Positions 1-64,000 of a DNA stretch of 64,000 nt are shown here, in pieces (within the stretch, counting starts at the first letter, position 1; every line of letters starts with the position of its first letter). The stretch is from an uncultured Pedosphaera sp. (GTDB lineage: Bacteria; Verrucomicrobiota; Verrucomicrobiia; Limisphaerales; Pedosphaeraceae). The notes beneath the pieces were generated by a model. That model ran no database searches. It was given only the letters and a program-made list of their open reading frames with translations, and was not told the origin of the DNA. The position numbers were made by a program, and so were the translations under genes. The stretch covers positions 62,001-126,000 of the forward strand of contig CAIXFN010000082.1 of NCBI GenBank assembly GCA_903918755.1, in the 5' to 3' direction.

Positions 1-407
1 CGGCTTGAGGCGCTGGCAAACGTTTTCGGCGGCTTGTCGGACATGTCGTTTTCCGCAATGGTCATTATCCCGTCCTCAATTTTGATGATGGCGAAGACTA
101 CTGTGCCGATGGCATTAGTTGATGGGGGCGAACAATCTTTGATCGTGGCGTGCAGCTGCTGTGGGTCGGTGCCCAAAGGTAGCGTAAAGGTCGTCCTATA
201 CCAGCCCACGTTGTTACGATAGTGGAGCGAGTTGCCCGTGATAATGATGGAACATTTGCCTCCCGCCCCTTCGCCTTCCCAAGAGCCTTGGAGAGGCTTT
301 AGTTCTCCAGCGATTGGTGTCGGCGTACTCTGGCAAGCGGTGAACAAGGCCGCTAGTGACAAGGCCAAAGCGCCCGACATGAACTGTCCGTTGGTTGCTT
401 TCTTCAT
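1..407 (-). CDS. Secreted lipoprotein, TIGR03067-like, partial at window edge
   Basis: The minus strand is open from an ATG at 407 to the window edge, so the C-terminus is missing. The N-terminus has a Lys-rich start, a hydrophobic stretch and a lipobox-like LFTAC around residues 22-26, indicating a lipoprotein signal peptide. The mature part begins with LQGSWEGEG, which resembles the opening of the TIGR03067 domain common in Planctomycetes and Verrucomicrobia, a family of unknown role. A second protein of this kind lies at 21329-21799. Membership in TIGR03067 is judged from the motif only. Confidence 0.7.
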   Translation of the reverse strand, partial: MKKATNGQFMSGALALSLAALFTACQSTPTPIAGELKPLQGSWEGEGAGGKCSIIITGNSLHYRNNVGWYRTTFTLPLGTDPQQLHATIKDCSPPSTNAIGTVVFAIIKIEDGIMTIAENDMSDKPPKTFASASS

Positions 408-758
408 GCGGTGTGGAATTTGGCCTGTGTGTGCTGCGGCCTAGCAATAATTGTAATGTATGACATTCATGATAAAGCCAGCCTCCGCGCATCGCAAGGC
501 TGTTCCTGCTTGATCTCAAATTTTCAAAACTTATTGCAGTATGGCGCTGATGTCGGACTGCTGGCTCCCAATTCCAAAGGTCGCAGAGCCGTGTTTGGCG
601 CAACATTGTTGAGGGTGATGGGTTTGTTGATGGCTACCCGGGGTGCGGGCGCGCAACCCGTGCCAACACAGAGCCGTGGGGCACAAGGTTGAGAATGAGG
701 AATGGGGGACGCAATTAAATTCTGTCCCCTTTTGCCGTTCTTCGGCATTTAGAGGTAG
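408..758. other. Intergenic region with REP-like hairpin
   Basis: This 351-base gap separates a leftward lipoprotein gene from the rightward sigma factor gene and must hold both promoters. No convincing ORF is present on either strand. The only distinct structure is the palindrome at 705-729, described separately. A purine-rich AGAGGTAG just before 759 probably serves as the sigma factor's ribosome binding site. Confidence 0.6.
705..733. repeat. REP-like palindrome (GGGGAC...GTCCCC)
   Basis: GGGGAC at 705-710 is the exact inverse of GTCCCC at 724-729, with an AT-rich core between them and a TTTT run after it. Palindromes of this GGGGAC/AATT/GTCCCC style are often dispersed in bacterial genomes and are frequently found near Y1 (IS200-like/RAYT) transposases. 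It could also act as a plus-strand terminator or attenuator, since it sits 30 bases before the sigma factor start. Confidence 0.5.
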
Positions 759-2615
759 ATGCAGGAATGGAATGATGTCGAATTGTTGCGCGAATACGTG
801 GACCGCGGTTCCGGGGAAGCGTTTGCCGCGCTCGTCCGGCGGCACATCGACAAGGTTTACTCGGTGGCGTTGCGCCATTCCCGCAATCCGAATCATGCGG
901 AAGAAATCACGCAGTCTGTCTTCGTTATTTTCGCCACGAAAGCGCGGGTCATCGGTCCCGGGGTGATCCTCGCGGGATGGTTTTACGAAACGGCGCGGCG
1001 CAGCGCGCTGACTTTGCTCAAGAGTGAAATCCGTCGCACCCGACGGGAAGTTGAGGCGCACCAGCAAACCATGATCGAAGCCAATGAAACGGACGCCTGG
1101 GCGCAAATGGCGCCCCTGTTGGATGCGGCCATCGCCCGCCTGAGTGTCAAGGATCGTCACGCGGTAGTTTTGCGATTCTTTGACGGCAAGAGCATGCAGG
1201 ATGTCGGCGCGGCGTTTGGGGCGAGTGAGGAGGCTGCCAAAAAGCGGGTCAATCGCGCGGTGGGAAAGTTGCGCCAGTACTTTTTGCGACGTGGAGTGGT
1301 GCTGTCGACTGCGGTGGTGGGGGCGGTCCTTTCCGCGAACGCCGTGCAGGCCGCCCCGGCGGTTCTGGCAAAATCCGTGGTCGTTGCCGGCCTGGCCGCG
1401 GGCGCAGCTTCGGGCACCACAACTTTGACGATCATTCAGGGAGGGTTGAAATTTATGGCATGGACAAAATTCAAAATGGGCCTGGGCGCGTTCATCGTCG
1501 TCGGGCTTTCGGTAGCGCTCCTGAAGGAACAACAGGCCCGGACGAGATTGGTCCGGGAAAACGCCTCCTTGCGGGATCAATTGGCGGAACGGCAAGGCGA
1601 TGATGCCAGTCGTTCCAGTCGCACTGTTTTGATCAGCAGCCGGCCGCATTTGCCGGCACCGCGAATGATGGCATTGACGCCGCCATCCGCGGGGGCGCCG
1701 GCGGAGGAGCTGCCACCGGGCAGTCTTTACGCCCGGTTGTTGAAAGCGGGGAGTGACGTCCATCTGACGGCGGCGCAAGTGGAGCCTTATCTCCGGGCGA
1801 ATGGGCGCAACGCCGGCAGTCTCCTGGCGGCTTTCCGGGCCACGGGTGAGGCGGCATTGTTGCAGGAAGCGTTGATGAAATATCCAAATGATCCGCAGAT
1901 GGATTTCGCCGCGGCGGTCAACAAGGATCTGCCACCCGAAGAACACCGCAAGTGGCTGGAGGAATTCAAAAAATCAGCGCCGGACAATGCCCTGGCAAAC
2001 CATCTCTCCGCCCTCGACTATTTCGCCGCGGGGCGGACCGATCAAGCCGTGCAGGAACTCATCGCGGCCGCCGGTAAACAGCAGTTCCAGGATTACTCGA
2101 AGGATTTTGTGCAAAATGCCGAGGAAGCCTACCTCGCGGCGGGGTATCCGCCCGCCGACGCCAAAACGCTCGCCACGACCGGACTGGCCCTGCCGCAGCT
2201 CGCGGACCTCCGGCAATTGGGTCGGGAAATGGTCAATTTGGCCGCTTCCTACCGTCAGTCAGGTGATGCTTCCTCGGCCCAGGCAACCCTGCAAATTGCG
2301 GCCAATTTGGGCCAGGGTTATAGCAATGGCGCCAGCGAGCAACTGGTGAGTCAGTTGGTGGGAATGCAAATTGAGACCGCGGCCCTCAAGGGTATGAGTC
2401 CCGACGGCGCTTATGGTGCCAGCGGTTCCACCGTTCAGGATCGGCTGAACCAACTGGAAGCGCAAAGAGCATCGCTGCGTGAACTCACCCGGCAGACGGG
2501 CCCGATCATGGAAAACATGTCTGATCAGGATTGGCTCAGTTTTAACAATCGGCTGATGGTTTTCGGCGAGGCTCCCGCTTTGCAGTGGCTCGCTAATAAA
2601 TACGGGATGAAGTGA
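759..2615 (+). CDS. ECF-type sigma-70 factor fused to a membrane-anchored C-terminal region
   Basis: Residues about 8-85 match sigma-70 region 2 (HAEEITQSVFVIF motif) and about 115-175 match region 4 with its helix-turn-helix (SMQDVGAAFGASEEAAKKRV). Unlike a usual 180-200 residue ECF factor, the protein continues to 618 residues. Two hydrophobic segments follow, near 180-226 and 238-255 (GAFIVVGLSVALL), then a charged coiled-coil-like stretch (about 256-278) and a long Ala/Leu-rich helical region. The expected role is transcription initiation at stress or envelope promoters, with the C-terminus acting as a sensor or tether. This fusion type recurs in Verrucomicrobia. No anti-sigma factor lies next to it, which fits self-contained regulation (inference). 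Confidence 0.85.
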   Translation: MQEWNDVELLREYVDRGSGEAFAALVRRHIDKVYSVALRHSRNPNHAEEITQSVFVIFATKARVIGPGVILAGWFYETARRSALTLLKSEIRRTRREVEAHQQTMIEANETDAWAQMAPLLDAAIARLSVKDRHAVVLRFFDGKSMQDVGAAFGASEEAAKKRVNRAVGKLRQYFLRRGVVLSTAVVGAVLSANAVQAAPAVLAKSVVVAGLAAGAASGTTTLTIIQGGLKFMAWTKFKMGLGAFIVVGLSVALLKEQQARTRLVRENASLRDQLAERQGDDASRSSRTVLISSRPHLPAPRMMALTPPSAGAPAEELPPGSLYARLLKAGSDVHLTAAQVEPYLRANGRNAGSLLAAFRATGEAALLQEALMKYPNDPQMDFAAAVNKDLPPEEHRKWLEEFKKSAPDNALANHLSALDYFAAGRTDQAVQELIAAAGKQQFQDYSKDFVQNAEEAYLAAGYPPADAKTLATTGLALPQLADLRQLGREMVNLAASYRQSGDASSAQATLQIAANLGQGYSNGASEQLVSQLVGMQIETAALKGMSPDGAYGASGSTVQDRLNQLEAQRASLRELTRQTGPIMENMSDQDWLSFNNRLMVFGEAPALQWLANKYGMK

Positions 2616-3059
2616 GGCCGGGAGAGTTAGCTCGCACTTTCAGCGCTTGGGGATTGTGGGTGGGAATTCCCAGGCCGATGGCCTGGGCTGGGGTTGAAGC
2701 GCACCTTTGGTGCTGGGGGAGGGCCGAATGTGAAGGCCCAAGGATCGGGATGACGTTGGTAAAGGGGGATTGCGAAACCGACCAAGCTCCGTCGTTGCGG
2801 CAGGGAAGTGGTTTTAAGCATCCAAAGGGAAACGTCGGGCATCCCGCGCGGGTTATGCCGCCCCGCGGGGGCTTGGGAATGCATTGGGATTGGGGTGCTA
2901 TAAACATGGCGCGCCGATGGCGCTTTGATTGGCCAGCGGTTGGCGAATCGATGCTACAATCGGTATCCGAGACGAGTTTGGCGCAACCTCGTTGTATAGG
3001 TTGCGGGTGGGGCGACAGCCGGGCATAGGATTTGCCAGCGAAGGCGGTCGGTTAAGGCA
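2616..3059. other. Hairpin-rich intergenic region, no credible gene
   Basis: This 444-base gap lies between two convergent genes. Open frames here look like random high-GC translation with no domain. It is packed with short perfect inverted repeats. These include an 8-bp stem with GAT loop at 2669-2687, a 5-bp stem with TTT loop at 2701-2713, GCGCC-GAT-GGCGC near 2912-2924, and the palindromes CCCGCGCGGG and CCCCGCGGGG near 2838-2870. The density suggests a dispersed non-coding repeat element or terminators rather than a gene. Confidence 0.55.
2669..2687. repeat. Perfect 8-bp hairpin with GAT loop
   Basis: CCCAGGCC at 2669-2676 pairs exactly with GGCCTGGG at 2680-2687 around a GAT loop. A second stem with the same GAT loop (GCGCC/GGCGC) occurs about 240 bases downstream in the same gap, suggesting related copies of one element. 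There is no T-tract, so a simple terminator is less likely. Confidence 0.6.
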
Positions 3060-3398
3060 CTACTTGGCGGTCGCGGCGGGTGGGTTTTCGCGGCCATAGT
3101 TTTGGACGAAGTAATCGACCAGGGCCGGGATATCGTTCGTGGCGATGGGGGCGCGGTATTTTTGCTGCATTTTGACTACTTCGGCCTGCCAGACGGAGCG
3201 GGGGAAGCGCGGTTGGGTGCTGATGTAGTCCGCAGAGTGGCACAGGACGCAATTGCCCATGGCGAGTTCCGAGCCCGGGGCCGTTTTCAATTGGGCGGTT
3301 TCCACGGGCAGGGTGAAATTCAGGTCGGCGGCGGAAACCAGCAGCGCGAGGGAGAGGAAGGCGGTTCCCATCAACGAGAATTGAAAAATTGGTTTCAT
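3060..3398 (-). CDS. sorB: Monoheme cytochrome c, SorB-like subunit
   Basis: A 112-residue protein with an N-terminal signal peptide (hydrophobic residues 5-23, AAD cleavage region) and one heme site CVLCH at about 50-54, placing it in the periplasm. It starts 6 bases after the stop of the sulfite-oxidase-like gene, so the two are almost certainly one operon. In SorAB enzymes the small cytochrome subunit takes electrons from the molybdenum subunit and passes them to downstream cytochromes. The length and the short C-terminal region after the heme fit SorB. Substrate specificity cannot be fixed from sequence. Confidence 0.78.
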   Translation of the reverse strand: MKPIFQFSLMGTAFLSLALLVSAADLNFTLPVETAQLKTAPGSELAMGNCVLCHSADYISTQPRFPRSVWQAEVVKMQQKYRAPIATNDIPALVDYFVQNYGRENPPAATAK

Positions 3399-3404
3399 GG
3401 CGAC

Positions 3405-4646
3405 TCAGACGGCGGTGACGCGGACGGTTTCGACGACGTTGCGCAGGTACCCGGAAGGATTCCAGAGCGGCTCCAGCGGCTGCGATTGACCGAGACGGTT
3501 GGTGGCTTTCACTTTGAGTTCCAGTTTGCCGGCGACTGCCGGAGTGAAGGGTAACGTCCATTCCCGGAACGAATATTTGCCCAAATCCTGGCCCAACCGG
3601 GCCGAGCGCCAGGTTTCCCCGCCGTCTGCCGAAACCACGACTTCGCGCATGCCATAGCCCCCGTCGAACGCGATGCCCCGGAGCGTCAGGGGAACGCCGA
3701 CCTTGACCTGCGCCCCGTCCGCCAGGCTGGTGAGAAAGGAGCGCACATTGTAACGGTTGATCGGGATGGTTTGCTTGGCGGTTGTTCCGGGTTCGGTGAA
3801 ACCACAACCGTTATCCGGAATCCGGTAGGCCGGGCTCATCCAATAGCCGGAGAAAGCCTCATTCAAAACCGTGATTTCATTGAGGTGCTTGACCCAGTAG
3901 GTGCCGTAGTGTCCGGGGACAACCAACCGCAGGGGGTAGCCGTTGAGCCAAGGCAGGTCCTCGCCGTTCATGGAGTAGGCCAACATGACCTCGCCATCCA
4001 GCGCCTGGTCGATTTCCAGAGATTTGACAAAATCGGGGGTTTCCGGCACCACGGGGCGATCCATGCCGTTGAAAGTCGCCTGCCGGACTCCAGCCGGCAG
4101 GCCGCAGGCCTGGAGTACGTCGGAGAGGCGGACGCCGCGCCAGCGGGCGTTGCCCATGGCACCATTTCCCAGTTGGCCGCCGGGCATTCGGGGTTGGGAG
4201 AATCCGCGACTGTTGCCGGAGCATTGATTCACCGCCACCAATTCGACCGGTTCGAAGCGGGATTTCAAATCCGCCACGGTAAATTCCTGAGGATTTTTGA
4301 CCTGACCTTTGACTTGCAGCCGGAATTTTTCCAATTCCGCCGCCGGCGGGGGAGCCAGAGCGAGGTGGTATCGGACAAAAAAGGCGTCGTTGGGAGTGAT
4401 GACACTTTCGTTGAAAACAGAGAAGGGGGTCTCCAACTGGGGTGGCCGGGTGGTGTGGCGGATCAGCGGCCGTTTCTGCGGGTACTTGACGAGCGGTCGT
4501 TCGCCGTTCTCGAAGGGCAGGGTGACGGTATCATCCGCCAGCACAGGAGCCTGGCCGAGCACGGCAGCGGCGCCGAGCAAACCCGAGGCTTGGAGGAAGC
4601 GGCGACGATTGAAAGAAGGCTCAGGGGCACGGGAGGATTTGTGCAT
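3405..4646 (-). CDS. sorA: Sulfite-oxidase-family molybdopterin oxidoreductase (SorA-like)
   Basis: 413 residues from the ATG at 4646. This start is chosen because a twin-arginine signal follows at once (RRRFLQASG), whereas an in-frame extension to 4748 would bury it. The molybdenum-ligand Cys lies in VNQCSGNSRG (about residue 142), followed by the Moco-binding GNARWRGVRLSDVL segment. The C-terminal third matches the Mo-co dimerisation (Ig-like) domain (VVVSADGGETWR). It is predicted to oxidise sulfite or a related substrate in the periplasm after Tat export. It is paired with the SorB-like cytochrome 6 bases downstream. Some members of this family act on other substrates, so sulfite is probable but not proved. 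Confidence 0.85.
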   Translation of the reverse strand: MHKSSRAPEPSFNRRRFLQASGLLGAAAVLGQAPVLADDTVTLPFENGERPLVKYPQKRPLIRHTTRPPQLETPFSVFNESVITPNDAFFVRYHLALAPPPAAELEKFRLQVKGQVKNPQEFTVADLKSRFEPVELVAVNQCSGNSRGFSQPRMPGGQLGNGAMGNARWRGVRLSDVLQACGLPAGVRQATFNGMDRPVVPETPDFVKSLEIDQALDGEVMLAYSMNGEDLPWLNGYPLRLVVPGHYGTYWVKHLNEITVLNEAFSGYWMSPAYRIPDNGCGFTEPGTTAKQTIPINRYNVRSFLTSLADGAQVKVGVPLTLRGIAFDGGYGMREVVVSADGGETWRSARLGQDLGKYSFREWTLPFTPAVAGKLELKVKATNRLGQSQPLEPLWNPSGYLRNVVETVRVTAV

Positions 4647-4717
4647 AACGGAAATTTGGGCCCGGTGGGTGACGAGTGAAAGGCGGATGGTTCCCGGTAG
4701 GTGGGCTGTCTCCCCAA

Positions 4718-5596
4718 CTATTTCACGAAACCTTGGATTTTCAGCCAACTGGAGCAGGCTTTGGTCCAGGGATGGTATTTGGCGGGATCCGAGTCCCGGC
4801 TGCCAAGACCGATACCATGCGGGCCGGATTGATAAATATGGAGATCGAAGGGCACTCCGGCCTGGCGGAGGGCGCGGGCGAAATCGATGCTATTTTCCAC
4901 CGGGACGGCGCCATCATCGGCGGTGTGAAACAAAAAGCAGGGCGGGGTGGACTTGGTGATTTGCAGTTCATTGGACAAAAGTTTGATCAGCTCGGGGGAG
5001 GGACTATCGCCCAATAGATTTCGGCGCGAACCCGTATGGGTTTTTTCTCCCATGGTAATGACTGGATAACAGAGGATGCCGAGATCCGGACGGGAACTTT
5101 GGCGTTCCACCAGATCCGTGGACTCGGGATTCCCGGAGTCGAAGTGGGTGACCAAAGTCGAAGCAAGATGGCCCCCCGCGGAGGAGCCCATGATGCCGAC
5201 GCGGTGGGTATCAATTTTCCATTCCCCCGCCCGGGCGCGCACCAAACGGACGGCCCGGGCCGCGTCCTGCAACATGACAGGATGCCGGTAACCGGCGGAG
5301 CCGAGACGGTATTTGAGCACGAATCCCGCCACCCCTTGCTCATTGAGCCACAGCGCATAAGACTTGCCTTCGTGGTCCGCGAGACCGCCGTAGCCGCCGC
5401 CGGGACAAATGACCATGGCGGCACCCGTGGCTTTGCCCGGATCGGGAAGGAACACGGTCAGGGTGGGAATGTCGCGATCCGCAGTTCCCAAAGCTCCGGG
5501 GGCACCGTCCGGCCAAAGCGGAAAGGTGTTGGTCGTTTGGGCGCTCACGGTCGAGAGCCAACACAGCCAAGCCAGCAGCGGAAGGAATCGTTTCAT
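4718..5596 (-). CDS. Secreted alpha/beta-hydrolase, acetyl esterase/lipase type
   Basis: 292 residues from the ATG at 5596, which opens a clear signal peptide (MKRFLPLLAWLCWLSTVSAQ). The oxyanion region is CPGGGYGGLADHEG, the nucleophile elbow is GIMGSSAGGHLAS, the acid is in HTADDGAVPVENS, and the catalytic His is in SGPHGIGLG. This order is that of the BD-FAE/Axe-like esterases that remove acetyl or feruloyl groups from plant polysaccharides. It ends 71 bases before the SorA-like gene on the same strand, but the function is unrelated, so co-transcription would be incidental. Confidence 0.82.
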   Translation of the reverse strand: MKRFLPLLAWLCWLSTVSAQTTNTFPLWPDGAPGALGTADRDIPTLTVFLPDPGKATGAAMVICPGGGYGGLADHEGKSYALWLNEQGVAGFVLKYRLGSAGYRHPVMLQDAARAVRLVRARAGEWKIDTHRVGIMGSSAGGHLASTLVTHFDSGNPESTDLVERQSSRPDLGILCYPVITMGEKTHTGSRRNLLGDSPSPELIKLLSNELQITKSTPPCFLFHTADDGAVPVENSIDFARALRQAGVPFDLHIYQSGPHGIGLGSRDSDPAKYHPWTKACSSWLKIQGFVK

Positions 5597-5678
5597 AATG
5601 TTGGTGGAGTTAAGTATAGGTTTAGCGGGGTGTATTGCCAGCGAATTGATCGTCGCTTTTGCGGTTCGCAATTGCCCG

Positions 5679-6875
5679 TTATTTGGTCACCGGACTGAGC
5701 GTGATTTCTTCAATGTCCATAATGGCGCCGGCCTTTTTCTTCAACGGTTTGATGCTGACGGAATAATCACCCGGAGCCGCAAAATGGGCGACGCCCAGAT
5801 CGAGGATGGTGTGGGTGTGATAATCGCCGGTGTCGGGGACGAGGAAGGTCCGGGTCTGGCCATTGAGCAGGAAAGCGATTTCGCTGCCGCCCTGGCCCTT
5901 GCCGCAGCCCAGGTTGATCCGGGCGTTATAGTCACCCGGTTGGTTGATCGTAAATTGCCATTCCGCCCAGTCTTTGGCATTCCCCCAGTAGCCGAGGCAG
6001 TTCTTGTTGGTGGCCGGCTCGAAGCGCATGGTGACACTGTGGGTGATGGCGTTGCTGGCGTGCAGCGCGAGTGGGGCTTGGCCGGACTGGATGATGGGGC
6101 CGTTTTCCGGGGCGGGGTGCAGGCTGATGGCTTTGATGTTCATGACGCGATCACCGGCAAGTTTCGCGCAGGAGACTTTGAGGGAGATGGGTTGCTCCTT
6201 GGGAATGTATATCCGGCCGACCGGCACGGTGACATAGCGGTTCCAACTGCCCGTAACGGGGCGAGTCACCGGGAAGGATTTGCCGGCCACCTCAACCATC
6301 AAGGTCGTTCCTTCGCCAGCTTCCGCGGCGCAGGTGAGGGAGATGTCATACATACCCCAGCGGGTGGGTTTGTAATCCCATTGCACGGAGTCGGCGGCTT
6401 TCAACCAGCCACCGATGTGTTCATCACCCGGAGCAGACTCCAGCCGGGCGTCGCTGCCGAGGATGTGCGCATCCCGCGCCAACAGGGTGATGCGGCCGCC
6501 CGGCAATTGACCGGATTTCTCGGTGGTTTCGACCTCCACGGAAATGGGGAAGGCAAGTTTGGTCTTCGCCGGCAGTTCCAGTTGCGCCGGACCAGTGGAG
6601 GAAGCCACCGTCCAATCCAGGGGCGAGCGTTTTCCATGGTACAGGGTAAAGGCGTCGGTGACTTCGGGAGGGCTGGGCGGGAGCGGCACCTTGCCGCCAT
6701 CCCGTTGCAACACCTCGCGCAACAAGTTCCCCGGCGGGGTCGAATCGGGAATCGCGTGCCAACCCGAAATTGCCGGATTCGTTTGGGCGGTGAGGGCGGC
6801 AGGGAAAATGAGAGGGGCGGCCAAAGCCAGGAACAACGCGAAACGAGGCAAGGGGCGAAGCGGGTTTTTCGGCAT
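5679..6875 (-). CDS. Secreted protein with tandem CBM-like beta-sandwich domains
   Basis: 398 residues with a signal peptide (hydrophobic 12-30, ending ALTAQ). Two stretches look like carbohydrate-binding beta-sandwiches of the type found in alpha-L-fucosidases. The first is about 145-270 (VQWDYKPTRWGMYDISL...NRYVTVPVGRIYI) and the second about 290-395 (WAEWQFTINQPGDYNARINLGCG, then a Gly-rich loop and IMDIEEITLSP). No catalytic residues can be recognised. It lies upstream of the secreted esterase on the same strand, 82 bases apart, so the pair may be expressed together for glycan handling. The domain assignment is by pattern only. Confidence 0.6.
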   Translation of the reverse strand: MPKNPLRPLPRFALFLALAAPLIFPAALTAQTNPAISGWHAIPDSTPPGNLLREVLQRDGGKVPLPPSPPEVTDAFTLYHGKRSPLDWTVASSTGPAQLELPAKTKLAFPISVEVETTEKSGQLPGGRITLLARDAHILGSDARLESAPGDEHIGGWLKAADSVQWDYKPTRWGMYDISLTCAAEAGEGTTLMVEVAGKSFPVTRPVTGSWNRYVTVPVGRIYIPKEQPISLKVSCAKLAGDRVMNIKAISLHPAPENGPIIQSGQAPLALHASNAITHSVTMRFEPATNKNCLGYWGNAKDWAEWQFTINQPGDYNARINLGCGKGQGGSEIAFLLNGQTRTFLVPDTGDYHTHTILDLGVAHFAAPGDYSVSIKPLKKKAGAIMDIEEITLSPVTK

Positions 6876-6994
6876 AGTTTTGTGGGGGGATTAAACTCCT
6901 CCGTAGCGTCCGGCTCAAGGAGGAAGAATGGAGCGGGAATTCAATTTCCAGGGGCGGATGCAAAGGGATGCGGATCGGCGGGGCGGCAGTCGAA

Positions 6995-7025
6995 TAAAAA
7001 ACGCGCCGCGGGAGCCGCGGCGCGT
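6995..7025 (-). terminator. Rho-independent terminator
   Basis: ACGCGCCGCGG at 7001-7011 pairs perfectly with CCGCGGCGCGT at 7015-7025. On the minus strand the stem is followed by a run of T (6995-7000). It lies about 110 bases past the stop of the small cytochrome gene at 7135, which it should terminate. Confidence 0.8.
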
Positions 7026-7134
7026 TCATGGAGAATTGAAATCACCTACTGGAGGGCCAGATTTTTCCGGGCGGTAACCGGACGACTCAGCCCAGCCATT
7101 GACCGTAAATCAGGACGCCTCAGTCAGTCGCAAA

Positions 7135-7530
7135 TCAGTCGGGCTTGTGCAGGCTGTGGCAGGCTTTGCAGTCCACGGCGGCTTTGTATTTGGCGGCGGC
7201 TTCCGGCCCACCCTTTTCCAAACCCTGCGCGGCGGCATACAGCTTGGTGGTCTTTTCCTTCCAGCTGGCTTCGTCACCCTTCGGGGCTTTGGCCAGGGTC
7301 ATTTCCTTGTAGCCGGCGATGAGCTTCTTGAGTTCTTCGGGGGTGGCTTTGCCATCCAGCGCCTTTTTGCAGATCGGATCCACGCCCTTGGGGGCTTTGT
7401 GGTAGGCCTTCATGAAGGCTTTCATGGAGTCTTCCTTGTCGTCGGCCGCTTGCAAATGCAGGGCCAGGACGGAGACGGCGAGGAGGCTGGCGACGCCGGT
7501 GATGAGTTTCATGCGATTGCTTTTCTTCAT
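7135..7530 (-). CDS. Small c-type cytochrome with C-terminal heme site
   Basis: 131 residues from the ATG at 7530 (another in-frame ATG at 7512 gives the same signal peptide). The signal peptide ends near LHLQAAD. The rest is Lys/Ala-rich and helical, with a single CKACH heme motif only 10 residues from the C-terminus. A C-terminal heme site on a four-helix protein is the layout of class II cytochromes (cytochrome c' and cytochrome c-556). It is probably a periplasmic electron carrier. It stands alone with its own terminator. No redox partner is adjacent. Confidence 0.7.
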   Translation of the reverse strand: MKKSNRMKLITGVASLLAVSVLALHLQAADDKEDSMKAFMKAYHKAPKGVDPICKKALDGKATPEELKKLIAGYKEMTLAKAPKGDEASWKEKTTKLYAAAQGLEKGGPEAAAKYKAAVDCKACHSLHKPD

Positions 7531-7726
7531 GCTTTTCGATGGTTTTGTTTTTTCGGGCAAGCGCAGAAACTAGTGAGGTGTCCCGGCGTCGTCAATGGGA
7601 AACCAAGAAATTCCGGGCCGCACAGCAAAGCGCGCTCCGAAACCGGGACGGGCGATTCGTACTTGTGGGGGTAAGCCATCGACCAATGGCAATTGACTTC
7701 ACAGCAATTTATGCAAAGCTTTTGGC

Positions 7727-8107
7727 GTGTTTCGTCGGCTCGATAAAATTGTCACGCTGGCCGCCCTGGTGGGTACACTGGGAGTTCATTGGGCCGTGCT
7801 GCAGTCCATCGCGTGGTCCGCGATGCTGGCGGACAATTGGCATTCCGGCTCGCTGCGGACTGCCGTGGTAAGGACCTTTGACGGGCAACATCCCTGCGGT
7901 CTCTGCAAGGGCATTGCTGAGGGCAAACGTTCCGAGCAACGGAAGGAATTCAAGGAGGAATTGCCCAAACTGGAATTTCCCCCATTGGCAGTGGAAACGG
8001 TCTTGATTCCTCCAGCCCGGTTGCCGGTGCTGATTTCCTCCCAAACCCTTCCCGATACCGCCGCCCCGGCACCGCCCACTCCGCCGCCCCGTCTTTTTCC
8101 CGCCTGA
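7727..8107 (+). CDS. Small membrane protein with HPCxLC motif, Pro-rich tail
   Basis: 126 residues. A hydrophobic segment (about 8-35) is followed by HPCGLCKGI near residue 55, a charged stretch, and a proline-rich C-terminus (APAPPTPPPRLFP). The paired cysteines with a neighbouring His resemble the short Cys-bearing proteins (DUF2946-like) often encoded beside copper-handling genes. The next gene is an outer-membrane barrel whose mature start is also Cys-rich (ACACGC). The family assignment is uncertain. The start has no strong ribosome binding site. Confidence 0.55.
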   Translation: MFRRLDKIVTLAALVGTLGVHWAVLQSIAWSAMLADNWHSGSLRTAVVRTFDGQHPCGLCKGIAEGKRSEQRKEFKEELPKLEFPPLAVETVLIPPARLPVLISSQTLPDTAAPAPPTPPPRLFPA

Positions 8108-8219
8108 TTAAGACTTGGTGTGGTAGCCCGCTTCTGCGAAGCCGGGCCAAAATGTCCCCTGATTTTTAAATGGATGATCCGCGACGCGGATCGCCAGTCC
8201 CTTGAATAATAGTCTGCTT

Positions 8220-9167
8220 ATGAAACGTAATTTTTGTCCGGCAGTGGCGGTTCAATTGAGTTTTGCTTTGGTGGGTGGGTTAATGTTTCCCGAGATGGCC
8301 CGGGCTTGTGCCTGTGGGTGCACGGTTTTCGACGTGGGTACCAGTTCCATGTTTCCCTCCGGGTCGGGGGGCATGGCCTTTGTGCAATATGCCTACCAGG
8401 ACCAGAACCGGAATTGGCGTGGCTCGGCCCAAGCGCCGGCGGACGACAACGATGACAAAAAGCTGACGACGCAGTTTGTCACCGTGGGGGCGCAATACAT
8501 GTTCAACCGGAGTTGGGGGATGCAGTTGGAATTGCCGTACGACTTCCGGCACTTCACGAAAATCGACGATAACACCGGCAATCTGGTGACCCGCAACTGG
8601 AGCCAGGTGGGCGACCTGCGAATCGAAGGAATTTATACCGGGTTTTTCGCGGATTTGTCGGCGGGGTTGACGCTGGGCGTCAAACTGCCGACGGGGGATT
8701 TTTCCTACGCCCCGGAAATTGTGGACCGGGACTCGCAAATCGGGACCGGTAGCACGGATTTGGTGCTGGGAGGATTCTACCGCGGAAAACTGACGGCGGA
8801 TCGCCGCGTGGGCTGGTTTGCGCAGTTACAACTGGATGTGCCGGTGCTCACGCAGGATCATTACCGCCCCGGCGTGGAACTCGATACGGCGGCGGGGGTC
8901 GATTATGACGGCATCAAGCTAGGCGGAGTGAGCGTCATTCCGGTGGCGCAGGTGATTTTTTCCGAGCGGACGAGTGATGGCGGGGCCAATGCGGCGTCAC
9001 CAGTAGCCTCGGGGTACCAGCGGATTCTGCTTTCGCCCGGGCTCGAGTTCCATCTGCATCCGTTCCGGTTTTATGCGGACGCGGAGATTCCGGTTTACCA
9101 GAACTTCACCGGCAATCAACTGGCCGCCTCGTGGCTGGTCAAGGCGAGCTTTAGCATCATGTTCTGA
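8220..9167 (+). CDS. Outer-membrane beta-barrel protein with Cys-rich N-terminus
   Basis: 315 residues from the ATG at 8220 (an in-frame upstream start at 8202 is less likely because MKRNF begins the signal peptide). The mature protein starts ARACACGCTVFDVG, then alternating amphipathic strands with many aromatic residues (VTVGAQYMFNRSWGMQLELPYDF, SAGLTLGVKLPTGDFSY). It ends in KASFSIMF, a terminal Phe typical of the BamA recognition signal of outer-membrane barrels. The overall pattern resembles the phenol-degradation/MetA-pathway transporter-like barrel family. The CxCxC cluster suggests metal binding. It lies 112 bases downstream of the HPCxLC protein and may form a unit with it. Confidence 0.65.
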   Translation: MKRNFCPAVAVQLSFALVGGLMFPEMARACACGCTVFDVGTSSMFPSGSGGMAFVQYAYQDQNRNWRGSAQAPADDNDDKKLTTQFVTVGAQYMFNRSWGMQLELPYDFRHFTKIDDNTGNLVTRNWSQVGDLRIEGIYTGFFADLSAGLTLGVKLPTGDFSYAPEIVDRDSQIGTGSTDLVLGGFYRGKLTADRRVGWFAQLQLDVPVLTQDHYRPGVELDTAAGVDYDGIKLGGVSVIPVAQVIFSERTSDGGANAASPVASGYQRILLSPGLEFHLHPFRFYADAEIPVYQNFTGNQLAASWLVKASFSIMF

Positions 9168-9200
9168 TGCCGCGGGTTCGTGCCCCAGGCCCGGACGGCG

Positions 9201-10019
9201 CTACCACCAAAACGTGGGATCGCCGTTATTGGCCGTGCGCGCAAACATGTAATCGAATTTGCGCCATTCGACGTGTCCGTCCAGCATGCCCACATTGCCA
9301 CCGGAGGGAAATTTGCCCTGCAAATGCGGGCTGAGGTGGGCTTTGGGGTAACCGCCTTGGACCTGGGTATAATTGTAACCGAGGGAGTACCGCTTTTTGG
9401 GATCGTTTTGGCCACCGTCGGAAAGAGTGGCGTCGGCTACCAGGGGGCGCTCGGAGATGGACTGGGGCGGAACTTTGATGCCGTTGATGACCATCTCCGG
9501 CGGGCGCATGGTTACGTTTTGATTGGTGAGATCGAGTGAAGGGGTTCCGCTCAAACTCATCGCGTAACCGAGGACATGGAAATTACCCGGGGCGAAGGGG
9601 ACAGGGCCCGTTCCGTAGAGATTAAAATTATCCACCGGCAAAAAGCGTGGTGCCGTACCGGGACAGTAAAGCACCGTCTGTTTTGCGCCCACTGCATCCA
9701 GGGTGGTTCCCGAATTCCAGAGCAAATCCCAGACCCAGTTGCCCACCCCGGAAACGGGCAAATGTTCGGTGTTGTCCCCGGCGTAAACGTACATGGCGAC
9801 GTCGAACTGCTTTAGATTGTTCATGCAGGTCGTGCGAATCGCCCGGACCTTGGCCCGGGCGAGCACTGGCAACAGCATCGAAGCCAGGATGGCAATGATC
9901 GCAATGACAACCAGCAACTCGATCAGGGTGAAAGCCGAAAGCGCTCGGCTGGCGCGGGCTGGAGGATTGGCGCCGGGGAAGGAAATCGCGGGTTCGGCAG
10001 GCAGCTTCGGTTGGTTCAT
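9201..10019 (-). CDS. Type II secretion/prepilin-like protein (pseudopilin) with H-x9-DG motif
   Basis: 272 residues. After an unusually long leader of about 28 residues comes the prepilin methylation motif and hydrophobic helix ([19 protein letters not shown]). The globular part ends with the tail seen in PVC pseudopilins ([16 protein letters not shown]). Such proteins are processed by prepilin peptidase and are abundant in Verrucomicrobia and Planctomycetes, usually without neighbouring secretion genes, as here. The ligand or role of this paralogue is not known. Confidence 0.85.
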
Positions 10020-10216
10020 AAGCGTTGGTTCGGCGTTGGCCCGATGGGCGTCGGGTGACGATTGCTAAAGAATGCTTATTAAATGGAGTTTACGTCATTT
10101 GTCAACGCCAAACATTCTGGACAAAGTGACAAAATTGCCGGAGAGTAGGCCCACAGCGGGAAATGATGCAACGGCAGGGATGTATCGCTGGGCTCAAATA
10201 CTTAAATCATTAGCAC

Positions 10217-12016
10217 ATGAAACTGCTCGGAAAATCAATTTCGTATTGGGTCCGCCCGTGGGCGGGAGGGATACTCCTGACTTTGGCGTTGGCCGGGGCG
10301 GGCGTCGCCGGGGCCGCCACCTGGCCGGACGAAGTGCCGGATTTCAGCTTGCTCGATATCCGGGGCCGGCATTACGAGTTGCATCGATCCGCGGCGCGGG
10401 CAGTCGTACTCTTTTTTACCGAGAACGGGTGTCCCATCGCCCGCAAGGCCTTGCACAAGTTGCATGACCTTCGTGAAGCTTTCCCGGAGAGCGAGATTGC
10501 GATTTGGGCCGTGGACGCGAATCCCGGGGATGACCGGGAGAGCATTCTGAAAGAGGCGATGAGCATTGGCGTGGTGCGGTCCTTCCCGTTCCTGCGCGAT
10601 GAGACGCAAGGGGTAGCCCATATGCTCGGCGTGACCCGCACGGCCACGGCGGTGGCCATCTCCACCAAGGATGGCAAGGTGATCTTTCATGGGCCGATTG
10701 ATGATCAATTGACCGAGGGCGCCAGCAAACCCGCCGCCACGCAAAAGTATCTCGAAAGCGCGCTGCGGGAATTCCTGGCCGGCCAACCCGTGAAACAGGC
10801 GACCGCGCCCGCCCATGGCTGCCTGATTAGTTACGACACCAAACTCAAGGATGCGGAGATTTCCTATTCCCATGACGTGGCGCCGATCCTCGAAAAGCAC
10901 TGCGTGCAGTGTCACAGCGCGGGCAACATCGGGCCCTTTGCCTTCCACAGTTACGAGAAGACCAAGGGCAAGTCGGACATGATCCAGGAAGTCCTGCTCA
11001 GCCGCCGGATGCCCCCGTGGTCGGCGGATACCGAGGTGGGCCATTATAACGGTGAGCGCACGATGACCCTGGACGAAACCCGCACGCTACTGGGCTGGAT
11101 CGCCAAAGGCTCCCCGCGCGGGGAAGGGGAAGATCCCCTGCCGGCTTTGAAAGTTCCGCCGGCGGCGGATTGGCCGCTCGGCCAGCCGGATCTCATTGTC
11201 AAATTTCCCAAGCCCGAGGAAATTCCCGCGACCGGAGTTTTGGAATACCGTCATATCAAAATCAAAACCCCGGTCACGGAAGACACCTGGGTGAACGCGG
11301 TGGCGGTGAAACCCGGCAACCGGAAAGTGCTTCATCACTGCATCATCCGGGTGCAATCCCGCAAGGGGGGCGATGATGGTTCGGGTCGGGGCGTCTGGCT
11401 GCAGGGCTGGGCTCCGGGCATTCAGCCCGGGCATTTCCCCGCGGACACAGGCCGGTTGCTGCCCAAGGACTCCGTGCTGGATTTGGAAATTCATTACACC
11501 ACGATGGGCAGTCCCCAAGTCGATGACACCGAAATCGGATTCTACAAGCTGCCGGAAAAGCCCAAACGCGTACTGCGCAACCAGGGTGCCTATAATCTGG
11601 AATTCACCATCCCGCCCGGGGCGGCGGAGGCGCAAGCCGTGGCCAGTATTCCATTTCCGCGGGACACCCTCCTCTATGCCATGTCCCCGCACATGCATCT
11701 CCGCGGCGCGTGGATGCGCTACGAAGCCCTTTACCCCAACGGCCAGCGGGAAACGCTGCTGTCGGTGCCCCACTACGATTTCAACTGGCAAACCGGCTAC
11801 GAATTGCCTACTCCGAAACGGTTGCCGGCGGGCACCTGGATTCAGTGCACTGGCGGGTTCGACAACTCGCCCCAGAATCCCTACAACCCCGCCCCCGGAA
11901 AACGCATCACCTGGGGCGAACAATCGTTCGACGAAATGTTCATCGGTTTCATGGAAACCGCGGATGCCCCCAAGCCGGGAGAGCTTTCGCAGGCGGCCAG
12001 CCCGGAGAAGAAGTAG
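10217..12016 (+). CDS. Redoxin / cytochrome c / copper type II monooxygenase-like fusion
   Basis: 599 residues with three parts after a signal peptide ending near GAA. Residues about 38-195 are a thioredoxin-like (redoxin) domain with a single peroxidatic-type Cys (TENGCPIARK). About 215-310 is a planctomycete-type cytochrome c domain with one heme site at 229-233 (CVQCH). About 330-590 resembles the copper type II ascorbate-dependent monooxygenase fold, with His clusters VLHHCI (about 372), LEIHYTT (about 424) and MSPHMHLRGAWM (about 490). It is predicted to be a periplasmic redox enzyme. The natural substrate is unknown. The family is common in Planctomycetes, Verrucomicrobia and Acidobacteria. 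Confidence 0.8.
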   Translation: MKLLGKSISYWVRPWAGGILLTLALAGAGVAGAATWPDEVPDFSLLDIRGRHYELHRSAARAVVLFFTENGCPIARKALHKLHDLREAFPESEIAIWAVDANPGDDRESILKEAMSIGVVRSFPFLRDETQGVAHMLGVTRTATAVAISTKDGKVIFHGPIDDQLTEGASKPAATQKYLESALREFLAGQPVKQATAPAHGCLISYDTKLKDAEISYSHDVAPILEKHCVQCHSAGNIGPFAFHSYEKTKGKSDMIQEVLLSRRMPPWSADTEVGHYNGERTMTLDETRTLLGWIAKGSPRGEGEDPLPALKVPPAADWPLGQPDLIVKFPKPEEIPATGVLEYRHIKIKTPVTEDTWVNAVAVKPGNRKVLHHCIIRVQSRKGGDDGSGRGVWLQGWAPGIQPGHFPADTGRLLPKDSVLDLEIHYTTMGSPQVDDTEIGFYKLPEKPKRVLRNQGAYNLEFTIPPGAAEAQAVASIPFPRDTLLYAMSPHMHLRGAWMRYEALYPNGQRETLLSVPHYDFNWQTGYELPTPKRLPAGTWIQCTGGFDNSPQNPYNPAPGKRITWGEQSFDEMFIGFMETADAPKPGELSQAASPEKK

Positions 12017-12043
12017 GGTCGGTACGTTCGGAAAAATTAAGGG

Positions 12044-12065
12044 GTCCGGCGGTCAGCCGCCGGAC
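12044..12065 (+). terminator. Hairpin downstream of redoxin fusion gene
   Basis: GTCCGGCGG at 12044-12052 pairs exactly with CCGCCGGAC at 12057-12065 around a TCAG loop, 28 bases past the stop codon. There is no T-run after it, so it may be a transcript-stabilising hairpin rather than an intrinsic terminator. Confidence 0.4.
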
Positions 12066-12138
12066 GCCGCGGCCCGGATCTCTTGAAGTAAGCTGGGATT
12101 CGCCGAATTAAGGCGGAAGAGCGGAAAGAGTTCCCCAT

Positions 12139-12546
12139 ATGGAAATCAAACGAAGCGGCACGCAGGCGTCCAAAAAAGGACCGGCAGATTGGTTCACGGG
12201 CACAGTGCGCATCGACCCGTTGTTCCAGACCACGCCGCCGGCGCGGGTGGGCGGATCCAGTGTCACCTTTGAACCGGGGGCGCGCACGGCCTGGCACACG
12301 CACCCGTTGGGCCAGACCTTGATTGTGACGGCCGGTTGCGGGCGGGCGCAGCGCGAGGGCGGGCCGGTGGAGGAAATCCGGCCGGGTGATGTGGTTTGGT
12401 TTCCGCCGGGGGAGAAGCATTGGCACGGCGCGGCGCCGACCACGGCCATGACGCATATCGCCATTGCGGAGGCGCTGGAGGGCAAGGTGGTGGACTGGCT
12501 GGAGAAGGTCAGTGATCGGGAATATGATCCGGGTGTGAAGGAGTAG
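12139..12546 (+). CDS. Cupin-domain protein
   Basis: 135 residues, a single compact cupin barrel. The first metal-binding motif is [17 protein letters not shown] (two His and a Gln position), followed by [20 protein letters not shown] with the second motif's Pro and His. This order is that of the small cupins related to (R)-mandelonitrile lyase/carboxymuconolactone-type proteins, which hold a divalent metal. No signal peptide, so cytoplasmic. It is convergent with the polymerase fusion, about 100 bases away. Specific substrate unknown. Confidence 0.8.
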
Positions 12547-12555
12547 GTGCGAGCT

Positions 12556-12645
12556 GGGGGGGCGGGAGGGGAGAAGTTAGAGCCTCGTCACCTCGGCACC
12601 TACAATTAATTGGGGGGGCGGTGGGGGGTGGGGGGCGCGGCGGGG
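12556..12645 (+). other. G-tract cluster, potential G-quadruplex
   Basis: Between the cupin stop and the polymerase stop the plus strand carries G-runs. At 12556-12571 there are runs of 7, 3 and 4 G. At 12612-12645 there are runs of 7, 6, 6 and 4 separated by 1-6 bases. The second fits the G3+N1-7 quadruplex pattern well. It ends 4 bases from the stop codon of the polymerase gene and would appear as RNA in cupin read-through, or as the non-template C-rich strand for the polymerase transcript. Confidence 0.55.
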
Positions 12646-12648
12646 AGG

Positions 12649-15600
12649 TCACGCGGCTTCGATCGTTCGCGGGCGGCGGGCGGCGAGGGCGCGGAGGCTG
12701 AAGCCGCGACCGTTTTCGTAGGCTTCCACCTGGGCCTCGATTTCGAGGACGGGATAGCGCACGGTGGCCAGCCCGTAGGTGCGGTAGGTGGTGGCGAATA
12801 GCTCCGTCTCGATGATGCCGGTCCAGTCGGCCAGGGAGAGGAACTTCATGGGTTCGCCGGTGATCTGGTGGTGGATGCGTTGCTCGACCACCAGGCCGCA
12901 AAGGGAAACCGTTTGCCCCACGAATTCGCCCAAGCGGTTGACCGGGCAATAGGTGTCCCAAGCGATCTGGTGGTGCAATTCGAGCGGATGACCGCTGACA
13001 GGGAAGCCGAACAGTTCGTTTTCCGCTGCCAGTCGCTCGAGTCGGGTTGGTTCCGTCACGGGCAGGGTGGGCAGGCTGGCGGGATCGGCCGGGGGGATCA
13101 GCCAGCCCTGTTGGGGGTCCGTGGTGGAACCGAACGTGCGCAGGAGGTATTGCGCCTGCCAGAATTGCCGGGTGCGCGGGTCGCCAAACTCATCAAAACT
13201 GCCGATCCGGATCAGGGCTTCCAATTCCTCGCCGGCGGGGCGGATGCGATGGAAGAAATCGGAGAGAGAAGTGAACGGCCCCTGGGCCCGGGCCGCGACG
13301 ATCTGGTCGGTGGTGCGCTGCGTGAGTCCCTTCATGCGGGTGAGGGGAACGCGGATCGTGGCGGCGCGCGGCACAAAGGCCGGGCCGGGTTCGTTGACGG
13401 ATGGCGGCAGCAATTGCAAGCCAAGGCGATGGCACTCCAGCACGTAGACCAGCGGATCGTAAAATCCCTTGCCATTGGAAAGCACCGCCGCCATGAACTC
13501 GGCCGGGAAGTAGCGCTTCAGCCAGGCCGATTGATAGGCCTCGACGCCGTAGGCGGTGCTGTGCGCCTTGCAAAAGGCATAGCCGGCAAACCCCGTGACC
13601 AATTCCCAGACTTCCGCGATTTTTTCCGGCGCATGCCCGCGGGCGAGGGCGGCGGCAAAGAATTCGCCCAGGATTTCCTCGATGACCGGGCGTTTTTGTT
13701 TGTTGAGCGCCCGGCGGAGCACATCGGCACGGCCCGGCGGGAGACCGGCAAAGGCTTCGCAGATTTGCAGGATGTGCTCCTCGTAAACCACCAGTCCGTA
13801 GGTGCTGCGCAGGCAGTTGGCCAGGGAAGGGTGGGGGTAGGTGACCGGTTCCAGGCCTTGGTAGCGCCGGGTGAAGGAGGTTTTCTTGCCCTCGTTGGCC
13901 GCGCCCGGCCGGATGACGCTGACGATGGCGATCAGCCCGTCGATTTCCCGCACATTGCACATGCGATTGAGGCTGGTCATGGCCGGGCTTTCGATGTGAT
14001 GGACCGCCCGCGCCTGGCCGCCGGCGATCATGGTCCAGACTTCGGGGTCGCACCAGGGTTCCGGGGCGGCGGGGTCGCCCACCAGGATTTCGCCGGTGGC
14101 GGTGATCCGGGCCACGCACTGCTCCAGATCCACGGTGATCCCGCGCGCGAGCAGCCCGTTTTTGACATCCCGCATGGCCGCCAATCCGCCCTGGGCCAGG
14201 ATGTCCATCTTGACCAGGCCGATCTCCTCGACGGCATCCATGTCAAAGTGGGTGGTGGCGTAGCCCTTGCTGGCGATGAAGGTGGGCGTCAGCTCGTGCA
14301 GCGGCTGCCGGGAGAGCACGAGGCCGCACGGGTGCATTTTGGGGTAGCGGGGCATGCCGTCCAGGAAGGCGGCGGTGAGCAGGGCGGTCCGGTAAGGTTC
14401 CTCCTCCAGGGGCAGTTCGCGGTTTTCGGGGCTGGCCTTGAGCTTTTGGATCAGTTCGGCGCCGCGGTCGGGGTGCGGCTGGTCCGGCACCCAGCCGCCG
14501 CCGAAGCTCCAGGGGAAATGATCGGTGAATTTGCGCACCTCCCGCTCGGCGACGCCCAGGACCTTGGCCACTTCGGCAAAGGCGCTGCGCGCCTGGAAGG
14601 TGGAAAAGCCGCCCACCACGGCGCAATGTTGCCGGCCGTATTTGGCGAAAATGAGTTTCACCACGTCGTCCTTGAAATCGTGCGCGAAATCGATGTCGAT
14701 GTCCGGGAGCTTGTTCAGCGCCATGCGTTCGAGGTTGAGGAAGCGTTTGAAATACAGGTCAAACCGGATCGGGCACACCCCGCTGATGCCCAGGCAATAG
14801 CAGACCAGGCTGTCGGCGGCGCTGCCGCGCGTGATCCACTCAATCCCCCGGGCCCGGCAGTCCTGGAGGAAGTCCCAGGTGATGAGAAAATATTCCTCGT
14901 AACCGACCGCGCCAATGATGGCGAGCTCCTCCATGACCTGCGGCCGGTGCTGTTCGGCGCGGGGGCCGTAGCGTTGGTGGAGCCCCTGGAGCACGAGTTG
15001 CTGGAGGAGTTCGCGGGCGGTGGGGCCGTTGCGGCTAACAAAGGCCGGGAATTGCGGTTTGCCAAAGGGCAATTCAAACCGGCAACGCTCCGCGATTTCC
15101 AGCGTGTGCCGCTGCCAGTCCGGGTGTTCCCGGCAACCGGCGGCCATTTCCGCCGGCGTCCGAAAATGCCGGAGGCCGCCCCGGTTCTTTTCCGGATGCG
15201 CCTCCCGCAGGAGGGTGAGGGTGCGGATGCTTTGCACGATGTCATACCGTTGGCGGTCCGCCGGGGTGGCGTAATGCACCGGGGGACAGGCGACGGCGGG
15301 CCAGTCGCCCGGGGTGCCGTGGGTCGTGGCCAGGGAGTAAAAGGCGTTCGGGAACAGGGGGGCCAGTTCCTGGTCCGGGCTGACGGCGATCAAACCCTCG
15401 GTGAGGCCGGCAAACTCGTCCCGGTAGAATGGCAGGCGCTGCTGGGCCGCCACGCCTGATTCCTCCGGGTGCACGGCGGTGCGCTCCGCGTGGCGGGACA
15501 GGAGTTGGCACAGGTTGTAATAACCCGTCGCGGTGGCCACATACAGCAACAGCGGTTGGTCCGCGACGCGGAGTTCCGTGCCGATGATGGGCCGGATGCC

Positions 15601-17037
15601 GGCGTTTTTGGCGGCGAGCACAAATTCGACGACGCCGTGCAGGTTCCCGGTGTCCGTCAGGGCGACGGCCGGTAGACCATGTTGACGGGCGAGATTCACA
15701 ATCGCCTCCGGCGACAGCGTGGAGTCGAGAAACGAATAGTGACTGTGGGTGCGGAGTGGCACGTAGGTGTCGATCGCCGGCGGTTGGGCGCCGCTGCCAT
15801 TACCGCGGCCCCGGCGCGCGCGGGAGGTCGCGGTGGGCCGGGTGGACGGCGGGGCGAGGGCGTCCCGGGGGGGCAAGCGGAGCCGGAAATCATGGCCGCG
15901 CATGATGATGCCGTGCCCAAGTTCCCGGCGGAGCGCGTCAATCCGGGCGGCGACCCGCGCATTGGCATCGTGCCGCTCGGCTGCGGGCAGGACAGCCAGT
16001 TCGGTCAGCAGGGCGCCGGCATAGACATGGGAGAGTTTGAGCGAGACCAACCGCAGGCTGACGCGGCGTTTCCACGCCTTGCGCAGCAGGGTGTGGAGCA
16101 GGGAGTAGATGTCGGTTTCCAGATCGGTCGGTTCCGGCAGGCTTTCGCTCACCTGATCCTCCCCCATGTCATTGTAGCGGACGCGGACCGTCACGGTCCG
16201 GATGCTGCGGCCTTCCTCCCGGATGGTGGCAAACAGATTATCCGCCATGCGCCGGAGGACGGCCTCGACATATTCCTCATCGGTGAGATCGGTGGCGAAA
16301 GTTTCCTGGTGGCTGAAGGATTTTTGGGGTTCCCGCAACTGGACCAGCGGCCGGTCATCGATGCCCAGGGCATACTGGCGGATGACCGGGGCCTGGTTGC
16401 CCAGGAGCAGTTCGAGCATGTCCAGCGGGGTGAGCGCCACATGCCGGATTTCCGCCAACCCGGCGGCATTGAGGCGCACGCTGGTTTTGGGGCCCACGCC
16501 GGGCAGCCATTTGTTGGGCAGGGGGTGGAGAAACGCGGCCTCCTGGCCGGCCGGTACCTCGCAAAACGCCGCCGGTTTGCGGAGCTTGGAGGCCACGGCG
16601 CTGATGAGTTTGTTGGAACCGATGCCCTCGCTCACCGTGATTTTCAGGCCCTGGCCGATGGCCCGGCGGATCGTCAGCGCGATTTCGGCGGGAGGTTTCC
16701 GCGTGCCGGAGAGATCCAGGTAACCTTCGTCAATGGAGGTCTGTTCCACATCGGGCGTGAAGTCGTAGCAATAGCCGAACATCCATTGGGAGAATTGCTC
16801 GTACCGCTCGAAATCCCCGGGCAACACGATCAACTTAGGGCAGAGCTTCCGCGCCCGGGCGGTCGGCATGGGGGTGTAAACCCCAAACCGCCGGGCTTCG
16901 TAGGACGCGGATGCGATGATGCCGCGTTTTTCGCCGCCCACGGCAATCGGTTTGCCGCGCAGGCGCGGGTCAGCGGCCTGCTCGACGGCCGCGAAAAAGG
17001 CATCCGCGTCGAGGTGAACGATGGAACGGGGCCGCAT
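12649..17037 (-). CDS. DinB-like Y-family polymerase fused to DnaE-type C-family DNA polymerase
   Basis: A single uninterrupted 1462-residue frame. Residues 1-390 are a complete Y-family polymerase: HLDADAFFAAVE with D10/D12, SIDEGYLD with D103/E104, the LPGVGPKT helix-hairpin-helix, and a little-finger domain to about 388. A low-complexity Pro/Ser/Arg linker (about 390-422) joins it to a C-family polymerase. That part has a PHP domain from THSHYSF (430) through TDTGNLHG (461), LPDIDIDF with catalytic Asp (779, 781), VKMDIL (Asp 945), helix-hairpin-helix and OB domains to the C-terminus. The DnaE part (about 1040 residues) is DnaE2-sized, without a tau-binding tail. Both catalytic sets look intact, unlike ImuB, which has lost them. 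The predicted role is SOS-induced translesion synthesis. It starts 3 bases after the lexA stop. Confidence 0.92.
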   Translation of the reverse strand: MRPRSIVHLDADAFFAAVEQAADPRLRGKPIAVGGEKRGIIASASYEARRFGVYTPMPTARARKLCPKLIVLPGDFERYEQFSQWMFGYCYDFTPDVEQTSIDEGYLDLSGTRKPPAEIALTIRRAIGQGLKITVSEGIGSNKLISAVASKLRKPAAFCEVPAGQEAAFLHPLPNKWLPGVGPKTSVRLNAAGLAEIRHVALTPLDMLELLLGNQAPVIRQYALGIDDRPLVQLREPQKSFSHQETFATDLTDEEYVEAVLRRMADNLFATIREEGRSIRTVTVRVRYNDMGEDQVSESLPEPTDLETDIYSLLHTLLRKAWKRRVSLRLVSLKLSHVYAGALLTELAVLPAAERHDANARVAARIDALRRELGHGIIMRGHDFRLRLPPRDALAPPSTRPTATSRARRGRGNGSGAQPPAIDTYVPLRTHSHYSFLDSTLSPEAIVNLARQHGLPAVALTDTGNLHGVVEFVLAAKNAGIRPIIGTELRVADQPLLLYVATATGYYNLCQLLSRHAERTAVHPEESGVAAQQRLPFYRDEFAGLTEGLIAVSPDQELAPLFPNAFYSLATTHGTPGDWPAVACPPVHYATPADRQRYDIVQSIRTLTLLREAHPEKNRGGLRHFRTPAEMAAGCREHPDWQRHTLEIAERCRFELPFGKPQFPAFVSRNGPTARELLQQLVLQGLHQRYGPRAEQHRPQVMEELAIIGAVGYEEYFLITWDFLQDCRARGIEWITRGSAADSLVCYCLGISGVCPIRFDLYFKRFLNLERMALNKLPDIDIDFAHDFKDDVVKLIFAKYGRQHCAVVGGFSTFQARSAFAEVAKVLGVAEREVRKFTDHFPWSFGGGWVPDQPHPDRGAELIQKLKASPENRELPLEEEPYRTALLTAAFLDGMPRYPKMHPCGLVLSRQPLHELTPTFIASKGYATTHFDMDAVEEIGLVKMDILAQGGLAAMRDVKNGLLARGITVDLEQCVARITATGEILVGDPAAPEPWCDPEVWTMIAGGQARAVHHIESPAMTSLNRMCNVREIDGLIAIVSVIRPGAANEGKKTSFTRRYQGLEPVTYPHPSLANCLRSTYGLVVYEEHILQICEAFAGLPPGRADVLRRALNKQKRPVIEEILGEFFAAALARGHAPEKIAEVWELVTGFAGYAFCKAHSTAYGVEAYQSAWLKRYFPAEFMAAVLSNGKGFYDPLVYVLECHRLGLQLLPPSVNEPGPAFVPRAATIRVPLTRMKGLTQRTTDQIVAARAQGPFTSLSDFFHRIRPAGEELEALIRIGSFDEFGDPRTRQFWQAQYLLRTFGSTTDPQQGWLIPPADPASLPTLPVTEPTRLERLAAENELFGFPVSGHPLELHHQIAWDTYCPVNRLGEFVGQTVSLCGLVVEQRIHHQITGEPMKFLSLADWTGIIETELFATTYRTYGLATVRYPVLEIEAQVEAYENGRGFSLRALAARRPRTIEAA

Positions 17038-17040
17038 GGT

Positions 17041-17667
17041 TCATTCCCGCGCCTTGCGAATGAGCGCCCGGAAAACGCCCTGGATCATCAGTTCCTCGGC
17101 GGGAATGAGGTCCGGGTATTTGGGGTTCTCCGCCTTGAGGAAAGGCTGGTTGTTTTTGAGCAGGAAGGTTTTCAACGTGCTCTTGCGGTCGATCAGCGCC
17201 GCCACCATCTGCCCGGAACGCGGTTCGGGGCCGTGCTCCAGGACGACGATGTCGCCATCGCACACATGCCGGCCGATCATGGAATCCCCCACGACCCGCA
17301 GGGCAAAGGTGTTGCGGGAGGGCTTGAAACCGATGGTGCTGATGTCCACGGAAATCAGTCCTTCACTTTCCTGCTCCCGGTCCTGCCCGAAGCCGGCCGG
17401 GATGGAACCAAAAAGGGGAATGGTGGTGATCGTCACCGGAACCACGGGTTGCGCCGCCTGCGCCAGTTGGAGCGCGCGCGCCTTCCCGGAGGCGGCCAGC
17501 AGGGCGCCCTTTTTGACGAGCGCCCGCACATGACACGCCGCGGCGTAGGAACTGGCAAAATTAAAGTGGGCGGCGATCTCCCGCTGGCTGGGACACGGCC
17601 GTCCCGCCGTCAGTTCATCAGCGATGAAGGCGCGGACCGCTTCCTGTTTGGGGCTCAAAACTGTCAT
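17041..17667 (-). CDS. lexA: LexA-family SOS repressor (S24 self-cleaving)
   Basis: 208 residues from the ATG at 17667; an in-frame ATG at 17676 would add three residues. N-terminal winged helix-turn-helix (about 5-68: SPKQEAVRAF, PSQREIAAHF) and C-terminal S24 domain. The cleavage site Ala-Gly is at 91-92 (SIPAGFG), the catalytic Ser at 129 (VVGDSM) and the catalytic Lys at 166 (STLKTF). RecA-stimulated self-cleavage should lift repression of its own operon, which contains the polymerase fusion 3 bases downstream. The recognition-helix region (FASSYAAACHVRAL) departs from classical LexA, as expected if it reads a different operator. It may be a second LexA dedicated to the mutagenesis cassette; whether another lexA exists lies outside this window. 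Confidence 0.9.
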   Translation of the reverse strand: MTVLSPKQEAVRAFIADELTAGRPCPSQREIAAHFNFASSYAAACHVRALVKKGALLAASGKARALQLAQAAQPVVPVTITTIPLFGSIPAGFGQDREQESEGLISVDISTIGFKPSRNTFALRVVGDSMIGRHVCDGDIVVLEHGPEPRSGQMVAALIDRKSTLKTFLLKNNQPFLKAENPKYPDLIPAEELMIQGVFRALIRKARE

Positions 17668-17686
17668 ACTGCTCATTTGAGCAGTA
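17667..17686 (-). promoter_or_regulatory. Predicted LexA operator overlapping the lexA start codon
   Basis: TACTGCTCA (17667-17675) and its exact inverse TGAGCAGTA (17678-17686) flank a 2-base centre. The core reads TGCTC-N4-GAGCA on either strand. The reported verrucomicrobial LexA consensus is TGTTC-N4-GAACA, so this differs by one symmetrical change per half-site. The A of the ATG at 17667 is the last base of the palindrome, so bound repressor would cover the translation start region. Confidence 0.75.
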
Positions 17687-17909
17687 GTGCGCAGGGAAGT
17701 CAAGCGTAAAGGGGATGGGGCGGGCCGCCGGAAAGCGAGTCGCCAGGGCTTTTGCCGGGGGCACTTTCTCCTTTCCACGCTGTCCCCAATCCCCCATTTT
17801 ACCGGTGACCAATGGGCGCGGATGTTTCACGAACCAAACAGAGCAAGCGGCAAATCCACAGGCTACGCCGCTGATCTGACTGACTCCTTCCTCGCGCCGT
17901 AACATTTTC

Positions 17910-20126
17910 ATGATTGAACGCCATTTTGAAGTACCTTTTGTTTCGCGGTTGGCGCTGCGGGAAAAGCAAATCCAGCAAAACTACCGGCCGGTCATCGCCG
18001 TGCATAAGTGGTTTGCGCGTCGGCCGGGGACACTGTTTCGATCCCTGATCCTGTCCGAATTTGCGGAACAGCCGATCCATCAGACGTTTTACCAGAGTCA
18101 GCAGTTGCCCAACGTGCGAGTGTTCGACCCCTTCATGGGAGGAGGGACTACGATGATGGAGGCGAATCGCGTTGGTTGCGCCGTTGCGGGCACGGATGTG
18201 AATCCGATGGCTTGGTGGATCGTGCGTCAAGAATTGGGGGAACTGGATGTCGCAGCTTATCAAAAAACGGCGGAACAATTGCGGTCTCATTTGGAGGCTG
18301 AGATTGGCCATTTGTATCGTACCCGATGCCTGCATTGCGGCAGTGAGGAAGCCCGGGCGAAGTACTTTCTGTGGGTGAAAACGGCCGTTTGCGAGAGTTG
18401 CCATCAACCGACCGACCTGTTTCCGAATTTCCTTATTTCCGAGGATGTAAGGCATCCGGCGAACGTGTTCGTGTGTGGTTGCTGTGGCGAGCTGTTTGAG
18501 GCGGCCGATTGGAAGAATCCCGGGCCCTGCCCACATTGCCGAAAAGCTTTGCCGTTGCAGCACACCGCCAAACGCAACAAGGCGATCTGCAAACACTGCG
18601 ACCAGCCGGTCCGGTATCCCGGCGCAACGTCGCCGAAACACCGCTTGTTTGCCCTGGAATATCATTGCGAATCCTGCGGCTCGCAATCGGTCGCCGGCAG
18701 CGGGAAAGGGCGACTGTTCAAGAAACCGGACGCCGCGGATCATGCGCACTTTGAGGAGGCGGGGAGGAGGCTCCAGTCGCTCCGGCCAAAGTTCATTCCC
18801 GAAGATAAGATTCCCGACGGGGATGAAACCGATCGCCTGCATCGGTGGGGATACAAGTGCTACCGGGATCTTTTCAACGCGCGACAACTCCTGGGTTTGG
18901 AACTGAGTTGTCGCTGGATTGCCGCGGTTAAGAACGAGCGCATTCGGGAGGCTCTGGCGACCAATCTTTCCGACCTGACGCGCTATCAAAACATGCTATG
19001 CCGGTATGATACCATGGCGCTAAAATCTCTGGATATTTTTTCCGTTCATGGCTTTCCCGTCGGTTTGATTCAATGCGAGTCCAATTTTCTAGGAATCGCC
19101 GGGCGCAAGGGGGCGCCGGTCGGCAGCGGCGGATGGTTGAATATTGTGGAGAAATTTGCCAAGGCGAAACGCTACTGTTCCGCCCCTTTTGAAATCCGGC
19201 ATGAGGGTCTCCGGAAGGTGGAAGTTCCGATGCCCGGTGAATGGATCGGCACCTCGCGAAACGGGGAATTTCCGACGCAGGAGCGCGAGGTGTTGTTGCT
19301 GTGTGCGGATTCGGCCTCGGCCAGGATTGGTGGCGAAATGTTTGATGCTGTGTTCACCGATCCGCCTTATTTCGGCAACGTGCAGTACGCGGAATTGATG
19401 GACTTTTGCTATGTGTGGCTGCGCAAGCTTTTGGGTGGTTCCGTGCCGGAGTTCGCGAAAGCCTCCACCCGCCATCACAATGAATTGACCGGCAACGCCA
19501 ACATGGGGCGCGGGCTGGATCACTTCACCGAAGGTATTTCCGACACGATCAGGCGCTCGGCGGAGCGGCTCAAACCTGGACGACCGCTGGCTTTCACCTA
19601 CCACCACAATCAATTGGAGGCCTACCTACCTTTGGCGGTGGCGATTCTGGACGCAAAGTTGGTTTGTTCCGCTTCCCTGCCATGTCCCGCCGAAATGGGC
19701 GCTTCCATTCACATCAACGGCACCGGTTCATCGGTGATCGACACCGTTTTTGTTTGTCGCTCCACGGGCCGATTTCCCCGGCACTGGCTGGCGGACGATG
19801 CCGAGGGGGTTGCCGGGATTATCGGTCTCGATGTGAAGATGCTGGCGGACGGAGGCGTGAAGGCCACTCAAGGCGATATTCGCTGCATCGCTTGCGGCCA
19901 TCTGACTCGCCTGGCGATTTGGAATTTGCGCAAAACTTGGGATCGAACCCTTCCTGTTATGGGGCGGATGGACGTTATTCGGCAATGGCTTTCGACTTTC
20001 GGTGGACTGGCGGCAGTGCTCACCGCCTTGGAGAAAGTCTTCTCAGCCGCCGCCCCAGTCCAAAAATGGGAGACCGCCGGAATTATCAATGAAGCCTACG
20101 AGTCCAAACATGAAGTATCCTTTTGA
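17910..20126 (+). CDS. DNA methyltransferase with inserted zinc ribbons (DUF1156-like)
   Basis: 738 residues. Near the N-terminus WFARRPGTLFR recalls the WWARRP motif of DUF1156 methylases. SAM-binding motif I is DPFMGGGTT (73-81) with GTDVNP following, and catalytic motif IV is DPPY (484-487), so it is an amino-methyltransferase making N6-methyladenine or N4-methylcytosine. Between them, residues about 140-256 hold several CxxC pairs (C140/C143, C161/C164, C207/C210, C227/C230, C253/C256), predicted zinc ribbons that may read the target or a partner. It overlaps the downstream nuclease gene by 17 bases. It runs divergently from lexA across a gap of about 220 bases. Confidence 0.82.
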   Translation: MIERHFEVPFVSRLALREKQIQQNYRPVIAVHKWFARRPGTLFRSLILSEFAEQPIHQTFYQSQQLPNVRVFDPFMGGGTTMMEANRVGCAVAGTDVNPMAWWIVRQELGELDVAAYQKTAEQLRSHLEAEIGHLYRTRCLHCGSEEARAKYFLWVKTAVCESCHQPTDLFPNFLISEDVRHPANVFVCGCCGELFEAADWKNPGPCPHCRKALPLQHTAKRNKAICKHCDQPVRYPGATSPKHRLFALEYHCESCGSQSVAGSGKGRLFKKPDAADHAHFEEAGRRLQSLRPKFIPEDKIPDGDETDRLHRWGYKCYRDLFNARQLLGLELSCRWIAAVKNERIREALATNLSDLTRYQNMLCRYDTMALKSLDIFSVHGFPVGLIQCESNFLGIAGRKGAPVGSGGWLNIVEKFAKAKRYCSAPFEIRHEGLRKVEVPMPGEWIGTSRNGEFPTQEREVLLLCADSASARIGGEMFDAVFTDPPYFGNVQYAELMDFCYVWLRKLLGGSVPEFAKASTRHHNELTGNANMGRGLDHFTEGISDTIRRSAERLKPGRPLAFTYHHNQLEAYLPLAVAILDAKLVCSASLPCPAEMGASIHINGTGSSVIDTVFVCRSTGRFPRHWLADDAEGVAGIIGLDVKMLADGGVKATQGDIRCIACGHLTRLAIWNLRKTWDRTLPVMGRMDVIRQWLSTFGGLAAVLTALEKVFSAAAPVQKWETAGIINEAYESKHEVSF

Positions 20127-21150
20127 AGCGGATTTTGACGAGATCATCGCGGCACCAGAGCCTTTCATAGCAGCGGTGTTTTCCAGTTTAGTATCCGATT
20201 TTTTGACCATGCCCAAAGGTGAAGGTTTCCTGGAATATCCCGATTTTGAGGCTGGTTATGAAGCGTTGAAGATGGCGACTGCCGGTTTTGCCATCCTCGC
20301 TCCCGCCCAAGTAATGCAGGCTGTTTTGGATAAACCCATCTGCCTGATCGTCCTTCGTTGCATGCTCGGGTTTACGGCCCCCGAGTGGGCATATTTGGCG
20401 GCGCAAAAAGCCGGACCTCTGTTGAATCAAAATTTTGCCCGTGCTCTCGACCGCAAAGTCCGGCGCTGCTCATTGAAGCCCATGAAGCCCACCGCTGAAC
20501 AATTGAGACGCATCCAGGCCATGGTTGAAGTCGCTTGCGATATCCTCAATCAAGGATGTCCGGATGTTCGTGCGGACCAGTTACATCGCCTTCAGAAGGT
20601 TGATACGGTGGGCGGACTTCCCGCCGTTCGCAACCTGGCGACCATCGGGGCGCCATATGCCATGATTTTGTATGAACGCTTCCTCGGGCGCCCTTTTGCC
20701 GGGCATCGGGACTCGGTCAGTGAACTCGTTGGAGATGGTTTGGAGAATGCCATCGAAGAGCAACTCGTCCGGGCGGGAATCAGTTTCCGGAAGACCAAAC
20801 GTAGTGAGAAGATCCCCGGTTTCGATCAGGCGCCTGACTTCACAATTCCGAGCGAATTCAACCCAAAAGTGGTCATTGAGGCCAAAATCACCGAAGACGA
20901 TGGGACCGCCCGGGATAAAGTGACTCGCGTCCAGCATCTTCACTCGATTAGCTTTCGCGGAATCGCCCCAGGTGAACCTCCCCGGTTCCAAGTGATCGCC
21001 TGCATTGCGGGCCGTGGTTTTGGCGTTCGCAAGGAAGACATGCGGAAACTCATCGAGGCGACACGGGGGAAAGTGTTTACCCCGAAAACACTGAACCGGC
21101 TGGTGGATTGCTCCGCATTGTCGGAATTCGCGACAAGGAAGGCGGGTTGA
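20110..21150 (+). CDS. Predicted PD-(D/E)xK restriction endonuclease
   Basis: 346 residues from the ATG at 20110, which overlaps the methyltransferase end (20124-20126 stop) by 17 bases, suggesting translational coupling. An alternative in-frame ATG at 20089 is possible. The C-terminal part has the nuclease signature: PDF at 242-244, then VIEAK with E257 and K259, preceded by a helix with Glu (LENAIEEQL, about 211). The N-terminal 200 residues are helical and unassigned and probably hold target recognition. Together with the methyltransferase it forms a type II-like restriction-modification unit. The recognition sequence cannot be told from the sequence. Confidence 0.72.
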   Translation: MKYPFEADFDEIIAAPEPFIAAVFSSLVSDFLTMPKGEGFLEYPDFEAGYEALKMATAGFAILAPAQVMQAVLDKPICLIVLRCMLGFTAPEWAYLAAQKAGPLLNQNFARALDRKVRRCSLKPMKPTAEQLRRIQAMVEVACDILNQGCPDVRADQLHRLQKVDTVGGLPAVRNLATIGAPYAMILYERFLGRPFAGHRDSVSELVGDGLENAIEEQLVRAGISFRKTKRSEKIPGFDQAPDFTIPSEFNPKVVIEAKITEDDGTARDKVTRVQHLHSISFRGIAPGEPPRFQVIACIAGRGFGVRKEDMRKLIEATRGKVFTPKTLNRLVDCSALSEFATRKAG

Positions 21151-21254
21151 GAAATTTGCGATGTTTCGCAAGGCTGGCACTGATCCAAGTACACTCTTGC
21201 TTTCCTGCATTCCGGCATTTACTTCCCCATTACCAAAGATTATTTTGTAATTGT

Positions 21255-21288
21255 GACCGTCGAATTTCCGGTCGTGCGACCGACGGTC
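21255..21288. repeat. Nested inverted repeat between nuclease and next gene
   Basis: GACCGTCG at 21255-21262 pairs with CGACGGTC at 21281-21288, and inside it GGTCG/CGACC (21270-21274 and 21277-21281) forms a second short stem. No T-run follows. It is a possible terminator for the restriction genes or a protein-binding palindrome. Confidence 0.4.
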
Positions 21289-21328
21289 GACCAGCTAAAC
21301 CAAAATCTGAATCGTCGAGCAGCGATCT

Positions 21329-21799
21329 ATGAAATTCCTCGCCATCGTATCCACCTCCGTCTTTTTTGCCATGGCCGCATTGTGGGTCGCCTCCGCGGGC
21401 GAGGCCAAGGATGATTCCGGCCCGATCCAGGGGTCCTGGCAGGCCGTGTCCGGCGAAATCGGCGGGAAAACCCTGCCTGAAGCCGCCGTCAAGAGCACGG
21501 TCCTGAAAATGACGAACGGCAAGTACGAAGTTTCCGCCGTCGCCGGTCGGCCGGATTCGGGCACCTACCGGCTGATGTCCAGCGCCAATCCGAAGCGCAT
21601 CGATGTGATCTTGGGCGTCGGCCCCGATGCGGGCAAGGTCCTCCCGGCCATTTATGAACTTTCGGGCGATTCCCTCAAAATCTGTTACTCCCTGCGCGGC
21701 TCCAACGCCCCGACCGAATTCAAGACCGCCGCCGGGGCCTTTAACTATTTGCTCCTCTACCAGCGCGTCAAATCCACCAAGCCGGGCGAGGCGAAATGA
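21329..21799 (+). CDS. Secreted TIGR03067-like domain protein
   Basis: 156 residues with a signal peptide (hydrophobic 3-22, ending ASAGEA). The domain opens with IQGSWQAVSGEIGG and contains the conserved-looking SGTYRLM and ICYSLRG segments of this short beta-rich family, found mostly in Planctomycetes and Verrucomicrobia and of unknown function. It is related in layout to the partial lipoprotein at 1-407 but lacks the lipobox. It stands alone between the restriction genes and tRNA-Lys. Confidence 0.72.
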   Translation: MKFLAIVSTSVFFAMAALWVASAGEAKDDSGPIQGSWQAVSGEIGGKTLPEAAVKSTVLKMTNGKYEVSAVAGRPDSGTYRLMSSANPKRIDVILGVGPDAGKVLPAIYELSGDSLKICYSLRGSNAPTEFKTAAGAFNYLLLYQRVKSTKPGEAK

Positions 21800-22113
21800 G
21801 CCGTCGCCCCGAGCGGCTTCCCGCGGGCAAAGATTTATGACGTTTCTTTGACGAAAGACCTTGCCATGGGGGCAATCTTTTGCGAAATACGAGGGGCGCT
21901 GACGTTGTGCAGCAAATCTGGGACTTTAGCGAAAGTCTTCCTGATGCCTCTGGAAACGGACGGACAGGGTTGGTTTTCGCGCTTTTTGTGTCTGCTGATG
22001 AGCCGGAATTGAATCGATTGGTGGTGAGAGTCGATTTGAGGGGCACAAAAGCGGGGACAGTAGGAAAAATTTGACCGGATTCGGTTGCGCAAGTAGTTTA
22101 AGTTCAGCAGGTT
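21800..22113. other. Intergenic region before tRNA-Lys, nothing recognised
   Basis: This 314-base stretch lies between the TIGR03067-like gene and tRNA-Lys. Short open frames exist on both strands but have no recognisable domain, start signal or codon bias. The tRNA promoter must lie here. No transposase, integrase or direct repeat of the tRNA 3' end is visible. Confidence 0.6.
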
Positions 22114-22189
<76 letters not shown>

Positions 22190-22212
22190 CTTCCTTTCCG
22201 CTGCAAAGCAAA

Positions 22213-22258
22213 ACCCACCCAGTGCGCTAATAACCGAGCACTGGGTGGGTCTTTCTTT
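22213..22258 (+). terminator. Terminator of tRNA-Lys
   Basis: ACCCACCCAGTGC at 22213-22225 pairs perfectly with GCACTGGGTGGGT at 22238-22250 (13-bp stem, 12-base loop), followed by CTTTCTTT. It lies 24 bases after the tRNA and is a strong intrinsic terminator. Confidence 0.88.
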
Positions 22259-22507
22259 GCTGTAATCGTCGGCCAAACCCCGGGTTCGAGTTGGCATGGT
22301 GCGGCTTCCGCAGTCCGGTAATTTTCATAGCCGTGAAGCGTCCCTTCAATCGGGAGAAAGCTGCCACGAGGTCGCTTGTGACGGTTTCCATCTGTCGATC
22401 AGCATGTTGGAGGGCTGGACTGCGTGGCACGAGAAGCGGACGGGGCGCTCCCACTGGACGAACTTGCCCTTTTCAATTCGGGAGGTTGCTTTTAAAGTGG
22501 TGCCTGA

Positions 22508-23407
22508 ATGAAAGGCATCATCCTGGCGGGCGGGGCTGGCTCGCGTTTATATCCGCTGACCCTTGTGGCCAGCAAGCAGTTGCAACCGGTTTATGACAAA
22601 CCGATGGTGTATTATCCCCTGACGACGCTGATTGAGGGGGGGGTCCGCGAGTTTTGCCTAATTTCCACGCCGCAGGATTTGCCCCGCTTCCGCCAATTGC
22701 TGGGGGACGGTTCGCAATGGGGATTGTCCATTGAGTATCGCGAACAGGCGCGGCCGGAGGGAATCGCCCAGGCTTTTTTGATCGCCGAATCGTTCATTGG
22801 CCGGGATCCGGTGACGTTGATCCTGGGGGACAATGTTTTCTATGGGGGGGATGGATTTCACAAGGCTTTCGCGGAGTTTTCCACCGGGGCGACGATTTTT
22901 GGTTATCACGTAAATGATCCGGAGCGCTACGGCGTGGTGGAATTTGACGCCGAAGGACGGGCGATTTCGATTGAAGAGAAGCCGAAGCAGCCCAAGAGCA
23001 ATTATGCGGTGCCGGGATTGTATTTGTTCGACAACGAGGTGGTGGCCATCGCCAAGGCGTTGAAGCCATCGGCGCGCGGAGAATTGGAAATCACGGCGGT
23101 GAATGTGGAGTACATGCGGCGGGGGCAATTGCGGGTGGGGCGGTTGAGCCGCGGGTTCGCCTGGCTGGACGCGGGGACCAGCAGCAGTCTGCATGAGGCG
23201 TCCGCTTATGTGCAGACGATCGAGAAGCGGCAGGGCATCAAAATCGGCTGCCCGGAAGAGGCGGCATTTCGCGCCGGATTTCTGACGCAGGGCCAATTGG
23301 AAGTGCTCGCCGGCAAAATTCCGAATTGCGAATACCGGGATTATTTGAACGAACTGGTCGCCGAAGCACGGCGGCTGTCGCAACCCGCCACTCCCGCGCA
23401 ACCATGA
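22508..23407 (+). CDS. rfbA: Glucose-1-phosphate thymidylyltransferase
   Basis: 299 residues, the normal length for RmlA/RfbA. N-terminal nucleotide-binding signature LAGGAGSRLYPLT (7-19), KQLQPVYDKPM (23-33), catalytic-site GDNVFYG (about 107), EEKP (about 158) and the WLDAGT segment (about 218). It makes dTDP-glucose, the first step to dTDP-rhamnose for surface polysaccharide. The next gene, an SDR reductase/epimerase, overlaps its end by 4 bases (ATGA). The rmlB and rmlC genes are not nearby. Confidence 0.93.
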   Translation: MKGIILAGGAGSRLYPLTLVASKQLQPVYDKPMVYYPLTTLIEGGVREFCLISTPQDLPRFRQLLGDGSQWGLSIEYREQARPEGIAQAFLIAESFIGRDPVTLILGDNVFYGGDGFHKAFAEFSTGATIFGYHVNDPERYGVVEFDAEGRAISIEEKPKQPKSNYAVPGLYLFDNEVVAIAKALKPSARGELEITAVNVEYMRRGQLRVGRLSRGFAWLDAGTSSSLHEASAYVQTIEKRQGIKIGCPEEAAFRAGFLTQGQLEVLAGKIPNCEYRDYLNELVAEARRLSQPATPAQP

Positions 23408-24357
23408 TTCTGGTACTCGGAGCCACCGGTTATATCGGGGAAGCGTTTGCCCGGGAATTGCGCGAGCGCGGCGAAGCCTTCACCACCCTGTCGCGGGCGC
23501 AACTGGATTACAGCCGGTTCGACTTGCTTTGGCCCTATTTGCGGGACAACCGGCCGGAATTTGTGGTGAATGCCGCGGGGTATACCGGCAAGCCCAACGT
23601 GGATGCGTGCGAAACCGCCCAGGCCGACACCCTGCAAGGGAACACGCTGCTGCCGCTGACGGTGGCCCAGGCATGCGCCGCGGCGGGGGTGCCGTGGGGG
23701 CACGTTTCCTCCGGTTGCATCTACTCTGGCGCCCGGATTATCGGTGAGGGTCATAACCAGGTGGAAAAGGATTTGACCCGTCCGGATCTGCGCGAACTGT
23801 TGGCCAAGCATCCCGAGCGGGTGCATGGCTTCACGGAAGAGGATGTGCCCAATTTTTCGTTCCGGCAGCCCCCGTGCAGCTTCTACAGCGGCACCAAGGC
23901 GCTGGCGGAGGAGGCGATCGCGGGACTGGGGCGCGGCTACATCTGGCGGTTGCGGATTCCCTTTGATGAATTTGATGGCGCCCGGAATTACCTGAGCAAG
24001 GTGCAGCGCTACGCGAAAGTTTACGACAACGTGAATTCCATTTCCCATCGGGCGGATTTCGTCAAAGCCTGCCTGGATCTCCGGCGTTTGCGGGCACCCT
24101 TTGGCACCTACAATGTCACCAATCCCGGTTTTCTCACGACGCGCCAGGTGGTGGAGACTTTGGAGCGGGTGCTCCAGCCGGCTCGTCGGTTTGAGTTCTG
24201 GGCGAGTGACGAAGAATTTTACCGCGTGGCGGCCAAAACGCCGCGGTCCAACTGCGTGCTCGACACGAGGAAGCTATTGGGGGCCGGGGTCAAGATTCGA
24301 CCCGTGGAAGAGGCGTTGGCGGATTCGCTGCAAAATTGGGTTCCGGAACGGCGTTGA
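23404..24357 (+). CDS. NAD(P)-dependent sugar epimerase/reductase (RmlD-like SDR)
   Basis: 317 residues from the ATG at 23404, which overlaps the rfbA stop as ATGA; the open frame upstream belongs to rfbA sequence. The Rossmann motif GATGYIG is at the very start (6-12), VVNAAGYTGKPNVDACE is the RmlD-type loop, and the catalytic Tyr-Lys pair is YSGTK (about 161-165). Coupling to rfbA points to nucleotide-sugar synthesis, perhaps dTDP-4-dehydrorhamnose reduction, but the exact substrate is uncertain because the C-terminal half diverges. Confidence 0.78.
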   Translation: MILVLGATGYIGEAFARELRERGEAFTTLSRAQLDYSRFDLLWPYLRDNRPEFVVNAAGYTGKPNVDACETAQADTLQGNTLLPLTVAQACAAAGVPWGHVSSGCIYSGARIIGEGHNQVEKDLTRPDLRELLAKHPERVHGFTEEDVPNFSFRQPPCSFYSGTKALAEEAIAGLGRGYIWRLRIPFDEFDGARNYLSKVQRYAKVYDNVNSISHRADFVKACLDLRRLRAPFGTYNVTNPGFLTTRQVVETLERVLQPARRFEFWASDEEFYRVAAKTPRSNCVLDTRKLLGAGVKIRPVEEALADSLQNWVPERR

Positions 24358-24419
24358 GGAGCGGGACTGCGCGGATTGGACTGTTCGCGCGGCGGGCTTC
24401 GGGGTAGTTTGGCCCAATC

Positions 24420-25958
24420 ATGGCGGAGATTGTGCTGGCGACCTTGAACGCCAAATATATTCATGCGGCGTTTGGGCTGCGTTACCTGTTTGCCAACCTG
24501 GGCGAACTGCAGACGCGCGCGGCGTTGCGGGAATTTGATATCAACCAGCGTGCGCTGGAGATCGTGGAGCAGATCCTGGCGGAGAATCCCCGGATTGTGG
24601 GGTTGGGGGTTTACATCTGGAATGTCGTCGCCGCCACGGAGGTTGTCTCCGCCCTGAAACGGATCCGGCCCGATTTGATCGTGATCCTGGGGGGGCCGGA
24701 AGTCAGTTACGAGACGGAGGCGCAGGGGATTGTCCAAACGGCGGATTACGTGATCACCGGCGAAGCGGATTTGAAGTTTGCCGAGATTTGTCGGCTGCTC
24801 CTCGCGGGCGGAAAGCCCGCGACGAAGATAATCCCCGCGGAATTACCCGAGTTGAGCCGCCTGGCGAACCCGTATGATTTTTACACGCCAGATGATGTGG
24901 CCCACCGGATCATTTATGTGGAAGCTTCCCGGGGATGTCCTTTCACCTGCGAGTTTTGCCTGTCTTCCCTGGATATTCCGGTGCGGCAATTTCCGCTGGA
25001 GGCCCTGTTGCAGAATCTGCGGAATCTGCTGGCCCGGGGCGTGCGGCAGTTCAAATTCGTGGACCGGACCTTCAACCTGAATCTGCCGTCCAGCCGGGCG
25101 CTGCTGCAATTTTTCCTCGACCATTACCAGCCGGGTTTATTCGTCCATTTCGAGATGATTCCCGACCGGTTGCCCGAAGCGTTGCGCGAAATCATCGCCC
25201 GTTATCCGGCTGGCGCGCTGCAATTCGAGGTGGGCATCCAGACGTTCAATCCGGAAGTGGCTCAATTGATCAGCCGACGGCAGGATTACGAACGATTGAC
25301 CGCCAACTTTCAATTTTTGCGCCAGCACACCGGGGTGCATGTCCATGCGGATTTGATTGTCGGCTTGCCGGGTGAGTCGGTGGCGAGTTTTGGTGCGGGC
25401 TTTGATCGCCTCATCGCGTTGCAGCCGCAGGAAATCCAGGTGGGCATTTTGAAACGACTGCGGGGTACGCCCATCACGCGGCACGATCGGGAGTGGGAAA
25501 TGGTTTACGGGGAATTGCCGCCGTACGAAATCCTGCGCACCAAAATGATTTCGTTCACCGAGATGCAGCGGATGCGGCGGTTTGCGCGGTTTTGGGACCT
25601 GATCGGCAACAGCGGCAATTTCATCGAGACCACACCGCTGGTTTGGCACGGTGGTGGATCGCCGTTTACCGAATTTTTGTCCCTGGTGGACTGGCTTTTT
25701 GAGCGATTGGGACGCCAGCACAGCATTTCATTGACGCAATTGGGCGATCTGCTGCTGGACTATCTGACGACCAAAAAGCTGCTGCCGGTGGCGGAGACGG
25801 CAGCGATCTTGGGGCGGGATTATCAGCGGGGAGGCCGGGAGGATCTGCCCTTGTTTCTCCGGCCCCATTTGCCGGCGGTGTTGCCGAGCCGCCGCGAGCG
25901 TTCCCGGGCGGCGGCCATGCCGAAGCGGCAGGAGCGACATCTGGCGGTTCAGCCGTAA
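24420..25958 (+). CDS. B12-binding-domain radical SAM protein (DUF4080-like)
   Basis: 512 residues. Residues 1-130 form the cobalamin-binding-like domain ([21 protein letters not shown]). The radical SAM core begins at [18 protein letters not shown] with the CxxxCxxC cluster Cys near 180-187 and continues through [11 protein letters not shown] and [10 protein letters not shown]. The C-terminal 150 residues match the DUF4080 extension. The reaction is unknown; most members are annotated only by domain. It starts 62 bases after the SDR gene on the same strand. Confidence 0.85.
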
Positions 25959-25962
25959 CGCT

Positions 25963-27375
25963 TTACGGGGCCTCCGGGCGCGCGGGAGCCCCGACCAGGG
26001 GGCGGAATTTTGCCCCCGGAGGGCGCGGGGCGATGGCCCGGGGTTGGCGGCGGGCTGACTTGACATCCATGTCGCGCAGGTGGAGGCGGCGTTGGGCGGA
26101 GAAGGCTTCCCGCGTTTGGGGCAGTTCATGAATGATGCGCTCCAGGCAAGCCCTGCCTGCGGTCCAATCAAAGCGCCGGGTGATATGCCATTCGGCCATC
26201 GTGGCGAGCCAGGCAGCCTTTTTCTGATCCGGTTGGTCCGGCAGCTCCAGCAGCAACGTCAGTTGTTCGATGGCGGTTTCGGGTCGTTCCAAGGATTCCG
26301 CCAGCAGTTGGGCAAACTTCTCGCGCGCGGTCTGGTTATTCGGATCCTGCTCCAATTGGCGGACCAGTTCGTTGGCCTGGCTGGCGGCCTCATTGGCGCC
26401 GGGAGCGGGGCCAGCCGGCAAGGGTTGGTTGGGGGACTTTTCCGCTTTCGGCAGTTCGAAGATCCGGGTTGCCAAAGAAGCCCCGGGGTTTTCAATCGGG
26501 TCCGGAATCTGGTTGCGCCGCAAATTGGCCATGTGCGCGAGATGGGTACCCGGAAGCCGGGCGGAGACTTCCGCCAGCGCCCGGCGGGCGGCGGCGGGGT
26601 TGTTCCCGGCTTTCAGGTGCCACTCTGCCAATTGATGCAAGGCCACGGAAACCTGGCCGGGCTGAACATTCGGCTGATCCACTAATTGAAGCACGGTCCG
26701 TTCGGCCTCCGCCAGATCCTTGAAATGGAGCGCATAGATTTCGGCCAACATCAACCAGCCGTTGAAGTCGTCTTCGAATTTTTCCAGTTCATTAATGATG
26801 GCCTGTTCCGCCTCGCCGTATTTGCCGAATTTTAACTTGGCTACCGCCCGGGCGTAAACCGGGGCCACGGCGCGTTTGGGCATGGCTTCCTCCGCAAAGT
26901 GGACCAAGGGAAAAAGGAAAACGAGTCCCGCAACTCCCGCCAGCAGCCAGCCTCCCAAATAGCCGATCAAACCCGCGGGGAAGGCCATGATCACGCCCCA
27001 AATCGCGGCCAGGACCAGGAAGTCCTGCAACTGCCCGCCCCGGGTCACCACGTTGGCCAGCAGCCACGCAAAGGACACGGCGCTCCAGTAGGTTCCAATT
27101 ACCAACAGGGCGGGGGTCGTGAGGGCCAGGATTTGCCCGAAGCGGCCGCCGGCCTTGCCGAGGATGACGGAGGAGACGAACGGTGGCAGCACCGGATGGG
27201 CACCGCTGTTGAAAATGATCCAGAGCAGGACGGGCATCCCCAAGCCTTTGCCAACCCAATCAATGAACCAACGGCGGATCTGGCGCTTATCACCGCCAAG
27301 CTGGAGCCGGTCCCAATAATGGAACGAAAAGGCCACCATCGTGACCACCACCACCAGTGCGCCCAAAAAATTCAT
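25963..27375 (-). CDS. Multi-pass membrane protein with TPR-like repeats
   Basis: 470 residues from the ATG at 27375 (the frame is open further upstream but MNFLGALVVVV begins the first membrane helix). About five transmembrane segments occupy residues 1-165, including FGQILALTTPALLVIG and WGVIMAFPAGLIGYLGGWLL. The cytosolic or periplasmic remainder is made of TPR-like helical pairs (KYGEAEQAIINEL, AGNNPAAARRALAEV, NNQTAREKFAQLLAE). It is a probable scaffold. No specific function can be given. It converges on the radical SAM gene with a 4-base gap. Confidence 0.7.
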   Translation of the reverse strand: MNFLGALVVVVTMVAFSFHYWDRLQLGGDKRQIRRWFIDWVGKGLGMPVLLWIIFNSGAHPVLPPFVSSVILGKAGGRFGQILALTTPALLVIGTYWSAVSFAWLLANVVTRGGQLQDFLVLAAIWGVIMAFPAGLIGYLGGWLLAGVAGLVFLFPLVHFAEEAMPKRAVAPVYARAVAKLKFGKYGEAEQAIINELEKFEDDFNGWLMLAEIYALHFKDLAEAERTVLQLVDQPNVQPGQVSVALHQLAEWHLKAGNNPAAARRALAEVSARLPGTHLAHMANLRRNQIPDPIENPGASLATRIFELPKAEKSPNQPLPAGPAPGANEAASQANELVRQLEQDPNNQTAREKFAQLLAESLERPETAIEQLTLLLELPDQPDQKKAAWLATMAEWHITRRFDWTAGRACLERIIHELPQTREAFSAQRRLHLRDMDVKSARRQPRAIAPRPPGAKFRPLVGAPARPEAP

Positions 27376-27455
27376 ATATGAGTCCGCCGCCGCCGTCCGG
27401 TCAATCCCGGCCGGGACCGGCACCCGGGCGGGTTCGGGGCGGCACCCGTTTAAGC

Positions 27456-28850
27456 CTAAGCAATGATTTCGCGGATGGGGCCGAACCCTTCTTCCACGAG
27501 GCGCAAAGGCCGGCCGATCAACTGGACTTCCATTCGCCGATGGTTCAGACCCAGCTGCTGCAAAATCGTGGCGTGCAGATCGCTGTAATAATGCGGATGA
27601 TCCACGGCCTGGTAGCCGACTTCGTCCGTGGCCCCATGTACGGTGCCACCCTTGATACCACCCCCCGCCAGCCAGCAGGTGTAGCCTTTGGGATTGTGGT
27701 CCCGGCCGGTGGTGTTTTGCGACCAGGGGGTGCGACCGAATTCACTGGACCAGACCACCAGGGTTTCATCCAGCAAGCCGCGTTGCTTCAAATCGCGAAT
27801 CAGGCCCGCGATGGGCTGGTCCGTGGCCCGGCAAAGCGGCGCATGGCTTTCGATATTGCCATGGGCGTCCCAGCCGCCATTGCCGCCTCCGGCATGACAA
27901 ATCTGGACGAACCGCACCCCGGATTCGACCAGCCGGCGGGAGAGCAACAATTGTTTGCCGAAATCATCCGTGGCGGTCTGGCCAATGCCATAAAGGTCCC
28001 GGATGTGTTGCGGTTCCCGCGAAAAATCCACCACCTCCGGCGCGGAAAGTTGCATTCGGCCGGCGAGTTCATAAGCCTGGGCGCGGGCGGCGATGTCGGA
28101 GTTGATCGCGTAGCGCTCGCGGAATTCGGCATTGAGCTGTTGCAATGCCTGCATTTGCCGGTCACGTTCCGCCGCGCTGCCGCCCTTGGGCGGGTAGAGG
28201 TTCGGGATGGGCGTCTCACCAGGTTGGAACGGCGTGGCCGCCACCGAAGCGCCCAGATAGCCGCCGGTCAGTTGCACGGGCGAAGAGGGCCGTCCCAGAT
28301 TGACGAAGGTGGGCAAATTGCGATTGGCGCTACCCAGGGCGTAAGACACCCAGCTGCCCAGAGTGGGATGGTCAAAGGCGCGACCGCGATGTCCGGTGCA
28401 GGTTTCGATGACGGCGGGGAAGTGATTGCCTTCCTGGCACCACATCGAGCGGACCACGGCGATGTCGTCGATCACCCCGCCCACATGCGGAAACCAATCG
28501 GAAACCGGGATGCCCGACTGGCCGTAGCGCGTGAAAGTGCGCCGACAGGGGATGACCGGGCGCTTCATTTCGGCCTGATTGTCACCAAAGCCGACGGCAT
28601 CAATCAATTTGCCCGCCCACTTGTTGTCTTTGGGATCGAAGGTGTCAATATGACTGACACCGCCGCACATGAAGAGAAAGATGACGGATTTGGCGCGCGC
28701 CGGAAAATGCGGACCGAAAACGGCATTCGGGATTTCCCCCGCTTCCGCCCACATCGCGCCGAGGGCCACCCCCGTAAAGCCGCCCGCCATCTGGTGCAAG
28801 AAGCGTCGGCGGGAAAAACGGCCGCAGGGATAGAGCTCGGAGAGGTTCAT
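27456..28850 (-). CDS. DUF1501 family protein, Tat-exported
   Basis: 464 residues. A twin-arginine signal (SRRRFLHQMAGG, 13-24) precedes the DUF1501 body with its hallmark FLFMCGGVSHIDTFDPK (about 59-75), GNHFPAV, GGNGGWDAHGN and SSEFGRTPW segments. The fold is alkaline-phosphatase/sulfatase-like. It starts 6 bases after the DUF1549/DUF1553 gene, the usual PVC gene pair. In PVC bacteria such pairs are tied to degradation of complex sulfated or other polysaccharides, but no enzymatic activity is proved. Confidence 0.9.
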   Translation of the reverse strand: MNLSELYPCGRFSRRRFLHQMAGGFTGVALGAMWAEAGEIPNAVFGPHFPARAKSVIFLFMCGGVSHIDTFDPKDNKWAGKLIDAVGFGDNQAEMKRPVIPCRRTFTRYGQSGIPVSDWFPHVGGVIDDIAVVRSMWCQEGNHFPAVIETCTGHRGRAFDHPTLGSWVSYALGSANRNLPTFVNLGRPSSPVQLTGGYLGASVAATPFQPGETPIPNLYPPKGGSAAERDRQMQALQQLNAEFRERYAINSDIAARAQAYELAGRMQLSAPEVVDFSREPQHIRDLYGIGQTATDDFGKQLLLSRRLVESGVRFVQICHAGGGNGGWDAHGNIESHAPLCRATDQPIAGLIRDLKQRGLLDETLVVWSSEFGRTPWSQNTTGRDHNPKGYTCWLAGGGIKGGTVHGATDEVGYQAVDHPHYYSDLHATILQQLGLNHRRMEVQLIGRPLRLVEEGFGPIREIIA

Positions 28851-28856
28851 GGCCGG

Positions 28857-31121
28857 TTACCGCACATAAATGAATTCGTCGAGATTCAGCAGGAGCCAGG
28901 CGAACGATTTCAGCCGGGCCGGGTCCTGGGAAAGAAAGCTCTCGGCCGTAGCCATTTCCGCCGGGGATGGTGGCCGGGCGAGGGCCATCTGATAACCTAA
29001 TTTGACCGCGACCGGCAGGTCGCCGTGGGATTCCGTGTTCAGGCGTTCGGCGAACCGGGTGGCAGCGGCGTCGACTTCCGGACTGTTCATGAGAAACAGA
29101 CTCTGAGGCGGCGTGACCGTCTGCGTGCGCAGGGGGCAGGGGGCCCGGCCATCGTCCACATCAAAGGCGTTCAGGAAATTGGGCATGACCTCCCGGCTGC
29201 TGGAATACCCGCGCGCGATGTAAACGGCCCGCCGATTCCGGGACTTTCCCGTCCCCGTCGTACCCGACTTCGACTTCGCGGCGTTGGGTCGCCGGTTGGG
29301 GGAATCGCCCAAATCCATGGAGGGGCCGCCGACCGTGAGATCCAGATTGCCGGCGAGCGTGAGCAGGGAATCCCAGATGGGTTCCGCTTCCAAGCGTTGC
29401 AGACGAAAATGCCAAAGTTGCGAATCGCTGGCATCGGCCGGGGCATTCACGGCGAGCAACTCCGGACTCACTTCGGAGGCCAGCTTGTAGGTGTCCGAGG
29501 TCACCATGAGCCGGTGCAGGTATTTCATGCTGAAACCGTGCCGCAGGAATTCCGCGGCCAGCCAGTCCAGCAGGGGTTGGTTGGCGGGGGTGCCGCCCAA
29601 GGCGCCGAAATCGCTCGCAATTTTTTGCAAGCCTTCGCCGAAATGCCATTGCCACAGCCGGTTTACCGCCACCCGGGCGAAGAGCGGGTTTTCCGGCGCG
29701 GTGAGCCAGTCGGAAAATGCTTCCACGCGGCCTTCGCGAAAATCGGGTTTGCCGGAAGCGAAAGGCCAGCCGGGTTCGACGGGGTGATTCCTCTCCGGCC
29801 GATCGGGATCGCCGCTGGTCAGGATGTAGCTGGTTTCCAGTTCACGCCCCTTGTCCACTTCCACAGTCCAGAAGGCCGGAACGACTCCGCTTTTGCGGCC
29901 ACCGGTGGGAGTCAAGGCGGCGAGTTCTTTTTGCAGCGCCTTGTACTTGTCCCGTTCCGCCGGGGGCATGACTTCCTCCAGTTTGTCGGAGTCGATACGG
30001 ATGATGGGATAATAGTCATCCGCAATTTTTTGTTCGGCCGGGGTGCGTTCTTTTTCGGGCTTTTGGATGATGGCACGGACGTCGGTCGGAAGCATGGCCA
30101 GGCGATCCGCGTAAAGTTGCTTTTTGTACGGGGCGATCAACTCGTTGATCGGATCCTCCAGGATTGCCCGGCGTTTTTCCAGTTCCGCCTGGGCGCGGCC
30201 GCTTTGAAAGAGTTCTTCGGGCGTTCCGAGGAGAATCTTGCGCGACACGAGGGGATCAAACAGCGCTTTCATCGAATAATAATCGCGCTGTTTTATGGGA
30301 TCATACATGTGATCGTGACACTTGGCACAACTGACGGTCATCCCCATAAAGGCGGTGGACACGGTATCCACGGCGGCAATGGCCAGTTCCTGCTCGTCCT
30401 TGCCTTCGCAGCCCACGGAACCGCGGGCGAGGAAGCCGAGGGCAAACTGGTCATCCGGGCGGGGTTCGGTACGGAAACGGTAGCCCGTTGCGGAGATCTC
30501 GGTACGGGCGGTGGAGCGGTAGCCGGTCAACTGCGCCCGGACAAATTGGTCGTACGGCACATCCTCGCTCAGCGCGCGGATGACCCAATCCCGCCACAGG
30601 TAGATCCCCGGCGCCGCGACCATCTTTTCATCCACATCCGCGTAGCGGAGGACATCCAGCCAATGCCGGGCATAGCGGACGGCGTGTTGCTCGTTCGCCA
30701 ACAACTCGTCCACCACTTTTTCATAGGCATTCCCGGATTCGTCCTTTAGAAACGTTTCCGTTTGCGCGGGCGTGGGCGGCAGGCCGATCAAATCGAAGTA
30801 AACCCTTCGCAGCAAGGTTGCCTTGTCCGCCGGTGGGGCGGGGCGCAAGTTTCTGGCCCGGTATTGGGCAGTGATAAACGCATCGATCGGATTGGTGGAC
30901 GTCGTGACCCCAGCGGGCACGGCGGGTTGGCCGACGGGTTGCAGGGCCCAGAGTTCGGCGGCCGTTTTTTTGACCGCGGCGGCCATGCCCAAGTCGGGAA
31001 GCAGGGTGGTCGTAAACCAGAGCGCCAGAAGGAAGCACAGCCGGAATTTACGGCGAATCCCACGGGAAGGCGGAGGATGATTTCCCGCTGCGGCAAGGTG
31101 TCTCGCAACGGGTTTTATCAT
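28857..31121 (-). CDS. DUF1549/DUF1553 domain protein with one heme motif
   Basis: 754 residues with a signal peptide or anchor (hydrophobic 27-48). The DUF1549 domain spans about 75-280 (NPIDAFITAQ, RRVYFDLIGLPPTP, RYARHWLDVLRYAD). A single CAKCH heme site lies at about 268-272. The DUF1553 domain spans about 480-740 (NPLFARVAVNRLWQWHFG, SPEVDAAATRFAER). The N-terminal planctomycete cytochrome domain (PSCyt1) that many members carry is absent. It is the partner of the DUF1501 protein 6 bases downstream. Both are exported and of unknown activity. Confidence 0.9.
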   Translation of the reverse strand: MIKPVARHLAAAGNHPPPSRGIRRKFRLCFLLALWFTTTLLPDLGMAAAVKKTAAELWALQPVGQPAVPAGVTTSTNPIDAFITAQYRARNLRPAPPADKATLLRRVYFDLIGLPPTPAQTETFLKDESGNAYEKVVDELLANEQHAVRYARHWLDVLRYADVDEKMVAAPGIYLWRDWVIRALSEDVPYDQFVRAQLTGYRSTARTEISATGYRFRTEPRPDDQFALGFLARGSVGCEGKDEQELAIAAVDTVSTAFMGMTVSCAKCHDHMYDPIKQRDYYSMKALFDPLVSRKILLGTPEELFQSGRAQAELEKRRAILEDPINELIAPYKKQLYADRLAMLPTDVRAIIQKPEKERTPAEQKIADDYYPIIRIDSDKLEEVMPPAERDKYKALQKELAALTPTGGRKSGVVPAFWTVEVDKGRELETSYILTSGDPDRPERNHPVEPGWPFASGKPDFREGRVEAFSDWLTAPENPLFARVAVNRLWQWHFGEGLQKIASDFGALGGTPANQPLLDWLAAEFLRHGFSMKYLHRLMVTSDTYKLASEVSPELLAVNAPADASDSQLWHFRLQRLEAEPIWDSLLTLAGNLDLTVGGPSMDLGDSPNRRPNAAKSKSGTTGTGKSRNRRAVYIARGYSSSREVMPNFLNAFDVDDGRAPCPLRTQTVTPPQSLFLMNSPEVDAAATRFAERLNTESHGDLPVAVKLGYQMALARPPSPAEMATAESFLSQDPARLKSFAWLLLNLDEFIYVR

Positions 31122-31187
31122 GCCCCAAAGGTACCAAAAAATGACTGGACGGCAAGGGACGAATTGGCTCGTCAGCCAGCTAAAATG

Positions 31188-31223
31188 GAAAACCCCTCTC
31201 CACCCGCTGCGGATGGAGAGGGG
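31188..31223 (-). terminator. Intrinsic terminator of the Gly/Pro-rich protein gene
   Basis: CCCCTCTCCA (31193-31202) pairs exactly with TGGAGAGGGG (31214-31223). On the minus strand the stem is followed by TTTTCCATTTT. It lies 28 bases past the stop codon at 31251. Confidence 0.8.
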
Positions 31224-31250
31224 AACCAGTAACTAAAACGCGAGCTGCCC

Positions 31251-31913
31251 TTACTTTAGGAGACCACGCAGCACGGCGATGGCTTCCTGACGGGCGGAGA
31301 GTAACTGCTGCAGGTTGGACTGCGCGGAGGCCAGGGCGGTCTCCTTGGCTTTGACCGCCGCCCGGGCCTTAGCCAGATTGGCTTTAATGTCTTCCGCCGA
31401 TGCCTTGGCATCCACGGCTGATTGCAGGGCGGTTACCTCGGCGCTGCGCTGGCCGCCGAAAGGCCCACCGGGACCTCCCGGGCCGCCACCGGGGCCGCCA
31501 AAGCCGCCGGGAGGAGGACCGAAACCGCCGCCGGGAGGGCCGCCGTTATCCCCACCCGCGCCATTTTGCCCGCCGCCGGGAGGCCCTCCGGGGCCGCCGT
31601 TGTCACCGCCCGGACCTCCGCCGGGGCCGCCAGGCCCACCCGGGAAGCCGCCGCGTCCGCGTCCCCCAAAACCCATGAATCCGCCCATCTGGCTTTGCCG
31701 GAGAGCTTGTTGCGCATCCAGCACCTTGGTGATGGCCTCCTGCACGACTTTCCATTCGGCATCGTCCGTGACCTCAAGGGATTCCTTGAGGGTGTCCAGC
31801 TGCATCTGGCGAAACTGCGCGGGATCGAAACCCTGCGCCTTGACGCCGGTGGGGCCAGCCAGACACCAGGCGCCCAGCGCCCCGAGAACCAACATCCGTT
31901 TGATTTTCTTCAT
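31251..31913 (-). CDS. Secreted protein with Gly/Pro-rich low-complexity centre
   Basis: 220 residues. A signal peptide (MKKIKRMLVLGALGAWCLAG) is followed by a helical segment (about 30-75, FRQMQLDTLKESLEVTDD), then about 80 residues made almost wholly of GGPGGP/PPGGG runs, then a second helical segment (about 155-220, VTALQSAVDAKASAEDI) ending in LRGLLK. The two helical ends resemble the LTxxQ-type Spy/CpxP repeats weakly. It may be a periplasmic chaperone-like or structural protein. It has its own terminator. Confidence 0.65.
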   Translation of the reverse strand: MKKIKRMLVLGALGAWCLAGPTGVKAQGFDPAQFRQMQLDTLKESLEVTDDAEWKVVQEAITKVLDAQQALRQSQMGGFMGFGGRGRGGFPGGPGGPGGGPGGDNGGPGGPPGGGQNGAGGDNGGPPGGGFGPPPGGFGGPGGGPGGPGGPFGGQRSAEVTALQSAVDAKASAEDIKANLAKARAAVKAKETALASAQSNLQQLLSARQEAIAVLRGLLK

Positions 31914-32142
31914 ATCCGTGTTCCTGTGATTGTTACGGCCAGTTTTGCTCCGCCGGAAACTTTCCGGTCCGGTCGCTTTGCCGGGTTGGCCGCTCGCCCG
32001 TTCATAGGAACACCATACGAGGGGCGGGGTTTCGGCGCCACCGGCCCATCACGCGAATGGGACACTTCATCCCCCGGAATCCGGGTTTCATGGCAAATCG
32101 GACGACGGGAGCTCTTAGGATCACCTTTGGGAGGTGCCGGCC

Positions 32143-34275
32143 TCAGTGCAAAACGAGGTTCTCGATGAAGAACTCCATCATGCGGTCGCGGTTGACCGCG
32201 CTGTGGCCCTGGTCCGGACCCACTTGCACCTCAAAACTCTTGCCGGCGCGCTGAAGCGCCTGGATCAGTTGCATCGTGTTGTTGGGGTGGACGTTGTTGT
32301 CGGCCGTGCCGTAATAAATCATCAACCGGCCCTGGAGTTTGTCCGCGTAGGTCATGGCGCTGCCGGCATCGTAGCCGGCTTTGTTTTCCTGGGGCAGCCA
32401 CATATAGCGCTCGGTATAAATCGTGTCGTAATGGTGCCAGGAGGCGGGCGGGGAGCAGGCCACAGCCGCGTGAAAGACGCCGGGGTAGCGCAGCAGACAC
32501 ATGGCCGAAGCGTAGCCGCCATATGAGGTGCCGAAAATGCCGACCCGCTTCTCGTTCACGTAAGGGCGGGCGGCGATGGACCGCACACCCGCGGCTTGAT
32601 CATCAATTTCCGGTTGGCCAAGTTTCTCATAAATCGCATCGAGGAATCGTTTGCCCCGACCGCTGGCGGAACGCGAATCCAGGGTCAAAACCAGGAAGCC
32701 AAACTCGGTCAAGGAATTGGGCAGGGTGAACGTCTCATGGGCACCGGTGGTGGAGGGACCCCCATAGACACTCACCAACACGGGATACTTGTGCAGCGGG
32801 CGGAAGTTGGAAGGATAGTGGAGCAGACCATACAAGTCGGTGACACCATCCCCGGCCTTGAACTTGATGAGTTCGACGGATTTGAGCCCCAGCTTTTTGA
32901 ATTTGGTGGTGTCGCTGGTGGCGAGCACCAGGAGCACTTTGCCGTGCGCATCCACGAGGCGGGAAAAGGGCGGGGTGTCGTGGGTTTGCGCCATGTCGAT
33001 GAAATGTTTGCCGTCCGGGGCGATGTCCACCGTGTGATGAAACGCCGGGTCGGTGAGGCGGATGTCCCCCTGGCCGTCCAGCCCAACGCGATGCAGTTGG
33101 AGTTTCATCGGGTTATCGCCGTCGTGAGCGAGGTAATACAGCAATCCGGCGGATTCATCCACTTTCTCGATGCTTTCCACTTCGAAATCATGCCGGGTCA
33201 AGGTGGCGAGGAGGCCCTTGTCCAGGTCGTAAAGATAGTAATTGCGCCATCCGGTGCCTTCCGAGGCCCAGATAAAGCGGCGACCATCCTGCAGCCAGTA
33301 AATGGCCGGATTGTTTTCCGTCCAGCTGGGACGCCATTCCTCATGGACGATCACGCGACATTTGCCGGTGGCGGGATCGCAGGCGCAATACTCCATGATG
33401 TTCTGGCGGCGGTTGGTGCGGTGAAATAAGAGTTCCTTGCCGTCCTGGGTCCAGGAAACGCCGTAGATGTAATGGCCCACGACCGCGTTATCGAGGGGTT
33501 TGCCATCCCGGGCATCCACGCGGGTGGAAGTCTTGGTTTTGACGTCGTATATGAAAATGTCCGCCACGGGATTGGTGGCTCCCGCTTTGGGATAGGGTTC
33601 CGCATCCAGCGTATCGCTGATTTTGGTGGTGTTGAGCGTGAGGTAGAAATCCGGCACCTTGCTTTCGTCGAACCGGTAATAGGCCACCTGGGTGCTGTTG
33701 CTCGACCACCAGATGGCGGTGTTCTGGTCGAGTTCCTCGCCATAAACCCAACTCGCCGTACCATACTTGATCCGGTCTTTTTCGCTGCCATCCTTGGTGA
33801 TGGCCACCGTGTTGGAACCGTTGGCGTCGCTCATCCACAAATTGCGATCCCGGAAAAAGGCTTTTAGTTTGCCATCGGGCGACGTGGCGGAGCTGAATTG
33901 GCGACCGCGCTCCGGTCCGCCGCCACGGTTGGCCCGCCGACCCCGACGGCCCGCTTCGGCCGTGGCGTTGGTGCCCGGCCGGGCGGCGGCATTGGTGGCC
34001 AAGTCCGACAATTTGCCCGTGCCGATATCATAGTGGAAACGCTTGCCGTCCCGGGGAAAATCGAACGAGGAACCGCCGTCGCGCCAGGTGACGCTCAAGG
34101 TGCCCAATTTGACCGAGCCGGGGATGTCCTTGCTGACTTTTTGGAAATGCTCATAACCGGGCATTTCCTTGAGTCGGTCCTGCGCCGGCGCGGAGAGGGT
34201 AAGCAGGAGACCGGCGACGAGGATCGGAATTCCCTGAAAAAGGGAACCATGGAGATGGAGAGAGGCAAACTTCAT
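32143..34275 (-). CDS. S9 family prolyl peptidase, DPP-IV type
   Basis: 710 residues with a signal peptide (hydrophobic 15-30, SAPAQ). The N-terminal beta-propeller matches DPPIV_N ([44 protein letters not shown]). The peptidase domain has nucleophile GTSYGGYAS, acid [12 protein letters not shown] and catalytic His DQGHSAV at the end. It is a periplasmic or outer-membrane serine exopeptidase releasing X-Pro dipeptides. An Arg/Gly-rich insert near residue 110 ([11 protein letters not shown]) is unusual. No operon partner is evident. Confidence 0.9.
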
Positions 34276-34526
34276 ATCATTTTGGTGCTGAAGGGCTCGC
34301 CCGGCGCAGTAATCCCGCGATCGGGTTGACTCGGATTCAGTTTGCGGTTTTCCGGGGCAAAGTCAATTGTGGCGCTTTCGCGGCAATTTTTTGGCCACTT
34401 CGATTTCGTCAAAGCCTGTGGGGCGGAGGAGCCAAGGCCGAAGATGATATCGTCCGAGTTTACCCTTGCCACGGCTCCGCCTTGGTGCGAGTTTCACCCG
34501 TCTTTCAACGCGGTGTTTTCAAACTC

Positions 34527-35342
34527 ATGCGACTCATCGGAAATCACTCTGGATTACGCCCGGCGCGCACCGACCGCGCTTTTACCTTAATCGAACTGCT
34601 GGTGGTCATAGCCATCATCGCCATTCTGGCGGCCATGCTGCTGCCCGTCCTGGCCAAGGCCAAAGAAAAGGCCAAGTCCACGGAATGTCTGAACAACACG
34701 AAGCAGATGATTTATGCCGCTTCGATGTATGCGGCGGATAATTCCACCAAATATTGTTGGACGTTCACCCTGGAGGGCAACCAGTTGAACCGCACCAATT
34801 GGTATGTTTATTTGCAGCCCTTTCAACAATCCCGGGCCATTCTCCTGTGCCCCATCCGGCCCAAGAAGGTGAATATCAGTGTGGGGAGCGGGGGATTTCC
34901 CGGCACCTCGGATGGGGAGGTGGAATACGCCTCGGACGGAACCTATGGCAATTATGGCGCGAATTTCCGGCTGGGTGGCTGCTGGTGGCCAGGGGTCTGG
35001 GAAGTACCGGGATCGAAGGAAGCGCTGGTCAGGCGACCAGCTTCAGTCGTGTACCTGGCGGATGGAGGCACTGCGGCGGCCAATACCACCAATCCGTTAC
35101 TCTGCGTAACGCCAAAATCCGCGCCCAAACCCGGTTGCTGGATTCTGCATGATGTGGCGAATGATGCCCCGGCCACGGGAGCCGTTTCTTCGACTGGCGA
35201 TCCCAATTGGGGCGGTCCGCTGCCCCGCCACAATAACCGCAGCAACAATGCCTTCGTGGATGGCCATTGCGAGTCCATGCGGTCCGCCCAGTGGTATTGG
35301 GCCGGCACTCCCTACCTGATTCCGGATGTCGGCGGTCAGTAA
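34527..35342 (+). CDS. Prepilin-like protein (pseudopilin), PVC type
   Basis: 271 residues from the ATG at 34527; the frame is open upstream but lacks a start near the leader. Leader [16 protein letters not shown], then the hydrophobic helix and a PVC tail with DGHCESM ([19 protein letters not shown]). Like the copy at 9201-10019 it should be processed by a type II prepilin peptidase. It faces a second pseudopilin gene tail-to-tail across 165 bases. Role unknown. Confidence 0.85.
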
Positions 35343-35447
35343 GCGCGGCGGGGGTGGCTGAAAGCTCGCGACCGGTTGGCAATGTTCACTGCCGGACAGG
35401 GCATTTTGCCGGAGGGAAGATCTATCCAAGACACTCCAGTAGGGTAC

Positions 35448-35481
35448 AAAAAACCAGCCCAACAGACAGGCTGCGGGCTGG
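35448..35481 (-). terminator. Intrinsic terminator downstream of the minus-strand pseudopilin
   Basis: CCAGCCC (35454-35460) and GGGCTGG (35475-35481) form a 7-bp stem. On the minus strand a TTTTTT run (35448-35453) follows. It is 27 bases past the stop of the gene ending at 35508. Confidence 0.7.
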
Positions 35482-35507
35482 AGCAAGCGGGCTAAAAACC
35501 AGCCGAC

Positions 35508-36329
<822 letters not shown>

Positions 36330-36502
36330 GCGTTTCCATGCGGGCAAGGCGATTGTGTTCATCGGAGTCAATCATGCCACGGGATGATTTGCCGCGCAAC
36401 GCAAAAGCCGAAAAACCAGCCGCTCCACGCGAATATTCCCGGTCCCGTCCGGGGAAGCGAAGGGGTTGAACCGTGGGGCGATTTCGTGGTTTGATCGATC
36501 CC

Positions 36503-36973
36503 ATGAAAATTCGTGTTTACGACCCGGCGGATCTCGGCCGGATCGTGGAACTGTTTACTGCCACAGTGCGAGGGGTGAATGCGCGCGATTATTCCTCCGA
36601 GCAGGTTGCGGCCTGGGCACCCATTCCTCCCGATTTGGAACGCTGGCGTACCCGGTTGGCCGCGCAGCGAGTATGGGTGGCAGAAATTGACGGGGAATTG
36701 GCCGGCTTTTGCTCTCTGGCGGGCGATGATTACGTGGACTTCCTCTACATCGACCATCGATTTCAGAGAAAAGGCGTGGCCCGGGGGCTATTAAGCCACG
36801 CGGAGGAGCAGGCCGGGGGGCGAAGTCGGCGATTTCATACCCAAGCCAGCATTACCGCACGGCCATTTTTCGAAAGCATGGGCTATGTGTTTCGTACGGC
36901 GCAGGAGGTGGAGGTGCGGGGAGCGCGGTTGCGCAATTTTATCATGGAAAAGCCCGCCCAATCGGGTCAATGA
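36503..36973 (+). CDS. GNAT family N-acetyltransferase
   Basis: 156 residues from the ATG at 36503. The acetyl-CoA binding motif A is YIDHRFQRKGVARGLLSHAEEQA (pattern Q/R-x-x-G-x-A), preceded by the beta-strands AEIDGELAGFCSLAGDDYVDFL. C-terminal residues FFESMGYVF are typical of the family. Acceptor unknown. It is not part of an operon, and its last 7 bases overlap the end of the convergent PVC dehydrogenase gene. Confidence 0.85.
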   Translation: MKIRVYDPADLGRIVELFTATVRGVNARDYSSEQVAAWAPIPPDLERWRTRLAAQRVWVAEIDGELAGFCSLAGDDYVDFLYIDHRFQRKGVARGLLSHAEEQAGGRSRRFHTQASITARPFFESMGYVFRTAQEVEVRGARLRNFIMEKPAQSGQ

Positions 36974-39954
36974 CTGCCCCAGCGGGTGTCCTTCAAAAAG
37001 GCGAGCAGATCGGCGAGTTCCTGCCGGGTCAATTGTTCGTCCAATCCCTGGGGCATGATGGAAACCATACCTGGGCGCATTTCCTTCACCTCGGCGCGTG
37101 GGATATGCACCAGGGCGTTCGGACCGGTGGCCAGTACGATTTCCGCGGCTGAATCCGATTTCAGCACCCCGGTGTGTTCCTCGCCCTCCCGGGTGGCGAC
37201 GATCACCGGCTCGAAGCTGCGCACGAAGCTCGCGCTCGGATAAACCACCGATTCCAAGAGGTCCCTTTCGCTGCGGGCCTGCCCGATACTGGTCAAATCC
37301 GGTCCCACCTGGCCCCCGAGATAGCCGACCTGGTGGCAGGCCAGACAAGAGGCTTTCGGGCTGTTAAACACCGCCTGTCCGCGGCGCACCTCTCCGTGCA
37401 GTCCCTGTAGCTCAGTCAGGAGGGCCTCCAAATGCGCCGCCTTTTTCGCCACATCCCCATCCAGGCTCGGCAGCCAATCTGCCAATTCCTGCTGCACGCT
37501 GGCTGGATACTTCGCCAGGATGTTCTTCAGATTCCCGGCGGGTACGTTTTTGGCAGCTTGAGCGTTGTGCAGGGCGGCGAGCAGGGCCCTTCCGACCTGT
37601 TCGTTCGTTGATTGTTCAAACGCGCCGAGGAGGCGTGGGAGTTCCAACGGGCTGACCCGGGGAAGGATCGTGGTCAGTTTTTCCAACTCCGCGACATCGA
37701 GTTTGGCGCGACGAACCAACTCCAGAGCCTGACCGCGACGTTCAGCGGGTTCGCCGGCATCCAGGGCCGCCAGCAGCAGGTCAAAAGTGGGTTGATCCAC
37801 CGTCTCGTCCTTGTCCAATCCGGCGAGCAAGGCTTCGAGTCGCAGATCAGTGGTCCTTTGGCCATCCCCGGCGAGGGTGAGCAGGCGCGCTTTCAATTCC
37901 GGGCTGTCGGCTCCCGGACGTTTGGGGTTCGCGTGGATGGCCCGGGCGGCGGCGAGACCGGCGCGCAGCAAGCCTGGTTCGGATTGATTGAGCGGTTGCA
38001 GCACGGCCTTAACCCAGGCGGGAGAATACTCGCGGGCTTCCGCCGTGGCAAAGGTCCGCAGCACCGCCACTTGGTCCGCGAGGGGCAGGGAAGGCAGGCG
38101 TTCGGCGAGTTTGTTTTGGACCGCGGGGGCTGCTGCCAGGATCCGCAATAGTTCCAGTTGGGGCGGAGTAATCGGCTGGTTCGGCCCCGCGGCAGAAAGT
38201 AGTTCGTCCACTAATCCCGCCGCCGCGGGCGCCCAGGCGGGGTGACGGCGTAGGATCCAGATCGCGGCCGACCGCAAATCGGCATCCGGACTGCCCAAAC
38301 TGGGGAGCAATTCCTCCGCGCCGAGGTTACCGCCGTCCATTTGATCCAAGGCGATCAGGGCCGCGCGGCGCTGAGCCGGGTAGTCACTCCGCAAACCGGC
38401 GCGGGTCTCAGCCGGGGCCGCGATCTGGATGAGGGCGTAAATAAGGCTGTGCTGCAAGACCGGATCGTGGGTGGCCGCCGGGGTTGCCTCCAGCAGGACG
38501 GGAACCCCGGAAACAGCGCGCAGCCGGCCCAGGCCTTCGGCGGCCACCCGGGTGAGATGCGCGGCGGAATCGCTGTTGGCGGCCTTCTTGGCGTTCAGAG
38601 TGATAATCTCCCGGAACCAACCGGCGTGGTTCGTGTCCGTCCGCCAGGCGGCTCGTTTCAACACGGTGAGCGGGTCATAGGGCGACATTTCCGGGCTGGC
38701 GGTCAATTGCCGGTAAGCCTGAGTCCATTCCTTGGCCTCCAGCCGTGGTGCGTCCGTGCGGCGGACCCGGTAAATGGCGCCAAAGAGATCGGGTTTGGAA
38801 AGCTGGGCGCTGGGGCAACACAATTTATACCAGCCCCCGGTATCCACTACGAGCAGACTGCCATCGGCATCCTCCAACACATCGGTGGGATGAAAATCCT
38901 GGGAATCGCTGACGAGAAAGTCGCTGTCCGTGCTGGCGAAAGTTGCGCCCGACTTTCGGAGGATATGACGCGTCACTTTCCGCAGATTGAAGGACGTGGC
39001 GAACAAGTTGTCGCGGTAATCCACACCGAGCGCCGTGTTTTGATACCGCATGAGGGCGCATTCCGCCGCAGGTCCCGCCTCAAAGAACGGGTGCATGAGG
39101 TCGGGGCTGGTGCGTTTCACGGCGCCGTCTTCCAGGACATCATTCACCTTGCCGAACACCCCGCCCCAGACCGCGTGGCCGATCCCGTCGCGGAACCCCG
39201 GCTGGGAAAAATCAATGAAGGTGCTGGTGAACAAGGCTTCCCCGTCGCGGGTGAAGGCGATTTCCACGGGATTATCCATGCCCCCCGACATGATGACATC
39301 CAGATCTGAGCCGTCGGGCCGGGCCCGGTAGATGTGCGCGGCGCGATCCTTTAGGACTCGCCCGTTGCCGAGGGGGTGGGTTTGCTCGGAAAACGCCCCT
39401 TTCGTCCAATAAATATAGCCATCAGGACCGAGGTAAGGGCCATGGATGTCGTTGGCGCAGCCTGTCAGCGTGCCCCCTTTGAACCATTCCTCGCGGCGGT
39501 CCGCCATGCCATCGGGCTGCGAAGTGGTGAATTTCCAGATGCTGGGCGGACCCGCGACATAAACTGCGCCGTCGTGCCACAGGCAACCTTGCGGGAACAT
39601 CACTTTTTCGGCAAACACATCGCTCCGATCAAAATGCCCATCCCGGTTGGCGGATGCCAGGCGGAGCACCCGGTGCGTGGGATTGGCGAGTTGCTTTTGT
39701 GGCGCCTCGTTGGAACCGGAGGAGTCGGTGACGTACAACCGGCCCTGATCATCAAAACTGGCACTGACGGGCCGTCGCAGCACATTGGTATCAGCCGCCA
39801 GTTCGACCGTGAAACCATCCGGCACCGTGAAGCGCTGCCCGTTGAGCTGAAACACCGCGGCCGGGGCTTGGACGGTCCCGAAACTGGCAATCGCCAGGGA
39901 CAACACGGCGGGCAGCCAGAGGGCGGGTCGGTTGGGCGCTGGGATTCGTGTCAT
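36967..39954 (-). CDS. PVC-type heme-binding dehydrogenase with HEAT repeats
   Basis: 995 residues from the ATG at 39954, which opens a signal peptide. The N-terminal half is a six-bladed propeller of the membrane-bound PVC dehydrogenase type (DGFTVELAADTNVLRRPVS, DDQGRLYVTD, PDGYIYWTKGAF, FHPTDVLEDADGSLLVVDTGGWY). The middle (about 490-830) is helical HEAT-like repeats. The C-terminal cytochrome domain carries CLACHQVG and GPDLTSIG. This architecture is a PVC superphylum hallmark. It is thought to oxidise a sugar or alcohol in the periplasm, electrons leaving through the heme. The substrate is unknown. Confidence 0.85.
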   Translation of the reverse strand: MTRIPAPNRPALWLPAVLSLAIASFGTVQAPAAVFQLNGQRFTVPDGFTVELAADTNVLRRPVSASFDDQGRLYVTDSSGSNEAPQKQLANPTHRVLRLASANRDGHFDRSDVFAEKVMFPQGCLWHDGAVYVAGPPSIWKFTTSQPDGMADRREEWFKGGTLTGCANDIHGPYLGPDGYIYWTKGAFSEQTHPLGNGRVLKDRAAHIYRARPDGSDLDVIMSGGMDNPVEIAFTRDGEALFTSTFIDFSQPGFRDGIGHAVWGGVFGKVNDVLEDGAVKRTSPDLMHPFFEAGPAAECALMRYQNTALGVDYRDNLFATSFNLRKVTRHILRKSGATFASTDSDFLVSDSQDFHPTDVLEDADGSLLVVDTGGWYKLCCPSAQLSKPDLFGAIYRVRRTDAPRLEAKEWTQAYRQLTASPEMSPYDPLTVLKRAAWRTDTNHAGWFREIITLNAKKAANSDSAAHLTRVAAEGLGRLRAVSGVPVLLEATPAATHDPVLQHSLIYALIQIAAPAETRAGLRSDYPAQRRAALIALDQMDGGNLGAEELLPSLGSPDADLRSAAIWILRRHPAWAPAAAGLVDELLSAAGPNQPITPPQLELLRILAAAPAVQNKLAERLPSLPLADQVAVLRTFATAEAREYSPAWVKAVLQPLNQSEPGLLRAGLAAARAIHANPKRPGADSPELKARLLTLAGDGQRTTDLRLEALLAGLDKDETVDQPTFDLLLAALDAGEPAERRGQALELVRRAKLDVAELEKLTTILPRVSPLELPRLLGAFEQSTNEQVGRALLAALHNAQAAKNVPAGNLKNILAKYPASVQQELADWLPSLDGDVAKKAAHLEALLTELQGLHGEVRRGQAVFNSPKASCLACHQVGYLGGQVGPDLTSIGQARSERDLLESVVYPSASFVRSFEPVIVATREGEEHTGVLKSDSAAEIVLATGPNALVHIPRAEVKEMRPGMVSIMPQGLDEQLTRQELADLLAFLKDTRWGSH

Positions 39955-40152
39955 AAGTGACCCTAAATATGTCAAAGCGTGTTGGGACGGGCAAGGCAGG
40001 AGTGGGGGCCGCAGAGCAACGCGTAATGGCTATTCTTCAGGCGCGAAAAATGCCCTTTTTAGGCGCTCTCAACGGAAACATTGTGGATTCAAGAGCAGTT
40101 CATCCAGCAACTTGTCTGTTTGACTCCACATAATTACTTGCGGCTCACACAT

Positions 40153-40584
40153 TCATCCGGGCAAGTCGGCGAAGTATTGTTTGATATCGTAATTGGCAAT
40201 GGTTCTGGCCAAAGCCACCGGAGACATTCCATACGCATTGGCAAGATTGGGGTCGGCGCCGTGGCGTCGCAACAAGGCGATGACTTCGCCGCGTCCGCGA
40301 GAATTGAAAACGGCTTTCGACAATGGCGTGTTGCCGTAGGAATCCCGCGGATCAACCGGGGCTCCCGCCGCGAGCAGGGCTTCGGTTACGGCGACCGAGT
40401 GCGCCTGGGCGGCGAAGTGAAGGGGGGTCCAGCCATTGTCATCGGGTAGATCAGCCCGAGCGCCAGCGGCCAGGAGGGCTTGAGCCTTTGGCAAATCGCC
40501 ATCACAAGCAGCGTAGTGCAGTTCGGTGCGGCCGAGGCGGTCAATGCCTGGTCTTTCTTTTCGTTTTGGATGTTTGCCGGCCAT
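40153..40584 (-). CDS. Ankyrin repeat protein
   Basis: 143 residues from the ATG at 40584 (the open frame extends upstream but without coding character). It is made of ankyrin repeats: GRTELHYAACDGDLPKAQAL, GWTPLHFAAQAHSVAVTEAL, GNTPLSKAVFNSRGRGEVIA, and a final YGMSPVALARTIANYD. Short stand-alone ankyrin proteins usually mediate protein binding. No partner can be inferred. No signal peptide is seen. Confidence 0.8.
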   Translation of the reverse strand: MAGKHPKRKERPGIDRLGRTELHYAACDGDLPKAQALLAAGARADLPDDNGWTPLHFAAQAHSVAVTEALLAAGAPVDPRDSYGNTPLSKAVFNSRGRGEVIALLRRHGADPNLANAYGMSPVALARTIANYDIKQYFADLPG

Positions 40585-40719
40585 GGGCGGAATCGTTTCT
40601 TTGACCGTTACGATGCGGCGGCCCGGCGACTTGTTCAAATGGAAAATGGAAAGCTTGAAAAGAATCAAAGTCTGGTGCGCGGCAACGCATTCCGTTTGAC
40701 AGGTGAGCGGAGTTGGTAG

Positions 40720-41556
40720 ATGGTCGTGGCTATGCCACCGGGCCACAGCGCAAAATCGTCCGCCACTTTGCTGGCGCGCGTGCCGGTGTACCAGCAGTTG
40801 CATGAGTTGCTGCGGGGCTTGATCGGTCAGGGGGAATACCGGGCCGGGGACAAGTTTCCGGCCGAGCGGGAGATTGCCGAGCGCTTCCAGGTGAGCCGGG
40901 TCACGGCCAATAAATCCATTGCCAGTCTGGTGACGGAAGGGGTGCTGGAATTCCGGCCGGGGGTCGGGACATTTGTCCGGGCGGCGGGCATGGATTATGA
41001 CTTGCGATCGCTCATGAGTTTCACCCGCAAGGCGGAACTGGGTGGCAAGGTGCCCACCACCAAGGTTTTGCGGTGGCAAACGCTTCCGGCGGGGGGCTGC
41101 GCGGCGGTTGTGGGCGAGGCCTTGGCGGTCGGTCCGCCGGTATCTGTCCATTTTGTCGAACGCCTGCGATTGGCCGATGGGGTGCCTTTGATCCTGGAAC
41201 GCCGGCATATCGTCGCAGCGCATTGTCCCCGTTTGATGAAGCGGCAGTTGTCCGGTTCGCTTTACACACTTTTTACCGACCATTACGGATTGAAGCTGAC
41301 GGGCGCCACCCAGGCGTTGCGGGCCACCAATTTGGCCGCGGGCGACGCGGCGCATTTGGGCGTGCCGGTGGGTACCGCGGCCTTGTGGATCCGCGCGACG
41401 GGATTCTGCCAGCACGGTCCGCTCTGGTTCGAGGACACGCTGTACCGCGGCGACCGTTACGAATTTCACAATGTCATCGGCAATGAACAACGGTCCAAGC
41501 CAGCGCGGGGGGTGTGGATGAACGCGCCGGCGATGAGTGGTGTCAGCGTTTCTTGA
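40720..41556 (+). CDS. GntR family transcriptional regulator (HutC/UTRA type)
   Basis: 278 residues. The winged helix-turn-helix spans about 22-90 (VPVYQQLHELLRGLIGQGEYRAGDKFPAEREI, SRVTANKSIASLVTEGVL). The C-terminal ligand-binding UTRA domain spans about 110-265 (ERLRLADGVPLILERRHI, WFEDTLYRGDRYEF). It is the first gene of a same-strand run of four, so it probably senses a sugar intermediate and controls the oxidoreductase, isomerase and aldolase that follow. The next gene starts 13 bases after its stop. Confidence 0.88.
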   Translation: MVVAMPPGHSAKSSATLLARVPVYQQLHELLRGLIGQGEYRAGDKFPAEREIAERFQVSRVTANKSIASLVTEGVLEFRPGVGTFVRAAGMDYDLRSLMSFTRKAELGGKVPTTKVLRWQTLPAGGCAAVVGEALAVGPPVSVHFVERLRLADGVPLILERRHIVAAHCPRLMKRQLSGSLYTLFTDHYGLKLTGATQALRATNLAAGDAAHLGVPVGTAALWIRATGFCQHGPLWFEDTLYRGDRYEFHNVIGNEQRSKPARGVWMNAPAMSGVSVS

Positions 41557-41569
41557 TTACTTATTTATT

Positions 41570-42727
41570 ATGAAAGCCAAAGCCAAAAGTCTCAGTCAAT
41601 TGCGGGCCGGAGTGGTGGGAACCGGCTTTATCGGACGCGTACATATCGAAGCCCTCAAACGGTTGGGGGTTACCGTTCAGGCGGTTTACGGATCGGGCAG
41701 CGCCGGGCGGGTGGCGGAGGAATGGGGGATCCCCGGGGTGTTTGCGCGCGACCAGTGGGAGGCCTTTGTCAACCATCCGGGGATTGACGTGATCCATATC
41801 ACGTCACCGAACCGGCATCATTTTGCCCAGGCGGCGGCGGCCCTGCGCGCCGGCAAGCACGTGGTTTGTGAGAAGCCGTTGGCGATGACCACGGCGGAAA
41901 CGGGCGAGTTGGTCCAGGTGTGCGCGGCGCACAGGCAGCAGGTGTTCGCGGTGAACTACAATGTGCGCTTTTATCCGGCCGTGTTGCAACTTCGGGCGGA
42001 TGTGGCCGCCGGACGGCTGGGGCGGATCATTCACGTCAATGGCAGCTACATGCAGGATTGGTTGGTGAAGCCGACGGATTACAACTGGCGGTTGCTGCCC
42101 GAGGAGGGCGGGGACTTGCGGGCGGTGGGCGATATCGGGACGCATTGGCTGGACGCGGTCACCTTTATCCTGGGAGCCAAGGCGAATTCCGTGTTCGCCA
42201 ACCTGACCACCTGCCATACCACCCGGCAACGGCCCTTGGGTGAAGTGGAGACTTTCCATGATGCCGGGGATATTCCGATGGTGCCCTACGAAGTGAAGAC
42301 GGAGGATTTTGCCAATATTCTGCTCCAATTTGGGAATGGCGCTGCCGGCAATCTCGCGGTTTCTCAGGTGGCCAACGGCCGCAAGAACTGCATCCGGATC
42401 GAGATTTACGGCACTGAACGGAGCGCCTGGTGGGACAGTGAATCGCCCAACACCATCCATTATGGGAGTCGCACGGGCGCGAATGCCGAGGCCCTGCGCG
42501 CCTGCCCGGAATTTATGGATGCGCAAGCATATACCGACTATCCCCCTGGCCATGCGGAGGGTTTTCCGGACACATTCAAGATGCTTTACCGCTCGGTCTA
42601 TTCAGAAATCGCCGGGGCCGGCAACCCCGAGCGGTGGTACGCCGGAGTGGCGGACGGGCATCACGAGTTGGAGTTGTGCGAAGCGATTCAGCGGAGTCAC
42701 CGGACGCGGCAATGGGAGCAGATTTGA
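41570..42727 (+). CDS. Gfo/Idh/MocA family oxidoreductase
   Basis: 385 residues from the ATG at 41570. The Rossmann fingerprint is GVVGTGFIGRVH near the start, followed by the family's EKPLA motif (KHVVCEKPLAMT, about 100-110) and the substrate-side GDIGTHWLD (about 190). It oxidises or reduces a sugar or cyclitol with NAD(P). The start lies just 13 bases past the GntR gene, and the isomerase gene follows after 21 bases, so they are one operon. Substrate not determined. Confidence 0.9.
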   Translation: MKAKAKSLSQLRAGVVGTGFIGRVHIEALKRLGVTVQAVYGSGSAGRVAEEWGIPGVFARDQWEAFVNHPGIDVIHITSPNRHHFAQAAAALRAGKHVVCEKPLAMTTAETGELVQVCAAHRQQVFAVNYNVRFYPAVLQLRADVAAGRLGRIIHVNGSYMQDWLVKPTDYNWRLLPEEGGDLRAVGDIGTHWLDAVTFILGAKANSVFANLTTCHTTRQRPLGEVETFHDAGDIPMVPYEVKTEDFANILLQFGNGAAGNLAVSQVANGRKNCIRIEIYGTERSAWWDSESPNTIHYGSRTGANAEALRACPEFMDAQAYTDYPPGHAEGFPDTFKMLYRSVYSEIAGAGNPERWYAGVADGHHELELCEAIQRSHRTRQWEQI

Positions 42728-42748
42728 ACACCGGAAAGGCATAAGATT

Positions 42749-43663
42749 ATGAAATTGGGATTTGTTTCGGCAATCTTACCCGAACTCAGCCTGGCGGAGG
42801 TTTTCGCCCTGGTCGCGGCGGAAGGCTTTGCGACGGTCGAACTGATGTGCTGGCCGCCCGGCAAGGCGGAACGCCGGTTTGCCGGGGTGACGCATTTGGA
42901 TGTCGGCGGGCTCACCGCGGCGGGGGCGGCGGAGATTCAGGCGCTATGCGCACAGCACCAGGTGGAGATCAGCGCGTTGGGTTACTATCCAAACATTCTC
43001 GATCCGGAGCTGGCCGCCGGGCGGCATTGCGCCGAACATTTGAAACTGGTCATTGCCGCCGCGGCCAAACTGGGTCTGAACACGGTGAACACGTTCGTCG
43101 GCCGGGACTGGACAAAGAGCGTGGAGGATAACTGGCCGCGGTTTCTGGAAGTCTGGCGGCCACTGCTGCAATTCGCGGCCGACCATGGCGTGCGGATTGG
43201 CATCGAAAACTGCCCCATGCGCTATAGCGGGGATGAGTGGCCCGGCGGCAAGAATCTGGCGACCTCGCCGGTAATTTGGCGGCGGATGTTCAATGACATT
43301 CCAGTCGCGAATTTTGGTCTGAATTACGATCCTTCGCATTTTGCCGTCCAATTCATGGATCCCATCTCGCCGTTACGGGAGTTTCGAGAGAAGCTTTTTC
43401 ACATCCACGCGAAGGATATTTCCATTGACCAGGCCAAGCTGAACGAAGTCGGCAGCTTTGCGCATCCCGGCGAATGGCACCAACCGCGGATTCCCGGATT
43501 CGGGGTGATCGACTGGGCCCGCTTTATGGCGGCGCTCACGGCCGTCGGGTACAACGGACCCGTGTGCATAGAGGTCGAGGATGACACTTTTGGTCGCGAT
43601 CTCGCGGGCCGGCAACGGGCGTTGAAGGTCGCCCGCAATGTGCTGCGACCGTACATCGCCTGA
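42749..43663 (+). CDS. Sugar phosphate isomerase/epimerase (xylose isomerase-like TIM barrel)
   Basis: 304 residues of the AP endonuclease 2/IolE-IolI superfamily. Metal-binding residues are visible along the barrel: [15 protein letters not shown] (Glu), [11 protein letters not shown] (Asp/His), HIHAKDI (His, Asp) and [10 protein letters not shown] (Glu) at the last strand. It probably isomerises or dehydrates the product of the neighbouring oxidoreductase. It follows that gene by 21 bases and precedes the DeoC-like aldolase by 63 bases. Confidence 0.85.
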
Positions 43664-43726
43664 GCCCTTTCGTTTTATCCACAAAAACAACACTGATATT
43701 GCAGGCACAACCTGGCCCGAACTCCC

Positions 43727-44521
43727 ATGAAATACTCCTACGAAGAACTCGCCAAGATGATTGATCATTCCCTCCTGCATCCCACCATGACCGACCAGGA
43801 AATGGAGGAGGGATGCCGGATTGCCTCGAAATACCAGGTGGCGTCGGTGTGCATCAAACCGTACGCGGTCAAGCGGGCGGTGGAACTCCTGCGCGGAACC
43901 GGGGTGCTGGTGGGCTGCGTGATCGGTTTTCCGCACGGCAACAGCGCGATGGAATCCAAGCGGTTTGAAACGCGTTTGGCGTGCACGGACGGGGCCGTGG
44001 AGATTGACATGGTCACCAACCTCGGCAAGGCCTTGAGCGGCGATTGGGATTATGTGGCAGCGGACATTCAAGCCGTTTGTGAGGAAGCCCACGCCCACGG
44101 CGCCAAGGTGAAGGTGATTTTTGAGAATGATTATCTGACCAAAGGCGGGGCGGGACTCAGCAGCGCGGATTTCAAGCGCCGGTTGTGCCAGATTTGTGAG
44201 CGGGCGGGGGCGGATTGGGTGAAGACCTCGACCGGTTACGGATTCGTCAAAGGAGCGGACGGTCAATACAACTATAAAGGAGCCACCGCGGAAGATTTAA
44301 AATTAATGCGCGAATCCTGCTCCGCCAAAGTTCAAGTCAAGGCGGCCGGGGGTGTGCGCGATCTGGATGGCCTGATTGCCGTGCGCGACCTGGGCGCCAC
44401 CCGTTGCGGTGCCACCGCTACTGCGGCCATGCTGGATGAGTATCGGCGCCGGGCGGCGGCGACCGAGCCCGCCGCCAACGGGGCAGCGAAGTCAGCGGGA
44501 CTGGGAACCGGTGGATATTGA
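43727..44521 (+). CDS. deoC: Deoxyribose-phosphate aldolase (DeoC-like)
   Basis: 264 residues, close to the family length. IDHSLLHPT opens the barrel (12-20), EIDMVTNLG is the middle strand, and the Schiff-base Lys lies in DWVKTSTGYG (about 164-173). The second Lys is in VKAAGGVRDLDG (about 205). DeoC enzymes split 2-deoxyribose-5-phosphate to acetaldehyde and glyceraldehyde-3-phosphate. Here the company of a sugar oxidoreductase and an isomerase suggests an aldolase step in catabolism of another sugar. It has an Ala/Gly-rich C-terminal tail of about 25 residues. Confidence 0.9.
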   Translation: MKYSYEELAKMIDHSLLHPTMTDQEMEEGCRIASKYQVASVCIKPYAVKRAVELLRGTGVLVGCVIGFPHGNSAMESKRFETRLACTDGAVEIDMVTNLGKALSGDWDYVAADIQAVCEEAHAHGAKVKVIFENDYLTKGGAGLSSADFKRRLCQICERAGADWVKTSTGYGFVKGADGQYNYKGATAEDLKLMRESCSAKVQVKAAGGVRDLDGLIAVRDLGATRCGATATAAMLDEYRRRAAATEPAANGAAKSAGLGTGGY

Positions 44522-44556
44522 AATAGTACTAGGGGCGGTGTCTGGCTCAATCCGCG

Positions 44557-44584
44557 TTATCGCCGGCGATTTAGCCGGCGATAA
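44557..44584. terminator. Bidirectional terminator between convergent genes
   Basis: TTATCGCCGGC (44557-44567) pairs exactly with GCCGGCGATAA (44574-44584) around a 6-base loop. It lies 35 bases past the deoC stop and overlaps the last codons of the convergent membrane-protein gene. The T/A-rich ends are weak, but the stem is strong. Confidence 0.6.
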
Positions 44585-45233
44585 AGGCATAAACTTCGTT
44601 CTTTGCTTCATTCACCCACCACCCCTCGCACCATTGCTGACCCGGGTGGCTCAGGAAAAAGAACTTCGGCTGCGACATCGTTGCCGGTTGCCACCAACCC
44701 CACGAATCTTTCATCCGCTCCCGGCTGCCCCAAGCAGAATAGTCTGAAGTCTCAGGGGGCGGCTCCGCCGGGACTTCGACCAAGCCCTTTGATTCTATCA
44801 AAGCGGCAATGGCATCCGCTGGGCCGGTGAAATGCACGTAACTGTTAAACAGAACACAACGGCCCTGATGAACCCGCAGTCCTTTCGGCACAGGCGAGGG
44901 GGCCATGAAAATTTGCAGAGCCTGGCGCGTATCCAACCAGGACAAAATGCCGATCGCAACAAACGACAACACCGCCACCTCCAGGAAAAGCGTCCGCCAG
45001 CCAAAATATTTCTGTCTGCGTCGCAACACAATCGCAGTGGCAGTCGTCACAACAGTACAGACAACCACTGCAACAAGCGCGATAGCAAAGGTGGAAATGC
45101 CACTGAATAAATAGCCACCAGAACAAGCCAGCCATGCAAGCCCCGGGACGAGCAGCAGCGCGAGCCCGGCGGATGCTAGCATGACTACAACCAGATGGAT
45201 GGGCCGCGGCTGAACTGGTGTTGTGGTTGGCAT
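44571..45233 (-). CDS. Uncharacterised membrane protein
   Basis: 220 residues from the ATG at 45233. Three hydrophobic segments (about 18-36, 45-68 and 83-100) are followed by a soluble region of about 115 residues containing VLFNSYVHFTGPADAIAALI, a run of Trp (DSWGWW), and a C-terminal WVNEAKNEVYAFIAG. No family was recognised. It is not linked to its neighbours. The soluble domain has a cystatin-like or beta-rich look but nothing firmer can be said. Confidence 0.6.
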   Translation of the reverse strand: MPTTTPVQPRPIHLVVVMLASAGLALLLVPGLAWLACSGGYLFSGISTFAIALVAVVVCTVVTTATAIVLRRRQKYFGWRTLFLEVAVLSFVAIGILSWLDTRQALQIFMAPSPVPKGLRVHQGRCVLFNSYVHFTGPADAIAALIESKGLVEVPAEPPPETSDYSAWGSRERMKDSWGWWQPATMSQPKFFFLSHPGQQWCEGWWVNEAKNEVYAFIAG

Positions 45234-45340
45234 CAAAAGCTCAGGGCTCAACATTTTTGCAAGAGCGAATCCTTCGGATATTCTATCATATCCATCCAGG
45301 GCGCAATTGGTTTATCGGCAATTCTCTCAGGGAAGTTGGA

Positions 45341-46750
45341 TTACGGGGACACTTGGGGCGCGGCACCAGCATACGAGCGCACAGCCAGAAGCAGGTCGCC
45401 CAGGTGTTCGCCTTGCAGTTCCAGAACATGGCGGCCGGGGAGGAGGCCTTGGGCCACCGTCAATGATGCTTCCCGACCAGCGAAGACCGTCGGCGCCGTG
45501 GCCACATCCGCGCCGTGCAAAATGGACTTGAAGGTGGCAGTGTGCCCAGTGGGCAGGGGATGCTTGAACACGGCAACGCAATAGGCCAGGTTCCAATCGT
45601 CGGGCTCAATGATGACCCGACCGGAACGGGAAACAAAGCGATTGGTGCTCGTGCCGGTTCCGTCCTCGCCCGTCAAACTGCCCCGCACGGAGAAGGTGTA
45701 AACCTTGCCATCCGCCGATACCTCGCCCATTTTGAGGAACCATTCCTCGCTTTGCAATCGGGCCTGCGAACCGACCCGCAGGAGCACCGGCCAGTCGGTA
45801 TTTGGAAACGGCGATACGCGTGAGAAGCCATAAAGGAGCGAAAAATCGGACGGTTTCTGCCCATCGATCCGGACATTGACCTGACCGATGGCATTGGACC
45901 GGAACAGCAGGTCCACGCGTGTGCCGGTGAATTCGACCCGCGTTGAATTGGACCCGGTCGGGACAGTGACGGGTTGGGTGTGCACCCGTTCGTCGTTCAT
46001 GGGGTCGTAGCCGGTCGCCGGGGGCAGGGGAGCGAGATAACCCTTGAGCAATTCGGCCATCAGCCATTCCCCCTGGGCATTCAAATGGACGCCGTCCCGC
46101 AGCAAATCCGCCGCCTTCAGGTGGTTCGTCTGGATATAAGGCTTCCACAGTTCATGAATGTCCGCCCGGCACGCGCCATATTTGGCGGCTGTGTCGGGGA
46201 GGAACACGTGATTCATCCAGGGGTCCCATTGCTTGGTGGAAAGCCGGGTGCGGTCCGTCTCTTCCGTCAGGCTCTCATCCCGGGTCAGGTGATCCGTCTG
46301 CAACAAAATGTCGGCACTGGTCCGTTCGCGGACGCGGCGGATAATGTTTTCATATTCGAGGTGGGAACCGTAAACGTGGAAAATCAGGAGGTCCGGCTGA
46401 AACGGGTAGAGGTCCGCCTCCGCCGTCTTGACCAGCAATTGGGAGGCATGCCCACCAATGGCCCGGATTTCCATGATCAGGTCGGCGTTGGGATAGGTGG
46501 CGCGGAGGAAGCGGGCCACCTCAAGCCACCAGGCTTGTTGGGTGATGGATTGCCCGTAAAACAGGACCCGGACCGTGTGCCGATGCTCGGGGGTACTGGT
46601 AGCCAAGAGCGTCAGTGATCGCCGCAAGTGCGCTCGCTGCGCCGGGTCCGGTTGCCAGACGGGAATTGGCGGGTAGTGGTTCGCCCCGGTTTGGGCGAAG
46701 ACGGCGAACGTGATGAAGAAGGAAAAGAGTAGAAGAAGAATTCGGTTCAT
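45341..46750 (-). CDS. SGNH/GDSL hydrolase, secreted
   Basis: 469 residues with a signal peptide (MNRILLLLFSFFITFAVFAQ). The SGNH block I is FYGQSITQQ (about 64-72) with Ser as nucleophile. Block II/III positions are EIRAIGGHAS and HVYGSHLE. The catalytic Asp/His pair is in RDGVHLNAQG (about 219-228). The C-terminal 200 residues are beta-rich, with VRIDGQKPSDFSLLYGFS. It is predicted to be an esterase or deacetylase acting on carbohydrate. It lies downstream of the large secreted protein, same strand, 132 bases apart. Confidence 0.78.
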   Translation of the reverse strand: MNRILLLLFSFFITFAVFAQTGANHYPPIPVWQPDPAQRAHLRRSLTLLATSTPEHRHTVRVLFYGQSITQQAWWLEVARFLRATYPNADLIMEIRAIGGHASQLLVKTAEADLYPFQPDLLIFHVYGSHLEYENIIRRVRERTSADILLQTDHLTRDESLTEETDRTRLSTKQWDPWMNHVFLPDTAAKYGACRADIHELWKPYIQTNHLKAADLLRDGVHLNAQGEWLMAELLKGYLAPLPPATGYDPMNDERVHTQPVTVPTGSNSTRVEFTGTRVDLLFRSNAIGQVNVRIDGQKPSDFSLLYGFSRVSPFPNTDWPVLLRVGSQARLQSEEWFLKMGEVSADGKVYTFSVRGSLTGEDGTGTSTNRFVSRSGRVIIEPDDWNLAYCVAVFKHPLPTGHTATFKSILHGADVATAPTVFAGREASLTVAQGLLPGRHVLELQGEHLGDLLLAVRSYAGAAPQVSP

Positions 46751-46815
46751 GTTCGGCAGCTATTTTGCGTCAGACTATGGCGGCGTTGGGGCATCGGAAA
46801 GCACCATCTGGACAA

Positions 46816-46878
46816 GGGAATGGCGGAACCCCTTGGCTCCGCCATTCCCGCACCACACCACCTGACCCCAGTCAGGTG
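46816..46878 (-). terminator. Two tandem hairpins after the large secreted protein gene
   Basis: CACCTGAC (46859-46866) pairs with GTCAGGTG (46871-46878) around CCCA, 5 bases past the stop at 46883. Further on, GGGAATGGCGGA (46816-46827) pairs perfectly with TCCGCCATTCCC (46838-46849). Neither has a long T-run; together they should block transcription or protect the 3' end. Confidence 0.55.
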
Positions 46879-46882
46879 AAAC

Positions 46883-49800
46883 TTATTGGCGGAGCCGGAA
46901 GAATTTCCGGCCGCCATTGACCAGATTGACGGTGGTCGATCCGGCACCCGTGAGCGGATTCGGGGTGCCGGCCACGACGGTCCAGTTGGCGGCGGCTCCC
47001 AGATTGGCACTGGATTCCAGCACGTAGCCGGCGGCGGACGCGGGCCACGCAAACGTCAGAACGTTGCCGGAACGGGTCACGGTCAGGGTGGGCAGCACCT
47101 TGATCAATTGAATCGCGTTGACGGCGGGGATTTCCGTGGCCGTGCTCGATTGTGGCGTGACCGTGATGAAGAGCGAATCGCCCGTCGTCACTGACACATT
47201 GTCGAATTGTACGTAATTGCCGGTGTCCCGGTTCAACGGGTCCGTGCCAAGTATGCGGACATAGCCAGGGTGGGCGTTGTAATCCGCCCCGGTCTGGGCT
47301 TTGCCGTTGATGGTCGGGTAAACCGCCGTGCCGGCGCTGCTCGTCAGGTCGAAGTCCTCTTCATAAGTGGCGCTGAAGCTGAAGCCCACGCTGTAAACGA
47401 GCACGTTGTAGGTGCCGCTGGGGATGCCATCGAGTTCAAAGATCCGGGGGCTGGCGGCGCTGGCGCCATCCGAGTAACCCTGGAGCAGCGAACCGTCCGC
47501 ATCGCCGTTCACCTTGGTGCCGGTAATGTAGGTCGAGCCGCCGGCCCCCACCAGGGTGACTGTGCTGGGCGCGCCGCTGGCATCCACCAGGAGCCCGCCG
47601 GTTCCCAGGGTGGCGCCATCGAAATTGGCGCCATAAATGTTATTCCAATTCCCCTGGCGGACAGCGCCGGCGACGTCATAAGGAGTCAGCGCACCCGGGA
47701 CCACCGCGTAATTGCCGCCCACAAAATTGATCCCCACGTAGGGGACCAGCGGTGAAGGCTCACCGTTGACCACGCTCAAGGTGGCATTGGCGCTGACTGT
47801 GTCGCTGCCGGCCACGCTCACCACCACACTGTAAACTGTGCCGTTGAAAGAAGAGTCCAACGGCGGGGTGATATAAGTGGCGCGGATGGCGCCGGCAATG
47901 GCCACGCCGTTGGAACGCCATTGGTAATAGAGAGGACTTTGACCCGCCGCGGAAACCGCCTTGATCGTGAAGGTGGCGCGGCCGTGGCTGGCGGCGGTGG
48001 TGTTGGACGGCTGCTGGTTGATCACCACCTTGCCCAGGTCCGGATTCACCCAGGCGCTAATCTGATTGCCGGCCAGCACGGGCAGGGCCGTGGGGTCAGT
48101 GATGGAAGCGGTCGGCGCGAGGCCCAGGTAGAGATAGAAGTCATTGACCTGCTGTCGCAGCAGGGTTTGCAAGGTATAGGGAACTCCCGCCGTCAGGTCG
48201 AGGCTCTGGGGGAAGGGGCCGCCGCCAAATGCCGGGGGGAGGAGCGGAGAGCCGCCAAAACTGGCCAGGAAGAGCAGGTCGGGCACCAGCGAATAATTGC
48301 CCAGCACGGCGGCTGAAACATTCGTGGAGTAGAACACCGCCGCGTCGTCATTGGCGTTGCCATAGAGCGAATAGTTATCGGTGGTGGCCGGGGTGAGCAG
48401 GGTGGTCAGCCGGGCGGAAAACACCGTGCCATCGGGAAAATGGTCGGCCTGAGCGCCCTTCACCCAATAGGTGGCGTCGGGAACACTGTTGGAATAGGCG
48501 GCCACATTGGTTATGTCCAGGGCGGAGCTGCCGGTGGCGTAGTAGGCTTCCAGCAGGGACCAACCCGGGGCCAGTTTCCAGGCACTGAAATTAGCGGTCG
48601 AGCCGGCGGGGATGGCCAGGCCGGAAATGGCGCTGGCCACATTGTTGACGGTGACGGTGTAGTTGGTTCCCTGGGCCTGCGCGGAAGTCGTGAGAATCAC
48701 CAGGGCGGGATTCGCCGGGCTCACTGTGGCGTCGGTGACGGTGACCCCACCAGAGACCATGAAGTTGGTGGCCGCCACGCTGGTCGGCACCACCGCATCG
48801 CTGAAAGTGACTTGGATGTTCTGGTTGCCCCAGGCACCGGAGATTTGCTTGATCTTGGGCGGGGTGGCCAGGCCGCCGGAATCCGCCAGGGCATCCAGTT
48901 GCGCGCTGGTGAGGGTGCCGCTGGTGCTGAACACCAGGCGGTCGAGCAGGAAGCCCCATTCGCGTTCCGCGAGGCTGAAGACCTGCAGGCCGGGAGCCGC
49001 CACCGTGTAGGTGGCTGATTCGGAGCGCCATTGGTAGGCGGTCGAGGCGGGAGCCGCCACGCCATTGGCGCCGGCGGTGTGATATTGGGAGGAGTCGCCG
49101 GCGGTGGTGAAGGTCCCGAACGAGTTGGGCAGGAAGGCGCTGTTGGCCTGGCTGTTGTCCGAGTTGGCGGCGACTACTGCGGGATTCGCGCGCCAGCGGT
49201 AATAAAGGGTATAGGTGCTTGGCTGGGTGAAGCTGAGGTTATAGGTTACGAAACTGTTGGGCCGGCCGGCCTGGGGACCGCCGGCCCCATTGATCCCGTT
49301 GGCAAAAGGGGGCGCATTGGAGGTGTTGCAATAAAGCGCCGTGCCACCACTGGCGCTGGCGTCCGGCAGCGATTGCCAGAAGTCCAATTGGTGGTTGGCA
49401 GCATTGATGTAATTGGCGCCCGCGCCGTCGGGGCGGTCGGTTTCAAAGGCCACATAGGTATCGTTCAAGCCCTGGGGAATGGCGTCGGTAAACGCGTTTG
49501 GCGTGGCGTCCAACTGGGCCGCCGTGAGCGAGGGATTCGTGCTGAAAACCAATCGGTCCAGCAGGAAACCCCATTCCCGTTCCGCGATCGTGAAGGCCTG
49601 AACCCCGGGTGTCGCCACCGTGTAGGTGCTCGTTTCCGAGCGCCATTGGTAGGTGGTCGAGGCTGGGGCAGCCACGCCATTCGCGCCCGCGGTATGAAAT
49701 TGGGAGGAATCACCCGGGGTGGTGAACACGCCGAAGGAATTCGGCAGGAAGGCGCTGTTCGCCTGGCTGTTGTCGGAATTCGCGGCCACCACCGCAGGGT

Positions 49801-50161
49801 TGGCCCGCCAGCGATAATAAAGGGTATAAGTGCCTGCTTGTGCGAAATTGATGTTGTAAACCGCGAAACTATTCGGGCGCCCGCTTTGAGGGCCACCCGC
49901 CCCATTGATGCCGTTGGCGAACGGCGGGGTGATGGAAGTATTGCAATAGAGCGCCGTGCCGCCGCTGGCGCTCGGGTCGGGCAGGGAGACCCAGAAGTCA
50001 AGTTGCGGATTGGCGGAGTTTTGGAGGGTCACCAGTCCCAAATCGGCTTTGAAGGCCACGGCCGAGCCGTCGGAGGGTTGGAGGATGTTTTGGGCCTGGG
50101 CGAGCGGCAACGCGGCGCCGCCCAGCAGCAGGGCCAGGAGGAGGGATGGGGATATTTTCAT
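46883..50161 (-). CDS. Large secreted protein with two tandem repeats and Ig-like domains
   Basis: 1092 residues from the ATG at 50161, which opens a signal peptide (MKISPSLLLALLLGG...AQAQ). Residues about 25-205 and 225-410 are near-identical copies sharing LDFW.SLPD.SASGGTALYCNTS, the GINGAGGPQ.GRPNSF segment and REWGFLLDRLVFST. The repeat unit is 615 bases. After them come a Big-like strand set (about 425-510), a region with YSLYGNANDDAAVFYS, an Ig-like domain (VINQQPSNTTA, about 680-760) and a C-terminal domain with VLESSANLGAAANW and FFRLRQ, a common tail in verrucomicrobial secreted proteins. Cell-surface or extracellular; function unknown. Confidence 0.75.
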   Translation of the reverse strand: MKISPSLLLALLLGGAALPLAQAQNILQPSDGSAVAFKADLGLVTLQNSANPQLDFWVSLPDPSASGGTALYCNTSITPPFANGINGAGGPQSGRPNSFAVYNINFAQAGTYTLYYRWRANPAVVAANSDNSQANSAFLPNSFGVFTTPGDSSQFHTAGANGVAAPASTTYQWRSETSTYTVATPGVQAFTIAEREWGFLLDRLVFSTNPSLTAAQLDATPNAFTDAIPQGLNDTYVAFETDRPDGAGANYINAANHQLDFWQSLPDASASGGTALYCNTSNAPPFANGINGAGGPQAGRPNSFVTYNLSFTQPSTYTLYYRWRANPAVVAANSDNSQANSAFLPNSFGTFTTAGDSSQYHTAGANGVAAPASTAYQWRSESATYTVAAPGLQVFSLAEREWGFLLDRLVFSTSGTLTSAQLDALADSGGLATPPKIKQISGAWGNQNIQVTFSDAVVPTSVAATNFMVSGGVTVTDATVSPANPALVILTTSAQAQGTNYTVTVNNVASAISGLAIPAGSTANFSAWKLAPGWSLLEAYYATGSSALDITNVAAYSNSVPDATYWVKGAQADHFPDGTVFSARLTTLLTPATTDNYSLYGNANDDAAVFYSTNVSAAVLGNYSLVPDLLFLASFGGSPLLPPAFGGGPFPQSLDLTAGVPYTLQTLLRQQVNDFYLYLGLAPTASITDPTALPVLAGNQISAWVNPDLGKVVINQQPSNTTAASHGRATFTIKAVSAAGQSPLYYQWRSNGVAIAGAIRATYITPPLDSSFNGTVYSVVVSVAGSDTVSANATLSVVNGEPSPLVPYVGINFVGGNYAVVPGALTPYDVAGAVRQGNWNNIYGANFDGATLGTGGLLVDASGAPSTVTLVGAGGSTYITGTKVNGDADGSLLQGYSDGASAASPRIFELDGIPSGTYNVLVYSVGFSFSATYEEDFDLTSSAGTAVYPTINGKAQTGADYNAHPGYVRILGTDPLNRDTGNYVQFDNVSVTTGDSLFITVTPQSSTATEIPAVNAIQLIKVLPTLTVTRSGNVLTFAWPASAAGYVLESSANLGAAANWTVVAGTPNPLTGAGSTTVNLVNGGRKFFRLRQ

Positions 50162-50328
50162 GGGATGAGTTGGGGACAGTTCAATTGCGCTGAATTCATT
50201 GGGTCTGGCCCCAACCTTGCGCGATTCGCGGGGACTCGTCATGTCAACCAAAGGGATGACAGGCGGGCCCGCCGCCAAGGGGGGCTTTCCGGCAACGGAC
50301 TGACTTGCCACGGTCCGGGAAAAACCGG

Positions 50329-53300
50329 ATGCTGCTGACGATGATCCCGGTTGTCCGCCACCACCTCGGAGGTTGCCTCGCGCTCTTGCTGGGAGCGCTG
50401 TTGACAATTCCCTTGGTGGGGTGGGCGGAACGGTCGGAAGGATTTTCCGAGGGCGCCTATTTCTTTGAAAATTGGCCCGCGGCCGAAGGGACGGATCTCA
50501 ATGCGGTTACCGCGCTTTGGCAAGCGCACGACGGGTACCTGTGGCTGGGGACCTACAACGGTTTGTTTCGTTTTGACGGGGTGCGCCTGGTCATGTCCGG
50601 TGCGCATGGGGCCCAGCGGCTAACCAACCGCCGGATTACCGCCCTTTTCGAAGATCAAACGGGCACGCTCTGGATGGGCCATGAAAATGGCGAAATCTCC
50701 CGTTACTCCAAGGGAGAGTTCCGGGTGGAAAAGCTGCCGTTCAACTGGGTGGGCGGGGCCATCGAGACCATCAAGGCGGACGAGCACGGGGACATCTGGC
50801 TCGGCAGTACGCGCGGGGGCGCCTTCCGGCTGCGGGATGGGCAATGCAGCTTGCTGGATCTGGCCGACAAGGGCTGGCCGGTGTGGATGGCCAATGATCA
50901 ACGGGGCGCGCTCTGGGTGATGTCCAATGGCACGGTGGGGCAGTTGCGCGACGGCGTCTTTCAAGGTTTGGAACTGGATGCCGGCCGCCATGACACCAAC
51001 AATTACGAACGACTTGTGCCCGCCCGGGACGGGGGGTTCTGGGTACAGCGGAACGGCAAACTCGGCAAATGGCGGGCCGGTGGCTGGGCGTTGGCGCCGC
51101 GACCCGTGCCCTGGCACAACGACCACACCACCACCGAATCGCTGGAGTCTGCTTCCGGGTCGCTGCTCGTTGGCACGATGCGCAGCGGCCTGTTTATTTT
51201 CAGTCCGGCGGGCGAGGTCAGCCACTTCACCCGGCATGATGGCCTGCTGTCAGACCAGATCCGGTCGATCTGCCAGGATCACGAGGGGAATATCTGGTTG
51301 GGAACCGGGGACGGCTTGAGTGCCATGCGCCCCCGGAAGGTCAGGATGTTAATCGCGCCGGATGATTGGCAGGGCTACAAGGTGTTGAGTTTTGCCGCCC
51401 ACGCCGACGGTTCGGTTTGGGTGGGGACCCAAGGCGCCGGGCTTTATCATTTCGCGGATGGGGGGTGGAGCGCGCTTGATGGTGCCAACGGTTTACCGAG
51501 TATGTTTGTCTGGTCCATTCTGGAGCGGAGCGATGGCGAATTGCTGGTGGGCTCCTGGGATAAGGGGACAGTGAGCGGGCGGGGCGACCGGTTGACCGCC
51601 CCAAGCGAACTGGCCCGCGCGGAAGGCTCCGCCCTCGCGATGTATGAGGCCGCCGATGGCCGGTTATGGATCGGCAATCAAAGAGGTTTGGGTTGTTGGG
51701 CGGGCGGAAAATTAACCTGGGTGGTGGGCAAACAGGATTTCAAGGTGCCGGATGTCCGGGCCATTACCGCGGGGCCGGACGGCACCATCTGGTTTGGGAT
51801 GTTGGGAAGCGGTCTGGGAAGCCTCCAAAGCGGGCGCATCCAACACTTCGGCCGGGCGGAAGGGTTGGCCAGTGATTTTGTGCAGGCGGTGCTGGCGGAA
51901 GCGGACGGTACCATCTGGGTCGGCACCAGCGACCAGGGACTGGCCTGCGGCAGGAATGGGAAGTTTACCACCATCGGCGTGGATCAGGGCCTACCCAGCG
52001 ACTCCGTGTCGCGCATTCTGGATGACGAAGCCGGGCATCTCTGGCTGGGATCGCAGCGGGGGATTGCGCGAGTCAGCAAAGCGGAATTGGAGCTCTGCGC
52101 GGTGGGGAAGTTGTCCACGGTTCAGTGTCTCAATTACGGCCGCGCGGAGGGATTGGCTTCGCAAACCTGTTCCGGCGGGTTCCAGCCCGGCGCGTGTCGC
52201 ACACCGGATGGGCGCCTATGGTTTTCCACCGTGAAAGGAATCGCGATCATTGATCCGCGGGTGGCGACCACCAACTTGACGGCCCCACCCGTCGTGATTG
52301 AGGAGTTCAAGGTGGAAGGATTGCCCGTCGGCGAGGTGGGAACGGCTGATCCCGGGACGGAATCAGCGGAAGGATGGCGGATTCCTGCAGGAAAGCAGCG
52401 ATTTGACTTTGTTTGGACGGGCTTGAGCTTTGCGGCCCCGGAACGGGTGCGTTTTCGCTATCAATTGGCGGGGCTGGAAACCGGCTGGGTGGAGGCCGGA
52501 GCACAGCGGTCCGTGCAATACAGTTACCTGCGCCCCGGGGCCTACACTTTTCGGGTGACGGCTTGCAATAACGACTCGGTTTGGAATGAAGCGGGCGCCT
52601 CCCTGCGATTCCGGGTATTGCCGCATTTCTGGCAGACGTGGTGGTTTCGGGGGCTGGCGGTGACCGGCGGGGCGGGGTTGGTGGGGGGCGGCGCGTGGCT
52701 GACGGCCCGTCGGCGGGCTGGACGGAAATTGGAGCTACTACGGCGGCAGCAGGCGGTGGAGCGGGAGCGGGCCCGGATCGCCCGGGATATCCATGACGAT
52801 CTGGGGGCGAGTTTGACCCGGATTACGATGCTCAGTCATACCGTGCGCGCGGAATTGCAGGATAATTCCCGCGGCGCCCGCGCGGCGGGCGAGGTGAACC
52901 GCACGGCCCGCGAATTAACGCGTTCGCTGGATGAAATCGTGTGGGCGGTGAACCCCCGCCATGACCGGTTGGAAAGTCTGGCGAACTACCTGGGCGGCTA
53001 TGCCCAGGACTTTCTTAGCACGGCCGGAATCGCCTGCCGGCTAGATTTGCCGATCGCCCTGCCGGACCTCACCCTCACCGCGGACTTCCGGCACAATGTT
53101 TTCCTGGCATTCAAGGAGGCGCTGAACAACGTGGTCAAGCATGCCGGGGCCACCGAGGTGACGGTTTCCCTGGAATTCCAGGCGGATGGTTTTCTCCTAT
53201 TAATTGCGGACGATGGCCGGGGTTTTGACCCCGTCACCCCGCCCGCGGAAGGTCCCGGACGCCGCCATGGGTTGGCCAATATGGTTCAGCGAATGGCCGA

Positions 53301-53379
53301 AATCGGCGGGGATTGTCAATGGGAAGCCGCACCCGGCGGGGGAACACGGGTGAAACTGCGGGTCCGCTTTCCCGCCTGA
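50329..53379 (+). CDS. Two-component sensor histidine kinase with beta-propeller input domain
   Basis: 1016 residues from the ATG at 50329. After a signal/anchor (about 8-33) comes a propeller of Reg_prop-like repeats (about 45-640) recognisable by repeated GYLWLGTYNGLFRFDG and DGTIWVGTSDQGL elements. A Y_Y_Y domain follows (about 690-750, VRFRYQLAGLETGW), then a membrane helix (about 775-800). The kinase core is HisKA_3 (RARIARDIHDDLGASLTRI, His at 822) with an HATPase domain ending (EALNNVVKHAGA, DDGRGFDP, GGGTRVKLRV). It senses an extracellular signal and phosphorylates the response regulator 81 bases downstream. Confidence 0.92.
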   Translation: MLLTMIPVVRHHLGGCLALLLGALLTIPLVGWAERSEGFSEGAYFFENWPAAEGTDLNAVTALWQAHDGYLWLGTYNGLFRFDGVRLVMSGAHGAQRLTNRRITALFEDQTGTLWMGHENGEISRYSKGEFRVEKLPFNWVGGAIETIKADEHGDIWLGSTRGGAFRLRDGQCSLLDLADKGWPVWMANDQRGALWVMSNGTVGQLRDGVFQGLELDAGRHDTNNYERLVPARDGGFWVQRNGKLGKWRAGGWALAPRPVPWHNDHTTTESLESASGSLLVGTMRSGLFIFSPAGEVSHFTRHDGLLSDQIRSICQDHEGNIWLGTGDGLSAMRPRKVRMLIAPDDWQGYKVLSFAAHADGSVWVGTQGAGLYHFADGGWSALDGANGLPSMFVWSILERSDGELLVGSWDKGTVSGRGDRLTAPSELARAEGSALAMYEAADGRLWIGNQRGLGCWAGGKLTWVVGKQDFKVPDVRAITAGPDGTIWFGMLGSGLGSLQSGRIQHFGRAEGLASDFVQAVLAEADGTIWVGTSDQGLACGRNGKFTTIGVDQGLPSDSVSRILDDEAGHLWLGSQRGIARVSKAELELCAVGKLSTVQCLNYGRAEGLASQTCSGGFQPGACRTPDGRLWFSTVKGIAIIDPRVATTNLTAPPVVIEEFKVEGLPVGEVGTADPGTESAEGWRIPAGKQRFDFVWTGLSFAAPERVRFRYQLAGLETGWVEAGAQRSVQYSYLRPGAYTFRVTACNNDSVWNEAGASLRFRVLPHFWQTWWFRGLAVTGGAGLVGGGAWLTARRRAGRKLELLRRQQAVERERARIARDIHDDLGASLTRITMLSHTVRAELQDNSRGARAAGEVNRTARELTRSLDEIVWAVNPRHDRLESLANYLGGYAQDFLSTAGIACRLDLPIALPDLTLTADFRHNVFLAFKEALNNVVKHAGATEVTVSLEFQADGFLLLIADDGRGFDPVTPPAEGPGRRHGLANMVQRMAEIGGDCQWEAAPGGGTRVKLRVRFPA

Positions 53380-53460
53380 GTCGAAAGCCATGATCCCCAG
53401 CGCCAACGTCATCACAATGGATGACAACCGTTGCCGGGAAAACCAGCTTATATTGCGCGC

Positions 53461-54090
53461 ATGCCAATAACTGTTGCAGTCGTGGAAGACGATGAGCAAA
53501 CCCGGAGCATTTTGACCGGGTGGTTGGCGGGCGCGGCGGAATTTGCCTTGGTCGGCGATTGGGGGCACTCCGCTGGCGCTCTGGCGGGATTACCCGTGGC
53601 CCGACCGGATGTGGTGCTGATGGACATCAACCTGCAGGCCGCGAGCGGGATTGATTTGGTGAAGGCGTTAAAGCCGGGCTTGCCGGAGACCCAATTCGTC
53701 ATGGTCACGGTTTACCAGGATGCGGACCACATTTACGACGCTTTGGCGGCGGGGGCAACCGGGTACCTCCTGAAAGCCACGCCCCGGGAGGAACTACTGG
53801 CGGCATTGACCGAGGTCCATCAGGGCGGTTCGCCAATGAGCAGCCGCATTGCCCGCAAGGTGGTGCAATCGTTCGCGCAGCCGGCGCACGCGGCCCCGCC
53901 CGCCGCCGGACTCTCGCCACGCGAAGAAGAGGTTTTGGGGCTGCTGGCCCGCGGATTTTTGTTGAAAGAGGTGGCGGACAAACTGGGTATTAGCACCCCG
54001 ACCGTCAAAACTTACGTGCGCCGGATGTATGAGAAACTTCATGTCCGTTCCCGTTCCCAAGCCGTCGCCCGCTATGCCCGCCTCGGGTAA
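53461..54090 (+). CDS. NarL/FixJ-type response regulator
   Basis: 209 residues from the ATG at 53461. Receiver domain with acidic pocket ED D (about 9-11), phosphoacceptor Asp 55 (LMDINL) and Lys in YLLKATP (about 105). LuxR-type helix-turn-helix at about 145-205 (LSPREEEVLGLLARGF, VKTYVRRMYEKLHV). It is the partner of the propeller kinase just upstream. Its target genes are not known; the neighbouring secreted proteins are candidates. Confidence 0.93.
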   Translation: MPITVAVVEDDEQTRSILTGWLAGAAEFALVGDWGHSAGALAGLPVARPDVVLMDINLQAASGIDLVKALKPGLPETQFVMVTVYQDADHIYDALAAGATGYLLKATPREELLAALTEVHQGGSPMSSRIARKVVQSFAQPAHAAPPAAGLSPREEEVLGLLARGFLLKEVADKLGISTPTVKTYVRRMYEKLHVRSRSQAVARYARLG

Positions 54091-54225
54091 TGGTTGGCCG
54101 GGTGCTCCCAGTGTCGAGTCCGCGGAAGCACGGGGGTTTTCCCCCGCTTGGGGGTCCGGCGGTGGGGTGTCACATTGATTGCGGTTCGGTCGGCGAATGA
54201 TTTGCCGGCTTGGGCCACTCAAAAT

Positions 54226-54429
54226 ATGACCACACTCGAAATCAAAGGCGATTGGAACATCACCAAGGGCAAACTGAAACAGAAATGGGCCAAATTGACG
54301 GACGACGATCTGCAATTTGTCGCCGGAAAGCAGGAAGAACTCATCGGGCGCATTCAGAAACGCACCGGGGAAACCCGCGAAGCCGTGGCGAAGGCGCTCA
54401 AGGAATCTGAATCCTGCTCCTGCTGTTAA
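54226..54429 (+). CDS. CsbD family stress protein
   Basis: 67 residues from the ATG at 54226. The frame is open upstream, but the protein proper starts MTTLEIKGDWN. It has the CsbD features: WNITKGKLKQKWAKLTDDDL and GKQEELIGRIQKRTGETREAV. These small hydrophilic proteins accumulate under general stress and have no known activity. The Cys-rich ending SESCSCC is uncommon for the family. It lies 135 bases after the response regulator. Confidence 0.85.
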   Translation: MTTLEIKGDWNITKGKLKQKWAKLTDDDLQFVAGKQEELIGRIQKRTGETREAVAKALKESESCSCC

Positions 54430-55020
54430 GCCTGGCTTGCCACAAGGACAAGCTCGCAGCACCCTGACCCGATGAGAAGATGGGCGGGGTTATTTTTTTG
54501 GGTTGAGGAATCGCCGACAACGGCCCAAGTACCTGACTCATTATTCGCAGCAAGACCGCGTGGGTATGTTTGCTGGGATCGTTTTGTTCCTTTGGGAGCG
54601 TTCTCAATCTCCAAGGACAATGCCACGAGGTGGAGTATTATGGTCGCAGTGGACAAAAAGGGCCAGTTCAAAATTCCGGTTCGGAGGTCGCCAATTTCGC
54701 GATGATTCGACAGTCGACACTTGCGTTCGTCATGCTGTCATCCGTGTATTTTTGGTGCGGTCTCTGTACGCTTTCAAAGGCGGGGTGGGATCAGGATTGT
54801 GAGAAAATCTCACTAAACTAGGTAAATGTTTTCCGGGCACGGAGTGGGGAGATTTTTGAGTTTGGCATTTTACTAGCTCCCTCAAAAGGCGATTCGATAT
54901 GAAAAAAAAGCAACACAAGTCCACGGTGTGCCACCAGCAATGGTTGTTCCCTTGCCGGACTTTGTGCTTTGGTTCGTGCCAGGTGCAAGAGCCAACTATT
55001 CCTGCCATCCAGTTTGCCCG
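54430..55020. other. Intergenic region with scattered short frames, no gene called
   Basis: This 591-base stretch follows csbD. Several overlapping plus-strand frames of 60-100 codons exist, but none has a domain. One candidate begins at 54703 (MIRQSTLAFVMLSSVYFWCG, hydrophobic) and ends at 54821; it could be a tiny secreted peptide or decayed gene. AT content is higher here than around it. The promoter of the next gene should lie near the end. Confidence 0.5.
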
Positions 55021-55416
55021 ATGAATATCTGTCGCAAACTCTTGCTGATCACCGGGACTGGTTTATTAACCGTTTTCCTCTTTATTGGTGCGGCACTCGC
55101 GGATGGCACGGTGGTGGCGGGTTTCCTCCTTTCCGAGCCGCAAACGGGGCGCGAGTTGGGGATGGAACATTTGGCGGCGGTGAGTCCGCCCAGGATCCCA
55201 GTGGGATCCAATTGCGACTTCGTAGAGTTCCCCAGCGGTAACTGGCCGGAAAAGCCAACGGTGGAAGCGGTGACCGGAAAAGTGGTGCTGATAATCGACT
55301 TTACCAAGTCGAACGTCATTGCCCTTTGGGGGTCGCCGTCCGGGCCTGACTTCAAGGAAGTCGGGGCGGACGTTGACGCATACCTGGAGGCCATTCCCAC
55401 GGTTTGGCTTGGCTGA
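55021..55416 (+). CDS. Small secreted or membrane-anchored protein, unknown
   Basis: 131 residues from the ATG at 55021, chosen because MNICRKLLLITGTGLLTVFLF is a clear signal peptide/anchor; the frame is open further upstream without one. The rest contains VVAGFLLSEPQTGRELG, a lone Cys (SNCDFVEF) and an Ile/Val-rich stretch (GKVVLIIDFTKSNVIALWG). No family recognised. It is followed by a strong terminator at 55477, so it is probably a single-gene unit. Confidence 0.55.
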   Translation: MNICRKLLLITGTGLLTVFLFIGAALADGTVVAGFLLSEPQTGRELGMEHLAAVSPPRIPVGSNCDFVEFPSGNWPEKPTVEAVTGKVVLIIDFTKSNVIALWGSPSGPDFKEVGADVDAYLEAIPTVWLG

Positions 55417-55476
55417 CCTGGTCGTCGGTGGGGAGTGATGCGAAGAGTTGAGGTTGTTTGTTGTTGTGTTGTTGTA

Positions 55477-55525
55477 CCTCACCCGGGCCACGACCGTTTC
55501 GTGTGCCCGGGTGAGGTTTTTCTTT
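55477..55525 (+). terminator. Strong intrinsic terminator
   Basis: CCTCACCCGGGC (55477-55488) pairs with GCCCGGGTGAGG (55505-55516), and CACGA/TCGTG (55489-55493 with 55499-55503) extends the stem inwards. TTTTTCTTT follows at 55517-55525. It terminates the small gene ending at 55416. Confidence 0.88.
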
Positions 55526-55634
55526 GGGCATAGGTGCCGGATCGTGGTGGTTCCCGGGCATGATTCCATTCGGGGGGAGAAACTGCGAAACTCATTGTGG
55601 TTTACCAGCCCATCGGCTAATAACCTCCTCCGTT

Positions 55635-56912
55635 ATGAACCATACTGTCGCCGCTTTGGGCTTGCTCCTTGCCTCGCTTTGGCTGTCTGGGACACGGGGT
55701 GATGCGGCAGACTGGCCGCAGTGGCGTGGTCCTTCGCGGGACGGGCATGCAGCGACGGGTTCGGTGCCGACCACCCTCGCGGCGGAACCCAAAGTGATTT
55801 GGCGGATGGACATCGGGGGCGGGTTTTCATCGCCGGTGGTGGAGCAGGGTAAACTGGTTTATTTGGATGCCCGGGACGGCCGGGAAGTGGTTCATCTCGT
55901 GGAGGCGGCTACCGGCAAGGAAATCTGGGCGGTGCCGTTTGCGAACATGTACCAGGACGAATGGGGGCAGGGACCGCGGTCCACCCCGATCATTGATGGT
56001 GACCGGGTTTACGCGCAATCCTGCAATGGCGAATTCCGGTGCCTGAATTTAGCCGAGGGCAAGGTCCGCTGGGGCGTGGGCTTTGAGAGCGACTACGGGG
56101 TCAAGTTTCTCGGGAGCAAAGCGAACGAAGGCACGGCCAGCCGTCGCGGCAATAACGGCTCCGGGGTCATCGACGGTGATCGGTTGTTCGTGCCGGTAGG
56201 GCAGGCGCAGGGGGCGACCCTGGTGTGCTTTAACAAACTCACTGGCAAGGAAATCTGGCGGGTGGGTAACGAAGAGGCGAGCTACTCGTCCCCGGTGGTC
56301 GCCACCCTGGCCGGGATCAAACAAGTGGTGTATTTCGGCGCTGATGCCTTGATGGGGGCGACCTATGATACCGGTAAATTGTTGTGGCGCCAACCCCTGC
56401 GCACCAACGCCAAACGGCATGCCATGACCCCGATTATCCGGGAAGACACGGTGACGGTGAACTCCCATACTTTTGGGACGATTTGTTTCAATATTGCGCC
56501 CGCCGGGGAGACGCAAACCGTCACGCAGGTGTGGGCCAACCGGGATATGAAGATCAACCTCGCCACGCCGGTGTTGAGGGATCATTACCTGTTTACGCAC
56601 GGCGAAATCAACTCCCGGAATTTCGTATGTCTGGATGCGTTGACGGGGAAGACGCTTTGGAAGCAACCCGGCATGGGCGAAACGGTGTCCAGTGCCATCG
56701 CCGTGGGGGAAAAGCTGCTGGTGCTTTCGGATCGCGGTGAATTGTTTTTGCTGGCCGCGGATCCGGCCCGGTACACCGAATTGGGGCGGGCGCAGATCTG
56801 CGGCACCACCTGGAGTTCCCCAGCGTATGTCAATGGCCGGCTCTACGTGCGCGAGGGCACCTTGAGCGGATGGAAGCTAACCTGCTTCGACCTGCTGGAA
56901 GCCCGGCCCTGA
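55635..56912 (+). CDS. Secreted PQQ-like beta-propeller protein
   Basis: 425 residues from the ATG at 55635, which opens a signal peptide ending near RGDAADW. The family start DWPQWRGPSRDG follows. Repeated propeller blades carry the Trp-docking type motif (EAATGKEIWAVPF, NKLTGKEIWRVG, DALTGKTLWKQPG). These proteins are abundant in Planctomycetes and Verrucomicrobia. Most lack bound quinone and act in the periplasm with unknown substrate. Lone gene, convergent with the sulfate operon end. Confidence 0.85.
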   Translation: MNHTVAALGLLLASLWLSGTRGDAADWPQWRGPSRDGHAATGSVPTTLAAEPKVIWRMDIGGGFSSPVVEQGKLVYLDARDGREVVHLVEAATGKEIWAVPFANMYQDEWGQGPRSTPIIDGDRVYAQSCNGEFRCLNLAEGKVRWGVGFESDYGVKFLGSKANEGTASRRGNNGSGVIDGDRLFVPVGQAQGATLVCFNKLTGKEIWRVGNEEASYSSPVVATLAGIKQVVYFGADALMGATYDTGKLLWRQPLRTNAKRHAMTPIIREDTVTVNSHTFGTICFNIAPAGETQTVTQVWANRDMKINLATPVLRDHYLFTHGEINSRNFVCLDALTGKTLWKQPGMGETVSSAIAVGEKLLVLSDRGELFLLAADPARYTELGRAQICGTTWSSPAYVNGRLYVREGTLSGWKLTCFDLLEARP

Positions 56913-56941
56913 TTGGCGGTTGGGCAAACGGTGCGGTCCGC

Positions 56942-58033
56942 TCAGATGGAATAATTGATGGGCAGACTTTCCGCGAAGACTTTAACGGTTTTCAATTCGA
57001 CGTAAACGGTTTCACCCGTGCGGGGTTGCAGTTCGTGAAATTGCTCGCGACTTAACTGCACGGTGAACCAGCCGCCACCATCCAACCGCTCCAATTCGAG
57101 ATTGGCCAGCGGGCCGGCGGCATGGCAGCGCACCACGCGGGCGGGCAAAGTGCTTTGCCCGGAGGCCGAGCGCGTGACCCGAATGTCATGCGGCCGTACA
57201 AACGCCACCGCGTCGGTATCCTCCGCCCCGGATTTTTCCGTGAGGGCAAAGGCGGTTTCGCCGATCACCACGGAATCATCCTTGATCCGGCCGCTGAAGA
57301 GATTCACGTTCCCGAGGAAGTCGTAAACGAAGGAGGACGCGGGGCGGTCGTAAATTTCATCGGGGGTGCCGATCTGTTCAATCCGGCCCGCCCGAAGAAT
57401 GGCCACGCGGTCGGCCACCTCCAGCGCCTCTTCCTGGTCGTGAGTGACGAACAACGTGGTGACGTGAATCTCATCATGCAATTGCCGGAGCCAGCGACGC
57501 AGATCCTTGCGCACCTTGGCATCCAGCGCTCCAAAGGGTTCATCGAGCAGAAGGACTTTCGGTTCCACCGCCAGCGCGCGCGCCAGGGCCACCCGCTGGC
57601 GTTGGCCGCCGGAAAGCTGGCTGGGAAACCGGGGGCCGAGCGGTTCCATTTGGATGAGGCGAAGCAGCTTTTCCACCCGGGCGCGGATCTCCTTTTCCGG
57701 CGGACGGGTTGTCTTGGGGCGGACGCGGAGTCCGAAGGCAATGTTCTCGAACACGCTCATGTGCCGGAACAAGGCGTAATGCTGGAAGGCAAAACCCGCC
57801 TTGCGCTCGCTGGCCGGGATGGTGGTGACATCCTCGCCATAGAAGAGGATCTGGGACTCCTGCGGGTTGTCCGGAAATTCCAGGCCGGCGATCATCCGCA
57901 ACAACGTGGTTTTGCCGGACCCCGATGGTCCCAGCAGCGCGACCAGTTCACCCGACTCGACCTTGAGGCTGACGCGGTCAAGGGCGGTGAAAGCGCCGAA
58001 TTGTTTAATCGCGTTCTTTACTTCTACACTCAT
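56942..58033 (-). CDS. cysA: Sulfate/thiosulfate ABC transporter ATP-binding protein
   Basis: 363 residues. Walker [10 protein letters not shown] (35-43), signature [15 protein letters not shown] (about 140), Walker [14 protein letters not shown] and the switch His (THDQEEALE). The C-terminal extension of about 120 residues is the TOBE-like domain of CysA ([11 protein letters not shown]). It powers sulfate import with CysT and CysW. Its ATG overlaps the cysW stop by 4 bases (ATGA), so they are translated together. Confidence 0.93.
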
Positions 58034-58953
58034 GAGGAGATCTCCGTTTCGTCTTGCCGGGCGTTCTGATATTCCACCCAGGTCTTCAGGCCGAGCGTGA
58101 TCAGCGCGAGGAACGCGAGCAGCGAGGCGACGGCAAAGGCACCCGTGAAATTGTAATCATCATACAGCGCTTCAATGTGGAGGGGGATGGTATTGGTCTG
58201 GCCGCGGATTTTTCCGCTCACCACCGAAACGGCGCCAAATTCGCCCATGGCGCGGGCATTGCACAGGATCACCCCATAGATGAGCGCCCATTTGATGTTT
58301 GGCAGCGTCACGCGAAAAAAAGTTTGCCACCCGCTGGCGCCCAAAACGCGCGCGGCTTCCTCCTCGTTACGGCCCTGCGCCTGCATGAGCGGAATGAGTT
58401 CGCGGGCCACGAAGGGAACCGTGACAAAAATGGTGGCCAGGACAATTCCGGGCACCGCAAAAATGACCTTGAAGTTTTGTTCATCCAGCCAATGGGCGAG
58501 CCAGGGAAACCAGGGATGCTCGGCGTTGACATACAGACCCAGCCAGCCTTGCGCTCCGAAAACCAGGACGTAGATCAATCCGGCAATGACCGGAGAAATT
58601 GAAAACGGGAGATCGATCAACGTCAGCAGCAAGTTCTTGCCCCGGAAATCAAATTTGGCGATGGCCCAGGCCGCCGCCACCCCGAAAACGCAGTTCAAGG
58701 GCACGGCGATGCCGGTAGCCAGGAGCGTGAGTTTAATGGCGGACCAGGTCAGCGGATCGGTAAGGCTTTTGAAATAAAAGCCGATCCCCTTGGCGAAGGC
58801 CTGGGTAAAGACAAAGGCCAGGGGCAGGAAGAGGAAAAACGCCAGGAAAGAGAGCGCCAGGCTGATCAGCAATCGCCGGACCCACACCGGTTCAGTGTTT
58901 AACTGCCGGCGGGGCTCGCGGGGAGGATGAAAGGTGGTGGCCGCCGGCGTCAT
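58030..58953 (-). CDS. cysW: Sulfate ABC transporter permease CysW
   Basis: 307 residues from the ATG at 58953, which overlaps the cysT stop as ATGA; an in-frame upstream start at 58989 would overlap cysT by 40 bases and is less likely. Six hydrophobic helices and the permease-ATPase coupling motif [23 protein letters not shown] (about 195-217) mark it as the inner-membrane permease. It pairs with CysT to form the channel. Confidence 0.9.
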
Positions 58954-59801
58954 GCGAGGTTGGTCGTGTTGTAGCGGTTCGTCCACCATTGCAGGATGTT
59001 AATTCCGAGCAGCAAAACAAAGGAGGAGACCAGCATCACTACGGCGATGGCGGTGGCTTTGGCGTAATCGAACATGTCCAACTCCGCCATGATGATGACC
59101 GGGGTGATCTGGGTTTTCATGGGGATATTCCCGGCAATGAAAATCACGGAACCGTATTCCCCCAAAGCCCGGGCAAAGGCGAGGGCAAATCCAGTGAGCA
59201 GGGCGGGTGCAAGCATCGGCAAAATCACCCGCCAAAACACCTGCCAGCGGTTCGCTCCCAGACTGGTGGCGGCTTCTTCCAGTTCCGGTTCGAGATCCTC
59301 CAGCACCGGTTGGACGGTGCGCACGATGAAGGGCAGGCCGATAAACGTGAGCGCGACAAAAATGCCGAGTTGCGAATTGGCCGCGTGGATCCCCAGCGGG
59401 GTGAGGAACCGCCCAATCCAACCGCTTTGCGCATAAAGCGTGGCCAGGGTGATGCCAGCCACAGCGGTGGGAAGGGCAAAGGGCAGGTCCACCATGGCAT
59501 CCACGATCCGTTTGCCAAAAAATTCATAACGGACCAGCACCCAGGCGACAATCAGGCCAAAAAAAGCATTGGCCAGGGCGGCGAGGAAGGAAGTGCCAAA
59601 CGTCAGGCGATAAGACGCCAGGGCCGTGGGCATGGTGACGGTGTCCCAGAATTGTGACCAACTGAGCGTGCTCGTCTTCCAAAAAACCGCGGACAAGGGG
59701 ATGAGCACAATGAGGCCAAGGTAAAAGAGCGTGAAGCCGAGGCTCAGATTAAAGCCCGGCAGCACACCGGTTCTTTGGGAACGGAATGGGTTTATGGCCA
59801 C
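58950..59801 (-). CDS. cysT: Sulfate ABC transporter permease CysT (CysU)
   Basis: 283 residues with six membrane helices. The coupling EAA motif [23 protein letters not shown] is at about 175-197, and the CysT-typical [15 protein letters not shown] is at about 108-122. Inner-membrane partner of CysW. It follows the M14 peptidase gene by 18 bases on the same strand, within the same operon. Confidence 0.9.
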
Positions 59802-59819
59802 GAGTTGTGAGTCTAACTA

Positions 59820-60644
59820 CTACAAGTTCGGGGCGTAAGCGATGAATTTTTGGTATTCCGCCAGAATTGTCTGCAGCGCGGCGATGAACGCGAATTGCTT
59901 CAAGTATTCCGGGGCGGCGGCGGGAGTCTCCAGAATGATTTCGAAGGGGCGGGGGCGAAGTTTTGGCGGAGCGCCCAGAATGCCTTCGTAGCCGGTGCGA
60001 ATGACGCCGTTGCGGGCGGCGAAGCCATCGATCACGGGGCGCTCATCGCGGGGCAAAAACTTTTCGGCCGCCGCCAGGGCGGGGACGATCAGGTTCCGTG
60101 TCAACATGGCCCCGCGGGCGAAACCGTAAAAGCCGTGGCTCGTGTCGTCGGTGTGCAGGGAAATGATTCCTTCAAACGCGCGGGTGCGGAGTTCCGCTTC
60201 GAGCAGCCGCACCTCGGGTTCGGTGGAGTTGCGCCAGAATTCCCGGTTCAAATCCCGCCCGCCGCGGGAAGCCCGGGTGTGGTCTTCAAAACCGGTCGGA
60301 TTGCACAACGGATACAGGGAAAGGTGATAGCCCGTGGCCAATTCCGGATGGGTTTCGAGAGCCTGTACAAACTGAATCAGGGCGTGAACCCCCTCGGGTT
60401 CATCGCCATGGACACCGGCGAAAATGCCCACATGGATGGGGGTGCCGCCGCCCTGAGGCCCCACAAAAAGATAGCGGGGTAGGTAATAGGGCTCGCCGTC
60501 CGACTCAAAACGTCCGGCATGGCTGGCCACGAGGTTGGAGGAAACTCCGGCCAGTCGCTCCAAAGGGGCGAGCAGTTCGCCAATATCCCGGCGTGCTGGC
60601 TGCGACCGCGAGACGATGGCTTTGGTGGTCGTGGTAATATTCAT
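59820..60644 (-). CDS. M14-family metallopeptidase (AstE/aspartoacylase-like)
   Basis: 274 residues. The zinc ligands are visible: H79 and E82 in FAGVHGDEPEG and H164 in SLHTDDT. RGGRDLNREFW (about 127-137) supplies the substrate-binding Arg/Asn, and IILETP (about 236-241) gives the catalytic Glu. The domain is a complete carboxypeptidase A-like fold of the succinylglutamate desuccinylase/aspartoacylase type. It has no signal peptide, so it is likely cytoplasmic. It sits between the sulfate-binding protein and CysT, an unexpected place. A role in releasing sulfur amino acids from peptides or amides is a guess. Confidence 0.8.
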   Translation of the reverse strand: MNITTTTKAIVSRSQPARRDIGELLAPLERLAGVSSNLVASHAGRFESDGEPYYLPRYLFVGPQGGGTPIHVGIFAGVHGDEPEGVHALIQFVQALETHPELATGYHLSLYPLCNPTGFEDHTRASRGGRDLNREFWRNSTEPEVRLLEAELRTRAFEGIISLHTDDTSHGFYGFARGAMLTRNLIVPALAAAEKFLPRDERPVIDGFAARNGVIRTGYEGILGAPPKLRPRPFEIILETPAAAPEYLKQFAFIAALQTILAEYQKFIAYAPNL

Positions 60645-60688
60645 GGTGTTCTAGTGGGAGTGGGGGTGGCCGGGATGCGGGTCAGGAA

Positions 60689-61705
60689 TCAAGGATGATA
60701 GATCTGGTCAAACACTCCGCCATCGGCGAAGTGGGTCTTCTGTGCCTTGGCCCACCCGCCAAACACCTGATCGATGGTGACGAGTTCCACGGCGGTGAAT
60801 TGCGCGGCGAACTTGGCGGCGGCCTTGGCGTTGCGGGGACGGTAAAAATGTTTGCCGGCAAGTTCCTGGCCTTCGTCCGAATACAGATACTCCAAATAGG
60901 CCTGCGCGACCGCGGTGGTGCCACGGCGCTTGGTGGTCCGTTCCACCACCGCGACCGGTGGTTCCGCCAGGATGCTCTGATGAGGGGTGACGATTTCGTA
61001 GCCGGCGCTGTTGAATTCCTTCAGCACCAAATGCGCTTCGTTTTCCCAGGTCAGCAGCACATCGCCGATTTCCCGTTGGGCAAAAGTGACGGTCGCCCCC
61101 CGGGCTCCCGGGTCGAGCACCGGCACGTTTTGGTAAAGTTTTTTGATAAACACCTTGGCCGCGACATCGTCCTGGTGATTTTGGCCCAACGCATAGGCGT
61201 AAGCTGCCAGATAGGCCCAGCGGGCTCCGCCAGAAGTTTTGGGGTTGGGCACCACCACTTTCACGCCGGTTTTCACCAGATCTTCCCAATCCTTGATTCC
61301 CTTGGGGTTACCTTTGCGCACCAGAAACACGATGGTGGAGGTGTAGGGGGAGCTGTTATTCGGCAGCTTCTTTTGCCAGTCGGCCGGGAGAAGGCGACTT
61401 TGGGTCGCAATGGCGTCAATGTCGAAAGCCAGTCCCAAGGTTACGACGTCCGCTTCGAGGCCATTCACCACCGATTGCGCCTGCTTGCCCGAGCCCCCGT
61501 GGGATTGGGAAATGCTGACCTCGTCCCCCGTCTTGGCTTTCCAATAGCGGATGAAAGCGGCGTTGTATTCGGTATAGAACTCCCGGGTGGGATCGTAGGA
61601 AACGTTGAGGAGTTTGATTTCCTTGGCGGAGGCGGCAATTGGTGGAGCGGTGACAGCGAGCGCCACCAAGCAAATTGTGAGGAACCGTTGGACTGGTTTA
61701 TTCAT
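60689..61705 (-). CDS. sbp: Periplasmic sulfate-binding protein
   Basis: 338 residues with a signal peptide (hydrophobic 8-26, AASAKEI). Family hallmarks are [13 protein letters not shown] at the mature N-terminus, [40 protein letters not shown] and a C-terminal TIDQVFGGW. It binds sulfate in the periplasm and hands it to CysTWA. First gene of the operon, 136 nt downstream of the predicted transcription start. Confidence 0.93.
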
Positions 61706-61848
61706 TTTTGGGTGTCGCAGTTAAGATGCGACCAGCGAAGTCGTTATTTAGTTCAAAACAAAATTTTTCAATTGGCCGAAAGCGCAGTCGCGCTGCCCGG
61801 GCAGCTCATCCCTAATTCGTTGTTTAATGTACTACTCATCATGTCGTT

Positions 61849-61876
61849 ATTATCCAGCAAGTTCAAAGGATGTCAA
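61849..61876 (-). promoter_or_regulatory. Predicted sigma-70 promoter of the sulfate operon
   Basis: On the minus strand TTGACA (61876-61871) and GATAAT (61854-61849) are separated by 16 bases, 6/6 and 5/6 matches to consensus. It lies just 17 bases past the Rrf2 regulator stop, leaving a leader of about 135 nt before the sbp ATG at 61705. This leader is AT-rich and could hold a regulatory site. Confidence 0.7.
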
Positions 61877-61893
61877 CCGGGAATTGCAAAAAA

Positions 61894-62355
61894 TTAAATT
61901 CCTTCGCCGCCGGTAAATTCCGGGGAGACCTCCTGGCGGGAGACCGGTAAGCCGGCGGCCACTTCCGCCAGCGTGGCGTTGTCCATCAAATGGGCGATAT
62001 AATTGCGAGCGTCCAGAAAGACGCGACGGAAGCGGCAAACGGATTCCTGCGAGCAGCGCTGGTAGCCTTTGACGGAAACGCAACCGATGGGTGCAAGGAT
62101 GCCGTCAAAATGCCGGACGATCTCGCCCATGGTGATTTTGGCGGGGTTTTTGGCCAGGCGATACCCCCCGCGAATGCCCGCAACGCTATCCACCCAGCCC
62201 TGGGATTTCAGCGCCAGCATGATTTGCTCCAGGAAACGCTTGGAAACGTCATTGCGCCGGGCCAATTCCCGGATGGGGATCGGGGCGCCGCCATAGTGAT
62301 CCACCAGCGTAAAGATGGCCCGTAACGCATAATCGGTTTTCTTCGAAACTCGCAT
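61894..62355 (-). CDS. Rrf2 family transcriptional regulator (IscR/CymR-like)
   Basis: 153 residues. Winged helix-turn-helix at about 8-85 (MRVSKKTDYALRAIF, ELARRNDVSKRFLEQIM, GIRGGYRLAK). Three Cys at 92, 101 and 107 are spaced like the Fe-S cluster ligands of IscR, so it may sense Fe-S or sulfur status. It lies immediately upstream of the sulfate operon, same strand, so it is the natural candidate regulator of that operon (inference); CymR is a known sulfur-metabolism regulator of this family. Confidence 0.85.
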   Translation of the reverse strand: MRVSKKTDYALRAIFTLVDHYGGAPIPIRELARRNDVSKRFLEQIMLALKSQGWVDSVAGIRGGYRLAKNPAKITMGEIVRHFDGILAPIGCVSVKGYQRCSQESVCRFRRVFLDARNYIAHLMDNATLAEVAAGLPVSRQEVSPEFTGGEGI

Positions 62356-62371
62356 TTGGCAATCACGATAT

Positions 62372-62389
62372 ACCGGATTGATATTCGGT
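62372..62389. promoter_or_regulatory. Imperfect palindrome upstream of the Rrf2 gene
   Basis: ACCGGAT and ATTCGGT (62372-62378 and 62383-62389) form an imperfect inverted repeat 17 bases before the regulator's ATG at 62355, at the position expected for an autoregulatory operator. No second copy was found at the sulfate promoter, so the assignment is weak. Confidence 0.35.
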
Positions 62390-62488
62390 CAACCCCACAA
62401 TCCTGCTGGCGGGCCGTGGTATTGCAAATTGAATAAGCTGCATCAATTATTAGTCAGAATCATTGCATTACCATTATCTTCATTAATT

Positions 62489-64000
62489 ATGCGCCAAGAA
62501 CCATTCCGCCTTCACCGTTCGTCGGCCAATGCCCTCCGATTAGGGGCAACCTTTTTGGTGGTCGCTTGCCTGGGTGGCAGCTATGCCCGGGCGGCTGAAG
62601 CAATCTTGTTTGCGATGCCGGCGACAAACGGGGTGTGGCTGGGGAAATCGCCCGCTCCGGCTCCGGGGGAAGCCGGTAAAATCCTCACGAATTGGTCGGC
62701 CGTTCTGGCGGAAGCGCGCGCCGCACGAGGGCAATTGCCGCCGAATTCAACCGTGACCATCCAAGTGCGCGGGGGGCGCTATGCGCTGACCGAGCCGCTC
62801 CAGTTGTATCCGGAGGATTCCGGCTTGAGCCTGGTGGCCTACCCGAATGAAGTTCCGGTCTTCAGTGGCGGGCGGCGGATCACGGGGTGGCGGGCGATGC
62901 CGGGAAAGCCGGGTTGGTGGGAAACGGAGATTCCGGCAGTGCGGCAGGGGAAATTCAACTTTCGCTCACTTTTCGTCAATGGTCTCCGGGCGCAACGGGC
63001 ACGGACGCCGAATGAAGGATTCCTGCGGATCGATGGCGACAGCCCCCAACAACATCCCGCAGCGCTGCATTTTCATCCGGGTGACATCCAGCCGCAATGG
63101 GCTGCGGCGGGGGATGTGGAAGTGGTGGCATTACTGGCCTGGTCGGATTTCCGCATGTTCATCCGGGGAATCGATGAGACCTAGCACATCGCCACGCTTT
63201 CCACGAATCCGCACTCCTCCAACCGCGAGAAAGACGCGCGCTATTACATCGAAAATGCGGCCGACGCGCTCGATGTTCCCGGCGAATGGTACCTGGATCG
63301 CCCGGCGGGAATGCTTCGTTACATCGCCCGCAGCGGGGAGTTTCCGGACCGGTGCGAGGTCATCGCCCCCGTGCTCGCGGAGTTGGTGGTTTTGCAGGGT
63401 GATCTCGCCGCCCAAAAGCCGGTCACGCACGTGACTTTGCGCGGCTTGACCTTCAGTCATTCGGACTGGACGCAACCCGCGGAGGGCTATGCGGATCCGC
63501 AGGCAGCCGTGGCCATCCACGGTGACCTGCGGGCGGAAGCGGCGACCGATTGTGTGATTGAGAATTGCAGTTTCACCCATCTAGCAGGCTACGGAATTGA
63601 ACTCGGACGAGGCTGTCAGCGCGACCGGATCAGCGGCTGCGAGCTTTCCGATCTGGGCGCGGGCGGTATCCGGGTGGGTGAGCAGGGACCGCGGACGATT
63701 CCGTTCGAACTCAACCACAGCCACACCATTACGGACAATCACATTCATGATGCGGGCCGCGTGTACGCCGCGGGCGTGGGGATTTTCATCCTCCAAAGCG
63801 GCACCAATCAGGTGGCGCACAATGAGGTGGACCACATGTTTTACACCGGGGTATCGGTGGGATGGAACTGGGGATATCAAGAGACCCCCTGCCGGGAAAA
63901 CATTGTGGAATTCAATCATTTGCACGATATCGGCCAGGCGATGCTCAGCGACATGGGGGCAGTTTACACCCTCGGAATCCAGCACGGGACCATCATCCGG
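62489..64000 (+). pseudogene. Right-handed beta-helix protein with in-frame TAG, partial
   Basis: From the ATG at 62489 the frame encodes a signal peptide (ALRLGATFLVVACLGG) and an N-terminal region (VQVRGGRYALTEPLQLYPEDSG) to FIRGIDET, where a TAG occurs at 63182-63184. The same frame continues without further stops to the window edge, with clear homologous-looking sequence: HIATLSTNPHSSNREKDAR, then beta-helix coils (VTLRGLTFSHSDW, CVIENCSFTHLAGYGIELG). The family is the secreted parallel beta-helix proteins likely to act on polysaccharide. The single nonsense codon marks it as a disrupted gene or a sequencing error. It runs off the right edge. Confidence 0.8.

Follow-up and report, generated by a model that had tools for sequence, protein, structure and literature searches.

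Translesion synthesis is commonly described as a relay in which one polymerase hands over to another. In ImuA-ImuB-DnaE2 cassettes, a catalytically dead Y-family protein, ImuB, recruits DnaE2. The Y partners of the ImuA-ImuB-DnaE2 and Streptomyces-type systems are both described as inactive in the available text of PMC12926913. The same text proposes DnaE2B-PolY-RecA complexes, one among 11 module types, from separate genes in Bacteroidetes, on the basis of gene association and AlphaFold models (PMC12926913).

The DNA analysed here, a window of 64,000 nucleotides from an uncultured Pedosphaera sp., carries a gene in which a Y-family half is followed by a C-family half in one polypeptide. Among described systems, the DnaE2B-PolY-RecA module of Bacteroidota (PMC12926913; PMC6511836) comes closest; in it, a Y-family gene likewise precedes a DnaE2-like gene. 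The RecA-NT motif published for the Y partner of this module resembles a motif in the sequence of the fusion, the C halves of the two systems group together, a degenerate PHP site is common to both, and the window genome (a draft, 97% complete) is also without ImuA and ImuB. The module consists of two separate genes whereas the fusion is one polypeptide; its Y partners keep a QxxLF motif that the fusion does not have; and the fusion, unlike the module, has a lexA gene directly upstream on the same strand. The plasmid cassette of Desulfosarcina ovata shows the same one-strand order as the fusion locus (lexA, Y-family gene, dnaE), but its genes are separate, a DUF72 gene lies between them, and its Y protein is distant from the Y half of the fusion (27% identity) and keeps QRPLF. 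In the damage-linked ImuA-ImuB-DnaE2 cassettes, too, a polymerase of DnaE2 type is found together with a Y-family protein, but this Y partner is inactive, whereas the catalytic residues of the fusion Y half are intact. In Streptomyces, DnaE2 has an adjoining Y-family gene (DinB2), but the order is reversed (dnaE first), the genes are separate, and the C half stands apart from the fusion in the C tree. Compared with DinB (Pol IV), the fusion adds a RecA-like tail and a C-family polymerase, and the separate ordinary DinB of the window genome groups apart from the Y half. The best reading of these sequence comparisons is that the fusion resembles the DnaE2B-PolY-RecA module except for the separate subunits, and that the covalent form would be new. 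The original prediction knew of no description of this architecture, and no covalent Y-family/DnaE2 fusion was found in the texts reached by the literature search, the supplements of which might mention one.

Domain organization and occurrence of the fusion gene

The single frame of 1462 codons announced in the original prediction was confirmed by ORF analysis and by Pfam and NCBIfam profiles, with the strand, which had been omitted, now assigned. The gene (12649–17037) lies on the minus strand, where an ATG start opens 1462 codons without a stop; the plus-strand reading of the same interval holds 3 stops. DNA polymerase IV models of NCBIfam match the first quarter of the 1462-aa protein and DnaE models match the remainder. 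A domain search of both halves, with all coordinates on the minus strand, gave the following Pfam layout. The Y half contains the IMS domain (palm/fingers; residues 9–151, 16585–17013), which includes D10, D12, D103, and E104, and IMS_C (little finger; residues 239–338, 16024–16323); solved Pol IV structures match this half over residues 4–339. The C half shows the domain set of DnaE2 with its three palm aspartates: PHP (residues 428–555, 15373–15756), DNA_pol3_alpha (palm/thumb; residues 677–948, 14194–15009, with D781, D783, and D945 located by alignment), the C-family finger domain (residues 994–1132, 13642–14058), and HHH_6 (tandem HhH; residues 1206–1289, 13171–13422). The motif PDIDIDF occupies residues 778–784, and VKMDIL includes D945. 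The best DnaE model match stops at residue 1448 of 1462, at model position 1056 of 1146; the protein accordingly has no C-terminal domain (CTD), a DnaE2 feature according to the available text of PMC3919608. The four Y-half carboxylates, the little finger, PHP, PDIDIDF, and VKMDIL had all been named beforehand and were recovered. Two other named features, the HhH in the thumb of the Y half and an OB fold at the C terminus, gave no scored Pfam domain in the window protein. The original prediction did not include the RecA-like motif, the neighbouring lexA and its operator candidate, or the lineages with split halves. The evidence for an OB region consists of DnaE model matches that reach residue 1448 and of a below-cut-off OB match in an unfused relative. 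Among the best 60 of 80 chains of solved structures matched by the whole protein, none covers both halves.

In-frame insertions of at least 25 aa (25–86 aa) were observed near residue 1224, in the interval between the finger and HhH domains, in 6 of 18 full-length relatives (L013, L014, L020, L021, L023, and L045). L045 has further inserts of 26–106 aa at other junctions.

The same architecture was then sought in other genomes, the whole-genome searches covering this phylum and the sampled genomes being mostly drafts. At E ≤ 1e-130, and with some matches to one half only, the fusion was matched in 117 of the 293 genomes sampled from the order, in 66 of the 154 more complete ones, and in 64 of 118 genera. 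We called a genome fused when a single alignment began at or before query residue 10, reached residue 1200 or beyond, and lay in an uninterrupted frame of 1400 codons or more. Such an alignment, spanning both halves in one frame, is present in 59 genomes of the order (counting that of the window) and bears out the covalent joining of two polymerases; many full-length matches were obtained among 58 related genomes. The other matching genomes of the order have sequences truncated at contig ends, several aligned pieces, or split halves. One fused genome, G390, is a single 4.73-Mb contig and encodes a fusion of 1460 aa with lexA upstream. In a phylum-wide sample of 288 genomes, searched at E ≤ 1e-150, a threshold that would hide weak unfused relatives, three matches were found: the window's own genome; G244, from the same class but another order, with a 1418-aa fusion and lexA upstream; and G061, matched through its DnaE alone. 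None of 1336 matching phage records contains a place where 80% of the query is covered, and none of the viral contigs matched six peptide patterns. At least 40 plasmid records cover at least 80% of the query; in all ten of those examined, Y and dnaE are in separate genes or ORFs.

Two full-length fusion genes per genome were seen in G449 (C8, C70) and G387 (C41, C31). The gene also occurs in L040 (CALQJI020000008.1), the title of which, Klebsiella pneumoniae, is probably wrong, and in L046 (PMYF01000670.1, titled Acidobacteria), where it is matched in several frames. No second Y-family match to the fusion query was found in G390 at E ≤ 1e-8, and the fusion may be the only Y-family polymerase of this genome.

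Relatives with separate genes and phylogeny of the two halves

Three genomes of family f16 (G364, G487, and G518) have a lexA-Y pair with the C half on another contig, and their Y gene stops shortly past the RecA-like motif. Fused members of f16 are next to these three in the Y and the C tree alike, within the clade of fusions, which makes a secondary split the most likely reading. In family f113, G345 is also split, with the halves on different contigs, and G475, G455, and G382 are fused. The covalent link is therefore not indispensable in these four split genomes. In G496, the Y gene is broken and the C half is open. G061, from outside the class, has unfused and unlinked homologues of both halves and is a candidate for the state before fusion. 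Unfused plasmid loci have dinB followed by dnaE with an overlap of 4 nt (Adhaeribacter) or 1 nt (Emticicia), and the Desulfosarcina plasmid locus reads lexA-DUF72-Y-dnaE.

We built a tree for each half, and both place the fused rows in one clade. The Y tree (48 rows) was made carefully; the fused and split rows together with the standalone Y protein of G038 form one clade (100/98), and the ordinary DinBs of the order, the window genome's own included, fall outside it. The C tree, of 47 rows, was made quickly and has long branches. In this tree, fused and split rows make up a single clade; its sister is the unfused G061 DnaE (100), and next to these are the DnaEs of the Bacteroidota and Desulfosarcina Y-dnaE operons (SH-aLRT 99). 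DnaE1 and the DnaE2 of ImuA-ImuB cassettes fall elsewhere. The C half, DnaE2-sized in the original prediction, is upheld as DnaE2-like, but the comparison with ImuA-ImuB cassettes is corrected, because the C tree separates their DnaE2 from the fusion; the proper comparison is therefore the DnaE2B-PolY-RecA module, as presented in the available text of PMC12926913. Streptomyces and Bacteroidota DnaE2 are both classed there as DnaE2B (PMC12926913). In our C tree, Streptomyces DnaE2 joined the ImuA-ImuB DnaE2 (97) on a long branch, so that the published DnaE2B group was not reproduced, and the DnaE2B label is for this reason provisional for the fusion.

The window genome (draft, 97% complete) has only two genes with an IMS domain, the fusion and the ordinary DinB, and no ImuB among them. 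Its sole match to the ImuA model is below the cut-off and lies inside the RecA gene. These results agree with the original suggestion that bypass could proceed without ImuA or ImuB. No genome among the 293 of the order reached the cut-off of the ImuA model. We therefore used as a proxy a second below-cut-off ImuA-model match in a genome; 5 of 54 proxy genomes have the fusion against 21.6 expected (Fisher p 7e-8), a figure that ignores relatedness, 28 of the 54 belonging to family f7. An ImuA-ImuB-DnaE2 identity for the locus is excluded on three grounds: the catalytic residues of the Y half are intact, neither ImuB nor ImuA was found, and the C half has another position in the C tree.

Motifs, active sites, and the linker

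Residues 354–387 (15877–15978, minus strand), just before the linker, were compared with the RecA N-termini of 5 genomes by hhalign profile comparison, which gave a score of 20.16 and a probability of 47%. None of 200 column shuffles reached 20.16, reversed RecA scored 6.9, and among windows along RecA only the N-terminal ones scored well. The resemblance of this segment to the RecA N-terminus is modest, and it suggests that the segment may bind RecA.

The place of the β-clamp motif at the end of the Y half, located by comparison of tails, is occupied by a degenerate ELAVL (residues 346–350, 15988–16002, minus strand), and many relatives have ELPL-type residues there. QxxLF was found in 0 of 53 distinct Y-half tails of fused or split lineages, and it is kept in 4 of 4 Bacteroidota partners, in Desulfosarcina, and in G061; the standalone Y protein of G038 has ELPLF. 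The six ordinary DinBs of the order that were examined keep the Q and are missing the F. The contrast in QxxLF is therefore one with DnaE2 partners and not with every Y-family protein, and ELPL might still bind the clamp weakly. In the C half, QGWLI (residues 1310–1314, 13096–13110, minus strand) aligns with QSSLF/QSSMF of DnaE1 and is a candidate clamp-binding motif. QGWL is present in 17 of 22 fused rows and Q-x-W/L-L in 19 of 22; QGWL is off-consensus, and the pattern is missing in 3 of the 22. Joining the halves may have let a single clamp contact serve both polymerases.

The alternative that survives best is that two translationally coupled genes were joined in a near-neutral event. Their products would work as a two-subunit complex, to which the link adds little. 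The unfused, overlapping dinB-dnaE genes of the Bacteroidota operons, the unlinked homologues in G061, and the split lineages in f16 and G345 are what such a history would leave. It accounts less well for 59 fused genomes in an order in which 64 of 118 genera have matches (some to one half only), or for Y halves that are without QxxLF in fused lineages, as if dependent on the C half; the motif is also missing in the split lineages, which is compatible with a stable complex. We regard near-neutral joining as improbable, although it deserves to be kept in mind.

The seven carboxylates D10, D12, D103, E104, D781, D783, and D945 are invariant in all 31 aligned fusions. D10, D103, and E104 are presumably the catalytic carboxylates of the Y half, their roles being assigned by analogy with DinB. 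Between the window and G001, a genome of the same genus, ω is 0.085 in the Y half and 0.143 in the C half. Six further pairs gave 0.035–0.224 for the Y core, the highest being from a pair with a dS of only 0.04, and 0.072–0.183 for the C half. These results indicate that both halves are under purifying selection, and both look functional as polymerases; catalytic activity is predicted for each. The PHP metal site is degenerate, with VPLRTHS in place of VHLHLHT and ALTDTG in place of AITDHG of DnaE1; since the metal-site residues of DnaE1 are replaced, proofreading is unlikely. A substituted PHP site is reported for nearly all DnaE2 in the available text of PMC12926913.

A Y half that merely recruits and positions the C half, as ImuB does, and itself synthesizes no DNA has precedents in the inactive Y partners of the ImuA-ImuB-DnaE2 and Streptomyces-type systems, as far as these are described in the available text of PMC12926913. 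Its four carboxylates, however, are invariant in 31 of 31 fusions, and ω is 0.035–0.085 in six comparisons and 0.224 in the one with the low dS. An ImuB-type inactive Y half is thus not supported, the active-looking Y half of the original prediction is upheld, and we consider recruitment alone unlikely.

The halves are connected by a variable Pro/Arg/Ala-rich linker (residues 388–424, 15766–15876, minus strand), defined from an alignment of 19 sequences. The ω of the linker is 0.108–0.70 in the five pairs where it was computable, and the linker is mostly less constrained than either half. These properties, and its shortness, would suit a protein that is cleaved at the linker after translation to give two independent polymerases, but no conserved site was apparent by eye in the alignment of 19, and such cleavage seems very unlikely. 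In G001, the halves lie on two contigs, and the ends of both fall within the linker, the pattern expected if a contig break had hit a single gene; this is the one point in favour of an assembly or sequencing artefact joining two genes, which the one-frame alignments across both halves in 59 genomes, including the single contig of G390, lead us to reject with near certainty. The fusion is a real gene, neither a chance frame nor an assembly join.

The lexA gene and a proposed mode of action

The cassette lexA (17041–17667, minus strand; Pfam and NCBIfam) is 3 nt upstream of the fusion gene and encodes 208 aa from the ATG at 17667; the ORF call of 245 aa begins too early. A LexA operator candidate, ACTGCTCAAATGAGCAGT, abuts this ATG (17668–17685, minus strand); it is a perfect 18-bp palindrome with the arms ACTGCTC and GAGCAGT around AAAT. 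A −35-like element, TTGAC (17699–17703, minus strand), is just upstream of it. The locus has two sequence features of a LexA-regulated SOS cassette, namely lexA and an operator-like palindrome upstream. We compared 35 lexA genes located upstream of the cassette or of its Y half, near relatives included. In 29 of the 35, the 60 nt before the start contain TTGAC (the window's was counted by hand). A 7+7 palindrome matching at 6 or more positions lies within 45 nt in 27 of the 35; in 200 shuffles, the mean count was 1.4 and the highest 9. The exact palindrome occurs once in the window genome, and sites with 1–2 mismatches are no commoner than a control pattern.

The window genome encodes a second LexA (G000:C1:44847-45461, L153). 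It shares 75% identity with the cassette LexA, and a palindrome of another sequence, ACTGTTCATTTGTACAGT, precedes its ATG. The fusion protein is not matched on the contig of this second gene, where a sensor histidine kinase is the next long ORF of that strand. The cassette therefore appears to have a private repressor; binding of the LexA, control by it, and its cleavage are predicted.

The Verrucomicrobia LexA motif TGTTC-N4-GAACA gave 14 matches in the window at ≤2 mismatches versus 22 expected by shuffling, that is, no excess; one of the 14 is the palindrome at 17670–17683.

By eye, the core of the operator candidate varies by lineage across the 35 loci, seemingly with the recognition helix of LexA: sites of the ACTA type accompany R or K at one position of the helix, and sites of the ACTG type accompany N, T, or Y.

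We consider it fairly likely that the fusion is a mutasome in a single chain, the proposed DnaE2B-PolY-RecA module in covalent form. Our confidence was lowered slightly by the failure of the C tree to recover the published DnaE2B group and by the ordinary DinBs without F. The more detailed picture, one chain in which both polymerase folds are active, Y inserting and C extending, with a RecA contact at the hinge, a clamp contact in the C half, and a private LexA with an operator for the cassette alone, is put forward tentatively. DNA damage would give rise to RecA filaments, on which the LexA encoded upstream would cleave itself, so that lexA and the fusion gene would be induced together. The RecA-like motif between the halves would dock the fusion on RecA, and the C half would grip the β clamp through QGWL. 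The Y half would insert opposite the lesion, and the C half, having no PHP proofreading, would extend the distorted end by an intramolecular switch that needs neither ImuA nor ImuB. This division of labour, with the Y half as inserter and the C half as extender, is proposed.

With a candidate inserter and a candidate extender fixed at 1:1, the hand-off becomes testable inside one molecule, and the split lineages are natural controls. As a covalent counterpart, the gene fusion would also be independent, evolutionary support for the DnaE2B-PolY-RecA complex proposed in the available text of PMC12926913.

Two further observations concern the surroundings of lexA. In L085 (G469:C5), the match to the lexA that adjoins a standalone Y gene falls into two overlapping frames, and this lexA may be frameshifted. 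In the window, two divergent neighbours lie on the plus strand (17910–21150), one encoding a 738-aa protein with below-cut-off matches to DNA methylase and DUF1156, the other an overlapping ORF of 382 aa with no Pfam match; this pair is perhaps a restriction-modification system.
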